From contig JAAEZG010000001.1 of the NCBI GenBank assembly GCA_018222985.1, positions 248,001 to 312,000 on the forward strand: a DNA stretch of 64,000 nucleotides, in the 5' to 3' direction. The stretch comes from Gammaproteobacteria bacterium (GTDB lineage Bacteria > Pseudomonadota > Gammaproteobacteria > Enterobacterales > Alteromonadaceae). Positions 1-64,000 of this stretch are shown here, piece after piece. The notes under the pieces were generated by a model. That model saw nothing but the letters and a program-made list of their open reading frames with translations, searched no databases and had not been told where the DNA came from. A program made the position numbers and the translations under genes. Every line of letters begins with the position of its first letter. Position 1 is the stretch's first letter.

Positions 1-110
1 GTGCGAGGGTTTTCGTTGGTAAAAAGGAATTGTTCTGCGCGCGAAGAGGCGCACGATGCTAACTAAAACAAGTGTTGATTGAGGTAATACTTAAAGATAA
101 TTCGAGGAAG

Positions 111-197
111 TGGTGCCCGGGGCCGGACTTGAACCGGCACGCTGTTACCAGCGAGGGATTTTAAATCCCTTGTGTCTACCAATTTCACCACCCGGGC
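111..197 (-). tRNA. tRNA-Leu (anticodon TAA)
   Basis: On the minus strand the sequence folds as a class II tRNA with a 7-bp acceptor stem GCCCGGG/CCCGGGC, an encoded CCA end at 111-113, a GGTTCAAGTCC T arm, a long variable arm and anticodon TAA in the loop after GGGATT. It is the last of three tRNAs after pgsA, matching the glyW-cysT-leuZ order of E. coli. Confidence 0.97.
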
Positions 198-237
198 ACT
201 TCTATAACAAGGCTCAGACTTTCGACTTCATTCTCAA

Positions 238-311
238 TGGAGGCGGGTCCCGGAGTCGAACCGAGATCCACGGATTTGCAATCCGCTGCATAGCCATTCT
301 GCCAACCCGCC
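238..311 (-). tRNA. tRNA-Cys (anticodon GCA)
   Basis: Minus-strand cloverleaf with acceptor stem GGCGGGT/ACCCGCC, discriminator T, encoded CCA at 238-240, T arm GGTTCGACTCC and anticodon GCA in the loop GGATTGCAAATCC. It is the middle gene of the Gly-Cys-Leu tRNA cluster downstream of pgsA and is probably cut from the same transcript. Confidence 0.97.
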
Positions 312-319
312 ATTGAGTT

Positions 320-394
320 TGGAGCGGGAAACGAGATTCGAACTCGCGACCCCAACCTTGGCAAGGTTGTGCTCTACCACTGAGCTATTCCCGC
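320..394 (-). tRNA. tRNA-Gly (anticodon GCC)
   Basis: Minus-strand cloverleaf with acceptor stem GCGGGAA/TTCCCGC, encoded CCA at 320-322 and anticodon GCC within CCTTGCCAAGG. It is the first tRNA of the cluster after pgsA, about 80 bases downstream of the pgsA stop. The short spacing to tRNA-Cys (8 bases) suggests one primary transcript. Confidence 0.97.
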
Positions 395-473
395 GTCCAG
401 TGCTTGCGCATTCTACTGTCTATTTCGGCAAGGTCAACGACTTTTTTAACTGAAAGCGTTTGTTTGGCTATTT

Positions 474-1022
474 TTAATCCACTTGGCTTAAATCTGACCA
501 AGCAGCGCGCAAATATTCGACCATCGACCAAACTGTTAGAACGAAGGCAATATACAATATTATTGTTGCTGTGACGACAATAAATGTATTTGCTTCCCAA
601 ATTAACCCGCCAATGGCGACCATTTGTGCAATTGTTTTGTATTTGCCAATGTTCGACACCTTCACTTGTTCTTGACGGCCAATTTGTGCCATCCATTCGC
701 GCAACGCTGAAATAACAAGTTCGCGACTAATAATGACCAACGCAGGAATACTAATCCACCAGCTTGCGTAGTCTTCAACAATGACGACCAAAGATGCCGC
801 AACCATCACTTTATCGGCCACTGGGTCCAAAAAAGCCCCGAACTTGGTAAATTGGTTAAATTTCCGCGCCACCCAGCCATCTAGGGCATCTGTAATGCCT
901 GCTATTAAATACACAAAGGCCGCCCAAAAGTGCGCATCGGGCCATGGCTGATAATAAATGATTAGAAAAACCGGAATTAACGCAATTCGAAAGATCGTTA
1001 AAATGTTTGGCACATTCCACAT
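474..1022 (-). CDS. pgsA: CDP-diacylglycerol--glycerol-3-phosphate 3-phosphatidyltransferase
   Basis: Inner-membrane enzyme that joins CDP-diacylglycerol and glycerol-3-phosphate to phosphatidylglycerol phosphate, the committed step of phosphatidylglycerol and cardiolipin synthesis. The 182 residues carry the full CDP-alcohol phosphotransferase signature: Asp45, Asp48-Gly49, Ala52-Arg53, Gly62, Asp66 and Asp70. Several hydrophobic segments (about 6-24, 30-44, 74-100, 120-165) match the family's membrane topology. The length fits E. coli PgsA. It starts 15 bases downstream of the uvrC stop, so it is likely co-transcribed with uvrY-uvrC, and three tRNAs follow. The order uvrY-uvrC-pgsA-Gly-Cys-Leu is the same as in E. 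coli. Confidence 0.97.
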   Translation of the reverse strand: MWNVPNILTIFRIALIPVFLIIYYQPWPDAHFWAAFVYLIAGITDALDGWVARKFNQFTKFGAFLDPVADKVMVAASLVVIVEDYASWWISIPALVIISRELVISALREWMAQIGRQEQVKVSNIGKYKTIAQMVAIGGLIWEANTFIVVTATIILYIAFVLTVWSMVEYLRAAWSDLSQVD

Positions 1023-1037
1023 CAGGTCTATTTTCCT

Positions 1038-2903
1038 CTATTCGTCGCGAAATGCGTGATAAATAGTTTCCGCAAGTTCACGACTAATTCCTGGTACGGC
1101 GGTAAGTTGGTCAATACTAGCTTGTTTTACCTCCTGTAATCCACCGAGATTTTGCAATAATTTCTGCCGCCGCTTCGCCCCAATGCCAGGAATATCTTCC
1201 AAACGTGATGAGCGACGCACCTTTGCGCGGCGTTGTCGATGCCCTGTAATGGCAAACCGATGAGATTCATCGCGAATATGTTGCACTAAATGCAAGGCTG
1301 CGGCATCGGAAGCTAATGGAACTGTTTGATGACTGCCGGCTAAAATTAAAGTTTCTAAGCCCGGCTTACGCGACTCGCCTTTTGCTACGCCAATGAGTAG
1401 CGGCGCACGAACGCCCTGCTCATCGCCCCAGTCATTGAAGTAGGCCTCGGCCTGCGCCAATTGGCCTTTACCCCCGTCAATAAATAAGATATCGGGTATG
1501 GCGGCTTTCCCTTCGTCGCTTAACAAGGCAGCGTCAAATCGACGCTGCAGTGCTTGCGCCATGGCTGCATAGTCGTCGCCTGGGGTTATGCCTTTAATGT
1601 TGAAACGGCGATAATCTGACTTTTTTGGTCCTTGGCGGTCAAACACTACACACGACGCGACCGTTTCTTGGCCCATGGTGTGACTAATATCAAAGCATTC
1701 CATACGCTGTACGGGCTTTTCTAAGTCGAGTACTTGTTCCAGCTCGCTCAAACGCAGCAACATAGTGTTCTCTTGATTCAATTTGCTTTCTAAAGCATTC
1801 AGCGCATTTTTTTGGGCCAGCGTTTGATACTGTTTTCTTTCACCGCGCACGTTATGAGTCATTCGTACCTTTTGCGCTAACGCTTGCTCAAGCACTTGCA
1901 AATCATGTTCAGGGTCAAGTAGCTGCGCGGCATTGGTTTCGGGCAATATAATTTCACGTGGTAGCGAGCGCCCTACTTTATCGTTTAAATAAAATTGCAG
2001 CATAAATGCCAATAAAACTTCGCTGTCTTCGGTATTCGCGGGTACTTTCGGAAAATAGCTGCGGCTACCTTGAATAGCACCTTCACGAATAAATAGCATG
2101 TGTACCGCTGCAATACCGCCACGCCGCGCAAAACCGATGACATCCAGCTCTTGCTGATTACCAGTTACGGCATTACGTTCCTGTACTTTACGCATGGCTG
2201 CTATTTGGTCTCGAAACCTTGCAGCTCGCTCAAAGTCCAGCGCAATGCTGGCTTGTTCCATACGTGTCACTAACTGCTCAATAACCTGTTGATTTTTACC
2301 CTGTAAAAAAGCTTTGGCTAAATCCACTTGCTCTTGATACTCGGCGTCGGTGCAATAGCCTTCCACGCAAGGCGCAAGGCAACGTTTCAGTTGGTATTGC
2401 AGGCAAGGTCGGCTACGCGCTCGATAATAGGCGTCTTCGCATTGTCGAACAGGAAATAGCTTTTGTAATAAACGTAGGCTTTCACGCACGGCCACCCCAC
2501 TTGGAAATGGGCCAAAGTAGTCGCCCTTCTCACGCCGGGTGCCCCGATGAAACGCCAAGCGAGGATGTTGATGGCCGCTGACAAAAATAAACGGGTATGA
2601 CTTATCGTCACGCAATAAAACGTTATAGCGCGGCCGGTATTTTTTTATGAAGTTATTTTCAAGAATAAGCGCTTCAGCTTCGGTATTGGTGACCGTTACG
2701 TCCATCTGCGCTATTTGTTTGACAAGGGTTTGAGTTTTAGGAACATCTATGTTGCTGCGAAAATAGCTACTTACGCGCTTCTTTAAATCTTTTGCTTTAC
2801 CGACATAGATGACAACACCGTCAGCATCATACATGCGATATACGCCAGGCTGATGCGTCAGGTGTTTTAGAAATTCTTTTGCGTTAAATCCCGTATCAGT
2901 CAT
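1038..2903 (-). CDS. uvrC: UvrABC excinuclease subunit C
   Basis: Makes both incisions around a bulky DNA lesion after UvrA and UvrB load. The N-terminal GIY-YIG nuclease begins at about residue 18 (PGVYRMY, then [12 protein letters not shown] from residue 32). A UVR motif (UvrB contact) lies near residues 205-240, an RNase H-like nuclease occupies the middle with FIDGGKGQL, and tandem helix-hairpin-helix motifs end the protein ([16 protein letters not shown], then [10 protein letters not shown]). I place the start at the ATG at 2901-2903 ([11 protein letters not shown]), because this aligns with E. coli UvrC; an in-frame ATG 15 codons upstream lies inside uvrY. With this start uvrC overlaps the uvrY stop by 8 bases, which suggests translational coupling. 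621 residues; E. coli has 610. Confidence 0.96.
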
Positions 2904-3555
2904 AACCCTGCGGTAATTCAATTTCAACAAGCCCTGATTGTATCGCAAGATGCGTTAATTCGACATCTCCAAGTACACCAAGCTTTTGAAAAATTCGATA
3001 CCGAAAAGTATTCACTGTTTTGCTACTAATGTTTAAGTGTTTAGCAATATCCACAACACGAATTCCGCGCCCTAGCATTTGGGTGACTTGCAGCTCGCGC
3101 TCACTCAATGATTTCATCATACGGCGATAATCATGGGTGCGTGGGTTTTTTGCTAAATACTCTGCAACAGCACTGGCCACATACATCTGCCCTTTACTGA
3201 CATTCATGCAAGCGGTTTCAAATTCCGCGTAACTTGCATTGGACAACAAAAATGCGTCTACCGTGTGCGTATTACACTGAAAATCTAATACATCTTGAAA
3301 ATTTTCAGCCCATAAAATGATCTGAAGATCATTAAACCTGCGGTGTAGTCTCCGCCAACTTTCTATGGTTCCATCACCTGCAAGTCGACTCGACAAAATA
3401 ACCGTTGCAAACGGGTGATTTTTCACCTCGTCACGCAAATCATTAAATGTCGAAACGCTTGCGACCACGCGATACTTTTTACTGCTAGAGCTTAATGTTG
3501 TGTACATACCTGAACGCAACAAGTCGCCCGGAATAGCTATAATAAAGTCGGTCAT
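2896..3555 (-). CDS. uvrY: UvrY/GacA-like LuxR-family regulator with degenerate receiver domain
   Basis: The C-terminal half (about 148-210) is a clear LuxR/GerE helix-turn-helix, with [26 protein letters not shown] and DVELTHLAI. It is very close to GacA/UvrY, the regulator that drives the CsrA-sequestering small RNAs under BarA/GacS. The N-terminal 120 residues align with a receiver but lack what phosphotransfer needs. The acidic pair is Ile8-Pro9, the phosphoacceptor Asp (Asp54 of GacA) is Ser55, and the conserved Lys is Ser105. Position upstream of uvrC and overlap with it match E. coli uvrY, so this is the positional ortholog. I infer that it acts without phosphorylation or senses something else. 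Membership of the LuxR regulators is sure; the UvrY role is less so. Confidence 0.85.
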
Positions 3556-3696
3556 GACGACACGTTCCTTGTGAGGTTATTCTTGATAAAGGAGTTACCA
3601 AGTGAGTTAAGATATGACTCATCCATGAGCTTTTTTCAACAACTTTTTTCAGTATTTACAGCAAGATACATAAATATCTTACAAGTTGATCGCATT

Positions 3697-4488
3697 TTAA
3701 CCAAACACGGTCACAGTTTGTCGGCTAATGGCGACTAATTCTCCAGACTCATCCCAAATATGGGCATGTGTGTGACCATAGCCATGTGCTGCATAATCAA
3801 TATGCGCCACATATTGCCACCAATCACTGCTTTGCCGTTGCGGATTCAGCGGCTCAGGGAATTCAATCGTCCAAGTTAACGAACTGGCGGGCGCAGGTTG
3901 GCTCAAGTGAGGTAGCAGCGCTGGCGGCCAAGCGTCCACTAAGCCAAGTAAATAACCTATGTTCATTGGGTTACTCTCTGTGCAAAAACGCATCCAACCA
4001 CCAAATTCGCGTGACTTGTTGCCTGTAAAGGGTAAGCCCCCGACAGTCACGGCATAATCAAAATGGTGGGTAAACTCTGGCATTAACGCTACCTTGGGAA
4101 ATGGCAATCCCTGCTCCCTTGGCGGCACGTGCGCTACCGGTGTGTCAGTCACTGTCACGGCGGACTCGCGCGTGCGGCCGTAACTAGCAAGCGCAGAAAG
4201 CACCACGTTATCGCCTTGAATAATTTCCGCGGCTATTTGGGTCACGTTTTTACCTTCGCGCAACAACCGCCGCCGCAAAACAGCTTGGCCGGGCTGCACA
4301 GGCGCAACAAAAGACACCGTAAACGAACGCAACGCCTGCTCTTCTGAAGCCCCATAATGAACATGTTGCCAAGCAATCGCTGCGGTGAGGCCACCAAACA
4401 ACGCGCGGCCTTGCCCCCAGCCTTCAGGTAGTGAAATGCTTTGTTCGGCAGCAGGTGTAATTTGTGCAAGAATCTCAGAAAACAACAT
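3697..4488 (-). CDS. Thioesterase family protein (TesB-like double hotdog)
   Basis: Predicted acyl-CoA thioesterase of 263 residues. The N-terminal hotdog has the GWGQGRALFGGLTAAIAW helix region and RSFTVSFVAPVQPGQ, typical of the 4HBT_3/TesB-like fold. The second half has MRFCTESNPMN, SSLTWTIEF and the final HAHIWDESGELVAISRQTV, which resembles the end of the second hotdog in TesB. There is no signal peptide, so it should be cytoplasmic. A strong ribosome site (GAGGGG on the minus strand at about 4492-4497) precedes the ATG. It stands alone: uvrY lies beyond a 141-base gap and the repeat region lies upstream. Substrate range cannot be read from the sequence. Confidence 0.85.
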   Translation of the reverse strand: MLFSEILAQITPAAEQSISLPEGWGQGRALFGGLTAAIAWQHVHYGASEEQALRSFTVSFVAPVQPGQAVLRRRLLREGKNVTQIAAEIIQGDNVVLSALASYGRTRESAVTVTDTPVAHVPPREQGLPFPKVALMPEFTHHFDYAVTVGGLPFTGNKSREFGGWMRFCTESNPMNIGYLLGLVDAWPPALLPHLSQPAPASSLTWTIEFPEPLNPQRQSSDWWQYVAHIDYAAHGYGHTHAHIWDESGELVAISRQTVTVFG

Positions 4489-4502
4489 AAGCCCCTCAAA
4501 AA

Positions 4503-4675
4503 GTCGAAAACGATATTAGCTATTAGATATCGGATATTAGAAGATCGAAAGCGATATTAGCTATTAGATATCGGATATTAGAAGATCGAAAGCGATATTA
4601 GCTATCGGGTGCGGTGTGGCGGGTATTTATTTTTTGCTGATATCTAATATCCAATAGCTGATATCTTATTTCGCT
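4503..4675. repeat. 41-bp tandem repeat (2.3 copies) with an inverted degenerate copy
   Basis: A 41-base unit starting CGATATTAGCTATTAGATAT occurs at 4511-4551 and 4552-4592 without a mismatch, with a third partial copy at 4593-4605. The preceding bases 4503-4510 resemble the unit's end, so the array began further left. The unit is itself built of ATATTAG/GATATC sub-motifs. A degenerate inverted copy lies at about 4636-4675, so the region could fold into a long AT-rich hairpin. It lies between the thioesterase start and the tRNA-Ser terminator and has no plausible coding content. Confidence 0.9.
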
Positions 4676-4690
4676 CTAGTGCAAAACGAG

Positions 4691-4718
4691 AAAAGCCCGC
4701 TCATTTGAGCGGGCTTTT
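4691..4718 (-). terminator. Intrinsic terminator after tRNA-Ser
   Basis: AAAAGCCCGCTC-ATTT-GAGCGGGCTTTT is a near-perfect inverted repeat flanked by A and T runs on both sides. It lies just downstream of tRNA-Ser on the minus strand and can work in both directions, so it also shields the tRNA from the repeat region. Confidence 0.9.
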
Positions 4719-4724
4719 GGAATA

Positions 4725-4817
<93 letters not shown>

Positions 4818-4943
4818 GCAGTCTTTATGGCTTGTTGCCTCAAGACGAAGCGAATGATAAAGAGCTAAAACTCCGTTGTAAAGTAAAAATTTAAACCATT
4901 TGGTTCGTTTGCTGTCATTTTATACAATCAGGGCAAATATTCG

Positions 4944-4973
4944 CTTGAAAGCATTGCCCTGAGTACCCATTTA
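4944..4973 (+). promoter_or_regulatory. Sigma-32 (heat-shock)-type promoter for yccA
   Basis: CTTGAAA at 4944-4950 and ACCCATTTA at 4965-4973, 14 bases apart, match the RpoH consensus CTTGAAA / CCCCATnTA with one mismatch. They lie about 65 bases upstream of the yccA start, with no good sigma-70 pair nearby. YccA acts on FtsH, the protease that degrades RpoH in E. coli, so such control makes sense. No transcription data support it. Confidence 0.55.
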
Positions 4974-5038
4974 TAGGGTACACTCTCGGTACACGACTTG
5001 TCGTTAGATAGGTTTTTGAGAACAACACGGAGAACTAC

Positions 5039-5716
5039 ATGAGTAACCAAGCTCACATTTCAACCACTCAACGTGGTGAGTCAGTATTACAAACCAATAA
5101 AGTATTGCGTAATACATACATGTTATTGGGTCTTACGCTAGCGTTCAGCGCCTTGACAGCGTTTTTGTCAGCAAGCATGGGTTTACCTCACCCTGGCTTT
5201 ATTATTACGTTAGTAGGTTTCTACGGCTTGTTGTTCTTGGTTCATAAAACGGCAAACAGCGCGATGGGCTTAGTCTCTGTATTCGCGTTAACTGGTTTTA
5301 TGGGCTACACCCTAGGCCCTATACTTGGCATGATTAGCGCCATTGGGCCAGCTGGTGACCAAATCATCATGACCGCTTTAGGTGGCACCGCACTTATTTT
5401 CTTTGCCTTGTCAGCTTATGTATTAACCACTAAAAAAGACATGTCGTTTTTGGGTGGCATGATGATGGCGTTATTTGTGGTGTTGATTGTTGCCTTCATT
5501 GCCAACATCTTCCTTAATATGCCAGCTTTACAGCTAACGCTGTCAGCGTTGTTTATTTTATTCTCAGCTGGTGCCATCTTAATGCAAACCAGCGCGATTA
5601 TTCATGGCGGCGAGCGTAACTATGTATTGGCGACAGTGACTTTATATGTCTCTATCTACAATATCTTTATTAGCTTAATTCAAATTCTATTGGCATTTGC
5701 TGGTGGTGATGAATAA
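5039..5716 (+). CDS. yccA: YccA/Bax inhibitor-1 family inner-membrane protein, FtsH modulator
   Basis: 225-residue protein with seven hydrophobic segments (about 28-48, 53-70, 77-95, 107-126, 137-157, 164-183, 198-220) after a polar N-terminus, the topology of the Bax inhibitor-1 family. In E. coli YccA binds the membrane protease FtsH and slows its attack on SecY. The family's C-terminal region is visible as SALFILFSAGAILMQTS followed by an IHGGERNYVLATVTLY loop. A GGAG ribosome site lies 8 bases before the ATG. A tRNA-Ser diverges upstream and tusDCBE follows 25 bases downstream, so all five genes may share the heat-shock-type promoter at 4944-4973. Confidence 0.92.
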   Translation: MSNQAHISTTQRGESVLQTNKVLRNTYMLLGLTLAFSALTAFLSASMGLPHPGFIITLVGFYGLLFLVHKTANSAMGLVSVFALTGFMGYTLGPILGMISAIGPAGDQIIMTALGGTALIFFALSAYVLTTKKDMSFLGGMMMALFVVLIVAFIANIFLNMPALQLTLSALFILFSAGAILMQTSAIIHGGERNYVLATVTLYVSIYNIFISLIQILLAFAGGDE

Positions 5717-5741
5717 CAGCCAACTTATGTAAGGAATACGC

Positions 5742-6098
5742 GTGGCGCGACTTGTTTTAGCTTTACACGCTGCTCCGGCAGCACCCGCCCCCGCACAAAA
5801 CCGCAGCCTGTTAGCGTTTAAATATGCACAGGCTGCGCTTGTTTCTGGGCACCAAATAGACATGATTTTCTTTTATGCGGACGCCGTTTTGCACGCCTCC
5901 ACTAGCGCTCAAACCGCACTTGTTGACGACTGGGTGCAACTTTCGCAGCAGCATAATATTCCCTTGGTCATCTGTAATACGGTTGCTGAACAACGCTATT
6001 CAATGGCAACAGACGCGCTTGTACCGCCGTTTCAAAATGGCGGGCTGACCGAGTTCGCCATGGCTGCGGCGGCTGCTGATCGGGTGGTACAGTTATGA
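5742..6098 (+). CDS. tusD: Sulfurtransferase complex subunit TusD
   Basis: Subunit of the TusBCD complex that takes persulfide sulfur from TusA and hands it to TusE for 2-thiolation of the wobble uridine of tRNAs Lys, Glu and Gln by MnmA. It has the DsrE fold and the active Cys78 (VICNTVAEQR), at the same position as in E. coli TusD. The start is a GTG at 5742 with AAGGA upstream; no ATG fits. 118 residues against 128 in E. coli. It begins 25 bases after yccA and its stop overlaps the tusC start by 4 bases. Confidence 0.92.
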   Translation: MARLVLALHAAPAAPAPAQNRSLLAFKYAQAALVSGHQIDMIFFYADAVLHASTSAQTALVDDWVQLSQQHNIPLVICNTVAEQRYSMATDALVPPFQNGGLTEFAMAAAAADRVVQL

Positions 6099-6442
6099 GT
6101 ATGGCAATCATTCAAACAACCAATGCGAACTCGCCACAAGCAAAGCTTGGTCAAGACATGTTGTTAGCCCTGGCAAGCTTAGATTTAAACCCGCAATTGG
6201 TACTCAGCGGTGATGGTTTACGATTATGGCTACGCAGCGAAGCAAATACTGTCGACGTTCAATCATTGCATAAACGCTATGCCATGCTTGAGTTATTTGA
6301 CTGCCCTGCACCATGGGTGCATGCCGACGAATTAGCAGCTCACGGCTGGCAAACAGACGATTTTATTGCTCAAGTTGACGTACTCGATGCAGACAGTTGG
6401 CGCGAAAAAATCAACAGCCTTAGCAACACGCTGATTTATTAA
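6095..6442 (+). CDS. tusC: Sulfurtransferase complex subunit TusC
   Basis: Second DsrE-fold subunit of the TusBCD sulfur relay, identified by position between tusD and tusB and by patterns shared with E. coli TusC: PQAKLGQDMLLALASL, ALxxxYAMLELFDCPAPWVHADEL and a final NTLIY like the DVILRF end. 115 residues against 119 in E. coli. It has no active-site Cys, as expected for this subunit. Its ATG overlaps the tusD stop (ATGA), indicating coupled translation, and tusB follows 9 bases later. Confidence 0.85.
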   Translation: MSMAIIQTTNANSPQAKLGQDMLLALASLDLNPQLVLSGDGLRLWLRSEANTVDVQSLHKRYAMLELFDCPAPWVHADELAAHGWQTDDFIAQVDVLDADSWREKINSLSNTLIY

Positions 6443-6451
6443 GGAATACCC

Positions 6452-6793
6452 ATGATGAATATCGAGATTGATGCGCCCCATATGCCGGAAACTCCGTCAT
6501 CCGAGCAAACCAATAGCGTTTATTTGGTGCGAAATTGGCCTTCTAGCGAATGGCTGACAAGCTGGATGCATTCGGGCGTTACTCTTATAGTCAGTGAACA
6601 AGCGCTGCTGCACCTCGTTTCGAACCCGCAACTCATAGACTCCTTGCCAGTGCACCCGTATGCATTGCACTCAGAAATTGTATTAAATAACTTACAAGAG
6701 CAACTTCCAGCTTCAGTTATTCAGCTAGGTGACGCGCGCTGGGTAGAGTTAACAATTGAAGCTGACCAATATATGGTGTGGGACAATGTTTGA
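6452..6793 (+). CDS. tusB: Sulfurtransferase complex subunit TusB
   Basis: DsrH-type third subunit of the TusBCD complex; it helps hold the heterohexamer and has no known catalytic residue. The 113-residue product has the family's layout: a short strand VYLVRN, ALLHLV helix, and YALHSEIVLNNL in the middle. The family is poorly conserved, and position between tusC and tusE is the main support. It has about 15 extra N-terminal residues compared with E. coli TusB (95 residues), and an internal start cannot be ruled out. The stop overlaps the tusE start by 8 bases. Confidence 0.8.
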   Translation: MMNIEIDAPHMPETPSSEQTNSVYLVRNWPSSEWLTSWMHSGVTLIVSEQALLHLVSNPQLIDSLPVHPYALHSEIVLNNLQEQLPASVIQLGDARWVELTIEADQYMVWDNV

Positions 6794-7115
6794 GTTCAAC
6801 GGGCGCACCTACGCTACCGATAAACATGAATACTTGGCGAACTTTGATGAATGGTCGCCCGAGCTGGCGGAATATATTGCAACACTAGAAAATATCACGC
6901 TAACCGAAGCACACTGGGAAGTTGTCAACTTTGTGCGAGAATTCTATCAAACCTATGATACCAGCCCTGCTATGCGGGTATTAGTGAAAGCAATTGGTAA
7001 AAGTTTGGGTGCCGATAAGGCCAATAGCATGTATTTATATAAGCTATTCCCCAAGGGTCCGGCCAAGCAAGCAACGCGCATTGCGGGCTTACCGAAGCCC
7101 GCAAAGTGCATTTAA
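6786..7115 (+). CDS. tusE: Sulfurtransferase TusE (DsrC family)
   Basis: Accepts sulfur from TusBCD and delivers it to MnmA on the tRNA. Very similar to E. coli TusE: HWEVVNFVREFY, then TSPAMRVLVKAI and LFPKGPAKQATRIAGLPKP. The catalytic Cys108 is the penultimate residue, exactly as in E. coli. I take the ATG at 6786, which aligns with the family N-terminus (MFEFNGRTYATD) and overlaps tusB by 8 bases; a longer frame begins at 6756 inside tusB. 109 residues. This gene closes a complete tusDCBE operon; serS converges on it 11 bases later. Confidence 0.95.
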   Translation: MFEFNGRTYATDKHEYLANFDEWSPELAEYIATLENITLTEAHWEVVNFVREFYQTYDTSPAMRVLVKAIGKSLGADKANSMYLYKLFPKGPAKQATRIAGLPKPAKCI

Positions 7116-7126
7116 ACACGCCCTAC

Positions 7127-8796
<1,670 letters not shown>

Positions 8797-8804
<8 letters not shown>

Positions 8805-10137
8805 CGTTATCTCGTTGCCAGGGGCTATTTTGATTGTGTTGTTGTAACCAATTTAATTTGTCCAGCAACTGCTTTTCAAGGCCTCTCTCGCTAGGCTGGT
8901 ATAGCTGAATGTCTTTTAATTCATACGGCACATAGCGTTCGCCGGCAACAAACGCGTTCGGGTAGTCATGAGCATAGCGATAATCGACCCCATACCCTTC
9001 CGCCTTGTGCAGCTTGGTTGGCGCATTCGTTAAGTGCTTAGGTACCGGTAAATCGGGATATTCTTCGGCCAGTTGTTTGGCTTGATTATACGCGCGATAA
9101 ACCGCATTGCTTTTAGGTGCCATGGCACAAAATATCAACGCTTGGGCTATCGCCCGCTCGCCCTCAGCAGGGCCTACGCGCGTGAAAGTGTCCCAGGCAT
9201 TTAATGCTAATTGCATGGCCCGTGGGTCTGCGTTGCCAATGTCTTCTGAGGCAATCGCCAAAACACGGCGAGCAACAATAAGTGGGTCGCCACCGCCATG
9301 TAGAATACGTGCGTACCAATACAGGGCTCCGTCGGGCGACGACCCACGAACTGATTTGTGGAGCGCCGATAATAATTCGTAATACGCATCACCCTGCTTA
9401 TCAAACGCCGCTTGGCGTTTGCCCACGGCTTCTTGTACTAACTTCAGGTTAATGCTGTCGTCGGTGGCCGCATCGGCACAAATTTCTAAAAAATTAAGCG
9501 CCTTGCGTGCATCACCAGCGGCACTATGAATAAGAAACTCGAGTGCTTCAGGGCTTAGCGCTAACTGGCGCGCACCTAACCCTCGCTCTTGGTCGGTTAA
9601 AGCTTGGGTAATCACTTGCTTAACTTCATCGTCGCCCAGCAGCTGTAATCGATACACGCGCGTACGTGACAGTAATGCGTTGTTTAACTCAAACGCTGGG
9701 TTTTCAGTGGTTGCCCCAACAAAAATAATGGTGCCGTCTTCAATATGTGGCAAAAACGCATCTTGTTGGCTTTTGTTAAAGCGGTGTACTTCATCAACAA
9801 ACAAAACCGTACGTTTTTGCTGCACGTTTGCACGCTGCTTCGCGGTCTCTATTGCGGCCCGTATGTCTTTAACGCCTGCCGTTACGGCACTAATACGGTC
9901 AAGCTCTGCCGAACCACTTAGCGCCACTAACTCGGCCAAGGTTGTTTTACCGGTTCCGGGCGGGCCCCATAGAATCATGGAATGCAAAAGCCCCCGGTTT
10001 ATTGCCTCATACAAGGGTTTTCCAGGGGCTAAAATGTGTTGCTGGCCAATATACTCAGACAACTGGCGTGGCCGCATTTTGGCGGCCAAGGGCCTGAAGT
10101 CAGGCGCGAACGCTAATTCGCCATTAGCGTTGGTCAT
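8797..10137 (-). CDS. rarA: Replication-associated recombination protein A (MgsA/WHIP family AAA+ ATPase)
   Basis: AAA+ ATPase acting at stalled replication forks, related to clamp-loader subunits; it binds SSB in E. coli. Walker A is GPPGTGKT at 58-65, Walker B is [11 protein letters not shown], sensor 1 lies at [11 protein letters not shown], and the C-terminal tetramerization region has [18 protein letters not shown] choose the ATG at 10135-10137 ([10 protein letters not shown]), which aligns with the E. coli start before PLAAKMRP; this gives 446 residues and a 14-base overlap with lolA. A longer frame runs into lolA and is not needed. Confidence 0.95.
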
Positions 10138-10762
10138 CCACATCAACTCCGTCTGGTAATTCAAACTGGAACAAAGATTCACTGAGCGCTTGGTTTAACA
10201 CCACGTTCTCTAAATTAATGGTGCTAATTTGCCCTTGCCCATCGTCAAGAATAATACGCGTTATGGCTGCGTCAGCGCCGTCTTCGGCAAAAACGAGCTG
10301 CAAACTTTGAGAACTGTCCGCATTGGGCTTCGGCTGCAAAGCAAAACTGTTACCCTCTGCTTTTACGTCATAGTGGTGCCAAGCCCCGCTCTCGCCGTCT
10401 AAGAGCAAGAGTAATGGGCTTTGCGAAACGGCATTGGTTTGATCATACACCGTAACTTGCTCTACAAATGGGTTGTAGTACCACAAATTTTGGCCGTCAG
10501 CGATCATGACTGTTTCGTCTGGTGCATCGGTCTGCCAATGCAATAAATTCGGGCGCGATAATGCCATATTGCCATGTAATTGCTGCACTAACTCGCCGTT
10601 TATGTCGGTTACCTGTTGGCTAAAGTCGGCACTTAAAGTCGTGAGGTTATGCAGCCGTTTCAATAAGGCTTGACGATCTGCTTCCGTCGCGCCAACCGGC
10701 GTATTGACTAAATAAATAGTTGTGCAAGCTGCCGTGGCAGCAATGTATTTCAATAGCTTCAT
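10124..10762 (-). CDS. lolA: Outer-membrane lipoprotein carrier protein LolA
   Basis: Periplasmic chaperone that carries lipoproteins from LolCDE to LolB. A Sec signal peptide covers about residues 1-25 ([19 protein letters not shown], then Ala-Thr). The mature part has the LolA pattern: [47 protein letters not shown] and [28 protein letters not shown]. 212 residues, near E. coli's 203. It sits between ftsK (25 bases) and rarA (overlap), the usual gammaproteobacterial order. Several lipoproteins in this window (37476, 43276, 45530, 56267) are potential cargo if they are outer-membrane sorted. Confidence 0.95.
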
Positions 10763-10787
10763 GATGATTTATCCATTACAACTTAGG

Positions 10788-13229
10788 TTAATCACGCGGT
10801 GCGCGCGGCGCTAAAACTTCCCGCTGACCATTATTGCCTGCACTACTAACGACACCGCTCGCTTCCATTTGTTCCACAATGCGGGCCGCGCGGTTATAAC
10901 CAATTCTAAATTTACGCTGTACACTCGACACGGACACACGGCGCGTTTCTGTTACAAAGGCGACGGCCTCGTCATATAAGGGGTCGCTTTCTTCATCGCC
11001 CAGATCAAGTTGCTCGCCCGGCAACAAATTGTCTTCGTCTAGGCTGCCGTTGAGTATTTCGTCCAAGTAATTGGGTTTACCACGCTTCTTCCAATCAGCC
11101 ACCACCGCGTGAACTTCGTGATCGTCCACAAACGCACCATGCACACGCGTTGGTACACCGCTGCCTGGAGGTAAATAAAGCATGTCACCCTGCCCCAACA
11201 ATTGATCGGCTCCGGGCTGGTCTAAAATAGTGCGTGAGTCAATTTTCGACTGCACTTGGAAAGCAATGCGCGTTGGAATATTCGCTTTTATTAATCCGGT
11301 AATCACGTCCACCGATGGGCGTTGTGTCGCCAAAATTAAATGAATACCCGCGGCACGTGCTTTTTGTGCAATTCGTGCGATAAGTTCTTCAACTTTTTTA
11401 CCGACAATCATCATCATGTCGGCAAATTCGTCAATAACCACCACAATACTTGGCAGTTTTTCTAAATAAGGTGGTAACTCGTCCATCGAGTCACCTGGCT
11501 TCCAAATTGGGTCACGTAGCGGCTCACCAGCTTCAATGGCATCCAGCACTTTTTGGTTATAGCCTTTAAGGTTGCGCACCCCTAGCGCTGACATGAGCTT
11601 GTACCGACGCTCCATTTCACCAACACACCAACGCAATGCGTTGGCGGCATCTTTCATGTCGGTAACAACTTCGGTAAGTAAATGCGGAATGCCTTCATAA
11701 ACCGAAAGCTCAAGCATTTTCGGGTCGATCATAATAAGCCGCACGTCTTCCGGAGAACTCTTATAGAGCAAGCTCAAAATCATGACGTTCACGCCAACCG
11801 ACTTACCTGAACCGGTTGTACCGGCCACCAACAAGTGTGGCATTTTGGCTAAGTCAACAACCACAGGTGCGCCAGAAATACCTTTACCGAGCACCATGGT
11901 TAACGGGGCAGGACTTTGCTGGAAAGCATCACAGGCTATGACTTCGCTAAAGAATACTGTTTCGCGGCTTTTATTGGGTAACTCTAAACCCACGTACGAC
12001 TTGCCAGGAATCACTTCCACCACACGCACTGAAATAGCACTTAATGAGCGTGCGATGTCTTTATCTAAATTCGAAATTTTTGATACTTTGACGCCGGGCG
12101 CTAAATCAAGCTCAAAACGCGTAATAACAGGGCCAGGCTGTACGTTGGCTACCTTGACTTCAACGCCAAAGTCTTGCAATACGGCTTCCACGGTTTGGCT
12201 AACTTGCGCGAGTTCTTCCGGAGTTAACGGGTTGCCAGTTTTGCTAGGTTTATCAAGCAACTCAATTGACGGTAGCGGGTCAACACTCAGCGGATTACTG
12301 CCAACGCTTTCTTCAGCGTTTTCTTTAGCGCTTACTGAAGCTTTCTCGGAAGCAGTCTTTTGCGCATCATCTTCTGCTTCTGCTGCGTCGGCAGCTTGGC
12401 TAGAAGCCTTGTTCGTTCCTGACTTGCGCGCTGGTTTAGGTGCATAACGCGAGTGCTCTTCCGGCATCTCATCAATGTCTACATCGTCATCGTCTACCGC
12501 ACTTATTGCAAGGTCGAGATCAAGCTCGGGTTCTTGGCGTATATGCGTTGCTGGCAAGGTTTTCTGACTCGGTGCTAACGCAGGCTTCTTATCTTCTTTT
12601 GCGGCTTTTGGAACGCGCTCTTTACGCGGACGATCTTTTATCCAATGTACAAAACGCTGGCTATTTTTAATTAGGCCTAAAGTGCCGGCAATCGTTATCT
12701 CACCCAACTTATCAGCTAACCAAATCCATGAAATACCTGTAACTAACGTCAGGCCTGTGCATAAAAAGGTTAGCAACAACAATGTGGTGCCAATAACATT
12801 AAAATATGGCAGCAATGACAAACTAATCACATCGCCCACTACCCCACCGGCAGAAAACGAGTAAATATTGCTGAAGTTCAAAGAAGCTAATGCGGAAGCG
12901 CCTATCAGCGTAAGCACCAGACCAATTAAGCGCAAACCAACGGCTAAATAGTCCAACTCGAGTAAGCGATGCGGTTGGCGAAACATCACATAGCCCAACG
13001 CGGCAAGGCCAAAAGGCAATAAATAGGCAACAAAACCAAACGCAAACAACAAGGCATCAGCAAACCACGCGCCAATTGCACCGGCGGCATTATGAATAGT
13101 GCCTTCGTAGCCCGTTTGTGACCAACTTGGGTCGGCTGGGTTAAAGCTGGCAAGCGCTAAAAACAAAAATATCGCAAAAGCGCCGCACAGTATCAGCCCA
13201 ACCTCAAGTACGCGTTGGACACCGCTCAT
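10788..13229 (-). CDS. ftsK: DNA translocase FtsK
   Basis: Septal DNA pump that clears the chromosome terminus and activates XerCD. Four N-terminal membrane helices (about 7-27, 53-75, 100-120, 140-170) are followed by a charged, Ala/Glu-rich linker (about 195-330) much shorter than in E. coli. The RecA-like motor has Walker [13 protein letters not shown] and Walker [15 protein letters not shown] winged-helix gamma domain at the C-terminus ([21 protein letters not shown]) reads KOPS sites. 813 residues against 1329 in E. coli; the difference is the linker. Divergent from lrp with a 128-base gap, as in E. coli. Confidence 0.96.
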
Positions 13230-13357
13230 GCATTGCTCCGTCGAGTTTGTTGATGTGCCATGGTTTTAATTATTCCCTTTCATTGTTCTGGTTATCTATT
13301 TTTTTTGTATTGTAGCGTGCCTTCATGGCTTATTCAGCTATTTATACCATGCTTTTC

Positions 13358-13849
13358 TTAACCTTTAATCAATACTTTATTGTCGTCCTTAATTTCTTCC
13401 ATCACCACATAGGTGCGTGACTCGTTAACGCCCGGCATGGTTAAGATGGTTTCGCCTAACAACTTACGATACGAGGGCATGTCTGGCACGCGGGCTTTAA
13501 TAAGAAAGTCAAAATCACCGGCGACCAAATGGCACTCAAGAATTTCAGGGGTTTCGCGTACCGCGTCACTAAACTCGGCAAATGCGTCTGGCGATGTACG
13601 AGTTAGCGTTATCTCAACGAAAACCATTAAGTTAGCCCCCAATTTAGCGGGGTTTATTCGAGCGTGGTAGCCATCTAATACACCTTCCCGCTCAAGCTTA
13701 CGCACCCGTTCATTACATGCCGTTGGGCTCAATCCCACGCGCTGTGCGAGGTTGACGTTACTTATGCGACCATCGTCTTGCAAAATTCTTAAGATTTTTC
13801 GGTCAAGGCGGTCAATAGTTATTTCCACCGGTTCTTCAGGCTCAAACAT
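13358..13849 (-). CDS. lrp: Leucine-responsive regulatory protein
   Basis: Global feast/famine regulator of amino-acid metabolism. The N-terminal helix-turn-helix (about 12-60: DRKILRILQDDGRISN, then GLSPTACNERVRKLEREG) and the C-terminal RAM domain (FVEITLTRTSPDAFAEF, ECHLVAGDFDFLIKARVPD, PGVNESRTYVVMEEIK) are very close to E. coli Lrp. 163 residues, like E. coli (164). It lies between ftsK and the divergent ald gene. Lrp-type proteins often control alanine dehydrogenase, so local control of ald is likely. Confidence 0.95.
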   Translation of the reverse strand: MFEPEEPVEITIDRLDRKILRILQDDGRISNVNLAQRVGLSPTACNERVRKLEREGVLDGYHARINPAKLGANLMVFVEITLTRTSPDAFAEFSDAVRETPEILECHLVAGDFDFLIKARVPDMPSYRKLLGETILTMPGVNESRTYVVMEEIKDDNKVLIKG

Positions 13850-13936
13850 TCTTTTTCCCTGTTTTGGTATTCTTAAACCTATTTATACGCTAAAAACAGG
13901 CTAAAAAAAAGCACGAAACACACCATGGTTATCATC

Positions 13937-13942
13937 TATAAT
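13937..13942 (+). promoter_or_regulatory. Predicted -10 element for ald
   Basis: A perfect TATAAT lies 77 bases upstream of the ald ATG. At the expected -35 position (about 13914-13919) there is only CGAAAC, a poor match. Strong -10 with weak -35 is typical of an activator-dependent promoter. The A/T-rich stretch at 13850-13920 between the two divergent genes would be the natural Lrp binding region. Confidence 0.45.
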
Positions 13943-14018
13943 GCCGCCGTTTATTTCACACAAGAAATGCATACAAGTCATTCCTTAACGACAAATACAG
14001 AATTGGAGAAGCACAACC

Positions 14019-15146
14019 ATGCTGATTGGTGTACCTAAAGAAATTAAAAACCATGAGTACCGCATTGGTCTTACCCCTGCCGCAGTGCGTGAATATGTCG
14101 CACACGGCCATCAGGTAATGGTTGAACAAAATGGTGGCTTAGCCATTGGCTTCACCAATGAAGATTACGAGCAAGCCGGCGCAACCATTATTGCCGACGC
14201 CAAAGAAATCTTTGCCAAAGCTGAAATGATCATCAAAGTAAAAGAGCCTCAGCCACACGAATGCGAGCAGCTACGTGAAGGCCAGATTCTTTATACGTAT
14301 TTGCACCTAGCGCCAGACCCAGTGCAAACTGAGTTGTTAGCGAAAGCTGGTGTTACGGCGATTGCATACGAAACAGTAACTGATCGTAACGGTGGTTTAC
14401 CATTGTTGGCACCAATGAGCGAAGTTGCGGGCCGTATGTCGATTCAAGCAGGTGCACACCATTTAGAAAAAGCTAACGGTGGTAGCGGTACATTGTTAGG
14501 CGGCGTACCTGGCGTTGCACCCGCTAAAGTATTGGTTATCGGTGGCGGTGTTGTGGGTACTCAAGCAGCAAAAATGGCTGTTGGCATGGGCGCTGACGTG
14601 ACTATCCTAGACCGTTCTTTGCCGCGCTTGCGTCAACTCGATGATATTTTTGCGGGCCGTGTAAAAACTATCTACTCAACTGTCGACGCAATTGATGTGT
14701 TCTCACGTGAAGCCGATTTAGTCATTGGCGCGGTACTTATTCCAGGCGCAGCAGCACCTAAATTACTCACTCGTGAACATTTACAAAACATGAAGCCAGG
14801 TTCAGTGGTTGTTGACGTTGCCATTGACCAAGGTGGCTGCTTCGAAACCTCGAAGGCGACCACCCACCAAGACCCAACTTATGTGGTTGAAGACGTTATT
14901 CACTATTGTGTTGCGAACATGCCCGGCGGCGTTGCACGTACCTCAACGATTGCACTGAATAACGCCACCCTGCCATTTGGTTTGGCGCTGGCAAACAAAG
15001 GCTTAAAAGCGATGGCAGACGATCCACACTTGCTGAATGGCTTGAACATGCACAAAGGTAAAATTACCTACAAAGCCGTTCATGACGACTTAGGCGCGCA
15101 GTTAGGCCTTGAGTATTTAGACCCTGCCGAAGCTGTTAAAGCGTAA
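14019..15146 (+). CDS. ald: Alanine dehydrogenase
   Basis: NAD-dependent enzyme interconverting L-alanine and pyruvate plus ammonia; it lets cells use alanine as carbon and nitrogen source. Catalytic residues fall at the family positions: Arg15, Lys75 and His96. The Rossmann domain has [20 protein letters not shown] and the C-terminal domain [20 protein letters not shown]. 375 residues, the usual family length (about 370). A GGAG ribosome site precedes the ATG. It is inserted between lrp and trxB, which are neighbours in E. coli. A hairpin terminator follows at 15199-15228. Confidence 0.96.
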
Positions 15147-15198
15147 TCGTGCTTATGCCTAGCTTGCGGTGCAATTAGGCTGGTAGGCAAGCTTGACA

Positions 15199-15230
15199 AG
15201 ACCCGCGTCGGATTTCCTGCGCGGGTCTCT
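15199..15230 (+). terminator. Probable intrinsic terminator after ald
   Basis: AGACCCGCG and CGCGGGTCT pair perfectly across a 12-base loop and are followed by CTTGTTT. The 3' T run is short, so strength is uncertain. Position 50 bases after the ald stop and before trxB fits a transcription boundary. Confidence 0.65.
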
Positions 15231-15286
15231 TGTTTCAGAGGCTTGGAATCCCTACAATCGACCCCATGCTAGTGATAACAAATTAA

Positions 15287-16267
<981 letters not shown>

Positions 16268-16302
16268 ACGTCAATTTAGCCACGTTTTAACAGGAGGAAC
16301 TG

Positions 16303-17031
16303 GTGTTTCAGCTAAGTACAGCCACACATCAGTTCCCTTCTGTTCAGCTAGCCCTTAGCGAACCGAATGGCTTGTTGGCTTTTGGTGGCGACTTAAGCGT
16401 CGCTCGCCTTATTGCCGCATACGAACAGGGCATTTTCCCTTGGTATGCCGAACACGATCCTATTTTGTGGTGGAGCCCAAATCCACGCACCATCATAACC
16501 CCACAAAGCTTGCATGTGAGTCGCTCGATGCGGCGCCTACTGCGCAAAAACAACCTTGAAGTTACGTTAAATCATGCATTTAGCGATGTCATACACGCCT
16601 GTGCCGACGTACACGAAGCAGCGGGTCGTGGCGTATGGATTCATCCAGAAATGATTTCAGCATATTCTCAGTTGCATACGCACGGCCGAGCGCACTCTGT
16701 AGAAGTTTGGCAAGAAAACAACTTAGTGGGTGGACTGTACGGCGTTAGTGTGGGTGATGTGTTTTGTGCAGAAAGCATGTTTCATCATGTAACCAACGCC
16801 AGCAAAGTCGCCCTAATTACGTTCGCCCAGCACTTTTTCGCCACCGGTGGCCAATGCATTGACGTACAAATTAGTAATTCACACACCGAAACTTTAGGCG
16901 CTCATAACATAGCTCGTGAGCAGTATTTACGCTTTTTGAAACCGTCGCCAACCCAGTTTTGTCCAGATTTTTGGACAGTTCGCGCGTTAAAAGCCCCGAT
17001 TAACGAATGTATAAGTGGCATTTGTCGGTAA
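16303..17031 (+). CDS. aat: Leucyl/phenylalanyl-tRNA--protein transferase
   Basis: Adds Leu or Phe to the N-terminus of proteins bearing Lys or Arg, creating N-degrons. The family core is plain: FPSVQLALSEPNGLLAFGGDL, GIFPWYAEHDPILWWSPNPR, HEAAGRGVWIHPEMISAY, HSVEVWQENNLVGGLYGVSVG and FCAESMFHHVTNASKVAL. The start is the GTG at 16303, preceded by a strong AGGAGGA site at about 16291-16297. 242 residues, like E. coli (234). It forms a functional set with clpS and clpA nearby, which recognise and degrade the N-degron products. Confidence 0.96.
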   Translation: MFQLSTATHQFPSVQLALSEPNGLLAFGGDLSVARLIAAYEQGIFPWYAEHDPILWWSPNPRTIITPQSLHVSRSMRRLLRKNNLEVTLNHAFSDVIHACADVHEAAGRGVWIHPEMISAYSQLHTHGRAHSVEVWQENNLVGGLYGVSVGDVFCAESMFHHVTNASKVALITFAQHFFATGGQCIDVQISNSHTETLGAHNIAREQYLRFLKPSPTQFCPDFWTVRALKAPINECISGICR

Positions 17032-17088
17032 AAACCGCTAAAATTCTGGCCACTTTTCGTAGCATCACATGAATTATCGAGGATTTGA

Positions 17089-17307
<219 letters not shown>

Positions 17308-17323
17308 TACGTGTTCGCTTGCA

Positions 17324-17350
17324 GTTCAACAGCCTAGTCGGCTGTTGAAC
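17324..17350. other. Inverted repeat between convergent infA and clpA
   Basis: GTTCAACAGCC and GGCTGTTGAAC form a perfect 11-bp stem with a 5-base loop TAGTC, and the stem covers the clpA stop codon. There is no T run on either side, so it is not a canonical intrinsic terminator. It may stabilise 3' ends or slow read-through in both directions. Confidence 0.6.
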
Positions 17351-19607
17351 CGCGTATTTCACGCTCTTCAATCGCTAAGTTTAACTCTCCTTTAGCGACA
17401 GTGACTCGCACCGCACCGCCCTGAGCTAGTTTCCCGAATAGAATTTCGTTGGCTAACGGCTTTTTCAGGTGCTCTTGAATGACTCGCGCCATGGGGCGAG
17501 CGCCCATGGTTTTGTCGTAGCCTTTTTCTGCCAACCAACGTACGGCGACAGGTTCAAGCTCTAGCGAAACATGCTTTTTATCTAGCTGCGCTTGCAGTTC
17601 ACATACGAATTTATCAACCACTTGTTCTATCACGTCTTGGTTTAAGTGATTAAACCAGACAATGCTATCAAGCCGGTTTCTAAATTCAGGCGAGAAGGTT
17701 CGGTTAATTTCAACCATCGCGTCGGGTGCGTGATCTTGTTGCTGAAAGCCAATCGACTGACGCACGGTTTCTTGCACCCCAGCATTGGTCGTCATTACCA
17801 AAATAACATTGCGAAAATCAGCTTTGCGCCCGTTGTTGTCGGTTAACGTGCCGTGGTCCATAACCTGCAGCAAAATGTTGTAAATATCGCTATGCGCTTT
17901 CTCTATTTCATCAAGCAGCAGTACACAATGCGGATGCTTAATAATGGCATCGGTTAATAAACCGCCCTGGTCAAAACCAACATAACCTGGCGGCGCACCA
18001 ATTAAACGGCTCACCGCATGGCGTTCCATATATTCCGACATGTCGAAACGTTGAAATTCAATACCGAGCGCTTTTGCTAGCTGTTGCGTAATTTCAGTTT
18101 TACCTACCCCAGTTGGGCCGGCAAAAAGAAACGAGCCGATGGGCTTTTGCTCAGCCCCTAAACCAGAGCGCGATAACCGAATTGCGGAGGTGAGCTGCTC
18201 AATGGCTTGATCTTGCCCGAACACCACTAATTTCAAATTGCGATCAAGGTTCTTCAGCAGTTGTTGATCGGTACGCGACACCGACTGTTCAGGAATGCGG
18301 GCCATTTTGGCGATAATACTTTCAATATCTTGCACGCCAATGGTCTTCTTACGCCGTGACGGCGGCAGCAGGCGTTGGCTAGCACCGGCTTCGTCAAGCA
18401 CATCAATCGCTTTGTCAGGTAAATGACGTTCATTAATGTAACGCGCTGATAATTCTGCCGCAGCACGTATGGCCGGTTGCGTGTAACGAATACCGTGATG
18501 CGCTTCGTAACGCTCCTTCAAGCCTTGCAAAATTCGAGTTGTGTCATCAACCGACGGCTCTAATACATCAATCTTTTGAAAACGCCGCACTAACGCGCGA
18601 TCTTTTTCAAAAATGTTTTTAAATTCGGTATAGGTGGTCGAGCCAATACATTTAAGTTCACCGCTACTTAACAAGGGTTTAAGTAAGTTAGAAGCGTCTA
18701 ATACCCCACCACTCGCTGCGCCTGCGCCAATAATGGTGTGAATTTCGTCAATAAATAAAATAGCGTCTGGCTGATCAGCAAGTTCTTTCAACAGTTGCTT
18801 GAAACGCTTCTCAAAGTCACCACGATACTTGGTGCCGGCTAACAAACCGCCCATGTCTAACGAATAAATCACGGCGTTGGCGATAACCTCAGGCACCTCT
18901 TCATTAACAATGCGATACGCCAGCCCTTCAGCAATGGCAGTTTTACCAACCCCGGCTTCACCCACCAATAAAGGGTTGTTTTTGCGCCGACGGCACAGCA
19001 CCTGTATGCAACGTTCAAGCTCGTCGTCACGACCAATGAGTGGATCAATTCGCCCGTCACGCGCGCGGGCATTCAAATTACTACAAAAACGTTTTAAAAA
19101 GCTTTGCTGCTCTTCAGCTTGGCTTTCCATGGTGTCGGTGTCCGAAGACTCTTGCTGCGGGTTTTCGTCATCAATTTTCGATAAACCATGCGACAAATAA
19201 TGGACGACATCCAAGCGCGTAATATCGTGTTTATTCAGCAAGTACACCGCATGCGATTCTTGTTCGCCAAATATGGCCACCAACACATTGGCACCTGTCA
19301 CCTCACTGTTACCAGACGACTGCACATGGAACACGGCGCGTTGTAGCACGCGCTGGAAACCTAAGGTTGGCTGCGTGTCGGTATCGCTGCTTTCATCGTC
19401 GAAACTAGGGGTACTACGTTCAACGTAACTTAAGAGTTCTTGTTTTAAGTGAGTAAACTCAAGCCCACAAGCCCGCAGCGCTTGTGACGCTTCCGGGTTA
19501 TCTAATAACGCTAATAACAGATGCTCGACAGTCATCAGCTCGTGACGACGATCGCGCGCAATGCGAAAAGCATCATTTAACGTAATTTCTAGCGCTTTAT
19601 TTAACAT
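17334..19607 (-). CDS. clpA: ATP-dependent Clp protease ATP-binding subunit ClpA
   Basis: Double-ring AAA+ unfoldase that feeds ClpP. N-terminal Clp-N repeat domain (about 1-145) binds ClpS. The first AAA+ module has Walker [10 protein letters not shown] and Walker [21 protein letters not shown]; the second has GPTGVGKTE and [11 protein letters not shown]. The C-terminal D2-small domain follows ([19 protein letters not shown]). 757 residues, matching E. coli (758). Here clpS lies 42 bases upstream on the same strand and would be translated first, so the adaptor and unfoldase should be co-expressed. Confidence 0.97.
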
Positions 19608-19649
19608 GAGTTACTCCTTTTAGGCCAACCAGCGTACCGCGCACAAGCA

Positions 19650-19964
19650 TTAGGCTTTTTCCATGGAACATAACAGCGGATGTTCATGTTCCCGTGCATA
19701 CTGGTTCACTTGTACTACTTTAGTTTCTGCAATTTCTGCAGAGTAGACGCCACAAATTGCGCGCCCTTTATAATGAATGGTGAGCATGGTGTCTGTTGCC
19801 CGCTCTTGGTCCATTCGGAAAAACTTGATGAGTACCTCCACCACAAAGTCCATTGGCGTGTAGTCATCATTATTCAAGATCACCTTGTACATTGGCGGTG
19901 GCTGCAACTTACTTTTATCGGCCACCTGTTCATCATGAACTTGGTGATGGCGTGTCATACCCAT
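19650..19964 (-). CDS. clpS: ClpA adaptor protein ClpS
   Basis: N-recognin that brings proteins with Leu, Phe, Tyr or Trp at the N-terminus to ClpAP. The conserved core is [20 protein letters not shown], where the Asn/Asp pair and Met line the N-degron pocket. [20 protein letters not shown] and [10 protein letters not shown] complete the fold. 104 residues against 106 in E. coli. The first Met is followed by a second at residue 3; either could start. It is divergent from cspD, with a 240-base gap. Confidence 0.96.
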
Positions 19965-20077
19965 GACGCCCCTTAACTTATATATAGTCGGTTATTAAAC
20001 AATTGGCTTAATAAAATTTTAAGATTGGTGCAAAAGTTCATACTAAATAATCAATTTGTTCAGAAATCACACAAAAA

Positions 20078-20138
20078 ACGCCTTGACTATCACTCAAAGT
20101 CACCTAGAGTAAAACATGGTGTTAACAAGGCGCTTTTT
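20078..20138. promoter_or_regulatory. Structured region with a sigma-70-like promoter upstream of cspD
   Basis: CGCCTTG (20079-20085) pairs with CAAGGCG (20126-20132), with an A run before and a T run after (CTTTTT). Between them, CACC (20101-20104) can pair with GGTG (20118-20121). A possible promoter, TTGACT (20083-20088) and TAGAGT (20105-20110) spaced 16, overlaps the first arm. The region is about 70 bases before the cspD start. It may be a cspD promoter with a structured leader, or a small separate transcript ending at the T run. Confidence 0.35.
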
Positions 20139-20206
20139 CAACGCTTATGTTGGCAACCATTCTAACAATAACTAAATTTTAAATGCAGAATAAAGGAAGT
20201 AGAAGT

Positions 20207-20419
20207 ATGGCAACCGGTAAAGTGAAATGGTTCAATAACTCAAAAGGTTTTGGCTTTATCGAGGCAGAAGATCGCGAAGGCGATATTTTTGCACATTACT
20301 CAACAATTGAAATGGAAGGCTACCGTACATTGAAAGCTGGACAAGACGTTGAGTTTCAACTCGAAGAAGGTCCTAAAGGGTTGCACGCAACCAACATTAC
20401 TCCGGTGCAAGGTAAGTAA
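20207..20419 (+). CDS. cspD: Cold-shock domain protein CspD
   Basis: 70-residue single-stranded nucleic-acid-binding protein of the cold-shock family. RNP1 is KGFGFI (13-18) and RNP2 is DIFAHYS (26-32). HYSTIEMEGYRTLKAGQ and EGPKGLHATNI point to CspD, the stationary-phase replication inhibitor of E. coli, rather than CspA. The start is the ATG at 20207, after AAAGGAAGT; an in-frame ATG 8 codons upstream gives an N-terminus foreign to the family. It diverges from clpS, as in E. coli, and a strong terminator follows. Confidence 0.94.
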   Translation: MATGKVKWFNNSKGFGFIEAEDREGDIFAHYSTIEMEGYRTLKAGQDVEFQLEEGPKGLHATNITPVQGK

Positions 20420-20442
20420 ACACGCCATCGCACCAAATTAAC

Positions 20443-20469
20443 AAAAACGCCGGCTTGCCGGCGTTTTTT
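20443..20469. terminator. Bidirectional intrinsic terminator between cspD and yejK
   Basis: AAAAACGCCGGC-TT-GCCGGCGTTTTTT is a GC-rich hairpin with A and T runs on either side. It stands between the convergent genes cspD and yejK and can end transcription from both. Confidence 0.95.
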
Positions 20470-20472
20470 GTT

Positions 20473-21516
20473 TTAGCTATCAATACCAAAGTAGCGGCGC
20501 AGTTGTTCGCGTAAGTTCGGAGGCGTTCCGTGCACCGTCAATTTATCGGTATGAGGGTCGTATTCTACACGGCTACCAAGTAGCTCTTGGTCAAAGCCAA
20601 GGCTTAAACCGCCACCCTGCCCCTGAAACTTCACTAACTTGCGAAGGGTCGTTCTGTCGGCTCGAATCTCTTCCGGCAACGGCTTGTCTTGGCTCGCGGT
20701 AAAATCGGCAAAACTACGCTCAGTTGGCACCGATTCACTAAGCTGTTCTGACAAATCTTTCACGCGCACCGGTTCATTGTTTTGCCATGACGTGTCGCAA
20801 ATGTCGTACACCGATTTACGTAATGCATTCGCTTGCTCTGTTGGAAGCTCTGCGTCTTTCACATAGCTATGTAAGCTCTCAACCAATTGCTGAGATTGCT
20901 TTTTGGCATTTAAACCTTCAGCACAGCCAAGAAAGTCTAAAAAGAAATCTGAAACTTTACGACCAACACGTCCCTTAATGAATGAAATATAGGTGGCCGA
21001 CTCAGGCTCTTCTTTCCATTCGGTCAAATTAATCGTGGCTGCCAGTTGCACTTTATTAATATCTAATTGCGAAGAACGGTCGACTGACAGGTCTGGCGCA
21101 ATGGTCACGCCATCTTTGCTAGGCAAAAACGCAACCACTAAAAAGTCTTGGCCACGTTCGGTGTAGCTTGCGATAACTAAAAACCCGGGTTCTAAAATTC
21201 CGTAGTGTTGCAACTGTTGGTGCAGAATTTTTGCCGCTTGCTGTGAAAACCCAACAAACTCTTCTTGCCCTGCCCGCCAAGCTTCTAGTTGCCCCGGGAA
21301 CTCGCTCACTTGATGCTGTTCTGCATCATCAACTTCAGCATCAATAAAACGCGCGTAACCTTTACTTGGTTTGGCGTTATAAACCTCGGTTAATTCATTC
21401 AATAACAAGCTTACTTCGTCATTAATTGCTAAGGTTTCTGGCGCAACGCGTAAGCCAATTTGCCCGTCGTTGGTATAAAACTGATGGATAATGCTATGTT
21501 TCACATCGGCTTGCAT
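20473..21516 (-). CDS. yejK: Nucleoid-associated protein YejK (NdpA)
   Basis: 347-residue member of the NdpA/37-kDa nucleoid-associated family. E. coli YejK binds DNA and has been found to touch topoisomerase IV. Family marks are YARFIDAEVDDAEQHQVSEFPGQ (read as blocks), FLVVAFLPSKDG, ATYISFIKGRVGRKVSDFF and FLGCAEGLNAKKQSQQLV. 335 residues in E. coli. Divergent from yejL by about 70 bases, exactly as in E. coli and Shewanella, so the two share a promoter region. Confidence 0.93.
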   Translation of the reverse strand: MQADVKHSIIHQFYTNDGQIGLRVAPETLAINDEVSLLLNELTEVYNAKPSKGYARFIDAEVDDAEQHQVSEFPGQLEAWRAGQEEFVGFSQQAAKILHQQLQHYGILEPGFLVIASYTERGQDFLVVAFLPSKDGVTIAPDLSVDRSSQLDINKVQLAATINLTEWKEEPESATYISFIKGRVGRKVSDFFLDFLGCAEGLNAKKQSQQLVESLHSYVKDAELPTEQANALRKSVYDICDTSWQNNEPVRVKDLSEQLSESVPTERSFADFTASQDKPLPEEIRADRTTLRKLVKFQGQGGGLSLGFDQELLGSRVEYDPHTDKLTVHGTPPNLREQLRRYFGIDS

Positions 21517-21587
21517 GGTATCTCGGTGTCCTTGTTTATTCCCTGTGGTACTATAGCGGCAAGTTTAACATGTTGAGAGTAAAAACG

Positions 21588-21809
21588 ATGCCGATTGTTT
21601 CTAAGTACGACGTTGAAACACAACAGCAATTATTAGAAGCTGTACTGAATGTATTAGAAGAACACCAAACACCAGCCGATTTAGCCTTAATGACTTTGGG
21701 TAATGCGGTGTCAAATGTGATTTCAGCGCGTTATAAACCAGAAGATGCTTACAAGGTCGCTGAACAATTTGGTAAAGTGCTGCTACAATCGATGGCAAAA
21801 CAAGCATAA
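21588..21809 (+). CDS. yejL: YejL family protein (DUF1414)
   Basis: 73-residue cytoplasmic protein of unknown function, conserved next to yejM in gammaproteobacteria. It matches E. coli YejL over its length: MPIVSKYDVE, LEAVLNVLEEHQTPADLALM, TLGNAVSNVI. I take the ATG at 21588, which gives the family N-terminus; a longer frame begins at 21570. yejM follows 15 bases later and should be co-transcribed. Confidence 0.9.
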   Translation: MPIVSKYDVETQQQLLEAVLNVLEEHQTPADLALMTLGNAVSNVISARYKPEDAYKVAEQFGKVLLQSMAKQA

Positions 21810-21824
21810 AGGTAATACTGGCTC

Positions 21825-23441
21825 ATGAATAAACGTAAACAGCGCCGCGACAAAATAGCCCGCCTTATTAGCTGGGGGCACTGGTTTACGTTTTTTAATA
21901 TTTTGCTAGTGTTGGCAATTGGCACACTTTATATCGAAGCCAGCGAAATGCCTGAAACGGCCTTGGGCATATTGTATTTGATCGTCAATTGGCTTGGGCA
22001 TTTTGCCTTTTTGCCGTTTATTACTTTTATTATTTTATTATTTCCGTTTTGCCTACTTATTCCTTACGCGCGCATTTTGCGCGGCATCGCCACGCTAGTC
22101 GCCTCGTTGGGCCTGATTGCGTTGGTAGCAGACGCGCTGTTTTATCGTAATTACGGCTACCATTTAAATACTTACTCTCTGTCGCAGCTTGCCACCGACG
22201 CAGAGTCTATTTTTGCCGGCGCAAGCTTCCTTATTTTGCTAGGCATGCTGCTGACCTTTGTCATTCTCTTAGTGTTTGAACTGGCTTTAGCTAATTTAGC
22301 CTGGAAACGGCTCGATAAATTGCGCGAAAAACACTGGGGCGCATCATTTAGCGCCGTATTTGTGCTGTGCTTTTTAAGTAGCCATAGCATTCATGTTTGG
22401 GCTGACGCGGTGTTTTACACGCCAATCACCAAGCAAGACGATATGTTTCCATTAAGCTACCCGACCACCGCGAAAACCCTGATGAGCAAGCATGGGTTAT
22501 TGGTCGAGCAGCGCAACGAAGCTACCCAGCAACTTATTCGTAGCGGTACTTCCATTCAATTGCATTACCCAACCCGCGAATTGCAATGCGCACGCGTACC
22601 AGAGGCGCCGAATACCCTTGTTGTGGCCATACAAACGCTGAATACTGACGGTTTACAAAGCTTACAAGGTGCAGTACCTGAGCTCGTTCGTTTTAATTCA
22701 AGGGTCATTGGTCATCCAACAACTGACAGCGGCATGTTTGAGCTTATGTATGCTCTGCCTGACCTATATGAAACACCGATCAACCATGCCAATAAGTTGC
22801 CGGTCTATTTATCAACGTTGCTTGATTATCGTGTTGAGTTCACTGTAAACAACTTGTCTGAACAGGTGGCGTTGCCGCGCGCGTTTGACGCTTTTTCGGG
22901 CTTTAACTTAGCCCAGCCAAACGCGATTTTAGGTATTGCAGTAGCCGACCAAGTTACCCCTGAAATCATCGCCACCATTAAAAATCATCTGCAACGTAAC
23001 GCCCGTATCTTTGTCGTTGGGGTCTCACCCACGGCAACACAGGCACAAGAACCCTTTGCTCCACAAGCCATGCAGGTCGCACTATTGCACTCGCCTAACG
23101 TACAGTTAAAAGCACAGCCAATGGTTATGCTGACAGATATTATGCCAACCGTGCTTGGTAGCTATATGAGTTGCGTAGACGACGCCAAAGCTTATGCGAT
23201 TGGTTTAGATTTGCTAAACGATGAGCAACGTTTACCGTTACTCACTAGTTTTGGACAAAAATTGGTGGTTTATGATGAAGAAATGACATCAATCATCAAT
23301 GCCGATGCCAGCATACGTACGTTTAGCAATGACGACTTAAAACTTCTTCCAGGAGTGTCACCGGCGACACCTGTGTTAGTTGACGGCATTCGTAAATTAA
23401 AGCGGTTCAGTGGCGAGCAAACTGGGCAGATGCCTAATTAA
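21825..23441 (+). CDS. yejM: YejM/PbgA/LapC-like inner-membrane protein with a degenerate sulfatase-fold domain
   Basis: In E. coli, PbgA/LapC restrains LapB and so tunes LpxC and lipopolysaccharide synthesis. Five membrane helices fill about residues 15-205, ending with the family segment DDMFPLSYPTTAKTLMSKHGL. The periplasmic domain (about 258-538) should have the alkaline-phosphatase fold. Here its opening strand is TLVVAIQTLNTDGLQ, with Gln where hydrolases keep a metal-binding Asp, and I cannot find the other metal sites. 538 residues against 586 in E. coli. The sensory role would not need catalysis. The lapA-lapB partners lie at 59.9-61.4 kb. Confidence 0.85.
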   Translation: MNKRKQRRDKIARLISWGHWFTFFNILLVLAIGTLYIEASEMPETALGILYLIVNWLGHFAFLPFITFIILLFPFCLLIPYARILRGIATLVASLGLIALVADALFYRNYGYHLNTYSLSQLATDAESIFAGASFLILLGMLLTFVILLVFELALANLAWKRLDKLREKHWGASFSAVFVLCFLSSHSIHVWADAVFYTPITKQDDMFPLSYPTTAKTLMSKHGLLVEQRNEATQQLIRSGTSIQLHYPTRELQCARVPEAPNTLVVAIQTLNTDGLQSLQGAVPELVRFNSRVIGHPTTDSGMFELMYALPDLYETPINHANKLPVYLSTLLDYRVEFTVNNLSEQVALPRAFDAFSGFNLAQPNAILGIAVADQVTPEIIATIKNHLQRNARIFVVGVSPTATQAQEPFAPQAMQVALLHSPNVQLKAQPMVMLTDIMPTVLGSYMSCVDDAKAYAIGLDLLNDEQRLPLLTSFGQKLVVYDEEMTSIINADASIRTFSNDDLKLLPGVSPATPVLVDGIRKLKRFSGEQTGQMPN

Positions 23442-23503
23442 TCAGCAGTTAAACGTCTAGCCCTTGCCTATTTGCGATTATTCAGTAATATAGCGGGCTC
23501 GGT

Positions 23504-23580
23504 CGGCGTGTAGCGCAGCTTGGTAGCGCACTGTCATGGGGTGTCAGGGGTCGCTGGTTCAAATCCAGTCACGCCGACCA
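23504..23580 (+). tRNA. tRNA-Pro (anticodon GGG)
   Basis: 77-base plus-strand cloverleaf starting CGGCGTGTAGCGCAGC and ending with encoded CCA. The anticodon loop reads CATGGGGTG with anticodon GGG, and the sequence is close to E. coli proL. It stands alone between yejM and the convergent diguanylate cyclase. Confidence 0.97.
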
Positions 23581-23594
23581 ACTTCCCCTTTTGT

Positions 23595-25529
23595 TTACTT
23601 CTCTTGTGCAATGTGAAAACGTTGTCTGCCCGCCTGTTTGGCGACATACATAGCATTATCAGCAGCATTTAGCAGTGCTTCGGCTGTGGTTCCATGCGTT
23701 GGATAAAAAGCAATGCCGACGGACGCGCCGACTTGTAAAGACAGCTCCCCAATTCTAAATGGCTTTTGCAGCGCATTTAGCAGCTTCTCAGCAATAAGGC
23801 TTACGTCATCACGTTGCTGTACTTGTTGAATCAATACCACAAATTCGTCGCCACCTAGTCGGCCAATAACGTCGTTTGCGCGCAGTGCCTCTTTCATTCG
23901 TGGCCCAATAGCCTGCAACAATGCATCGCCTATCGCATGCCCATAAGTGTCATTCACGGGTTTAAATTTATCCAGGTCAATAAACAACAAGGCAAAGTCA
24001 TTCATGTGATCAGTGTCTGCTTTCGCAATGGCCTGGTTAATCACGTGTTCAATTGCAAAACGATTTGGCAAATGGGTTAATGCGTCGGTCATCGCCAAGG
24101 TTTCAATACGTTTTTGCGCTGTTTTTTCAGAGGAAATATCGTTAAAAATATGAATTAGCTGCGTTGCTATTCCGCCGCTGTTTTGCACCGGGGAAATTGT
24201 TTGCAATGCAGGAAATTTACTTCCTGCTGGACGTACATACCAAACTTCGCCCTGCCAACTTTCGTGCTGTCGAATATGTTTAGTCACGTCTTCACGCATG
24301 GCTGGGGTTACTTTTTCAAGGTCGGCAAAATCGAGTAAGCTTTTGCCTTTCAAGTTAGCAACATCCGTATCAAAAAGTCGCGAAACAGCACTGTTAGCTC
24401 GAATAATTGTTAATTTAGAATCGGTAATAACAATAGCTTCATGGGTTTTCTCAAATACCGTATTCGCTAATTTTAATTTATTGTTTGAGTCTTTTAATTG
24501 CGCATTTCTGGCAACTTGAGAGCGAATAATCGGCTGTAACCAATGTCGAATTAAATAGGCACCCAGTAAGGTTGTTAACAGTATGCCACCCAAAATCCAA
24601 AGCGCACCAGACTGTACACCGGTCGCTAGGGTTTTATTGGGCGTCGTAGCAATTAAGCCCCAGTTTGAATCTTTAAATGGTACAAAGTAGTGATTTAGAT
24701 TTTGACCGGTTTCAGTGGCCGCGCGAAAGGCAAAAGGCTCATCGCCATAACCAGCTAAATGCATGGTATGTGTTTTGGTTAGTTGATGGTGCTCTAATTG
24801 CTGCGTCGTAGGATTAAACTGCAAATATACGCGGTCACGTGTGTTCACCAACTGGAACTCGGTTTGCGGACCAAACTGGTTTAAATCACGAAGAATTCTC
24901 AACACCGCATGACTATCGAAAAGTAACACATCCATGCCAATGAGTCGCTGGTGCTCAGCATCATATATCGGCGAGCTTGCCGAAATATAGATAGTTGTCG
25001 GCGCCGGGTTAACAGCATCGCGCGTAGATGTTTGCACCACCGTGGATGCTTGTGCCACATAATACAGTGACTTTTCGGCCAATGTGGCTAAGGGTATCGC
25101 ATCAACTATCGCCTGGCTTTGTGCTGGCCCTGAATACTTTGACAGTAGTTGAAAGTTGCTATCAAGCCGGTACCCCATAATAAGCTCGGGAATAAGCTTT
25201 GCAGCATCTTCAAGTCGCAGTTGTGACTGAGCCGTTAATTCAGCTTTAGAAATTTCACCTTGATGGTATTGAAACAACAACTCACGAATATGAGAGCGAC
25301 TGGAGAATTGCCCAGCAATTGCTGAATAATGTTCAAGTTGCTGTTGCACCGCAATTGCTTGGGCATTTGCATAGGCAAGTGATAAGTCATCGGTTGACTT
25401 TTCAATATAAAAATACAGTGGCACCAAGGTGCTTAAACTGGCTATGGCACCGGTCACTAAAATACCCACAACAACTCGGCGCGTGAGCTGTCTAAATGAA
25501 CGAGGTATTTTTACGTGCCCTTCTGCCAT
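23595..25529 (-). CDS. Membrane diguanylate cyclase with periplasmic sensor, PAS and GGDEF domains
   Basis: Makes cyclic di-GMP from two GTP in response to an external signal. A first membrane helix (about 17-38) precedes a periplasmic region of about 265 residues of the dCache type, then a second helix (about 307-328). A PAS domain (about 350-470) has AIVITDSKLTIIRANSAVSRLF. The GGDEF domain (about 480-640) has DALTHLPNRF, FIDLDKFKPVNDTYGH and the active loop GRLGGDEFVVL. The inhibitory I site RAND lies five residues before GGDEF, so product feedback is likely. There is no EAL domain. Single gene, convergent with tRNA-Pro. Confidence 0.92.
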   Translation of the reverse strand: MAEGHVKIPRSFRQLTRRVVVGILVTGAIASLSTLVPLYFYIEKSTDDLSLAYANAQAIAVQQQLEHYSAIAGQFSSRSHIRELLFQYHQGEISKAELTAQSQLRLEDAAKLIPELIMGYRLDSNFQLLSKYSGPAQSQAIVDAIPLATLAEKSLYYVAQASTVVQTSTRDAVNPAPTTIYISASSPIYDAEHQRLIGMDVLLFDSHAVLRILRDLNQFGPQTEFQLVNTRDRVYLQFNPTTQQLEHHQLTKTHTMHLAGYGDEPFAFRAATETGQNLNHYFVPFKDSNWGLIATTPNKTLATGVQSGALWILGGILLTTLLGAYLIRHWLQPIIRSQVARNAQLKDSNNKLKLANTVFEKTHEAIVITDSKLTIIRANSAVSRLFDTDVANLKGKSLLDFADLEKVTPAMREDVTKHIRQHESWQGEVWYVRPAGSKFPALQTISPVQNSGGIATQLIHIFNDISSEKTAQKRIETLAMTDALTHLPNRFAIEHVINQAIAKADTDHMNDFALLFIDLDKFKPVNDTYGHAIGDALLQAIGPRMKEALRANDVIGRLGGDEFVVLIQQVQQRDDVSLIAEKLLNALQKPFRIGELSLQVGASVGIAFYPTHGTTAEALLNAADNAMYVAKQAGRQRFHIAQEK

Positions 25530-25633
25530 AATCTGGCATCCTTGTGGTCATCACCTACTGTGACATATTTATTATAGCGCCAACCGATTAATTAAAAACG
25601 CCTCTTTGTAGGTACAACCAACTTCCCCTACGG

Positions 25634-27031
25634 TCAACTTTGTTGCCAAAAACCGCGACAGAGCTCGGTAATGTCATGAACGCACAATTGACGGTCATTA
25701 TCACGTATAAAGCTGCGCTGGCTTAAACTGGACCATTGTGGGTTACGTCGCGCTACTTTTAACCGTGTTGATAACGCCCGTAAGAACTGATCACGCAATT
25801 TGGTTGACTGCGTTACCAACAGCAACTGCTGTGAGCCGTGCCCACGAGTCGCTAATTGCTGCAGTAAATTCATTTGGCGCAAGGTCAACAACTTGATAAT
25901 TTCGTCATCGACAATAAGTTCGCGTTCGCCGCGCATATGGCTTAGAACCTTTTTACCATAATGGTTCCAGCCTTGCCACAAGCCACCAATCACAGCCCCA
26001 AATGCGGTTCCGGCGCCCAAACTTGCACCGCCAACCATCAAGTCAAGCCCTGCACCAACAGCGGCGCCACTGCCTACGCCAACACCTGTTTTCATACCAA
26101 AATTCTTCAAGGTTTCGGCGTCAAACAAATCGTCTTTGTAATCGCCGTCGCTTAAACGCAATTGCTGCAAGCGCACGTGTTCAATGCGAAACGCATAAAG
26201 CGCGAGCATTTCGGTGACGCAATTACGTTCGCGGCGCTTCACTAGCTGTTGCATGTTATCAATCAGTACACGCAGTGGCTTTTCAGTAATTTGTGCCGGA
26301 ACACTCTCGGAATACGCAGCAACGTCAACCAATAATTCGGCAATTTGCGTTAAGCCGGTATTTAAGCGGTGTTCACGTTGCTGTTGACGATAGTCTGCAA
26401 GTTGCTGTAACTGCTCATGAAAGCCAGGAACAATAGCGCCGAGTCGACTAAATAATATCGACTCACCGCCCTCTGGCGGGCTTACCGCGTCATATTCAAT
26501 GTACGCGTGCAAATTCACTTTGGTGAGCGCCAGTTTCCACTGGTTCATGTTATTTGGCTTTTGCCCGGTAAAATTAAGTACAGGTAAAATTGGCTTGCCG
26601 CAACGTGCTAATACGCTCAGTTCATCTTGATATTTAGGAAGTACCGGATCGCGTACGTCAATAACATACAGGGCAGCATGACACTTCAATAGTTGACGCA
26701 GCACTTTGGATTCTTGCTCAAACTCGCTCGCGGCAATTTTTGTATTCAAAAAGTGGCGTACTTGCGCGGGGCCGTCATGACGAAAGTTTGATTCGCTGTG
26801 TACTAAGTGATCATATAAATCAGAGCCAGCTTCTAAGCCTGGGGTATCGAACAACCGCATTAAAACTTGGCCATTGGCATCCACATCAATGCTTGTTACT
26901 TCGCGCGTTGTGCTTGGACGTGAGTCGACTTCACCAAATTGACTGTCGTGCAACAAGGTACGCATTAACGACGTTTTGCCGGTGTTTGTATGCCCGACAA
27001 CCGCGAGCATTAACGCATTATTTAATTCCAT
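25634..27031 (-). CDS. DUF3482-type GTPase with glycine-rich hydrophobic segment
   Basis: Predicted GTP-binding protein of about 465 residues, counted from the ATG at 27029-27031. G1 is GHTNTGKTS (13-21), G2 lies in STTREVTS (40-47), G3 is DTPG (62-65), and the G4 site is the unusual NFTGQKPN rather than NKxD. A glycine-rich hydrophobic stretch (about 320-365; GVGVGSGAAVGAGLDL, ASLGAGTAFGAVIGGLW) resembles segments that insert into membranes. It overlaps the DUF2868 gene by 10 bases, so the two are translated together. Families DUF3482 and DUF2868 are commonly paired but I know of no described function. A longer start at 27064 would lie further inside the partner. Confidence 0.8.
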   Translation of the reverse strand: MELNNALMLAVVGHTNTGKTSLMRTLLHDSQFGEVDSRPSTTREVTSIDVDANGQVLMRLFDTPGLEAGSDLYDHLVHSESNFRHDGPAQVRHFLNTKIAASEFEQESKVLRQLLKCHAALYVIDVRDPVLPKYQDELSVLARCGKPILPVLNFTGQKPNNMNQWKLALTKVNLHAYIEYDAVSPPEGGESILFSRLGAIVPGFHEQLQQLADYRQQQREHRLNTGLTQIAELLVDVAAYSESVPAQITEKPLRVLIDNMQQLVKRRERNCVTEMLALYAFRIEHVRLQQLRLSDGDYKDDLFDAETLKNFGMKTGVGVGSGAAVGAGLDLMVGGASLGAGTAFGAVIGGLWQGWNHYGKKVLSHMRGERELIVDDEIIKLLTLRQMNLLQQLATRGHGSQQLLLVTQSTKLRDQFLRALSTRLKVARRNPQWSSLSQRSFIRDNDRQLCVHDITELCRGFWQQS

Positions 27032-28332
27032 GCGATGCCCTCCTCGGTTAAGCCTTGCTGCCAATGCCCCACCCGTTCATCATCGGGGTTATCACCAACC
27101 ACTAGCTGCGCTTCAACATGGGTACAATATTGCTGTAATCGCTGTAAAAACCGCAGCGCTGCGCGATCTGGGGTTAATTGGGCATTCACACGTACCACCA
27201 GCTTCGCCACCGGAGCATCGTCAAGCCGCTGCAGTATGCGCTGGCGGTCATCGCTTCGCGCAACAATACCGCCGTACCATGATTCATTTTGATGCTGCTG
27301 CAGCCAGCGTTGATCATGTTCATGGTCTAGGCTAATCACTAATTCACCATGCCCCGGCTTCGGTTCCCGCGTTTGCCAGTCGTCCATTCCTGCCACGTCG
27401 CTGTCGGCGTCAACTAATTCTGTGGCCGCCGACGTGGTTAATTTGCGTATAACCGGTGCATAGCCCGGTAGCGTTAAGTCAATCTTCATTGCCGCCACAC
27501 GGCGCAACACAACAACTAACGAGCCCATCAAGGCCAATGCTCGCCAAACCACACCGTAGACAACAATACAGGCAAGTAACCAACGCCCTGCATTCAATTG
27601 TTCGCCGGCGGCTGGGTTATCCCACATAGCCGCCACAGACGGCGCATCCACGCCGAACAATGACGGTATAAAATTAAGTACACTCACCCACACTTGCAGG
27701 CTATCTGCTGGCCAAATGGTTGTCGCCCAAGTGAAAGTGTATGCGCTGGTACTTAAGTGAAAAAACAGCACAAACCAAACCATCAGCATGAACAGTGTCC
27801 AATAACCGTGGGTTAATACCGCACCGGCAGGCTTGGTTAACCGGTACTGATTAGCAATGGTGAGTAAGGTATTGTTAAATTGCTGATTATATTGGCGCTG
27901 GCCAATGTGTTCTAACAGCCACAAGGAAATGCGTCCAATCCATCCGAAGCTGTCTTTGAGTAGCAAAGACACGCACCAAAGTACAAATAGGATAACGTGC
28001 AGCCCAAGCAGCATCATTAACGCATAACTTAGCGAAATAGGTTGAGTGACCGATAAGGTACCGCGCACCAGCGCAACCGCACCGAGCACAGCGAAAACAG
28101 ACAGTAAAATAGCGATAAGACGACGAAAGTGGTCCCACAGACGAAGCTGATGAACGAGGCCTAACCGTGCCGCAAGCAGCTCTGCACGCTTAAATACGCG
28201 CTGCTCCATAGTTGGCAATTGACGCGCTTGATGGTCAATTGCGTCTGCGCGTTGAAAGCCATTTTGTAGTTCATAACGGCGAACCAGTTCCGCCATCCAA
28301 ATGGAACGAAATCGGGAGAATAATTTGAACAT
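27022..28332 (-). CDS. DUF2868 domain membrane protein, partner of the DUF3482 GTPase
   Basis: 436 residues with four likely membrane helices: about 72-92, 102-124, 165-190 and 255-285 (LACIVVYGVVWRALALMGSL). The N-terminal 65 residues are charged and cytoplasmic (RAELLAARLGLVHQLRLWDHF). The C-terminal 130 residues are soluble and mixed alpha/beta (GELVISLDHEHDQRW, AKLVVRVNAQLTPDRAALRFL), which suggests a small Rossmann-like domain, though I see no nucleotide motif. It is upstream of the GTPase and overlaps it. The pair probably forms a membrane-bound GTPase complex; the role is unknown. Confidence 0.75.
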   Translation of the reverse strand: MFKLFSRFRSIWMAELVRRYELQNGFQRADAIDHQARQLPTMEQRVFKRAELLAARLGLVHQLRLWDHFRRLIAILLSVFAVLGAVALVRGTLSVTQPISLSYALMMLLGLHVILFVLWCVSLLLKDSFGWIGRISLWLLEHIGQRQYNQQFNNTLLTIANQYRLTKPAGAVLTHGYWTLFMLMVWFVLFFHLSTSAYTFTWATTIWPADSLQVWVSVLNFIPSLFGVDAPSVAAMWDNPAAGEQLNAGRWLLACIVVYGVVWRALALMGSLVVVLRRVAAMKIDLTLPGYAPVIRKLTTSAATELVDADSDVAGMDDWQTREPKPGHGELVISLDHEHDQRWLQQHQNESWYGGIVARSDDRQRILQRLDDAPVAKLVVRVNAQLTPDRAALRFLQRLQQYCTHVEAQLVVGDNPDDERVGHWQQGLTEEGIAWN

Positions 28333-28429
28333 AATACCGCTGTCTACTTCGCTAATTGGGGTGCCAACGCGGCACCATTTATTATAATTGTTATTTAACC
28401 CGAGAAGCGACGCTATTACAACGGCGGAA

Positions 28430-28666
28430 TTACAGTTGTGTGCGTTGGCGGCAGCTAGCTTCCGATAAATCGTGATTAACGCTCACATAATGATCGTTCG
28501 GACAAACTAGCTTCACGTTTTTTCGCTTCGAAGACGGTGCAATTTCACTGAGTTTTACCGCCCAGTCAGATAGACTTACCTCTGGCGTAATATCGATATG
28601 CTGGTCTTGGTTGTAATATTTAAACGCCGCGCCAGCAAATATAAGTAGCAATATTAATTTACGCAT
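28430..28666 (-). CDS. Small membrane-anchored protein, unknown function
   Basis: 78 residues from the ATG at 28664-28666 (MRKLILLLIFAGAAFKYYNQ), with AAGTGG-type spacing upstream; a longer frame begins at 28711 but gives a polar N-terminus before the helix. Residues 3-16 form a signal anchor or uncleaved signal peptide. The soluble part has two Cys in CPNDHYVSVNHDLSEASC, spaced so as to form a disulfide or bind a metal in the periplasm. I do not recognise the family. It stands between the DUF2868 gene and the ABC transporter, all minus strand. Confidence 0.55.
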   Translation of the reverse strand: MRKLILLLIFAGAAFKYYNQDQHIDITPEVSLSDWAVKLSEIAPSSKRKNVKLVCPNDHYVSVNHDLSEASCRQRTQL

Positions 28667-28852
28667 AGCCACTTCCACCTTGTCGAAGCAATCGACTGTT
28701 AGACAAAACACTGCTCTAGTCTAAGTAAAACTTAGTATTTGCACCGTAAGTTTCAGGTAAATTCATTGTAAACATTCGTTCTGATTATCGGCAGTATTTG
28801 TTTTCACTTAATAGCCGTCGTACATTTACTTCTATTCACTACAAACTTCACG

Positions 28853-30679
28853 TTATTCGGGTAGAAAGCCGCCCGATTGTCGCGCCCATAATTGCGCGTA
28901 AATACCGCCACTTGCGAGGAGCTCTTCATGACTGCCCTGCTCAACAATTTGGCCTTCGTCCATGACAATAAGGCGGTCCATCGCAGCAATGGTCGATAAC
29001 CTATGAGCAATCGCAATCACGGTTTTGCCTTCCATTAGGCGGTATAAATTCTCCTGAATGGCGGCTTCAACTTCAGAGTCAAGCGCTGAGGTTGCTTCGT
29101 CAAGAATGAGAATAGGTGCATCTTTTAACATCACCCGCGCGATAGCGATGCGCTGGCGTTGGCCACCCGATAATTTAACCCCACGCTCACCCACGTGCGC
29201 ATCATAACCACGGCGCCCTTGCGCATCTTCTAGGTCTGCAATAAATAGATCTGCTTCGGCTTTGTGTGCTGCTTGCTCAATCATGGCTTCGGTGGCATCA
29301 GGGCGGCCGTAAGCAATATTGCCGCGTACCGAACGGTGCAATAGCGACGTATCTTGCGTTACCATGCCAATATGTTGGCGCAGGCTTTCTTGCGTCACGT
29401 TGGAAATATTTTGCCCGTCAATGGTTATCGCGCCTTGGTTGACTTCAAAAAAGCGTAGTAATAAATTGACCAAGGTTGATTTACCTGCACCCGAACGCCC
29501 AACCAAGCCTATTTTCTCGCCCGCTTTAATGGTCAAATTCAAGTGTTTTAATACCGGCTTATCTGCACTGTAGTGAAAATCAACGTGGTCGAATTGAATT
29601 TCGCCACGCTCAACCGCCAAAGGCTTCGCATTGGCGCGGTCTTGAATATCTTGCGGAACAGACACCGTTTTAATACCGTCTTGCACGGTTCCGATATTTT
29701 CAAACAGCGACGAGATTTCCCACATAATCCACTGGCTCATGCCCCATAGGCGCAAAACCAAACTTAGCGCAACGGCAATAGCGCCCACGCTAATTAGCGC
29801 ATCCACCCATAACTGAATGGCTAAGAAGCCGACTGAAAACAACAATAACGAATTTAAAATATACAAGCAGGTATAAAGCTTGGTAACTAGGCGCATTTGC
29901 TTATGCACGGTGCCCAAAAAGTCGCTCATGCCCTCTTTCGCGTACGTCAATTCACGTTGCGCATGGGAAAACAATTTAACGGTTTGAATATTGGTATAGC
30001 TGTCAACAATACGGCCGGTCATAATTGAGCGGGCATCGGCCTGAGCGGCAGCAACCTTACCCAAACGCGGCACAAAATAGCGCAGCAGCACAATATAAAA
30101 CCCTAGCCAAGCAATCAGCGGCAGCGCTAATCGCCAATCGGCACTCGCCACAATGGCCACTGTGCCAATAAAGTACACGGTGACATAGTTCAGCACATCA
30201 AACAGCTTGATCACGCACTCACGCACGGCCAAGGCTGTTTGCATAAGCTTGGTGGCTATACGCCCAGCAAACTCATCCTGGTAGAAAGTAATTGATTGAT
30301 TTAGCAAGTACTTATGCACCAACCAACGAATTCGCATAGGGTAATTACCCAGCAGTGATTGGTAGGTAATTAACGAGTGCAACACAACCAACAAAGGCAA
30401 GCCAATGAGTATCACCGCCGCCATACCGGTTAGGCTCCAAAATTGCTCGCTAACAAAGGTTTCGCGGTTTTGTGCAGCCAGCCAATCAACAATATTGCCA
30501 ATAAAACTAAACAGCCAAACTTCGGTCATGGCAATTAGCATCATCAGCGCGCCAGCCGCAAAAATATAAGGCCAAGCCCCTTTGCTGTAATAAATGCAAA
30601 ACGCCACTAAGCCTTTGGGTGGCTGTTCGGGCTGCCCTTCTGGAAATGGCGGTAAACGTTGTTCAAACCAGCGAAACAT
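28853..30679 (-). CDS. ABC half-transporter, MsbA/ABCB type (permease fused to ATPase)
   Basis: 608-residue exporter subunit that should work as a homodimer. The permease half (about 35-330) has six membrane helices, with an N-terminal proline-rich tail PPFPEGQPEQPPKG. The ATPase has Walker A GRSGAGKST, the Q loop at MVTQDTSLLHRSV, the signature LSGGQRQRIAIARVML, Walker B PILILDEATSALD, and the switch His in AIAHRLST. It differs from MsbA in the permease region, and no kdsD/lpxK neighbours support lipid A flipping. The substrate is unknown. Single gene, divergent from the CstA cassette with 129 bases between. Confidence 0.88.
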   Translation of the reverse strand: MFRWFEQRLPPFPEGQPEQPPKGLVAFCIYYSKGAWPYIFAAGALMMLIAMTEVWLFSFIGNIVDWLAAQNRETFVSEQFWSLTGMAAVILIGLPLLVVLHSLITYQSLLGNYPMRIRWLVHKYLLNQSITFYQDEFAGRIATKLMQTALAVRECVIKLFDVLNYVTVYFIGTVAIVASADWRLALPLIAWLGFYIVLLRYFVPRLGKVAAAQADARSIMTGRIVDSYTNIQTVKLFSHAQRELTYAKEGMSDFLGTVHKQMRLVTKLYTCLYILNSLLLFSVGFLAIQLWVDALISVGAIAVALSLVLRLWGMSQWIMWEISSLFENIGTVQDGIKTVSVPQDIQDRANAKPLAVERGEIQFDHVDFHYSADKPVLKHLNLTIKAGEKIGLVGRSGAGKSTLVNLLLRFFEVNQGAITIDGQNISNVTQESLRQHIGMVTQDTSLLHRSVRGNIAYGRPDATEAMIEQAAHKAEADLFIADLEDAQGRRGYDAHVGERGVKLSGGQRQRIAIARVMLKDAPILILDEATSALDSEVEAAIQENLYRLMEGKTVIAIAHRLSTIAAMDRLIVMDEGQIVEQGSHEELLASGGIYAQLWARQSGGFLPE

Positions 30680-30808
30680 TGCGGATCCTTCAGCAGGTGA
30701 ATTGCGTAGAAATAAGCTAGACTTTGGTCGAATGTCCGTCTTAACTAGGTATGAAGTACCATAACGCAGTTATTGTCGTCCTAATAATAAACCAAAAAAG
30801 GTAATACC

Positions 30809-32488
30809 ATGAACGCAATTTTGCTGATGTTACTCGGTTTAGGTGCGATGTTTCTTGGTTATGTCATTTATTCTAAGTTTATTGCCGAGAAAATATTCAA
30901 ACTCGATCCTAACTTCCGAACCCCTGCTCACGAATTTGAAGACGGTGTCGACTTTGTTCCGACCAACAAATACGTGCTTTGGGGCCACCACTTCACCTCA
31001 GTTGCAGGTGCAGCTCCTATTATCGGTCCCGCTATTGCCGTTATTTGGGGCTGGGTTCCAGCTTTCTTATGGGTTGTATTCGGTACCATTTTCTTCGCTG
31101 GCGTGCATGATGCTGGCGCTATTTGGGCTTCCAACCGCAATAAAGCACGTTCTATTGGTGCTTTAACGGGTGATGTGGTCGGCAAGCGTTCACAAAGCTT
31201 GTTCATGATCGTGATCTTTTTAGTACTTCTCATGGTAAACGCGGTATTCGCCACCGCTATTTCAGGGCTACTGATTAATTTCCCAAGCTCTGTTGTACCC
31301 GTGTGGGGTGCCATTTTTGTGGCGTTGATTATCGGCCAAGTTATTTTCCGCAAATGGATGAACCTAGGTACGGTATCTATTCTTGGCGTTGTTGCTCTGT
31401 ATGCACTTATTTACGCAGGCCCTAGCTTCCCTATCACACTGCCTGAAACGGTGTTTGGTGTGTCGGACAATGCCCAGTGGATTCTTGTGCTATTTGCCTA
31501 TGCGGCGATCGCTTCGCTGTTACCCGTATGGATGCTATTACAACCGCGCGACTACATTAACGGCCTACAGTTGTTTATTGGTTTGTTCTTGGTGTACGGT
31601 GCGGTATTGATTAGTGGTCCAGAGCTGGTCGCTCCCGCCTTTAACACCAATGTCCCCGAGGGCACACCTAGCCTCGTTCCACTGCTCTTTGTTACCATTG
31701 CCTGCGGGGCAATTTCTGGCTTCCATGGCTTAGTCGCATCGGGCACTACCTCCAAGCAATTAGACAAAGAAACCGACCTGCGTTTTGTTGGTTATTTTGG
31801 TGCTATTGGTGAAGGTTCGCTGTCATTGGCAACCATTATTGCGGTCACGGCTGGTTTCGCCACCTTAGCCGATTGGCAAGCGGTGTACCATAGCTTTGGC
31901 CAAGGCGGTGTGACCGCATTTGTACAAGGCGGCGCCAATATTTTGCAAAATGGCTTGGGCCTTGATGTCGACTTAGCACAGACCTTGCTCACGGTTATGG
32001 CAGTATTGTTCGCGGGCACCACCATGGACACCGGCTTGCGTTTACAGCGCTATATTTTCCAAGAATGGGGCAACATCTATAACATTAAATGGATGGAAAA
32101 AGCCGCGCCTGCAACTCTGTTAGCCGTAGGTACCTGTTTATTACTAGCCTTTGGTGCTGGCGGCGCTGATGGTTCGGGCGGCTTATTAATTTGGCCGTTA
32201 TTTGGTACCACCAACCAGTTGCTAGCAGGCTTAACGTTGCTGGTTATTACCACCATGCTAGTGAAATTAGGGCGGCCTATGTACGTAACCCTAATTCCGT
32301 TGCTGTTCTTGTTAGTCATGACTATTTACGCCCTACTTATTCAATTAATGGGCTTTTATCATAAGTCAGACTGGTTCTTGTTTAGCCTAGACCTCGTTGT
32401 CCTTATTGCGGCCATTTGGATTGCCCTTGAGTCAGCAGGTGTATTGACGCGTTTAGTGCGCGAAAATAAAGCAACCAAGGCCAGCTAA
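30809..32488 (+). CDS. CstA-type carbon starvation permease (short form)
   Basis: 559-residue membrane protein with about 14-16 hydrophobic helices. The CstA family core is clear: YVLWGHHFTSVAGAAPIIGP, then FWVVFGTIFFAGVHDAGA, FHGLVASGTTSKQL and LFGTTNQLLAGL. In E. coli, CstA and BtsT take up pyruvate, and CstA also peptides. This form is about 140 residues shorter than E. coli CstA. It heads a tight cassette: the CC protein starts 2 bases after its stop, and an ArsA-type ATPase follows. AAAAAGGTAATACC gives the ribosome site. The substrate is not readable; pyruvate or another small organic acid is the best guess. Confidence 0.88.
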   Translation: MNAILLMLLGLGAMFLGYVIYSKFIAEKIFKLDPNFRTPAHEFEDGVDFVPTNKYVLWGHHFTSVAGAAPIIGPAIAVIWGWVPAFLWVVFGTIFFAGVHDAGAIWASNRNKARSIGALTGDVVGKRSQSLFMIVIFLVLLMVNAVFATAISGLLINFPSSVVPVWGAIFVALIIGQVIFRKWMNLGTVSILGVVALYALIYAGPSFPITLPETVFGVSDNAQWILVLFAYAAIASLLPVWMLLQPRDYINGLQLFIGLFLVYGAVLISGPELVAPAFNTNVPEGTPSLVPLLFVTIACGAISGFHGLVASGTTSKQLDKETDLRFVGYFGAIGEGSLSLATIIAVTAGFATLADWQAVYHSFGQGGVTAFVQGGANILQNGLGLDVDLAQTLLTVMAVLFAGTTMDTGLRLQRYIFQEWGNIYNIKWMEKAAPATLLAVGTCLLLAFGAGGADGSGGLLIWPLFGTTNQLLAGLTLLVITTMLVKLGRPMYVTLIPLLFLLVMTIYALLIQLMGFYHKSDWFLFSLDLVVLIAAIWIALESAGVLTRLVRENKATKAS

Positions 32489-32490
32489 TC

Positions 32491-32763
32491 ATGAAAATAC
32501 GTGCCATTATCGACTGGATAAAAAACGCCAACGCCTATGCAACAGAGGTGTATAACGCGCCATACCGGTCGGCAATTGCACGGGCCAAACGGGACGAGGA
32601 CGATTTGTTCATGATGTTAGTATTTTCTGAACTCATGGGCGTTCCGAATCCCGCCTCTTATTACACGCTCGAGCTACAGCCATTGTTGCTTGAGCGTTTT
32701 CACCAATGGCACCTGCGAATGGGCATGGAGCACTCTCCGCTTGATGGCTTTCGTTGTTGCTAA
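32491..32763 (+). CDS. Small protein with C-terminal Cys-Cys, partner of the CstA-type permease
   Basis: 90-residue soluble protein ending in Phe-Arg-Cys-Cys (Cys89-Cys90), the only Cys in it. I believe it belongs to the small family called cory-CC-star, named for this end, but I cannot check. E. coli YbdD and YjiX, the small partners of the CstA and BtsT pyruvate transporters, also end in Arg-Cys-Cys, and YbdD-type proteins are needed for transport. By analogy this protein may gate or assemble the permease. The rest is helical (ARAKRDEDDLFMMLVFSELM). It begins 2 bases after the permease stop and ends 16 bases before the ATPase. Confidence 0.8.
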   Translation: MKIRAIIDWIKNANAYATEVYNAPYRSAIARAKRDEDDLFMMLVFSELMGVPNPASYYTLELQPLLLERFHQWHLRMGMEHSPLDGFRCC

Positions 32764-32779
32764 GCGCTAAGGTGCTTGA

Positions 32780-33775
32780 ATGCTTTGTGTAGATGATAAA
32801 CAAATTGTATTTGTTGGCGGCAAAGGTGGCGTGGGTAAAACAACCATTTCATCAGCACTTGCGCTTCAGCAAGCAGAACGCGGCCGCAGGGTTTTGCTTA
32901 TTTCTACCGACCCAGCGCACAGCCTCGCTGACGCTTTTGACATGCCTATTGGTGACAGCATTACGCCAATGACAGAGCGCGTTGATGCACTTGAAATTGA
33001 CCCTGACGCTGAAGTTGAAGCACACATTGCCCGTGTGATGAAAACCATGAAGCGCTATAGCAAGCCCGACATGTACCCAGAAATAGAGCGACAAATGCGT
33101 TTAACTCAACAGTCGCCCGGTGCACAAGAAGCCGCACTATTGGAACGAATAGCTCGGCTGATTGATGAAAAACCAGCGGAGTATGACCTTATTATTTTCG
33201 ACACAGCGCCAACTGGGCACACGCTGCGCTTATTAACGCTCCCCGAAGCCATGGCGGCTTGGACGCAAGGCTTATTAAAACAAACTGAACGCAGTAAAAA
33301 GCTTGAAGGTGTGCTTGAGCACCTAAGCCCTAAAGCCGGCAAAGACATCGCCAACCCTATGGCTGACCCTAAACAACATGAATCCGCTGAGCTTGATGAT
33401 CGTACCACCGAAATTAGTGAGACCCTACTGCGTCGTCAACGTCTATTTCATCGCACGCGGCATGTGCTGACAGATTCGAGCAAAACGGCATTAATTTTTG
33501 TGCTAACCCCAGAAAAATTACCTATTTTGGAAACCGCCCGCGCGGTTACAGCCTTGCGACAAGAAAAGCTTCCCATTGCGGGGTTAGTGATTAACCGGAA
33601 CTTGCCTGAGCAGGCAGACGGAGAGTTTTTTGCCAAACGACGTGCCCAAGAAGCCGTCTATCGTGATGATATTGAACAAGAGTTTCAAGACCTTCAACGG
33701 GTTTACTTACCTTTATTCCCCACTGATTTACATGGCCTTGAAGCGCTGAGGGACATTGCAGAACAACTGCCGTAG
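32780..33775 (+). CDS. ArsA/Get3 (TRC40) family ATPase
   Basis: 331-residue deviant-Walker ATPase. The P loop is GGKGGVGKTT (13-22) with the signature Lys, switch I is STDPAHSLADAF (42-53), switch II is DTAPTGHTLRLL (141-152), and the A loop is LPLFPTDLHGLEAL near the end. These match Get3/ArsA, which dimerise on ATP binding. It has a single Cys (Cys3), so it lacks both the three-Cys arsenite site of ArsA and the CxxC zinc pair of Get3. No ars genes are near. It is the third gene of the CstA/CC-protein cassette, so I infer a role in handling or energising that permease. Confidence 0.85.
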   Translation: MLCVDDKQIVFVGGKGGVGKTTISSALALQQAERGRRVLLISTDPAHSLADAFDMPIGDSITPMTERVDALEIDPDAEVEAHIARVMKTMKRYSKPDMYPEIERQMRLTQQSPGAQEAALLERIARLIDEKPAEYDLIIFDTAPTGHTLRLLTLPEAMAAWTQGLLKQTERSKKLEGVLEHLSPKAGKDIANPMADPKQHESAELDDRTTEISETLLRRQRLFHRTRHVLTDSSKTALIFVLTPEKLPILETARAVTALRQEKLPIAGLVINRNLPEQADGEFFAKRRAQEAVYRDDIEQEFQDLQRVYLPLFPTDLHGLEALRDIAEQLP

Positions 33776-33794
33776 CGCTAAATCAACAGATAGC

Positions 33795-34385
33795 CTAAAA
33801 AAGCAGATACACTAGGTAAACCGAGAGTGCAGCAACTAGCACAACCCAGCCGGCTTTGCGGTTGTATTGTTGCCACCAGCGCAGCACGGCTTCACCAAAC
33901 CAATAAACCAATAACGCCAGTCCGTAGTAACGAATACCGCGGGCAATAACAGCCGCCAGCATAAATAATCCATACGGGTATTCGGCACTGCCAGCACTGA
34001 GCATTCCTACTTGAAACGGAATGGGCGAAATTCCAACCAACAACAGTGTGGCAAAACCATGCTCTGCAAAGCGTGCCGTGAAGCTTTCAAAGGCGTCATG
34101 GTAACCAAGCCACGTGAGTATCGCGTCACCAATATCTTCAAAAAACCACAAGCCAATACCATAGCCGACACTGGCCCCAAGCAGGCAGCCAAACAAGGTT
34201 ACCGTGGCAATAGACCAAAGCCGATCACGTTGGTGCATGAGCAAGGGTATGAGAATAAGCTCTAGGGGGATTGGAATGATCAGCGACTCTAAAAATGACG
34301 CGATAAAAATAGCGAGCAATACATAATTAGAGTCGGCAAAACGCGCTAACCAGCGGTCAGCGCGCTTATTATTAGTTTGCTGCAC
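33795..34385 (-). CDS. YqaA/DedA-like inner-membrane protein (VTT domain)
   Basis: 196 residues with about five hydrophobic segments (20-48, 58-80, 110-130, 140-160, 172-195). The VTT/SNARE-associated pattern is visible: SFLESLIIPIPLELILIPLL near the N-terminus, a GCLLGASVGYGIGLWF helix, and SPIPFQVGMLSAGS with the re-entrant Pro-rich loop. YqaA proteins are a DedA subgroup; DedA proteins have been tied to undecaprenyl-phosphate or phospholipid flipping, but YqaA itself is not well defined. It converges on the ArsA-type ATPase gene with 19 bases between. The upstream M28 peptidase is on the same strand. Confidence 0.85.
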   Translation of the reverse strand: MQQTNNKRADRWLARFADSNYVLLAIFIASFLESLIIPIPLELILIPLLMHQRDRLWSIATVTLFGCLLGASVGYGIGLWFFEDIGDAILTWLGYHDAFESFTARFAEHGFATLLLVGISPIPFQVGMLSAGSAEYPYGLFMLAAVIARGIRYYGLALLVYWFGEAVLRWWQQYNRKAGWVVLVAALSVYLVYLLF

Positions 34386-34408
34386 AGGTGTTATTCCACG
34401 GGCAACGA

Positions 34409-35785
34409 TTATTCACCGAAAGCGCCCGCAGCACCCGGAAATACCACCGGGCTTTCATAGCCATCGTGACTCACACTCGCCACGCCAAAAAAGTAATTAT
34501 CGATCACCACATTTTTGAGCGTAAACTCATTCACATTGCCAATGTACTGGCTAAATTCCCAGTTTGGTGCGTCGGTGTGACGCCAATAAATACGGTAGCC
34601 TTTAATATGCGCTTTTTCAGCCGCACTCGCCGGCGCCCAACTGAGCGTGGTGTCGGCACTTACGGCTCCAGCAATTTTTACCTGTGCCGGTGGGCTTGGT
34701 GCCCAGGCCATACTGGCTAAGCTAACGGCGTTCAGTGCAGTAAGTTTAGCCGCATAATCAAAGTCAACACCGTCAATGGTGTCACCATAAACAATACCGT
34801 TCTCGGTGCGCAGATCTTGATGTTGACGGTTGTAATTTTCGTTGGTTTCCATAATACGAACGCCCGGATACCCCAAGTCGTTAAATGGACGGTGGTGTCC
34901 GCCGCGGCCAAAGCGATCTAAACGGTAAATGACCATGGTATCTAAATTCGGAATGTAGCGGTCTGCCATCCAGTCTATGTAGCGCGCGACGTTGCGGCTT
35001 GGCGAGTCAACTTCACCGCCGGTAAAGCGTCGACGGCGCTCATCTGCTTCGGTTTCATCCTGCCGCGTGCCTTCTGCAAAAATACGTGCAGTGGTATTAT
35101 TAATAACGCCATTAATGCCTTCGATGTTGCCGATCATGTCGTTGTTTAACACCGCTTTAATGCGCCAACCGTCTTTTTGTGCTTGTTCGGCCATAATGCG
35201 GCCACCAAAAAGCCCCTGCTCTTCGCCCGCTAGCGCGGCATACACAATACTGCCAGCAAATTTATACTGGCTTAGCACGCGTGCCGCTTCTAAGGTACCG
35301 GCAACACCTGAGGCGTTGTCATTGGCGCCTGGCGCATCCGAGGTATAGTCCATAACGTCAGAAACCCGTGAGTCAATATCACCCGACATAATGACATAGC
35401 GATTCGGGTCAACTTTCCCCCGTTGCACAGCGATAACGCTCACCACCTCAACCGGATCGGGAATACGCTTTTCACCTTGAATAACGCGTGACTGATAATA
35501 CACGTCAAGGCAGCCACCACACGCCGCTGAAATTTTATCAAACTCAGCTTTTATCCAGCGCCGTGCAGCACCAATGCCGCGAGTGTCTGACTCGGTCTCT
35601 GATAACGTATGTCGTGTACCAAAACTCACTAATTTGGTAATGTCCGCTTCAATGCGTTTAGCCGATATCTGCGCCTGTATGTCATGCAGCGCTGGTTGGT
35701 CGACATATTCCACATCGGCACTGGCTGTACTGATCATCAATGCTGAACAAAGCCCGACTAAACTCGCCTTTGGGTGCAAATTCAT
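34409..35785 (-). CDS. Secreted M28-family zinc peptidase with C-terminal fibronectin type III domain
   Basis: Exported aminopeptidase-like enzyme of 458 residues. I start it at the ATG giving MNLHPKASLVGLCSALMI, a Sec signal peptide cleaved near Ala22-Ser-Ala24; a longer frame begins 25 codons upstream with no signal. The M28 core has GANDNASG (bridging Asp156), AGEEQG (Glu188-Glu189), LNNDMIGN and YNRQHQDL. The usual first zinc His of the His-x-Asp motif is Asp136 (SGDIDSR), which may alter metal binding. Residues about 370-455 form a fibronectin type III-like domain (VKIAGAVSADTTLSW, YRIYWRHTDAP). Divergent from the dehydrogenase gene, 77 bases apart. Confidence 0.87.
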   Translation of the reverse strand: MNLHPKASLVGLCSALMISTASADVEYVDQPALHDIQAQISAKRIEADITKLVSFGTRHTLSETESDTRGIGAARRWIKAEFDKISAACGGCLDVYYQSRVIQGEKRIPDPVEVVSVIAVQRGKVDPNRYVIMSGDIDSRVSDVMDYTSDAPGANDNASGVAGTLEAARVLSQYKFAGSIVYAALAGEEQGLFGGRIMAEQAQKDGWRIKAVLNNDMIGNIEGINGVINNTTARIFAEGTRQDETEADERRRRFTGGEVDSPSRNVARYIDWMADRYIPNLDTMVIYRLDRFGRGGHHRPFNDLGYPGVRIMETNENYNRQHQDLRTENGIVYGDTIDGVDFDYAAKLTALNAVSLASMAWAPSPPAQVKIAGAVSADTTLSWAPASAAEKAHIKGYRIYWRHTDAPNWEFSQYIGNVNEFTLKNVVIDNYFFGVASVSHDGYESPVVFPGAAGAFGE

Positions 35786-35862
35786 GGAAGGTTCCTCTGG
35801 TTGATTGGGCAACAGTGTCATAGTATTGATGTTATACGTGAACCGGCTATGAGGAAGCAACC

Positions 35863-36885
35863 ATGAAAGCTGTTGGTTATCGGGAATGCGGCACTATTGA
35901 CCGCAATGATGCGTTATTGGACATAACTCTGCCAGACCCTGTGCTAGGCCCTAACGATGTGCTTGTTGCGGTATATGGCATTGGCGTGAATCCTGTCGAT
36001 ACGAAGATTCGTACCCGGCGAGGCCCGCTTGAAGGCGAGTTTGCCATTATAGGCTGGGACGCTGCAGGCGTGGTTTTAAGTGTTGGCGAAAACGTGCACG
36101 ACTTTAAAGAAGGTGATGAAGTTTGGTATGCCGGTGAGCTCAATCGCCACGGCTGCAATGCACAGTACCAAGCCGTTGATGCGCGTTTAGTGAGTCGCAA
36201 GCCACGGTCATTAAGCTTTGCCGACGCCGCAGCCATGCCATTGACGTTCTTAACCGCCTGGGAATTGTTATTTGAACGACTGCATTTAAGCCACGATGAA
36301 CAGGCAACATTATTGATTACCGGGGCTGCCGGTGGTGTTGGTTCAGCTTTGCTGCAGTTGGCTAAGCGTTGCCCGAATGTCACCACCATTGCCACGGCTT
36401 CGCGCACTGAAACCCAGCGTTGGGTTAAGCAAATGGGGGCCGATATCGTTATCAATCACCACGAGCCTTTGGCCCCGCAATTGGCTAAGCACAACATCAA
36501 GCAGGTAAGCCATGTTGCTAGCCTTACACACACCGACCAGCATTTTGAGGCGTTGGTTGAACTGCTTGCGCCTTTTGGTCACTTTGCACTGATTGATGAC
36601 CCACAGCGAGCACTCGATATCAAATTGTTAAAACAAAAAAGTATCGCGCTGGTGTGGGAGTTTATGTTCACCCATAGCCTATTTAAAACGGCAGATATGC
36701 ACCGACAAGGGCAAATATTGCGTGAAATAGCAGAGCTAACTGATGCTGGGCAGTTAATCTCCACTCGCGCTGCACATTTTGGTGAACTAAGTGCTGAAAA
36801 CTTAAAACATGCGCATGTGCTACTAGAGTCCAATCAAAGCATTGGCAAAATAGTGCTTGATGGCTATAACGTGCCGCTTGGTTAG
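35863..36885 (+). CDS. MDR-family zinc-type alcohol dehydrogenase-like / quinone oxidoreductase
   Basis: 340-residue NADPH-dependent oxidoreductase of the medium-chain family. The GroES-like N-terminal domain has YGIGVNPVDTKIRTR and WDAAGVV, the same pattern as quinone and enone reductases. The Rossmann half has LLITGAAGGVGSALLQLAKR, and MGADIVINHHEPL. There is no GHE catalytic-zinc motif and no four-Cys structural zinc loop, so despite the family name it should not bind zinc. Preceded by GAGGAAG. Single gene; the orphan at 36896 converges on it. Substrate unknown. Confidence 0.85.
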   Translation: MKAVGYRECGTIDRNDALLDITLPDPVLGPNDVLVAVYGIGVNPVDTKIRTRRGPLEGEFAIIGWDAAGVVLSVGENVHDFKEGDEVWYAGELNRHGCNAQYQAVDARLVSRKPRSLSFADAAAMPLTFLTAWELLFERLHLSHDEQATLLITGAAGGVGSALLQLAKRCPNVTTIATASRTETQRWVKQMGADIVINHHEPLAPQLAKHNIKQVSHVASLTHTDQHFEALVELLAPFGHFALIDDPQRALDIKLLKQKSIALVWEFMFTHSLFKTADMHRQGQILREIAELTDAGQLISTRAAHFGELSAENLKHAHVLLESNQSIGKIVLDGYNVPLG

Positions 36886-36895
36886 CCGCCTACTC

Positions 36896-37339
36896 TTAAG
36901 CCGAGCAATCAGCTGCAACGAAGCGAAGTTCGAACAACGTCGCTTCGTTTTGATCTAAATAACGAATCACAAGAAAATCGGCATGGTCACGATAAAAGGC
37001 CAGCGAGTCTGCGCTGCAAAAAGCTTGCTGCATAGCCCCCTGTAATTGGGCTTTTATGGCGCCTTCATCATGACGATATTTATCTACCCCCACTAATGTG
37101 TAGATAAATCGCATACCGTAATCAACCACTTCCGCACGTTCAAAGCGCGTTTGCGTATCAAGCAACTTTGGTAAGTCGCGATTCAGCTGTCCAGACCGCT
37201 CTAATAGCTGTTGATACAACTGGTTACGATTTTTAGTTGAGCCCTCTAAGCCGAAATTACGGTACAAAGCAATCATGAGCAGCCCAACCAACAACACACA
37301 AAATGCTGCAATTAACTGGCGTTTAAAGCCTTTTGTCAT
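36896..37339 (-). CDS. Membrane-anchored protein of unknown function
   Basis: 147 residues with one N-terminal helix (about 9-27, FKRQLIAAFCVLLVGLLMIA) and a soluble periplasmic remainder. A charged helical stretch (NRNQLYQQLLERSGQLNRDL) is followed by a mixed alpha/beta part with two Cys (FCSADSLAFYRDH and AADCSA at the end), which could form a disulfide. I do not recognise the family. It diverges from the RND efflux operon, with the AcrR-like operator between them, and it is not a TetR-type repressor. Confidence 0.6.
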   Translation of the reverse strand: MTKGFKRQLIAAFCVLLVGLLMIALYRNFGLEGSTKNRNQLYQQLLERSGQLNRDLPKLLDTQTRFERAEVVDYGMRFIYTLVGVDKYRHDEGAIKAQLQGAMQQAFCSADSLAFYRDHADFLVIRYLDQNEATLFELRFVAADCSA

Positions 37340-37406
37340 ATTATTTACCTAAGTATTTGCACTTATTTTATCGATAGCCCGTATCGAAATTATCATATTT
37401 CCACAC

Positions 37407-37435
37407 TTACAAACATACATGAATGTATGTATAAT
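37407..37435 (+). promoter_or_regulatory. RND efflux promoter with AcrR-like palindromic operator
   Basis: TTACAA (37407-37412) and TATAAT (37430-37435) are spaced by 17 bases. The spacer is filled by the palindrome ACATACAT-GA-ATGTATGT (37413-37430), which resembles the E. coli AcrR operator TACATACATnnnnGAATGTATGTA. A bound TetR-type repressor would block the polymerase directly. A further half-site, TACATACAT, covers the start codon at 37470-37478. No repressor gene lies beside it. Confidence 0.75.
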
Positions 37436-37475
37436 TATCGAATTGCAAATCACACACTTAGTATGAGGTACATAC

Positions 37476-38621
37476 ATGCAACAACGTCTACGTAAACCGT
37501 TGTTTGTTTCAGTTTTAGCAAGCTCATTCATGCTTGCTGCTTGCGGTGACGCATCACAACAAACGGCAGCTACCGGGCAACAGCAGCAAATGACCGTGGG
37601 TATTGTCACCGTCACCACCCGCAATGTTGATTTAACCACAACTCTTCCTGGCCGCGCGAGCGCTTTTCGGGTAGCGGAAGTGCGCCCTCAGGTAAACGGC
37701 ATTTTGCAGTCACGCTTGTTTGAAGAAGGCTCGATGGTTGAAGCTGGTCAACAGCTTTATCAAATTGACGCCGCTATGTACGAAGCTGAGTTAGCTAGCG
37801 CCGAAGCTGAAATTGCACGTGCGAACGCCGCCGTAAAATCAACCAAATCGCGCTTTCAACGTAGTAACAACCTGCTGCAAGACAAAGCCATTAGTCAGCA
37901 AGATTACGACGAGGCTGAAGCCGCCTATTTACAAGCCGAAGCGCAGCTGAGAATTGCCGAAGCGAATTTAACTCGAGCCAAATTGAATGTTGCATACACC
38001 CGTGTTGAAGCCCCTATTGCTGGACGCATTGGCCGTTCACAGTTAACCGAAGGTGCCCTGCTTAGCGTAGGTCAGGCGCAACCGCTGACAACAATTACCC
38101 AGCTTGACCCGATTTATGTCGATATTGCTCAAAGCACCAGTGATTACTTAAAGCTGCAAGCGGCGATTGCCGACGGACGCATTGTGACCAACAGTGAAAA
38201 CCGCGCAGAAGTTACGGTACGCGTTGGCGAAGCTGGAAATTACACCACAACGGGCGAACTCATGTTCAATGAGGTCACTGTAGACCCGCAAACCAGTGCG
38301 ATAACCTTGCGCGCTAAACTGGCCAACCCGAACCATGCTATTTTGCCGGGCATGTATGTGCGCGCAGAAGTGGGTACAGGGTCGCTGAAAAACGCTTTGT
38401 TAGTACCACAAACCGGTGTATCGCGTGATCCACGTGGGCGAGCCATTGCCATGGTGGTTAATCAAGAAGGTAACGTTGAACAACGTTACTTAACCGTTGA
38501 AAGCACTATTGGCAGCAACTGGATTGTGACCGATGGCCTGAGTGCTGGCGATAAAGTTATTGTCGAAGGCTTACAAAAAATTCAGCCTGGTATGCCAGTA
38601 CAAACTGAAGAAGTGAAGTAA
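37476..38621 (+). CDS. RND efflux periplasmic adaptor (AcrA/MexA family lipoprotein)
   Basis: Links the inner-membrane pump to a TolC-type channel. A lipoprotein signal ends at the lipobox LAAC with Cys23. The usual layout follows: N-terminal beta-barrel and lipoyl halves (VRPQVNGILQSRLFEEGSMV), a coiled-coil hairpin (about 95-160, rich in Ala and Glu, with DKAISQQDYDEAEAAYLQAE), the second lipoyl half (YTRVEAPIAGRIGRSQLTEG) and the barrel and membrane-proximal parts (ILPGMYVRAEVGTG). 381 residues, near AcrA (397). The pump gene begins 3 bases later. No outer-membrane channel is encoded here. Expression is likely controlled at 37407-37435. Confidence 0.94.
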   Translation: MQQRLRKPLFVSVLASSFMLAACGDASQQTAATGQQQQMTVGIVTVTTRNVDLTTTLPGRASAFRVAEVRPQVNGILQSRLFEEGSMVEAGQQLYQIDAAMYEAELASAEAEIARANAAVKSTKSRFQRSNNLLQDKAISQQDYDEAEAAYLQAEAQLRIAEANLTRAKLNVAYTRVEAPIAGRIGRSQLTEGALLSVGQAQPLTTITQLDPIYVDIAQSTSDYLKLQAAIADGRIVTNSENRAEVTVRVGEAGNYTTTGELMFNEVTVDPQTSAITLRAKLANPNHAILPGMYVRAEVGTGSLKNALLVPQTGVSRDPRGRAIAMVVNQEGNVEQRYLTVESTIGSNWIVTDGLSAGDKVIVEGLQKIQPGMPVQTEEVK

Positions 38622-38624
38622 TTT

Positions 38625-41600
38625 ATGGCTAAGTTTTTTATCAACCGACCTATTTTTGCTTGGGTAATCGCTATTGTGATTATGCTTGCTGGTGGGCTTG
38701 CGGTTACGCAACTACCGGTAGAGCAATACCCTGAAATTGCGCCACCATCAGTACAAATTAACGCAAGCTACCCTGGTGCAACGGCTGCTACACTTGAAGA
38801 AAGCGTGACGCAGGTTATTGAACAGAACATGAATGGTATCGATAACCTCAAGTACTTTGCGTCAACCAGTGACTCAGCGGGTAATGCCAGTATAACCCTC
38901 ACGTTTGAGGCCGGAACCGATGCTGACATTGCCCAAGTACAGGTGCAGAATAAGTTGCAGCTCGCCCTGCCCTTGTTACCTCAGGCAGTGCAAGACCAAG
39001 GTTTGGTGGTCGCCAAGTCGAACAACTCGTTCTTACTCGTTGCGGCATTAACCTCTAACAATCCGCAAATTAGCCAAATTGACCTTGGCGATTATATTGC
39101 CAGCAACCTGCAAGACCCCATTGCGCGCACCGCTGGTGTGGGCAACGTACGGTTGTTTGGTGCACCTTATGCCATGCGTATTTGGTTAGACCCTGATAGG
39201 CTTGTGCGCTACAACATGAGCACCTTAGACGTGGTTATGGCACTGCGCGAGCAAAATAATCAGGTCGCTGCGGGACAAATCGGCGGCACCCCAGCTGTTG
39301 AAAATCAACGTTTAACGGCCTCGATAATTGCTCAAACGCGGCTAGAAACTGTCGAGCAATTTAAGAATGTGCTGCTGCGCGTTAACAACGACGGCTCTAA
39401 AGTGACTGTGGGCGATGTGGCGCAAGTTGAGCTAGGAGGTCAAGATTATGGCGTTATTGCGCGTTATAATCGGCAACCAGCTACCGGCTTGGCCGTTAAC
39501 TTAGCAACTGGCGCTAATGCGCTAGATACAGCTGCTGCAGTAAAAGCGAAACTGAACGAATTGAAGCAGTTCTTCCCGGAAGGCGTTGAGCTTGTTATTC
39601 CTTACGACACCACGCCATTTGTTGAAATATCCATTCAAGAAGTGGTGAAAATTCTTTTTGAAGCCGTCGTCTTGGTGTTTATCTTGATGTTCATCTTCTT
39701 ACAGAATTTGCGTGCCACCATTATTCCGTCGCTGGCAATTCCGGTTGTGTTATTAGGCACATTCGGCATTATGTCGGCATTAGGCTTTTCAATTAACACC
39801 CTCACCATGTTTGGTTTGGTGCTTGCCATTGGGCTCTTAGTGGATGACGCCATTGTTGTGGTGGAAAACGTTGAGCGTTTGATGAGCGAAGAAAAGCTGA
39901 GCCCGCGCCAAGCCACCATTAAATCAATGGGGCAAATTACCGGGGCTCTGGTCGCTATTGGTTTGGTTATGGCGGCGGTGTTCGTACCTATGGCCTTCTT
40001 TGGCGGTTCAACGGGCGCGGTATACCGTCAGTTTTCAATTACCATTATATCCGCCATGTCGTTATCGGTGTTGGTTGCTATTATCTTTACGCCATCATTG
40101 TGTGCGACCATTTTGAAGCCATTAGATCATACCCACGAAGCAAAAGGCATTCTGGGATGGTTTAACCGTAAACTCGATAGTGCCACAAAAAAGTACACGA
40201 ACTCAGTGCAATCTATTATTAAGCGCAGCGTGCGTTTCTTGCTAGTGTATTTGGGGTTAGTTGTCGTACTCGGTTTCTTATTTGCGCGTATGCCAAGCTC
40301 GTTTATTCCTAACGAAGATCGTGGCGTGTTTTTAACGCAAATGCAGCTACCTTCTGGCGCAACCCAAGAGCAGTCGCGTCAAACTATGGCGAAAATTGAA
40401 GACTACTACCTTGACCAAGCGGCTGGCGTTCGCTCGGTATTCTCTGTAGTTGGTTTTAGTTTCAGTGGTCAAGGGCAAAACTCTGGCCTGGCCTTCGTGC
40501 GCTTAACTGACTGGGATGAACGAACCACCCCTGAGCTACAAATAGACGCCATTATTGGTCAAGCCTTCGGTTATTTTTCGCAAATTCGTGAAGCCATGGT
40601 ATTCGCCTTTAACTTGCCGTCTATTCCGGAATTAGGCACAGCCAGTGGCTTTAACCTTTATCTACAAGACCGCGGTGGTTTGGGCCATGAAGGCTTGTTA
40701 GCCGCGCGTAACCAATTGTTGGGTATGGCAGCGCAAGAGCCATCGTTAACAGGCGTGCGCCCGAATGGACTAGAAGACACGGCACAGCTGCGTATTGATG
40801 TTGATTATGAAAAAGCCAAGGCCTTAGGCCTTAGCATTAGTGACATCAACGCGACCCTGTCAAACGCTTTTGGTACCACCTACGTCAACGACTTTGTTGA
40901 CCGTGGTCGGGTGAAACGCGTTTACCTACAAGGTATACCACAAGCCCGCATGACCCCAGAAGATATTGGCAAGTGGTATGTGCGTAACAGCAATGGCGAG
41001 ATGGTGTCTTTTGCCTCGTTTTCTAGCACCCAATGGGACTTTGGCCCACAGCGCCTAGAGCGCTACAACGGTGTGCCCGCCATGAACATTCAAGGCGAAG
41101 CCGCACCGGGCTATTCGTCGGGTGACGCTATGCTGAAAATGGAAGCGCTTATCGGCAAGCTGCCAACAGGTATTGGCTATGAATGGACTGGCATTTCGTT
41201 AGAAGAGCGCACCTCAGGCGACCAAGCACCCCTGCTCTACGCGCTATCGTTGCTCATCGTATTCTTGTGTTTAGCCGCATTATACGAGAGCTGGTCCATT
41301 CCGTTTTCGGTTATGTTGGTGGTACCGCTTGGTATTCTCGGTGCGGTTATTGCCGCAACCATGCGCGGACTTGAAAACGACGTTTATTTCCAAGTCGGTT
41401 TGCTCACCACCGTGGGTGTTTCAGCTCGTAATGCGATTCTTATTGTGGAATTTGCAAAAGATTTACAAGCCCAAGGCAAAGAGCTTTTACAGGCTACTTT
41501 GGAAGCGGTTCGCTTGCGTTTACGCCCCATTTTGATGACCTCATTGGCATTCACTTTTGGTGTGCTACCACTGGCGTTATCAACCGGTGCCGGTGCTGTT

Positions 41601-41735
41601 AGCCGCCAAGCCATTGGTACTGGCGTTATCGGCGGTATGCTCGGTGGCACTATCTTGGCTATCTTCTTCGTGCCGCTGTTGTTTTATATCGTGCGGCGAA
41701 CATTCCCGCCCAAAGCGGCCTATGACGACGAATAG
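38625..41735 (+). CDS. RND multidrug efflux pump (AcrB/MexB, HAE-1 family)
   Basis: Proton-driven trimeric inner-membrane pump of 1036 residues (AcrB 1049). [20 protein letters not shown] is the family start. The proton relay Asp pair is in [18 protein letters not shown] near residue 408, and twelve membrane helices are arranged 1+5 and 1+5. The large periplasmic loops have the porter pattern ([50 protein letters not shown]). Identity to AcrB looks high, so broad drug and detergent export is likely, but the substrates are not readable. It follows its adaptor by 3 bases, and a strong terminator comes after it. Confidence 0.95.
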
Positions 41736-41764
41736 AGACTAGCGAGATATTCAGGCTACGTGGT

Positions 41765-41799
41765 AAGGTTGAGTTGTGTTTCACAACTCAACCTTTTTT
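41765..41799 (+). terminator. Intrinsic terminator after the RND operon
   Basis: A 14-bp perfect stem (41765-41778 with 41782-41795) has a three-base loop TTT and is followed by a T run. The T run ends directly at the ATG of the next gene. Confidence 0.92.
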
Positions 41800-42321
41800 A
41801 TGCTGCATCGCTACTTTGTTATCGCATTGGCTTTACTTGCTGTATTAATCGGTGTGCAACTGCCGAATTTTATTACCCAGTATGAGCAACGGCTCGATGC
41901 ACAATACACCGAGGCCATGGTGTACTACAAAGAATACCAACGTATCGCCGATACCTATCTAAACGGCGATATGCAAGCGCTTATCAAAATGCACGAGCAA
42001 AGTGATAACCCCGTTTTCAAAGATGAAGCCGTACCTATTCGTGAGTTGGTTCGCCGAGTAGAGTTGTACCGCTACGAGCAACAACAACTCAATCAAGGCT
42101 ACTTACATAAGATTTGGTTTGTCGCTTGGCAAGCCAACCCAGAAATGCGTGATGATACCTGGCGAATGTATAGCTTTAATGTGCCGCTTACGCGCCAGGC
42201 GGTGTTTACAGGCGTGATTGCTGCCCTACTCGCGGTGTTGTTATTTGATGGCTGTGTGGGTGGGTGTAAGTTTGCATACCGCCGCTGGCGCCGTCGACAT
42301 CCAACAGCGCCGCAGCATTAG
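41800..42321 (+). CDS. DUF2937 family membrane protein
   Basis: 173-residue protein with a first membrane helix (about 4-22, FVIALALLAVLIGVQL), a charged periplasmic part (QRLDAQYTEAMVYYKEYQRI), and a second helix (about 132-152, VFTGVIAALLAVLLFDG). A basic tail ends the protein. This layout fits DUF2937, whose function is unknown. The ATG at 41800 directly follows the T run of the terminator and has no Shine-Dalgarno upstream. A GTG at 41776 lies inside the hairpin and would add eight unlikely residues. Its stop overlaps the stop of the convergent next gene by 4 bases. Confidence 0.7.
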   Translation: MLHRYFVIALALLAVLIGVQLPNFITQYEQRLDAQYTEAMVYYKEYQRIADTYLNGDMQALIKMHEQSDNPVFKDEAVPIRELVRRVELYRYEQQQLNQGYLHKIWFVAWQANPEMRDDTWRMYSFNVPLTRQAVFTGVIAALLAVLLFDGCVGGCKFAYRRWRRRHPTAPQH

Positions 42322-42653
42322 CGTTTATCGTTTTTTACCTGATACTCGCCTTCAATAACATCACTATCTTGGCGATTTTGTTGATACTCGCGCTCGCTAC
42401 GATAGCGTGATTGCGCTTGTTTCTGGGCTTCTCGCGTGGCTTTGGTAAATTGCCACATTTGCTTCATTTGGCGACGTTTACGCCACATTAACGGCAGTAA
42501 TAAAATCCAACCAAACAACAGCAGCACCAAGCCCACAGCCAAGCCGAGCAACAACAACATACCAAATACCAACCAACTAAAAAGCACCACAATGGGGTTA
42601 GCGCCTGGTTGCGGTTTTACTTTTTGTTGCCATTGCTTGATGTATATAAGCAT
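42318..42653 (-). CDS. Small membrane protein of unknown function
   Basis: 111 residues. A hydrophobic block at about 21-56 (IVVLFSWLVFGMLLLLGLAV, then GLVLLLFGWILLLPLMW) is long enough for two helices in a hairpin. The C-terminal half is highly charged and probably a coiled coil in the cytoplasm (KRRQMKQMWQFTKATREAQK), ending in a DVIEGEYQV tail. Met starts after a GGAGAAC-type site on the minus strand. I cannot assign a family. The YgjV-like gene lies 34 bases upstream on the same strand and the two may be co-transcribed. Confidence 0.6.
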   Translation of the reverse strand: MLIYIKQWQQKVKPQPGANPIVVLFSWLVFGMLLLLGLAVGLVLLLFGWILLLPLMWRKRRQMKQMWQFTKATREAQKQAQSRYRSEREYQQNRQDSDVIEGEYQVKNDKR

Positions 42654-42687
42654 ACAAGTTCTCCTGTTACTTCCCAGTATATGGGGA

Positions 42688-43206
42688 TTATTTCAGTTCA
42701 GACAAGCGTGCTGCCCGATGATCTTGTAACAATTTGAGAATAATGCTGGTTAAATTGACGATATTGAATACGGTGCCTGAAATACTGCCGACAATAACGG
42801 CATAGGCAAGCCCTAGCAACTCAGCGAGTAAAAACCAACGGCGTATTTTTACCGGGTCTTCAAGCACTATGGCGCCAACGGTAAAAATAATTGAAGAAAT
42901 ATAGGCCATCAATAACGGCACAATATCGGTGTCGCCGTTAAGCTCCCAAATGAAAAAGCCGACATTAATCGCCACAAATGACCATAAAACAAAAGGCCCA
43001 CGCCAACGTAACGCAATAAGGTTACGAATAACGGCAATTCCGGTGACAACGCTTCCAGCCAGCGCATCCAGCATAAAGAAATGTATCGACAAAGCCCCTA
43101 AGGCCAATGCACTGACAATTCGGTACCGGTTTGCCGTGCCTTGCCGATAAGCAATAAAGTTTGCCACAAGGGCGAATAATCCAAAAAGTTCTGCTACAGA
43201 AATCAC
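42688..43206 (-). CDS. YgjV family inner-membrane protein
   Basis: 172 residues, almost all hydrophobic, with about six helices: 3-20, 32-50, 53-70, 74-92, 98-118 and 128-160. It matches the Imp-YgjV family, with AELFGLFALVANFIAYRQ at the start, a YRIVSALALGALSIHFFMLD block and a GTVFNIVNLTSIILKLLQDH end. Function is unknown; some YgjV-like proteins resemble SemiSWEET or PQ-loop half transporters, and this one has a similar repeat of three helices. The 34-base spacing to the next gene suggests a two-gene operon. Confidence 0.8.
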   Translation of the reverse strand: MISVAELFGLFALVANFIAYRQGTANRYRIVSALALGALSIHFFMLDALAGSVVTGIAVIRNLIALRWRGPFVLWSFVAINVGFFIWELNGDTDIVPLLMAYISSIIFTVGAIVLEDPVKIRRWFLLAELLGLAYAVIVGSISGTVFNIVNLTSIILKLLQDHRAARLSELK

Positions 43207-43217
43207 ATGTCACCCAT

Positions 43218-43255
43218 AAAAAAACGGTAATGAAGGCAAAACGCTTTCATTACCG
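43218..43255 (-). terminator. Intrinsic terminator after the M28 lipoprotein gene
   Basis: CGGTAATGAA and TTCATTACCG pair across the loop GGCAAAACGCT. On the minus strand the stem is followed by a run of at least six T (43218-43224), 20 bases after the stop at 43276. Confidence 0.85.
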
Positions 43256-43275
43256 CCTTGCTTAAATACGCTTAA

Positions 43276-44949
43276 TTAATTTCGTTCGTCGGCCGAGGCA
43301 TCACGAATGCCGCGAAACTCGTTACCTTGGTACCAATTTGGCCAATCATTGCTGTTGGCAAGGTCGTTACCTACCCAATAATACAGCCACAAGTCTTGCT
43401 GCACACCACGCAGATCCCAGTTTGGATCGAACTCGTCGGCCGGCTTATGATACGCAACTTTCACATATTTGGCACGCTTTTGCTTGCCGTATTCAACGCC
43501 AAATTCAATGTGATCGTTACCGCCTTTTGCATACAGCATAGGTACGCCACGCTTGGCTAAATTGAAGTGATCTGAGCGATAGAATGACCCCGCTTCTGGG
43601 GTTGGCTCTGGCGCAATGTAACGCCCCTGTTGCTCAACATACTTCGCCAAGTAATTCTCCATTTCTGAATTACCATGGCCAACAACCACCATATCTTTCA
43701 TTGGGCCGTACACATTCAGTACGTCGGTGTTAATGCCGCCCACGGCCTTGCTTAACGGCAACATTGGGTTGTCGGCATACCAGTCAGAGCCTAACAAGCC
43801 GCGCTCTTCAGCGGTCACCAAAACAAACACAATGGAGCGCTCAGGTTGCGGTTGGCTGGCAAAAAACTCGGCCAAGGCCATTACCCCTGCAGTACCACTA
43901 GCGTTGTCTTGCGCACCGTTAAAAATGCCATCATCTGGGTTTACCGGGTCAACGCCCATATGGTCCCAGTGCGCCATATAAATCACATGTTCTTCGGGGC
44001 GCGACTTCCCTTCAATGTAGCCAATTAAATTAGGCGACGACAGGTAGTCAAACTTGGTGCTTACCGCAATGTTCATGGCGGTTTTTAACGGTACCGGTTT
44101 AAAGTCTGGTTGTTGTGCCGCCTGACGCATTTGCGCATAGTTACTGCCCACTAAAGCAAATAGCTCGTCGGCTTTGCTATCAGTTATCCAACCTTCAATG
44201 GCAACACGGTCCATGTTTTTGTTGTCGCGGGCTAAATCAAATCGCATTGGCGAACCGCCAGCAATAACACCCCAACCATAGCCTGCTGGGCCTGTTTCAT
44301 GAATCACAATGGCACCAGCAGCACCTTGTCGCGCCGCCTCTTCAAATTTGTAGGTCCAACGCCCATAGTAAGTCATGGCTTTACCATTAAATACTTCAGG
44401 GTCTTGGGTGTCGTAGCCTGGGTCGTTCACCAACATCACCACAGTTTTGCCTTCAACATCCAAACCTTCGTAATCATTCCAGCCAAACTCCGGAGCAACA
44501 ATGCCGTAGCCGACAAAAACCATCTCACTGTTCGTCAGTTCGGTTTGTTCTTGTACACGGGGGCTCCAAGCCATCATGTCACGACGATACTCAAAAGCTT
44601 TTAACTGTTCGGCGCTAAACGACATGTCGCTAACCTGGGTCGGCAACATGCGCACTAAAGGTACGTCTTGCTGATAATTGTCTTCTTCAGCGTTATAGGG
44701 TTTCAGCCCCCATTCGCGAAATTTCCCTTCAACAAACGCCACGGTTTTGCGCTCACCTTCAGAAGCAGGTGCACGCCCTTCAAACTCATCAGAGCTTAGG
44801 GTTTTTAGGTATTCCTTGTAGTTCTCATTAAAACTGTAAGGGTCAACTGCAGCATGTGCAGCTTGGGTTTGGCTTGCCGTTTGCTCGGCTGGGCTGCAAG
44901 CGGTAAGCGTAAGCCCCGCCACAGCCAACACCAGCAGGTGCTTTTTCAT
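43276..44949 (-). CDS. M28-family zinc peptidase lipoprotein with PA domain
   Basis: 557-residue exported peptidase. The lipobox LTAC gives Cys18, so it should be membrane-anchored, probably in the outer membrane because Ser follows the Cys. A protease-associated (PA) insert lies at about 130-270 (MVFVGYGIVAPEFGWNDYEG, then GAAGAIVIHETGPAGYGWG). The catalytic set is complete: YMAHWDHMG (His-x-Asp), NGAQDNASG, TAEERGLLGS, NTDVLN and YRSDHFN. It resembles the PA-containing aminopeptidases of marine gammaproteobacteria. The DUF192 gene lies 11 bases upstream, so the two form an operon; a terminator follows. Confidence 0.92.
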   Translation of the reverse strand: MKKHLLVLAVAGLTLTACSPAEQTASQTQAAHAAVDPYSFNENYKEYLKTLSSDEFEGRAPASEGERKTVAFVEGKFREWGLKPYNAEEDNYQQDVPLVRMLPTQVSDMSFSAEQLKAFEYRRDMMAWSPRVQEQTELTNSEMVFVGYGIVAPEFGWNDYEGLDVEGKTVVMLVNDPGYDTQDPEVFNGKAMTYYGRWTYKFEEAARQGAAGAIVIHETGPAGYGWGVIAGGSPMRFDLARDNKNMDRVAIEGWITDSKADELFALVGSNYAQMRQAAQQPDFKPVPLKTAMNIAVSTKFDYLSSPNLIGYIEGKSRPEEHVIYMAHWDHMGVDPVNPDDGIFNGAQDNASGTAGVMALAEFFASQPQPERSIVFVLVTAEERGLLGSDWYADNPMLPLSKAVGGINTDVLNVYGPMKDMVVVGHGNSEMENYLAKYVEQQGRYIAPEPTPEAGSFYRSDHFNLAKRGVPMLYAKGGNDHIEFGVEYGKQKRAKYVKVAYHKPADEFDPNWDLRGVQQDLWLYYWVGNDLANSNDWPNWYQGNEFRGIRDASADERN

Positions 44950-44960
44950 GGTGTTCTCCT

Positions 44961-45416
44961 TTAGTTACAGCGTTTAAAGTGACGCCCTTCTTTAATATTA
45001 TATTTTTCGAAATAGCCTTTGTTTACTTCTACCGCCCCATAGTAGTTCACTTGCGGTGGATAGGCTGGGCAACGATTTGGATCAATACTTGGGCATGGCT
45101 CCATCGTGATAATTTTCACAATTTTCATGTCGTTATCAATAAAAGCAATGTCCAATGGAATTAGCGTACGGAACATCCAAAAGCCCGCGTAACCAGGGCG
45201 TTCTTGGTTATAGGTGAACCACATGCCTTCGTGCTCACCTAACTGTTCACGCATCATTAAGCCGCGCTGCCTCAATTCAAAGGTATCGGCTATTTCAACG
45301 GTAATTTCAGGCTCATGACCGTCAATACATAATTGTGTGGTTTTGGTGGCCGCTAGTGTTTGGCTTGTTAAACAAGCCGCAGCGCCTAACAACGTGCAAG
45401 CAAACATGCGTTTCAT
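44961..45416 (-). CDS. Secreted DUF192 family protein
   Basis: 151-residue protein with a Sec signal peptide (MKRMFACTLLGAAACLTSQT, cut near Ala22-Ala23). The mature part is a DUF192 beta-barrel: LRQRGLMMREQLGEHEGMWF, FWMFRTLIPLDIAFIDND and VKIITMEPCPS. The NYYGAVEVNKGYFEKY end is typical. Function is unknown; the family is often next to secreted enzymes. It is co-transcribed with the M28 peptidase, 11 bases downstream. The two Cys of EPCPSIDPNRCPAYPP may form a disulfide. Confidence 0.88.
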   Translation of the reverse strand: MKRMFACTLLGAAACLTSQTLAATKTTQLCIDGHEPEITVEIADTFELRQRGLMMREQLGEHEGMWFTYNQERPGYAGFWMFRTLIPLDIAFIDNDMKIVKIITMEPCPSIDPNRCPAYPPQVNYYGAVEVNKGYFEKYNIKEGRHFKRCN

Positions 45417-45483
45417 GGTGTTAACCTAACTCACTCAAAAATAAGGGCACCTAGTATGGCGCGAATAGCCTCAGAAAAAAAGA

Positions 45484-45511
45484 CAAAAAAAAGCCCCCAA
45501 TCAAGGGGGCT
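45484..45511 (-). terminator. Intrinsic terminator after the DUF4382 gene
   Basis: AGCCCCC-AATCA-style hairpin with arms AGCCCCC and GGGGGCT, followed on the minus strand by eight T. It lies 18 bases after the DUF4382 stop. Confidence 0.9.
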
Positions 45512-45529
45512 AACGGGAGAGACACTGAA

Positions 45530-46492
45530 TTACTCGATGGTTACTGTGGTCACTTCACCCTCAGTACCAATAGTCACATTTTGCGTGCTAATAAAGTCAA
45601 GCGTGTCATCAGCTTCTGGATCATCCGTGGTATTACATGTCCAAGCGGCAGTGTAATCACCTGAAGCTAAATAACCGACTTCGAAGTTATAAGCCGTTGC
45701 ACCATCAAAGTATGCAGTGGTTGCCGTATAAGGCTCTTCGCCCTCACTACCGCCAAAGTCGGCAAGTGTGGCAACATCTAAGTCAGCGCCTTGATAGAAA
45801 TAAACTACTGCAACTGGCGTGGTAATATCAGCCGGCGCTACGGTACATTCATTTTCAATGAGTAATGCTTCCGCAATTGTGCCTTCAACGTGACCCACCG
45901 TCATATTATCCACAATTCGTACGCCACGTGGTTTCAAGAAATAACCAGCTTGGCCAACTGGGTTGACTAATGCTTGACGTAAATCGAACTCAACTGTGTA
46001 GGCAACGTTGCCGCCTGCATCCAGTGTAAAGCTATCGAATTTCAGCTCGTTCGAAGGAACTGACAGCGGAATACGCTCTTCACCCACCTGAACATACGAG
46101 CCTTCAGCCATTTCTAAACGCAATTGGCTGTAATTTCCAGCGGGTACTTCAACACCTGACAATAGGTTTTCAGAATCAGAGCCAGTAAACTCAAGTAAGT
46201 TAATACCGCGCGTATTTGGAATCACGTCACCATTTGCATCAGTACACACATCATTAGCTTCAATAGTGTTGGTGTCTTCGCCAATCGTGAAGGTTTGGTT
46301 GCCTTCGGTATTGCCAATAAGTTCTACGCTGTGAAAACACGCCCATACCTCATCTGCTGCATCAACAGGAGCGTCACTCACACCAAGCGTAAACATGGCT
46401 GTGTTTGGATCGTCGTCAGAACCACATGCCGTTACTAATGTTGTTGCTGCCAAAGCAGCCGCGATTGTTGTTAATTTATTAATTTTCAACAT
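45530..46492 (-). CDS. DUF4382 domain lipoprotein
   Basis: 320 residues. The lipobox LVTAC gives Cys23, with Gly-Ser-Asp after it. A DUF4382 domain follows at about 32-180: MFTLGVSDAPVDAADEVWAC, then GINLLEFTGSDSENLLSGVEV and YSQLRLEMAEGSYVQV. The rest is acidic and beta-rich, with two more Cys pairs (NECTVAPA, AWTCNTTDD). DUF4382 proteins are surface or periplasmic beta-sandwich proteins of unknown function. A 227-base gap with no recognisable promoter motifs separates it from the divergent yvcK-like gene. It has its own terminator, so it is a single-gene unit. Confidence 0.88.
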   Translation of the reverse strand: MLKINKLTTIAAALAATTLVTACGSDDDPNTAMFTLGVSDAPVDAADEVWACFHSVELIGNTEGNQTFTIGEDTNTIEANDVCTDANGDVIPNTRGINLLEFTGSDSENLLSGVEVPAGNYSQLRLEMAEGSYVQVGEERIPLSVPSNELKFDSFTLDAGGNVAYTVEFDLRQALVNPVGQAGYFLKPRGVRIVDNMTVGHVEGTIAEALLIENECTVAPADITTPVAVVYFYQGADLDVATLADFGGSEGEEPYTATTAYFDGATAYNFEVGYLASGDYTAAWTCNTTDDPEADDTLDFISTQNVTIGTEGEVTTVTIE

Positions 46493-46719
46493 AAAACACC
46501 CTCTGTGTTATGAAACTTGCATTAGTTATAGCAAAGCTGACAACCATAGCTAGGTGATTTACTTGAGCTTAACTAAATAGCGTCAGCGTAAATTCAGGCC
46601 CTACTGTATAAATAAGAGACACTTGCGCGCATTATGCTCTATATTGGTTCGCTCAGGCGTTGATTGTGCGAGGCTTAGCACTTAAAGTAGCAACATCAAA
46701 ACAACATAGTTAGCAGAAC

Positions 46720-47655
46720 ATGACCGACCATTTGGTTCAATTATCCGTGCCGTGCCCTAGCGTACATGCTATCGCTCAATTAAAATGCGTTACCGCTATT
46801 GGCGGCGGGCATGGCCTTGGTCGTGTGCTATCAACCCTTTCTTTTCTAGAACGCCGTTTAATTGGTATTGTGGCGACAACCGATGACGGTGGTGCCAGTG
46901 GCAAACTGCGCCGCAGCCATGACTGCATTGCTTGGGGCGATATTCGTAACTGCCTCTCACAACTCGCACAACAACCATTAGCTGCCGACGTATTGAACTA
47001 CCGTTTCGATTCGGAACATGAGTTACATGGCCATAATTTAGGTAATTTGCTGCTCTATACCCTTGATCAAGTCAGCGCACGCCCGCTCGATGGCATTCAA
47101 TTATTAAGCCGCTTACTTAACATTAATACGCGCTTGCTACCCATGTCAGAAATGCCGGTTGATTTAGTCGCGTCCACACACGACGGTTTGGAGTGCTTTG
47201 GTGAACTTCATGTGGATGGGCTACTGCACATGCCCCAAAAGCTTGCGCTGTCACATGAGGTCGCGGCCACCCCCGAGGCATTAGCACATATTCGACGCAG
47301 TGAATTGATTATTTTAGGCCCTGGTAGTTTTCTTACTTCAGTCATGCCGCCGCTGTTGGTCAACGAATTTGTACAAACTATCGCAGCGGCCTCCGCGCCA
47401 GTCATTTTTATTGATAATCTAGCCCCTGAGCTTAGCCCTGCTGGGCAAATGCCTATAAGTCAGCGCTTAGCATGGATGCATGAGCAATTAGGGGCGCAAC
47501 TTGTCGATGCGGTGATAACGAATCGCCCCGACCCGAACCTCAAATTACCCGTGTTTGATCATGTGAGTGCCACGCCAAATGCGCCACATCGCCATGACTC
47601 AAGCTCTTTACTTGCAGCACTCAATGCTGCAGTAACCTATTTTGTTAAGGACTAA
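46720..47655 (+). CDS. YvcK/YbhK family protein (CofD-like fold)
   Basis: 311 residues. It has the CofD-like signature: AIGGGHGLGRVLSTLS (27-42), TDDGGASGKLRRSHDCIAWG, DIRNCLSQLA and GHNLGNLLLYTL, and an LGPGSFLTSVMPPLLV motif. Bacillus YvcK binds UDP-sugars and is needed for gluconeogenic growth and cell shape; E. coli YbhK is the enteric relative, with unclear function. It has about 20 more N-terminal residues before the Gly-rich loop than YbhK. The M14 peptidase starts 2 bases after its stop, an unusual partner. Confidence 0.85.
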   Translation: MTDHLVQLSVPCPSVHAIAQLKCVTAIGGGHGLGRVLSTLSFLERRLIGIVATTDDGGASGKLRRSHDCIAWGDIRNCLSQLAQQPLAADVLNYRFDSEHELHGHNLGNLLLYTLDQVSARPLDGIQLLSRLLNINTRLLPMSEMPVDLVASTHDGLECFGELHVDGLLHMPQKLALSHEVAATPEALAHIRRSELIILGPGSFLTSVMPPLLVNEFVQTIAAASAPVIFIDNLAPELSPAGQMPISQRLAWMHEQLGAQLVDAVITNRPDPNLKLPVFDHVSATPNAPHRHDSSSLLAALNAAVTYFVKD

Positions 47656-47657
47656 TC

Positions 47658-50354
47658 ATGCCGTTTAAAATGCGAATTGCGAGTGCCATTGTCGGCGCGG
47701 TAATGACCAGTAGTTTGCTTCATAACCCAAGTTTTGCCAGTGAGCGTTTAGCTGCTGATAGCCAAGCGCAAACCTTAGGTTTAGCCGTGCCCTATTCTGC
47801 AACCGTGCCTACCATTGACGACGTGTTAGGTTACCCTGCTGCATCACGCATTAGCAGCCCGGAAGCCATTGAAGCGTATTTCACAAAACTCGCTGAGCAG
47901 TTCCCTGAGCAAATACAACTGCACTATTACGGCAAGTCATGGGAAGGCCGAAATCTTTACTATGTGGCTATTTCAAGCGCTGACAATATCGCCGCGTTTG
48001 CACGCTACCAACAAGGAATGCAACAGTTAAGTGCCGCCGATAAAACCAGCCGTGAACAAGCAAATAAACTTATCGCTGAACTGCCGGCCAGTATTTGGCT
48101 TTCTTATGGTGTGCACGGGAATGAAATTTCATCACCTGAAGCGGCCATGTTAACCGCGTACCATTTAGTCGCCGCCAAAGACGAGCAAACGGCCAGTTGG
48201 TTGAACAACACCGTGGTATTTATTGACCCTGTTCAAAACCCGGACGGCCGCGCGCGTTTTGTGTCGCGCTACTACATGACAGCAGGCCTAGAGCACAGCG
48301 CAGACCGCCACTCTGCAGAACACAATGAACCCTGGCCTAGTGGTCGTTCAAATCATTACCTATTTGACTTAAATCGCGATTGGATTGCCCTAACGCAACC
48401 GGAAATTAGCGGCCAAGTTGATGCGCTATTAGAAACTATGCCATTGGTATTTGTTGATTTGCACGAGATGGGCGGCGATAGTAGCTATTATTTCACCCCC
48501 GAGGCTGACCCTTATAATCCTCTGATTACCAAGAAACAACGTGAAACCTTGTGGTACATAGGCGAAAACAACGCACAGTGGTTCGATGAGCGTGGTTACG
48601 ATTACTTTACCCGCGAAATTTTTGATGCCTTCTATCCTGGGTACGGTGCGAGTTGGCCACTTTACCACGGCAGTATTTCAATGACCTATGAAATGGCATC
48701 GGCCCGAGGTCATGTTTTTCGCACCAAAGATGGCGACATTTTGACCTATGGCGATGGCGTTCAACGCCATTTCGTCGCCTCCATTGCCACCATTGAAGCC
48801 GTAGCCCAACAACGCCAGCAACTGCTGAAAAACTTTTGGGACTATCGTAATCAAGGCATTGAAGCCGGCAGCGATAGCAAACAACGTGTTTATTTATTTG
48901 CTGGCCAACAAGACCCCGCCGCCACACAGCGTTTAGCTGGTTTGTTAACACGCCATGGCGTACAAGTGCAGCAAGCCAAAGAAGCGTTTTCTGCATGCGA
49001 TGTAAAATACCCTGCCGGTAGCTTTTGGGTTGATACAGCGCAGCCCGCACATTATATGGCGCGCACCTTGCTTGATAAAAACATCGCCATGGATGATAAA
49101 TTCATCGCTGAACAAGAGCGCTTGCGGGCTAACAATTTACCCGACCAAATTTACGATGTAACCGCTTGGTCTTTGCCGTTAATGTTTAACCTTGATTACC
49201 AAACCTGTAGCCGTGTTCCGCGCGTTGAAAGCCAAGTAGCAACTGAGCAGTTAGTCAAACCAGGTACGGTGCTTAATGCCGATGCCGAAGTGGGTTACAT
49301 TGTGCCTTGGGGTGATATGAATGCCGGGCGTTTTTTAACCGAAGCCTTGCGCGCAGGTTTAACGGTGAAGCGCAGTGACCTTGCGTTTACGCACAAAAAT
49401 AAACAGCGCTACCCAGCCGGTAGCTTGATACTAACTCATGCGCAAAACAGTCAGTTAGCCGCAGCAGTGCAAAAGCTCGCGTTAAGCTCTGGTGCAACAG
49501 TGCACGGTGTTGACAGCAGCTGGGTCACCGATGGCCCGAACTTTGGCTCCAACAACGTTAAATTGGTTCATGCACCAAACATTGTCATGCTGTGGGATGA
49601 ACCTGTGTCGAGCTTAAACGCTGGGCATTCACGTTATGTCATTGAACAACAGTTTGGTTACCCGGTGACCGCCATGCGAGCAACGCAACTATCTCGTGCA
49701 GACCTATCGCATTATCAAGTGCTTATTCTACCGAGTACCTATGGAAGCCTAAGCTCTGCGCTAGGTGAAAACGGCGAAGCCAATGTCACCAAATGGGTTG
49801 AAAATGGCGGCGTATTGATAACCTTTGGCAATGCGACCGAGTGGGCGGTGCAGTCGGACCTACTCAATAGCGCACTGGAGCGCGTTATCAACGAAAACCC
49901 ACAAGGCCACGGTAGCGAGAAAAAAGTCGACGGTTTGTTGATAAAGTCAAAAGCCGAGCACATGCATTATATTACGCCAGACGCTGCCGACCCATACTGG
50001 ACCGCAGGCGTACTAACCAACCTTGATGTTGACCTTGAACATTGGTTAAGTGCTGGTGTGCAGCCAAACTTAATCAGCGTGACCGTGGGCAACCAAATTT
50101 ATCGCCCACTGAGCATTGAACATGGCCGAAATATCGTCAGTTACAGCAAAAATGTGCTCGCAAGCGGCTATTTATGGGAAGAAAACCAACAGCAATTAGC
50201 TTACAAGCCTTTCTTAATGTGGCAACCACGTCAGCGCGGCATGGTTATTAGCTTTACTCAAGAGCCGACTTATCGTGCTTATTTAGACGGTTTAAACGTG
50301 TTGTTGTTAAACGCAATATTTGGTGGCGCTGCACACGCAACGCCACTGCGTTAA
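47658..50354 (+). CDS. Secreted M14-family zinc carboxypeptidase
   Basis: 898-residue exported metallopeptidase. A signal peptide covers about 1-29 (SAIVGAVMTSSLLHNPSFAS). The M14 domain (about 45-400) has the zinc motif YGVHGNEISSPEA (His-x-x-Glu), NPDGRARFVSRYY, FDLNRDWIALTQPE and the third zinc His in VDLHEMGGDSSYYF. The catalytic Glu is probably in TYEMASARG. The long C-terminal region (about 430-898) contains a glutamine-amidotransferase-like Rossmann part (VLILPSTYGSLSSALGENGE). It follows the YvcK-like gene by 2 bases and converges on dcd with 7 bases between. Confidence 0.92.
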   Translation: MPFKMRIASAIVGAVMTSSLLHNPSFASERLAADSQAQTLGLAVPYSATVPTIDDVLGYPAASRISSPEAIEAYFTKLAEQFPEQIQLHYYGKSWEGRNLYYVAISSADNIAAFARYQQGMQQLSAADKTSREQANKLIAELPASIWLSYGVHGNEISSPEAAMLTAYHLVAAKDEQTASWLNNTVVFIDPVQNPDGRARFVSRYYMTAGLEHSADRHSAEHNEPWPSGRSNHYLFDLNRDWIALTQPEISGQVDALLETMPLVFVDLHEMGGDSSYYFTPEADPYNPLITKKQRETLWYIGENNAQWFDERGYDYFTREIFDAFYPGYGASWPLYHGSISMTYEMASARGHVFRTKDGDILTYGDGVQRHFVASIATIEAVAQQRQQLLKNFWDYRNQGIEAGSDSKQRVYLFAGQQDPAATQRLAGLLTRHGVQVQQAKEAFSACDVKYPAGSFWVDTAQPAHYMARTLLDKNIAMDDKFIAEQERLRANNLPDQIYDVTAWSLPLMFNLDYQTCSRVPRVESQVATEQLVKPGTVLNADAEVGYIVPWGDMNAGRFLTEALRAGLTVKRSDLAFTHKNKQRYPAGSLILTHAQNSQLAAAVQKLALSSGATVHGVDSSWVTDGPNFGSNNVKLVHAPNIVMLWDEPVSSLNAGHSRYVIEQQFGYPVTAMRATQLSRADLSHYQVLILPSTYGSLSSALGENGEANVTKWVENGGVLITFGNATEWAVQSDLLNSALERVINENPQGHGSEKKVDGLLIKSKAEHMHYITPDAADPYWTAGVLTNLDVDLEHWLSAGVQPNLISVTVGNQIYRPLSIEHGRNIVSYSKNVLASGYLWEENQQQLAYKPFLMWQPRQRGMVISFTQEPTYRAYLDGLNVLLLNAIFGGAAHATPLR

Positions 50355-50361
50355 GGCGAGG

Positions 50362-50946
50362 TTATTTGTCGGCGCCTATGCGTGAAGCAACGGCGCCGCG
50401 TTGATCTTTATACTTTGCGTCTTTACGGCTGCTGTATGGGCGCAAACAGTCTTCATCAAGCAATTCAAAGCTTAACGCACCAATTTTCATTAGAGGCCGC
50501 AAGGCCAGCGGCAATTTACCACTGTTAAAGAACTCCAGCACCACCTGCCCTGACCAACCCGGATCAATACGATGTGCGGTAACATGCACCATCAGCCCTA
50601 AGCGCGCGAGCGACGAACGCCCATCAAGCCAACCGACCATATTACTCGGTAACGTCACTGACTCGTGGGTGACTGCCAATGCGAATTCACCTGGATGAAT
50701 AAAGAACGCTTGATCAGGCGTCAATACAATCGGGTCACTCATCACGTTATTGATTGCGTGATCAATGTCTTCGCGCGGGCCGCTAATATCAATATATGCC
50801 GCAGCATGATCTTGTAATACACGAAACTCATTGCCGAGGTGAATATCAACAGTCACACCGCTGATATCTTCCGGCACTGGGCGCGGGTCTAGTACAATGC
50901 GTCCATCATCTAAATAGCTTTCTATTTGTCCATCGGTTAATCGCAT
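50362..50946 (-). CDS. dcd: dCTP deaminase
   Basis: Converts dCTP to dUTP, the main source of dUMP for thymidylate in enteric bacteria. 194 residues, almost colinear with E. coli Dcd (193). Conserved parts are [48 protein letters not shown] with catalytic Arg and Glu near, [19 protein letters not shown] and a final [13 protein letters not shown]. mrp is 19 bases upstream on the same strand, so the two are an operon, the usual neighbour in this group. Confidence 0.97.
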
Positions 50947-50965
50947 ACCACTACTCTCTTCATTA

Positions 50966-51991
50966 TTATTTGGCTTGCTTTTGGGCTTGCGTATAAAGCT
51001 CTATGGCTAATTGCTGTGCACTGTTGCGCATCATAACACTCAATTCATGCTCTGGCTCTGCACTTTGCAGCGGCTTACCACAATCTAACCCAGCTCGAAT
51101 ACGGCTATCAAGCGGCCATTGCCCTAGCAGCGGAACCTGCTCGCGCCGGGCGACTTCTGCACCGCCTTCGCTACCAAAAATAGCATCTTGGTGGCCGCAC
51201 GCAGAGCATTGATAATAACTCATGTTTTCAATAAGCCCAGTAATAGGCACACCCACTTTTCGAAACATGGTAATGCCCTTTTCAGCATCGGCTAGGGCCA
51301 CTGTTTGCGGCGTCGTCACCACAACCGCACCAGTAATGGGTAGTTTTTGCGCAAACGTTAATTGAATATCGCCGGTACCCGGCGGCATATCAACAATTAA
51401 ATAATCGAGCCGTGGCCACTTGGTGTCACGAAACAACTGCTGCAATGCGGCACTTGCCATCGGCCCGCGCCAAATCGCTGCGTCTTTGGTGTCCGTTAGG
51501 TACCCAAGCGAGCTAGCCCAAATGCCATGACGCTGATGCGGTATCATTTTCTGCTGTGCATTCACTTCTAATTTTTGTTCTTGACCGCCTAGCATAGTCG
51601 GTAAGGAAGGCCCATATACATCAGCATCCAAAATACCTACATTTGCACCAAGTTGGTGCAAGGCTAACGCCAACTGAACACTTACCGACGACTTGCCTAC
51701 CCCGCCTTTACCCGAAGAAACCACAATCACGTTGCCAAATGTCATAGGTAACTCGGGTTGCGAGTTCGGTAGCTTCTCTACGGCAACACGCAGTTGCCAG
51801 TTATAGGCACCAAGAATTTTATCTGTTTTGAGCGGTTCAAGCATGGCTTCGCTAGCGGCAAATGGCAGCGTTAACACCGCTTGTTGCTCGTCAACCGTCA
51901 CCCAGCTTGCCGGAACCGGCATGTTTAAGCCTGGTAAACGAATTTGCTCTAGCGCTTTTTGCCAATCTTTCGACTTGAATAACCCAAACAT
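50966..51991 (-). CDS. apbC: Mrp/ApbC family Fe-S cluster carrier ATPase
   Basis: 341-residue Mrp/NBP35-type scaffold that holds and transfers a [4Fe-4S] cluster. The deviant Walker A is [20 protein letters not shown] (about 87-106), Walker B and switch parts are [14 protein letters not shown] and [13 protein letters not shown], and the cluster Cys pair is in [15 protein letters not shown]. The N-terminal 80 residues replace the FeS_assembly_P part and are short. 369 residues in E. coli. Divergent from metG by about 140 bases, as in E. coli. Confidence 0.94.
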
Positions 51992-52133
51992 TTTATTCTC
52001 CGCTTACGTGATCAAATAACGACGCTAAAACGAGGTATGAAAGCCGCATGATACGGACACTGCGGCTAGATTGCTAGCGCTGATTCAGGTACACTTCAAG
52101 GCTTTCAGAAACTCGAATTTAATGGAACGATTC

Positions 52134-54170
52134 ATGCCAACAGCAACTCGCAAAATACTGGTTACGAATGCGCTACCCTACGCCAATGGCCCAATCCATA
52201 TTGGCCATATGCTTGGTTATATTCAGGCAGATATTTGGGTACGCTTTCAAAAGCTTCGCGGCCACGAATGTCACTATGTCTGTGCTGATGACGCACATGG
52301 CACACCTATTATGCTTAAAGCACAGCAGCTAGGTATTGCGCCCGAGCAAATGATTGCCGACATGAACGCGGCTCACCAAGCTGATTTTGCAGATTTTCAT
52401 GTGGCATTTGATCACTACCACTCAACCCACAGCGACGAAAACCGCGAGTTGGCGGAACTTATCTACACGCGTTTACGCGACAATGGCTACATTAAAACGA
52501 AAACCATTGAACAGCTGTTTGACCCACAAAAAGAAATGTTTTTGCCAGATCGCTTCGTCAAAGGCACCTGTCCGAAATGTGGCGCCGAAGACCAGTACGG
52601 CGATAACTGCGATGTCTGCGGTGCAACCTACTCGCCTACTGAGTTGAAAAACCCTAAGTCCGCGGTATCGGGCGCCACCCCAGAGCTGCGTCAATCTGAA
52701 CACTATTTCTTTGACTTGCCAGCCTTTGAAGACATGCTCAAAGCTTGGACACGCTCGGGCTCATTGCAAGACGAAATGGCGAATAAACTGAACGAATGGT
52801 TTGAGTCTGGCCTACAAATGTGGGATATCAGCCGCGACGCGCCTTATTTTGGCTTCGAGATTCCAGATGCGCCCGGCAAGTATTTTTATGTTTGGTTAGA
52901 CGCGCCAATTGGCTACATGGGCAGTTTTAAGCACTACTGCAACACCACAGGTAAAGCCGATTTCGACACGTACTGGCAAGCAAACAGCGACGCGGAGCTG
53001 TATCACTTTATTGGCAAAGACATTATCTATTTCCACAGCCTGTTTTGGCCGTCCATGCTCAAAGGCGCCAATTTCCGTCAACCCACGAACGTGTGGGCGC
53101 ACGGCTTTATTACGGTAAACGGCACCAAAATGTCCAAGTCAAAAGGCACGTTCGTTATGGCACGTACCTACCTTGATCATTTAGACCCCGACTATTTGCG
53201 CTATTACTTTGCGGCTAAGCTGACGAATCGCATTGACGATCTCGACTTAAACCTGACCGATTTTGCCCAGCGTGTTAACGCTGACTTAGTGGGTAAAGTG
53301 GTTAATATTGCTAGCCGTTGTGCTGGTTTTATCAGCAAAAAGTTTGACGGTAAATTGGCTGCTCAGTTAACCGATACAGCGCTTATTGACGAATTTCAGG
53401 CCGCCGGTGCTGCAATTACAGAAGCTTACGAAAAACGTGAGTTCTCAAAAGCTATGCGCGACATTATGACATTAGCTGACAAAGCTAATTTCTACATTGC
53501 CGAAAAAGAGCCATGGCAGCTGATTAAAGATCCAAGCAAAACCGACGAAGTACACCAAATTTGCTCCGTGGGCATTAACTTGTTCCGCTTACTTATGGTG
53601 TATTTAACACCTGTAGTGCCGGCCCTTGCTGAACGTGTACAAGAATTCTTGAACGACGAATTTAGCTGGAATAGCTATCAAAGGGTATTAACCGACCACG
53701 CAATTAGCCCGTTCAAAGCCCTAATGCAACGTATTGAAATGGACAAAGTAAACGCCATGATTGAAGACTCAAAACAACAAAATGAAACCGCTAACACGCC
53801 AGCATCAACCAGTAATGGCGAATTAGAACGTGACCCAATTAGTGCAGAAATCGCTTATGACGATTTCGCTAAAATTGACCTTCGTATTGCGCGTATCGCC
53901 AATGCGGAACACGTGGAAGGTGCCGATAAATTATTAAAACTAACCCTCGACTTAGGCGGTGAAACGCGCCAAGTTTTTGCCGGCATTAAATCGGCATATG
54001 CACCTGAAAAGCTCATTGGCCAGCACACCGTCATGGTTGCCAACTTAGCACCACGCAAAATGCGCTTTGGCTTGTCTGAAGGTATGGTATTAGCCGCGGG
54101 CCCTGGCGGCGAAGAGCTGTATATATTGAACCCGCACGATGGTGCTAAACCTGGTATGCGAGTGAAATAA
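52134..54170 (+). CDS. metG: Methionyl-tRNA synthetase
   Basis: Class I synthetase that charges tRNA-Met. I start it at the ATG at 52134 ([19 protein letters not shown]), which matches the family and has GGAACG 7 bases upstream; a frame from 52071 adds 21 foreign residues. The HIGH motif is HIGH at 22-25, the zinc knuckle is [18 protein letters not shown], and the KMSKS loop is KMSKSKGTF. An anticodon-binding helix bundle follows, and a C-terminal EMAPII-type tRNA-binding domain (about 575-678, [20 protein letters not shown]) supports a homodimer. 678 residues, like E. coli (677). rlmI starts one base before its stop ends. Confidence 0.97.
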
Positions 54171-55360
54171 TGGCCATTACCGTTCACCTGCACCCAGGTA
54201 AAGACAAATCGTTACGCCGCTTGCACCCGTGGGTGTTTAGCGGCGCTATTGCCCGTGTTAAGGGCTCGCCGAAGGCAGGCGAAACGGTATCCATTCACAG
54301 CGCCGAAGGCGACTGGCTTGGCTATGCAGCGTGGTCGCCACAGTCACAAATTCGCGCACGGGTGTGGAGCTTTAACCAAGGCGACACCATTAACAGTGCG
54401 TTTTTTGCCAGCCGTATTGCCGCTGCTAAAACCTTGCGCGACGGCTTAGCCATTGCCAGCAACGCATACCGCTTAGTGGCCGCTGAAGCCGATGAGCTGC
54501 CGGGTGTCACTATTGATAAATATGACGACTGGCTGGTTTGTCAGCTATTAAGCACCGGCGCTGACTATTGGCGTGACGCTATTGTTGCCGCCTTGCGTGA
54601 ACAATTCCCAGAGTGCTCTATTTATGAACGCTCTGATGTAGATGTGCGCCAAAAAGAAGGCTTAGCGCCGCTTACCCAAGTGCTTTATAGCGCTGATGGT
54701 AGTGCCCCGCCCGCCCATATTTGGATTAACGAAAACGGCCTTGAGTTAGGTGTGGATATTCAAAGTGGTCATAAAACCGGCTACTACCTTGATCAGCGCG
54801 ACAGCCGATTAGCCGTTCAAAAATATGTGCAAGGCAAACGAGTACTTAACGCGTTTAGCTATACCGGCGGTTTTGGCTTGTATGCGGCTGCAGCAGGCGC
54901 AGCAGAAGTCGTCAATTTGGACGTCTCTGCCCCGGCACTGGCGCAAGCCACAGCCAACCATGAACGTAACCAACTCAGCACAACAAACCTTGAAAACCGC
55001 CAAGAAGATGTATTTGAAGCCTTGCGAAGTTTTTACCAGAATGGCCAGCGATTTGACGTTATTGTGCTTGACCCACCGAAGTTTGTAGACAGCAAAGCAA
55101 ACCTTGTTCGCGCTTGCCGTGGCTATAAAGACATTAACCGCCTTGCTTGCATGATTTTGAAACCTGGTGGCACGCTGCTCACGTTTTCGTGCTCGGGCTT
55201 GTTGTCAGGCGACTTATTTCAAAAAGTGGTTGCCGACGCAGCCCTTGATGCCAAACGCCCATTGCATATTATTGAGCGACTGTATCAAGGCGCCGACCAC
55301 CCAGTTCGCACCAACTTCCCAGAGTCATTGTATTTGAAGGGGTTGGTACTTCGCGGCTGA
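54170..55360 (+). CDS. rlmI: 23S rRNA m5C1962 methyltransferase
   Basis: SAM-dependent methyltransferase for 23S rRNA C1962. The N-terminal PUA-like domain covers about 1-70 (GKDKSLRRLHPWVFSGAI). The Rossmann domain has KTGYYLDQRDSRLAV, VLNAFSYTGGFGLYAAAAGA (SAM loop), DPPKF and the catalytic Cys region FSCSGLLSGDLFQ. 396 residues, equal to E. coli RlmI. Its ATG overlaps the metG stop by one base (TAATG), so it is translated with metG. It is followed after 61 bases by hinT on the same strand. Confidence 0.95.
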   Translation: MAITVHLHPGKDKSLRRLHPWVFSGAIARVKGSPKAGETVSIHSAEGDWLGYAAWSPQSQIRARVWSFNQGDTINSAFFASRIAAAKTLRDGLAIASNAYRLVAAEADELPGVTIDKYDDWLVCQLLSTGADYWRDAIVAALREQFPECSIYERSDVDVRQKEGLAPLTQVLYSADGSAPPAHIWINENGLELGVDIQSGHKTGYYLDQRDSRLAVQKYVQGKRVLNAFSYTGGFGLYAAAAGAAEVVNLDVSAPALAQATANHERNQLSTTNLENRQEDVFEALRSFYQNGQRFDVIVLDPPKFVDSKANLVRACRGYKDINRLACMILKPGGTLLTFSCSGLLSGDLFQKVVADAALDAKRPLHIIERLYQGADHPVRTNFPESLYLKGLVLRG

Positions 55361-55421
55361 GTTCGCTAGTATTTAACTAACCACAACAAACATTGAATGC
55401 ATTAACAGAAGGAATTGCACC

Positions 55422-55796
55422 ATGAGTGGCGGTACTATTTTTGATAAGATCATTGCCAAAGAAATTCCAGCTGACATTGTTTATGAAGACGAATTAAGTC
55501 TGGCATTTAAAGACATAAACCCACAAGCGCCAGTACATGTGTTAATTATTCCCAAAAAACACATCGCGACCATTAATGACATTGAAGAATCTGATCGCGA
55601 GTTAATTGGGCATTTATACGTTGTCGCTGCGCGCCTCGCTCAACAGTATGGCTTTGCCAAAGACGGCTATCGTGTGGTCATGAACTGTAACGAAGACGGC
55701 GGACAGTCGGTTTACCATATTCATCTGCATTTACTAGCCGGGGTTACTATGGGCTGGCCGCCGTTTGCCAATAATAAACCGAAGCAAGTTGGCTAG
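55422..55796 (+). CDS. hinT: HIT-domain purine nucleoside phosphoramidase HinT
   Basis: Cleaves AMP-lysine and other nucleoside phosphoramidates. The HIT triad is His99-Ile-His101-Leu-His103-Leu-Leu ([11 protein letters not shown]). The start [20 protein letters not shown] is the classic N-terminus. 124 residues, near E. coli HinT (119). GAAGGAAT gives the ribosome site. msrB follows 14 bases later and is probably co-transcribed. Confidence 0.96.
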
Positions 55797-55810
55797 GTTG
55801 GTGCTATTTT

Positions 55811-56266
55811 ATGTCTAACTTCAAAAAACCAAGCGACCACGAGTTGAAGCAGCGTTTAACCGACATGCAATACTACGTCACGCAGCAAGACGGCACCGAA
55901 CCACCCTTTCAGAACCCCTATTGGAATGAGCGGCGGCAAGGTATTTATGTGGACGTCGTAAGCGGCGAGCCGCTGTACTCTTCAGCAGACAAATTTGACT
56001 CAAGTTGTGGTTGGCCAAGTTTTACCAAAACCATTACTGACTCGTCAGTCACAACCCATACCGACTTAAAATTTGGTATGCGCCGCACAGAAATTCGCAG
56101 TACCGAAGCCGATTCGCACTTAGGCCATGTTTTTGATGATGGGCCAATGCCACTAGGAACGCGACACTGCGTTAATTCAGCGGCGGTTGAATTTATTCCG
56201 CTAGAAGAAATGGAAGCACGCGGTTACGGCCAGTGGATTCCAACCGTAACCGCTCAAAACGACTAA
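55811..56266 (+). CDS. msrB: Peptide methionine-R-sulfoxide reductase MsrB (zinc-free form)
   Basis: Repairs oxidised methionine (R form) in proteins. 151 residues with [42 protein letters not shown] and the catalytic Cys120 in [13 protein letters not shown]. The resolving Cys is Cys66. The two CxxC pairs that bind zinc in E. coli MsrB are absent: the positions read VDVV (47-50) and STEA (97-100). No signal peptide, so cytoplasmic. Its stop abuts the stop of the convergent GGT gene, with no bases between. Confidence 0.94.
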
Positions 56267-58063
56267 TTACAAACCTGTAGCAATACCTTCACGACGCGGA
56301 TCAGCGCCGCCATACAACCCACCTTCAGGGCGTAACGTAATACCGTGAAGGCCGCTATTTAAGTCTTGTACCTTTACGGTGTGGCCGCGAGCCTCTAGCG
56401 GCGCAGCTAACACTTCCATGGCGGTACCTTGTTCTAAATTTGTCACGCCATTTAAGTTAGTTACGTGGGGCAAGTTAATCGCGCTCTGCATGTCTAGGTT
56501 CCAGTCCAGTAGCCCAACTAATGTTTGCGCGACATAGTTAATAATGCGAGCTCCGCCAGGTGAGCCCACGGCATGCAATGGCGCGCCCTGTTGATCAAAC
56601 ACCATCATGGGCGCCATTGAACTGCGCGGACGTTTACCAGCTTGCACCCGGTTTGCAACCAACTTGCCATTTTGTTCCGGAATAATAGAAAAATCAGTTA
56701 ATTGATTATTCAGCAAAAAGCCCGCTGCCATCACACCAGAGCCGAAGCCCATTTCAATACTTGAGGTCATTGAGAAAACGTTGCCCTGTGCATCGACAAT
56801 ACTCACGTGAGTGGTATTCGGAAATTCTGGCGATTGGTCATCGGCGTAGCTTAGCTGAGCATTCAATTCACTGGGGGTGCCGGCCTGCGCTTTGCCCATG
56901 TCATGCTCGCTAATTAACTGCGCTCGACTCGCCAAATAGTCTTTGTTCAACAACTGCTGCACGGGCACTTCAACGAAATCACTATCCGCAATATAACGAT
57001 TACGATCGGCAAAGGCTAAACGCGACGCCTGCGTGAAGTAATGACTGGCTAGCTCGCCATTGACGGGCCAATCTGCAACTGGGAAATTCTCAAGTAAGCC
57101 CAGTATTTGCAACACGGTTATACCACCAGAACTTGGTGGCCCCATGCCGCAAACCTCATAAACTCGGTACTCAGCACACACCGGTTCACGCACTAGCGCT
57201 TCATAGTCAGCTAAGTCTTGCGTACTTAACAAACCGGGATTGATGGGTGAATTTTGTACCGCAGCAATAATTTTTTCGGCGATTGGCCCACGATAAAAAG
57301 CATCAGCGCCCTGCTCTGCAATAAGCTTTAAGCTCTGTGCTAATTCGGGATTATTGCGCACTGTACCTGTGGTAAGAGCCTGACCATTGGGGTAAAAGTA
57401 ATCGCTGCCGGGCGACATTTTTGTCAGGCCAGGGCTTAGTTCCATGGCTAATAGTTTGGCCAAGCGTGGCGACACTTCAAAGCCTTGCTCAGCCGCTGAT
57501 ATGGTGCTTTGAAATAACGTAGACCAAGGTAGTTCCCCCCATTTTTCATGGGCTAGTTCTAACCCGCGCAGAATGCCTGGGGTGCCAACCGAGCGGCCGC
57601 CTGTTACAGCTTCCATAAAACTCTCTGGCGGTTTGCCCTGCGCGTCTAAAAATAAGGCGGGTGTCGCTGCCGCTGGCGCGGTTTCACGGGCGTCAATGGT
57701 GTACAAGCGTTGTGATTCGGCATGCCAGTACAAAATAAAGCCACCGCCACCAAGGCCAGATGATTGCGGCTCGGTGAGTGTCAGCATGGACTGTACGGCA
57801 ATCGCCGCATCAATGGCGCTACCGCCTTGCGCGAGAATCTCTTCGCCTGCTCTCGCGGCCGCTGGCGTTGCCGCTGCCACCATATAGCGCTGGCTTAGAA
57901 CGCCCTGTTTCTCGGTAAAACCGGTTGCCGCTTCAGGGTCATAGGCCGTGCTAGCACCATTGACTTGCTTTGCCTGAGAGGTTGATGGTGAATTGGATTC
58001 GTTAACTGGCGAATCACTGCACGCACTGAGTAATACAAGCGCAAACAACATGAATAAACGCAT
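56267..58063 (-). CDS. ggt: Gamma-glutamyltransferase lipoprotein
   Basis: Cleaves the gamma-glutamyl bond of glutathione and peptides; an Ntn hydrolase made as a precursor that cuts itself. I start at the ATG at 58061-58063 (MRLFMLFALVLLSAC), 9 bases after AAAGG on the minus strand; the upstream frame adds 30 residues. The lipobox gives Cys15. The large-subunit part has AIDAAIAVQSMLTLTEPQSS. The autocleavage Thr is in PNTTHVSIVDAQGNV, and the small-subunit SMTSSIEMGFGSGVM and GKRPRSSMAPMMVF motifs bind substrate. About 598 residues, like E. coli Ggt (580). Here it is membrane-anchored rather than free in the periplasm. Confidence 0.94.
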   Translation of the reverse strand: MRLFMLFALVLLSACSDSPVNESNSPSTSQAKQVNGASTAYDPEAATGFTEKQGVLSQRYMVAAATPAAARAGEEILAQGGSAIDAAIAVQSMLTLTEPQSSGLGGGGFILYWHAESQRLYTIDARETAPAAATPALFLDAQGKPPESFMEAVTGGRSVGTPGILRGLELAHEKWGELPWSTLFQSTISAAEQGFEVSPRLAKLLAMELSPGLTKMSPGSDYFYPNGQALTTGTVRNNPELAQSLKLIAEQGADAFYRGPIAEKIIAAVQNSPINPGLLSTQDLADYEALVREPVCAEYRVYEVCGMGPPSSGGITVLQILGLLENFPVADWPVNGELASHYFTQASRLAFADRNRYIADSDFVEVPVQQLLNKDYLASRAQLISEHDMGKAQAGTPSELNAQLSYADDQSPEFPNTTHVSIVDAQGNVFSMTSSIEMGFGSGVMAAGFLLNNQLTDFSIIPEQNGKLVANRVQAGKRPRSSMAPMMVFDQQGAPLHAVGSPGGARIINYVAQTLVGLLDWNLDMQSAINLPHVTNLNGVTNLEQGTAMEVLAAPLEARGHTVKVQDLNSGLHGITLRPEGGLYGGADPRREGIATGL

Positions 58064-58164
58064 GATCATACCTTTTACTGAGAAATAAACGTGGCTTGGT
58101 TTACAGCCTAAGTAACAAAACCCTATCATACGTACTCCTGTACTTACGAACAACGATCATTGCC

Positions 58165-58809
58165 ATGCATAAAATAAATGAAGCCATTCAAGTGATTATT
58201 TGTAGCCTTGTGATTGCCGCTGTCGCTATTTGGTTGCCGTACTATCAAGCTGAAACAAGCTCGCTACTTGATCAATACGACTTCGCACAAGCGCTTGTTT
58301 GGCAAGAGCCTTGGCGTTTACTCAGTGCCCATATTTTCCATTTAGATGCCCGCCACGCGCTCTACAATGCGTTAGGCCTAGTTATGCTTTGTGTGTTCTT
58401 TGCACGCCACTTTGATGTCAGAACCTGGCTAAATGCAGTATTGGTTATCGCGACTTTGTCTTCGGTATTGGTTTGGTTTGTGGGCGTCCCTGAACGCTTT
58501 GTTGGCTTATCAGGGTTAATTCACGGCTTATTGATGATGAGCTTGCTGCTGGAGTGGGCAAAACAAAAATACTCATTCAACGACTGGCTACCGCCACTGT
58601 CCATCGCATTGCTAACGCTTAAAGTACTACTGGAAATAACAGGCTTATTAGACAGCCAAATACTGCTTAGCCAAGGTAATACCTTTGGTTATGTTCATGG
58701 GGCCGGGTTAATTGCTGGGGTTGTTGCGTGGCGACTGCATCGGCGGCGATTAGCTTCGTTGGCAATTGCGCCAAGCAAACCAAGCACCACCGACAACAGT
58801 CGTGACTAA
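58165..58809 (+). CDS. rrtA: Rhombosortase (rhomboid-family serine protease)
   Basis: 214-residue membrane protein with about six helices. Rhomboid catalytic parts are GLSGLIHG with nucleophile Ser116 and YVHGAG with His178, and HALYNALG at about 64-71 matches the HxxxN oxyanion segment. Compact size and the AHIFHLDARHALYN pattern point to rhombosortase, which cuts and anchors proteins bearing the GlyGly-CTERM tail. The start is the ATG at 58165; a frame from 58096 adds 23 residues without a good ribosome site. No GlyGly-CTERM substrate lies in the window. Divergent from ggt with 101 bases between. Confidence 0.85.
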   Translation: MHKINEAIQVIICSLVIAAVAIWLPYYQAETSSLLDQYDFAQALVWQEPWRLLSAHIFHLDARHALYNALGLVMLCVFFARHFDVRTWLNAVLVIATLSSVLVWFVGVPERFVGLSGLIHGLLMMSLLLEWAKQKYSFNDWLPPLSIALLTLKVLLEITGLLDSQILLSQGNTFGYVHGAGLIAGVVAWRLHRRRLASLAIAPSKPSTTDNSRD

Positions 58810-58811
58810 AA

Positions 58812-59123
58812 TTACAGCACAATTCGATCTTTGTTCAGCTCTAGCATACGCGGGCCAATGCCCTTTACCTGCATGAGTTGATTCACATCACTAAATTGGC
58901 CCAGTTCGTCGCGCAATTTAATAATGTCTTTCGCCCGTTTAATGCCGACACCGGTGAGGGCGTAAGCTAACTGTTCGGCGTCCGCGGTATTAATGTTTAT
59001 TTGGGTTTGCTGTGCGGCTGTCTGCCATGGCGCCAAGGTTGCTGCTGAAACCGGGGCTGTTGCCATCATCGGTGCCAACATAGGAAGCATAAGAGCCGCT
59101 GAGAGAAAGGTTTTCCGTAACAT
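58812..59123 (-). CDS. ComEA-type helix-hairpin-helix exported protein
   Basis: 103 residues from the ATG giving MLRKTFLSAALMLPMLAPMM, a signal peptide cut near Ala28; a longer frame begins 22 codons upstream with no signal. The mature part is a double helix-hairpin-helix: ININTADAEQLAYALTGVGI, then RAKDIIKLRDELGQFSDVNQ and VKGIGPRMLELNKDRI. This is the ComEA DNA-binding fold, used in the periplasm for DNA uptake in competent bacteria. No other competence genes are near. It converges on rrtA with 2 bases between and is separated from pyrF by 115 bases. Confidence 0.9.
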   Translation of the reverse strand: MLRKTFLSAALMLPMLAPMMATAPVSAATLAPWQTAAQQTQININTADAEQLAYALTGVGIKRAKDIIKLRDELGQFSDVNQLMQVKGIGPRMLELNKDRIVL

Positions 59124-59238
59124 ATGAATACACTCCTGATAAACCGTTAGTTCAAAAACATACATGGTTTTGTGCGTTGAATTGCGCACTACAGAAGTGT
59201 ATTCACGCCGTTTAATAAAGGCTAATTATTATCACGGA

Positions 59239-59934
59239 TTAAGCTGTCAGAGATTCATGTATTGCGTTCAATGCCGCCACCGGATCAGTGGCTTGTGTAA
59301 TCGGACGCCCTATTACCAGCACTTCAATACCAAGCGCCGCAGCCTCTGGCGGTGTCATTACACGGCGCTGATCGCCTTGTTCGGCACCCACCGGGCGAAT
59401 ACCTGGGGTAACACGAATAAAGCCTTCACCGCACTGCTGTGCAATCATTTGGGCTTCTTGCGCTGAACACACAACACCATCTAACCCAGCTGCTTTGGTT
59501 AGTTGCGCTAAACGCAACACCTGCTGCTGCGGTGACACCGTAATACCCACTTCTTGCAGGTCTTCCTCGGTCATACTGGTTAATACGGTTACGGCAATTA
59601 AATGGGGTTTGTTGGGCATGTCTGCAATGGCATTGCGAGCCGCTTCGAGCATCCGTCGGCCACCACTGGCATGCACATTGACCATCCACACACCTAACTC
59701 GGCCGCTGCACGCACTGCTTTACCAGCGGTATTTGGAATGTCATGAAATTTCAAGTCTAGAAATACTTTAAAACCGCGCTTAACCAAGGCCTTTACGAAA
59801 TCTGGCCCGGCACTGGTAAACAGTTCTTTGCCAACTTTTAAACCACATTGTTGCGGTGACAGCTGGTCAATTAATGGCCATGCCGATTCCGCATCGGCAT
59901 AATCTAACGCTACAAAAATCAACGAATTAGACAT
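59239..59934 (-). CDS. pyrF: Orotidine 5'-phosphate decarboxylase
   Basis: Last step of UMP synthesis. 231 residues with the TIM-barrel motifs [12 protein letters not shown] (Asp11), [12 protein letters not shown] (Lys33), the catalytic tetrad region [12 protein letters not shown] (Asp60, Lys62, Asp65), and VTPGIRPVG and VIGRPIT for phosphate binding. It abuts lapB with no gap (lapB stop at 59935, pyrF start at 59934), so the two are co-transcribed, as in E. coli (lapAB-pyrF-yciH). The gene after it is not yciH here but the comEA-type gene. Confidence 0.97.
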
Positions 59935-61092
59935 CTATTCTCCATCTAGCCCAATAATTGGCTTAATTTCACCCCAAGTACGGCACGACGGACAGTGCCA
60001 ATACAAAGTACTACCTGAAAATCCGCAATGACGGCAACGGTACTTCGGCCGCTGCTTCATTTGTTGCTGCACTAGGCGTTGCAACATTTTTAAACTGTCG
60101 CGTGCACTACCCACATCGGCGGCACGAATATGAAAGTCCATTAATTTATGGAAGCCTTTCATGGTTGGGTTTTCCACCAACGAGTTCTGCACAAATTGTT
60201 CAGCCGCCTCAATGCCATTTTCACGCGCAATCATCTCTGACAACATCACTGCCGCCGTGGTTGAATGGGCGCTCTTCACGCACTGATGTAAAAACTGAAT
60301 CAAGCCGCCTTGGTCATCCACTTCATCAAAACAAGCTTTAATAAGCGGTAGCGCCTCGCTAACAAACTCTGGGTCTTCGTCTAATATACCCATGAGTATT
60401 TTTTGCGCTTTGCGATATAAGCCTTGGTTGTACCACATGCGGCCAAGCGCCAACGCCGCGCGCACGCAATCGGGGTCATGTTGCCGGGCTTTTAGATAAT
60501 ATTTTTCAGTTGGTTCAGGCTCTGTCTGCCGTTCAGCCAGCTCACAATAAAGCTGGGCAACCAGAACCTCTGCGGAGCGGTCAAAGCGCATAAGTTTTAA
60601 CGCAACTTTTATCGCTTTATCCCATTCGTGGGTGGCTTCATACAATTCTAATAAATGACGCTGGCAGGCCTCGCGAAATTGTTTGTCCCCTTGCAAGGCA
60701 AGGAGCATTTCTTCGGCGCGGTCAAAAATACCAGCGGCCAAATAATCAAGACCAAGCTCAAACATGGCCTGACGGCGTTCTTGTTCGCTAATGCTTGGCC
60801 GCGACGTTAGGTTTTGATGTATTTTTATAGCGCGATCAAGCTCACCTCGGCGACGGAATAGCTTCCCTAGCGCCCAGTGTGTCTCTAGTGTGTCAGAGTC
60901 GACATCAAGTAATTCAATAAATAAATCAACCGCTTTGTCGGGTTGATCTGAAAGTAACAAATTAAGGCCAGTTACATATTGGCGGGAGAATTGCTCTTGT
61001 TCTTGTCTATTTTCATTGCGAACGCTATTGCGCCCCATGAACCAACCATAGGCAGCGGCAACTGGTAATAGCAGAAACAGCAGCTCTAACAT
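59935..61092 (-). CDS. lapB: Lipopolysaccharide assembly protein LapB
   Basis: Inner-membrane TPR protein that directs FtsH to LpxC and so controls lipid A synthesis. The N-terminal anchor (MLELLFLLLPVAAAYGWFMG) is followed by about nine TPR repeats (about 40-340), with NxxxLLSDQPDKAVDLFIEL style helices. The C-terminal rubredoxin-type iron site has Cys353, Cys356, Cys367 and Cys370. 385 residues against 389 in E. coli. It overlaps the lapA stop (61092). YccA (5.0 kb) and YejM (21.8 kb) in this window act on the same FtsH/LapB axis. Confidence 0.96.
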   Translation of the reverse strand: MLELLFLLLPVAAAYGWFMGRNSVRNENRQEQEQFSRQYVTGLNLLLSDQPDKAVDLFIELLDVDSDTLETHWALGKLFRRRGELDRAIKIHQNLTSRPSISEQERRQAMFELGLDYLAAGIFDRAEEMLLALQGDKQFREACQRHLLELYEATHEWDKAIKVALKLMRFDRSAEVLVAQLYCELAERQTEPEPTEKYYLKARQHDPDCVRAALALGRMWYNQGLYRKAQKILMGILDEDPEFVSEALPLIKACFDEVDDQGGLIQFLHQCVKSAHSTTAAVMLSEMIARENGIEAAEQFVQNSLVENPTMKGFHKLMDFHIRAADVGSARDSLKMLQRLVQQQMKQRPKYRCRHCGFSGSTLYWHCPSCRTWGEIKPIIGLDGE

Positions 61093-61352
61093 TAGGCTTG
61101 ACTCTTATCGCTCACAAGTTGTTTTTTTAATTTGCGGTTTTCGCGACGCAAGCCAAATTGCGCGGCTAACATGCTGAATAAGCCAATAATAAAACCAAGC
61201 GCTAAGAATATGGCGCCAACGGTTGCGACGCTGACTTGTTGCTTAGCTAAAATAAAATCAACCGCAATAACCTGATTATTCAGTGCCCCAAAGGCAATGG
61301 CAATAAGAAATAAAATAATCAGCGGCAGGCTAACAAATATGAATCGAATCAT
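61092..61352 (-). CDS. lapA: Lipopolysaccharide assembly protein LapA
   Basis: 86-residue inner-membrane protein, partner of LapB. Two hydrophobic helices (about 5-22, 40-62) precede a charged coiled tail (RRENRKLKKQLV). The family line is NNQVIAVDFILAKQQVSVAT. I take the ATG at 61350-61352, which has AGGAAAG 7 bases upstream; a start 5 codons further up has no ribosome site and sits next to the terminator's T run. It overlaps lapB. A strong terminator separates it from ihfB. Confidence 0.92.
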   Translation of the reverse strand: MIRFIFVSLPLIILFLIAIAFGALNNQVIAVDFILAKQQVSVATVGAIFLALGFIIGLFSMLAAQFGLRRENRKLKKQLVSDKSQA

Positions 61353-61372
61353 GATCTTTCCTGTCATGCGCT

Positions 61373-61405
61373 AAAAAAAACGGCATGCTTAATATAGCAT
61401 GCCGT
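61373..61405 (-). terminator. Intrinsic terminator between ihfB and lapA
   Basis: ACGGCATGCT (61380-61389) and AGCATGCCGT (61396-61405) form a perfect 10-bp stem with a 6-base loop, followed on the minus strand by TTTTTTTT. It is 23 bases after the ihfB stop and 20 before the lapA start, so lapAB-pyrF must rely on read-through or a promoter very near. Confidence 0.93.
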
Positions 61406-61427
61406 TCTTATTAACTCGACGTTAAAA

Positions 61428-61712
61428 TTATCCGATATTGTCGACCCGCTCTCGCAGTTCTTTACCGGGCTTAAAGTGCGGAACATGTTTTGCGTCCAAC
61501 TGCACTTTTTCGCCCGTTTTCGGATTACGCCCCTCACGTGGGGCCCGATAATGCAGGGAAAAACTACCAAAGCCACGAATCTCAATTCGCCCACCAGAGG
61601 CCATTTGCTGGGCCATCTGTTCGATAAGTTCTTTCACCGCATCTTCAACCTGACGCGGAGACAGCTCTGGGTACAACTTCGTCAACTGGGTAATCAGTTC
61701 CGATTTTGTCAT
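61428..61712 (-). CDS. ihfB: Integration host factor subunit beta
   Basis: Nucleoid protein that bends DNA at specific sites with IhfA. 94 residues from the ATG at 61710-61712, with AGAGGAGAAAG 5 bases before; this gives the E. coli N-terminus MTKSELI. The DNA-binding arm has [12 protein letters not shown] with the intercalating Pro, and [15 protein letters not shown] is the conserved core. Located 53 bases after rpsA, as in E. coli. Confidence 0.97.
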
Positions 61713-61765
61713 CACTTTCTCCTCTGACAATGCGTCAATGCTTTCGGGCCTACGCTAAGAAGCTT

Positions 61766-63442
61766 TTAGTCGTCGCTTTTAGCTGCTTTGAAAGCTTCAG
61801 CCATTGCGTTCGTGAAGTCGCCTTCGTCTTGCTGCTTGTTCACTGAATCAATCGCTTCTTTCTCTTCAACTTCGTCTTTCGCACGGATAGACAAGCTCAA
61901 GGTACGGTTCTTACGATCCACGCCCATGAAGCGCGCTTCAATTTCGTCACCAACGCTTAATTCAGTGGTCGCATCTTCAATGCGGTCACGTGAAATGTCA
62001 GCAACGCGAACGTAACCTTCAACGCTGTCAGCCAGCTCAACTTTGGCACCTTTGGCATCAACTTCGATGACCTTACCTTTAACAATAGCACCTTTTTTGT
62101 TGGCCGCTAGGTAATTGTTGAACGGATCTTCTTCTAATTGCTTGATACCTAGAGAGATACGCTCACGCTCTGCGTCAACTTGTAATACGACTGCAGTTAC
62201 TTCTTCGCCTTTCTTGAAGTCGCGTACCGCTTCTTCGCCAGCTGCGTTCCAGCTGATGTCTGAAAGGTGAACCAAGCCGTCGATACCGCCGTCTAGGCCA
62301 ATGAAGATACCGAAGTCAGTGATTGACTTGATCTTACCTGATACTTTGTCGCCCTTGTTGAAGTTCTTCGCGAACTCTTCCCACGGGTTAGCTTTACACT
62401 GTTTCAGGCCAAGTGAAATACGACGACGTTCTTCGTCAATTTCAAGAACCATAACTTCAACCACGTCATCCAAGTTAACAACTTTAGATGGGTGAACGTT
62501 TTTGTTGGTCCAATCCATTTCAGAAACGTGTACCAAACCTTCAACGCCTTCTTCGATTTCAACGAAGCAGCCGTAGTCAGTTAAGTTGGTTACACGACCA
62601 GTTAAACGGTGACCTTCTGGGTAACGCGCAGCGATATCAGCCCATGGATCAGCGCCCAATTGCTTCAAGCCAAGCGATACGCGAGTACGCTCACGGTCAA
62701 ACTTCAATACTTTCACGTTGATTTCGTCACCAACGTTAACCACTTCGCTTGGGTGCTTAACGCGTTTCCAAGCCATGTCGGTGATGTGCAACAAGCCATC
62801 AACGCCGCCTAAGTCTACGAATGCGCCGTAGTCAGTCAGGTTCTTAACGATACCCTTAACTTCTTGGCCTTCTTGTAGGTTCTCAAGCAACTCGTCGCGC
62901 TCTGCACTGTTCTCAGTTTCAATCACTGCACGACGTGAAACAACAACGTTGTTGCGCTTCTGGTCAAGCTTGATAACTTTGAACTCTAATTCTTTGTTTT
63001 CTAGGTGCGTTGTTTCACGAACTGGACGAACGTCAACCAATGAACCTGGTAAGAACGCACGTACGCCACCTAAATCAACTGTGAAGCCGCCTTTCACTTT
63101 ACCGCTAATTAAACCGGTAACAGTTTCTTGGTCTTCGTAAGCTTTCTCAAGCTGCAACCAAGCTTCGTAGCGCTTCGCTTTCTCGCGAGACAGGATGGTT
63201 TCACCAAAGCCGTCTTCTACTGCATCCAATGCAACGTCAACTTCGTCGCCAACTTGAACTTCAACAACGCCTTCAGCGTTACGGAATTGTTCAACAGGGA
63301 TAGCACTTTCAGATTTCAAACCAGCGTCAACAAGAACAACGTCACGGTTGATAGCTACGATGGTGCCTTTAACGATAGAACCTGGGCGAGTTTCGACCTC
63401 TTTGAGGCTTTCTTCAAACAGTTGTGCAAAATTTTCTGACAT
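61766..63442 (-). CDS. rpsA: 30S ribosomal protein S1
   Basis: mRNA-binding ribosomal protein of 558 residues (E. coli 557) with six S1 domains. The third to fifth domains share the repeats [21 protein letters not shown], [20 protein letters not shown] and [20 protein letters not shown], read here as short blocks. The N-terminal [20 protein letters not shown] holds the uS2-contact helix. A 107-base leader separates it from cmk; in E. coli this leader is structured and S1 represses its own synthesis. Followed by ihfB. Confidence 0.98.
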
Positions 63443-63549
63443 ATGTGTTAACTACTTTTAGTTAAGTACGTCCACCAAGCAATCCCGAATGGCGGGGTTA
63501 TTAAAATTGATCTGATGGCTGTCCTTGCTACAGACCCCTAAGCGAGCAG

Positions 63550-64000
63550 CTATTCGACGCTGCTAGTCTCAGATTTAGAGAGCTTGCCATGAGCAAACTC
63601 CAGAATTTGATCAACCACTTCGCTAATACTCAAATTCGTTGAATCGATAAATAGCGAACCCTCGGCAGCACGCAGTGGCGCAACCGAGCGGTTGGTGTCC
63701 CGTTCATCGCGTTCGCGAATCTCGGTGATTAATTGGTCAATTTTAGCATCAATTCCTTTTTCCCGCAATTGCTCAAAGCGACGACGGGCGCGCTCTTCAG
63801 GGCTTGCGGTTAAAAACACTTTTGCTGCCGCGTCGGTAAACACTACAGTGCCCATATCACGGCCATCTGCAACCAAGCCAGGTAGCTCTTTAAAGGCCCG
63901 TTGGCGGCGCAATAAGGCTTCGCGAACACGCGGCAATGCAGCGACCTTAGACGCCATATTCGCCACATCTTGGGTGCGAATAGTAATGGTGACATCTTCG
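63550..64000 (-). CDS. cmk: Cytidylate kinase, C-terminal part (runs off the window)
   Basis: Phosphorylates CMP and dCMP. The window holds about the last 150 residues; the N-terminal P loop lies beyond position 64000. The CMP-binding and lid parts are clear: [20 protein letters not shown], then [10 protein letters not shown] and [16 protein letters not shown]. The frame stays open up to the window edge with [13 protein letters not shown], matching the family, so this is a cut gene and not a late start at 63966. Upstream of rpsA as in E. coli. Confidence 0.95.

Follow-up and report, generated by a model that had tools for sequence, protein, structure and literature searches.

Castillo and Saier (2010) described cstA-cstX-arsA operons, in which they took the ATPase to energise CstA by way of CstX (PMC2963123). 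Coevolution of CstA, CstX and ArsA was reported from trees, and cluster 18 of the survey lists the ATPases of Idiomarina loihiensis L2TR and Idiomarina baltica OS145 (PMC2963123); the latter genome provides locus L021 of our set, and locus L009 holds the cassette in Idiomarina loihiensis. The trio has thus been known since 2010, and the cassette analysed here is not new. The original prediction for this DNA, that a targeting-type ATPase devoted to a nutrient permease would be new, falls with that publication, which holds both the trio and the energising idea. A search for papers that mention both carbon starvation protein and ArsA family ATPase found none, which is misleading since the 2010 paper exists. 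No papers were found under the name cory-CC-star either; the 2010 description of the operon uses CstX, and from its size and place cory-CC-star is probably the CstX of Castillo and Saier.

In E. coli CstA-YbdD and BtsT-YjiX-YjiA, as in the cassette, the gene after a CstA-family permease encodes a small protein that invariably ends in Cys-Cys. The requirement of CstA for its tiny CC-ended protein was shown in 2018 (PMC5847655), where pyruvate uptake is reported to fall to 20% of wild type upon deletion of ybdD and to 13% upon deletion of cstA. The annotation of E. coli BtsT is that of a pyruvate:H(+) symporter, and no ArsA-type gene adjoins it. The third gene of its locus, as in the cassette, encodes a P-loop NTPase, but YjiA is a COG0523-type GTPase, which carries CXCC (PMC2770081) and is reported to prefer zinc (PMC7895991). 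No yjiA adjoins cstA-ybdD. DUF466, the YbdD family, is reported to have a Cys-Sec end in some Epsilonproteobacteria (PMC4607533). At E up to 0.1 the KCU-star selenoprotein model matches 25 of 25 YbdD-type proteins; E. coli YbdD scores 70 bits, below the cut-off of 85.

The ArsA-ArsB-ArsD arsenite pump shares with the cassette the ATPase fold, a small helper with vicinal cysteines and a membrane carrier. It differs in that the cassette ATPase has one domain and no conserved Cys, the carrier and helper come from other families, and no arsenic genes occur in the cst operons of the published survey (PMC2963123). Get3/TRC40 is alike in fold family, switch motifs and single domain, whereas the cassette ATPase lacks the CxxC zinc pair, has a more polar insert than the three comparison stretches and falls on a separate branch of a tree with one certain Get3.

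Gene content of the cassette

The window is a stretch of 64,000 nucleotides from a gammaproteobacterial contig (JAAEZG010000001.1). Its features of interest are:

30809..32488, + strand: CstA-family permease, short form (559 aa; PF02554)
32491..32763, + strand: cory-CC-star protein (90 aa; NF041419), with a helical model, the C-terminus GFRCC (Arg-Cys-Cys) and no predicted membrane segment
32698..32760, + strand: conserved C-terminal codons F70-C90 of the CC protein (alignment, n=49)
32780..33775, + strand: ATPase of 331 aa with one ArsA/Get3-fold domain and no cysteines of the arsenite site or the zinc pair

The ORF map bears out the predicted layout of three plus-strand genes, with a gap of 2 bases between the CstA and CC genes, one of 16 bases between the CC and ATPase genes, and an RCC end on the small protein. 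The permease matches PF02554 CstA at 5.5e-136 (455 bits, cut-off 27) and is thus a member of the CstA family (TC 2.A.114), although it is shorter than E. coli CstA and BtsT (701 and 716 aa). The CC protein belongs to the equivalog model NF041419 cory-CC-star (4e-40; 135.7 bits, cut-off 80), and the ATPase matches PF02374 ArsA_ATPase at 2.2e-76 and TIGR00345 GET3/arsA/TRC40 at 1.2e-81.

The locus is of the cstA-cstX-arsA type: cstA, a gene of ~90 codons and a single-domain arsA homologue, with no ars genes by Pfam among the four nearest flanking genes. The operons of Castillo and Saier have the same three genes and likewise contain no ars genes; their ATPase has one domain, about 330 aa and none of the ArsA cysteines. 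Sigma-70-like promoters numbered 0 against 4.2 in shuffled sequences and terminator-like sites 6 against 4.5, so we claim no promoter or terminator. The best candidate for a CRP-like site 5′ of CstA had 4 mismatches of 10, and a PHROGs search gave a single match, at 0.077.

Conservation of the operon

Among the best 80 of 264 relatives from a genome-contig search, the order CstA-CC-ATPase and the common strand are kept in all 80 loci. The trio also lies on one strand in all three plasmid loci fetched (of six plasmid records matched), which come from Alphaproteobacteria and Bacillota. The tight cassette of the original prediction is therefore a real and conserved operon, beyond chance neighbourhood. 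The plasmid locus L092 has one additional small gene between CstA and CC.

The CC and ATPase genes are adjacent in 20 of 20 further loci (two of which repeat the window and locus L078) and in the last three of the 13 genomes of the class that includes the L078 genome. In this class, the stretches read contain no CstA in seven genomes, and in two they contain CstA, or a fragment of it, lying divergently; all 13 encode CstA somewhere. According to the 2010 account CstX never occurs in an operon without CstA, whereas here the CC-ATPase pair has no adjoining CstA in 7/13 genomes of one class. This persistence of the pair where CstA lies elsewhere, and the finding that close CstA relatives can have neither CC protein nor ATPase, add to that account. 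The CstA positions listed as tracking CC presence, 20 columns, are mostly conservative swaps in one CC-less group and outline no clear surface. Near the ATPase gene of a haloarchaeal plasmid (locus L095), no gene is annotated as CC protein or CstA within 6.9 kb.

The cory-CC-star protein and its comparison with YbdD/YjiX

The C-terminus reads [RK]CC in 80 of 80 CC proteins (best 80 of 264 relatives), and in an alignment of 49 sequences F70, H71, W73, H74, R76, G78, P83, C89 and C90 are invariant. The predicted model (pLDDT 88) has helices at 3-49, 54-58 and 60-76; a PDB fold search with it gave five matches, none at E up to 0.001. CstX was called a single-TMS protein in 2010 (stated for archaeal cluster 14), whereas none of 46 cory proteins has a segment above the 1.6 Kyte-Doolittle line. 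The invariant CC end with its two histidines (n=49) and the lack of a predicted membrane helix are thus additions to the 2010 account.

The CC protein had been predicted to be a distant functional match of YbdD. As a functional counterpart this holds: like YbdD and YjiX, cory-CC-star is encoded beside a CstA-family permease, following CstA, and has an invariant Cys-Cys end, and the two kinds share none of 30 cory genomes. Homology between them was not detected. The window protein does not match PF04328 Sel_put or KCU-star NF033934 at E up to 1, hhalign gave a probability of 2% over 10 columns, and the predicted folds differ, the YbdD-type model having helices at 2-15, 21-31 and 40-52 (pLDDT only 71). 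The parallel may therefore be one of analogy only.

Among 299 Pseudomonadota genomes, 135 have CstA, 54 YbdD and 7 cory, and none has both CC kinds. YbdD is also absent from another 23 cory genomes, drawn from the 80 loci, giving 0 of 30 cory genomes (7 + 23) with YbdD. By an exact test the exclusion has P = 0.24 on the 299 alone and P = 0.003 with the 23 added, uncorrected for kinship, and it may partly reflect ancestry. Thirty YbdD loci have CstA/BtsT adjoining in 29 cases, a YjiA-type GTPase in 14 and an ArsA-type ATPase in none; in 20 cory loci the counts are 0 for YjiA and 20 for the ATPase. This parallel with CstA/BtsT plus YbdD/YjiX, in which the next gene is often YjiA, is likewise added to the 2010 description.

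The single-domain ATPase

The window ATPase has the motifs GGKGGVGKTT, STDPAHS and DTAPTGHTLR and one cysteine, Cys3. It has no arsenite Cys triad, and the C-x-x-C stretch of archaeal Get3 (DCEFC in 3zq6) aligns with DGEFF, which leaves no zinc pair. The sequence and this alignment agree with what had been predicted of the motifs, the single Cys and both missing sites. The ATPases of the 80 relatives (best 80 of 264) share no Cys position, and 39 of the 80 frames are cysteine-free. With no conserved Cys to use, an ATPase of this type cannot serve as a YjiA-like thiol metallochaperone itself.

ArsA has two ATPase domains and three activation cysteines; with 331 aa, one P-loop domain, Cys3 only and 156.6 bits against the TIGR04291 cut-off of 650, the window protein falls outside ArsA. 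It also lacks the CxxC expected at the dimer interface of Get3/TRC40, a feature that Get3d lacks too. Get3d is reported to bind tail-anchored proteins without CxxC (PMC10248533), so the absence of CxxC alone does not exclude a role in insertion. By phmmer the best PDB match is archaeal 3zq6, whereas the family profile ranks algal ArsA1 5zme and E. coli ArsA 1f48 first. In the ATPase tree, which includes one certain Get3 (archaeal), a single-domain branch is separate from it and from arsenite ArsA with support 94. Across the 299 genomes this clade occurs together with CC and CstA and stands apart from two-domain ArsA, in support of the original prediction.

Proposed role of the cassette

The cassette may be a three-part nutrient-uptake module with CstA as the carrier, its substrate probably being pyruvate or small peptides by analogy with other CstA proteins. 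Rather than inserting the permease or energising it directly, the ATPase in our favoured reading (probability about 0.4) would mature or charge the CC protein, and this protein would in turn activate CstA. The observed basis is the operon and its conservation, the pairing of CC protein and ATPase, the invariant residues and the absence of YbdD from the cory genomes searched. The CC protein would be a soluble helical accessory, most likely docked on the cytoplasmic face of CstA, and needed for transport or tuning it as YbdD does for E. coli CstA. The ATPase, probably a homodimer of the Get3/ArsA fold, would act on the CC protein and not directly on the permease: its ATP-driven open/closed cycle may load, reduce or release the CC end, with the invariant H71/H74 as a plausible metal or redox site, and the charged CC protein would switch CstA on. 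The same logic may apply to BtsT-YjiX-YjiA, whose third gene encodes a GTPase of metallochaperone type that prefers zinc; some YjiX relatives end in Cys-Sec. Several observations speak against the favoured reading: all cory members read end in CC, YjiA is next in only 14 of the 30 YbdD loci and is missing beside E. coli cstA-ybdD, the ATPases share no Cys position, and no conserved change marks a CstA surface in proteins without a CC partner.

That the ATPase instead energises transport, with CstA and the ATPase forming an ATP-driven porter and the CC protein a coupling linker, we consider unlikely. CstA is found both with and without the ATPase, just as ArsB exists with and without its own. 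The shared operon and the published coevolution of the three proteins fit such a porter (PMC2963123), in which the CC protein would resemble ArsD, a small helper that delivers metalloid to ArsA (PMC2963123) and is reported to have vicinal Cys pairs (PMC2440759). However, BtsT is annotated as a proton symporter with no ArsA-type neighbour, the cassette ATPase lacks the activation cysteines of ArsA, and the CC-ATPase pair apart from CstA (7/13 genomes of one class) is easier to reconcile with a soluble helper than with a fixed pump, although the pair could still enter a fixed complex.

A role as a bacterial GET-like ATPase that targets CstA, or else the CC protein, to the membrane would agree with the TIGR00345 match, the phmmer hit to 3zq6, the intact DTAP and switch motifs and the behaviour of Get3d. 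However, the insert, hydrophobic and client-binding in Get3/TRC40, is less hydrophobic in the cassette ATPase, with large hydrophobics at 0.24 in its core; the only three comparison stretches gave 0.33 (3zq6), 0.33 and 0.29 (the halves of algal ArsA1). No membrane segment is predicted in the CC protein, CstA is polytopic and not tail-anchored, and its close relatives manage without the ATPase. Insertion or chaperoning of the permease, as originally put forward, is thus improbable. Least probable is detoxification, with the CC end and the ATPase handling a toxic thiol-reactive or metalloid compound and CstA as its exit or entry. The likeness to ArsA/ArsD and the vicinal Cys end suggest it, but arsenic genes are missing from the published cst operons, the annotation of the three plasmid loci shows no ars gene, and the ATPase has no arsenite cysteines.

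Wider implications

CstA-type carriers are pyruvate importers of E. coli, and one of them, CstA, needs a tiny CC-ended partner. The cassette would solve the same problem a second time, apparently by unrelated means, and has an ATPase where YjiA often sits. As both solutions share the Cys-Cys end, this is the feature to test. The cassette also makes it feasible to assign a function to a branch of the Get3/ArsA fold that is unlike the arsenic or tail-anchor machinery.

It is conceivable, though we lean against it, that CstA-family permeases acquired two unrelated small proteins ending in Cys-Cys or Cys-Sec in independent events, and that in each case a dedicated SIMIBI-class P-loop NTPase (the COG0523 GTPase YjiA or the ArsA/Get3-fold ATPase) loads metal or electrons onto that end. 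A nucleotide-driven cycle of thiol charging would in that case gate nutrient uptake, and the YbdD selenoproteins would be its most reactive form.

A three-gene cassette and its conservation

Three genes in the window make up the cassette:

30809-32488, plus strand, CstA permease, short form (Pfam match, PF02554)
32491-32763, plus strand, CC protein, cory-CC-star (NCBIfam equivalog NF041419)
32780-33775, plus strand, single-domain ATPase (GET3/arsA/TRC40 subfamily model)

The upstream neighbor is an ABC transporter gene on the minus strand. Downstream come a minus-strand gene, for which Pfam gave no match at 1e-10, and a gene for an M28 peptidase. Given these neighbors, the operon most likely comprises just the three cassette genes. 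The downstream minus-strand gene (33795-34385, 196 aa) is convergent with the ATPase gene and its product appears rich in hydrophobic stretches. The nearest CC proteins in a scan of genome contigs are 98% identical to that of the window, whose genome is close to Pseudidiomarina.

The contig scan returned 264 relatives of the CC protein, of which the best 80 were read. All 80 loci have CstA, CC and ATPase in that order on a single strand, and the longest ATPase frame starts -58 to 428 bases after the CC stop (median 24). Hosts among these best 80 of 264 include Idiomarina, Halomonas, Rheinheimera, Marinomonas, Oceanimonas and an acidobacterial MAG, among others. Six plasmid records carry the CC gene, and the three loci examined, from Paracoccus, Pseudochrobactrum and Cytobacillus (Bacillota), all hold the whole cassette. 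The cassette is thus real and beyond chance. In Cytobacillus spongiae (locus L092), a gene for a 95-aa hypothetical protein (4690-4977) sits between the CstA and CC genes.

The original prediction described a tight plus-strand cassette, a small protein ending in Arg-Cys-Cys and an ATPase with a complete switch set. All three hold: the gaps between the window ORFs are 2 and 16 bases, 80 of 80 CC proteins (best 80 of 264 relatives) end in [RK]-Cys-Cys, and the P-loop, switch and DTAP motifs are all retained. Distant cory forms have a variable residue ahead of the CC end. Invariant in 49 aligned CC proteins are D38, F40, G50, N53, P54, P64, F70, H71, W73, H74, R76, G78, P83, C89 and C90. For the CC protein of the window, Pfam gave nothing at E up to 1. 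In its predicted model (pLDDT 88), a turn connects a long helix to a second one, which is followed by an extended tail; a fold search with the model gave no PDB match. On the Kyte-Doolittle scale, no 19-residue stretch exceeded 1.6 in any of 46 CC proteins (window member maximum, 1.02), whereas archaeal CstX proteins were labelled single-TMS in the 2010 description of cstA-cstX-arsA operons (PMC2963123).

In 39 of the best 80 of 264 relatives, the longest ATPase frame contains no Cys. In a 68-row ATPase tree, 20 ArsA/Get3-like rows fall on one side with support of 94, just missing the 95 line; this split excepts locus L154, a very long outlier row of unsure placement. The ATPase insert is more polar than in three comparison stretches, one from an archaeal Get3 and one from each half of an algal ArsA1.

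Co-occurrence across Pseudomonadota

Among 299 Pseudomonadota genomes from a single even draw, with family lists compared by eye, NF041419 occurred in 7, PF04328 (YbdD/YjiX) in 54 and CstA in 135, including all 7 NF041419 and all 54 PF04328 genomes. Neither CC family was present in 74 of the 135 CstA genomes. None of the 299 carried both families, and PF04328 was absent from 26 further cory records (23 genomes from the 80 loci and 3 plasmid records). Exact tests of this mutual absence, uncorrected for kinship, gave P = 0.24 for the 299 genomes and P = 0.003 with the 23 genomes added.

Co-occurrence of the ATPase was checked, as had been proposed, with A3, a profile of cassette ATPases that takes in five of the seven cory-genome rows or their kin. 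The seven best of the 299 genomes were exactly the seven cory genomes, whose top-scoring stretches, adjoining CC, reached 227-534 bits. Ten others matched at 1e-20 with at most 153 bits; nine of these have frames of 579-918 aa with two P-loops, i.e., the ArsA type, and neither CC nor CstA was seen in their ~1.5 kb flanks.

In all of 20 cory loci from the genome search and plasmids, two of which duplicate the window and locus L078, the ATPase adjoins CC; CstA is upstream in 14. Loci without upstream CstA have the distant cory form and belong to the class of the L078 genome. Cory was found in 13 of 60 genomes of this class (12 above the family cut-off), with the CC-ATPase pair intact in all 13. 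CstA is upstream in four; in genome G361 it begins divergently at the contig end, and in G332 a CstA fragment matching only residues 30-117 of E. coli CstA (L169, 7468-7731) is divergent to the pair. In the other seven, no CstA was found within the 6.5-16 kb read. G332 has two full CstA genes elsewhere. CstA is present somewhere in 13/13 cory genomes vs 38/47 non-cory genomes among the 60, and CC-ATPase helpers without CstA were not seen in the genomes searched. The long CstA type occurs in 8/9 distant-cory genomes by score (>600 bits), or 9/9 if the G361 fragments are counted, and in 10/51 others (Fisher 6e-6 for 9/9, kinship uncorrected).

Parallel with YbdD/YjiX

Within 1.5 kb flanks at 30 PF04328 loci, from the 54 matching genomes, CstA/BtsT adjoins the CC gene in 29 (the remaining locus is at a contig edge), a YjiA-type GTPase is present in 14 and an ArsA-type ATPase in none. 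Conversely, YjiA was absent from the 20 cory loci and from all 80 within up to 10 kb. The E. coli gene order is btsT-yjiX-yjiA, and cstA-ybdD has no yjiA alongside. We take the YjiA GTPase and the cassette ATPase both to be of the SIMIBI class. The parallel with YjiX-YjiA and the name cory-CC-star were not found in the titles, abstract starts and passages covered from one open-access library.

Pyruvate uptake by CstA is reported to require YbdD (PMC5847655). Zinc is described as the most favorable YjiA-bound metal (PMC7895991), and COG0523 proteins have been proposed as metal chaperones (PMC2770081). DUF466 proteins of some Epsilonproteobacteria have a Cys-Sec end, read by the authors as a redox sign (PMC4607533); such proteins also appear in PMC13188914.

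Possible roles of the ATPase

An ATPase devoted to a nutrient permease had been thought new. It is not: the cassette and the energizing idea are already known, because Castillo and Saier (2010, PMC2963123) describe both. That paper gives 26 CstA-ArsA associations, 24 with CstX, and single-domain ATPases of ~330 aa with coevolving trees; these operons share the CstA, small protein and single-domain ATPase of our cassette, and two Idiomarina ATPases belong to its cluster 18. CstX was proposed there to couple ATP hydrolysis to transport, but we consider it unlikely that the ATPase energizes CstA transport. As the most likely working reading, at a probability of about 0.4, we favor a CC helper whose reactive end would gate CstA, the helper itself being handled by the ATPase.

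That the ATPase inserts the permease, as also suggested originally, seems quite improbable. The missing CxxC is not decisive, since Get3d without CxxC is reported still to bind tail-anchored proteins (PMC10248533). However, in an 85-row CstA tree, built by a quick method with support values from SH-aLRT only, all 28 cory-linked permeases fall in one clade of 39, of which 11 have no adjoining CC. Ten of these come from nine genomes without an NF041419 match; six of these genomes may be incomplete, and the listed completeness of G015, G224 and G234 is 100%. CstA of the cassette kind can therefore exist without the CC helper and ATPase, which speaks against a general requirement of CstA for the ATPase in folding or insertion. 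The eleventh permease without adjoining CC comes from Natronospirillum, where it is a second CstA located after the ATPase.

Such a second CstA directly follows the ATPase in two Natronospirillum genomes (L031, 11433-13106; L043, 7994-9670) and in G371 (L270, 4366-6399), where a single CC-ATPase pair is flanked by two permease genes. In Haloferax volcanii, a control genome, an NF041419 match below the cut-off points to a possible archaeal form of the CC protein.
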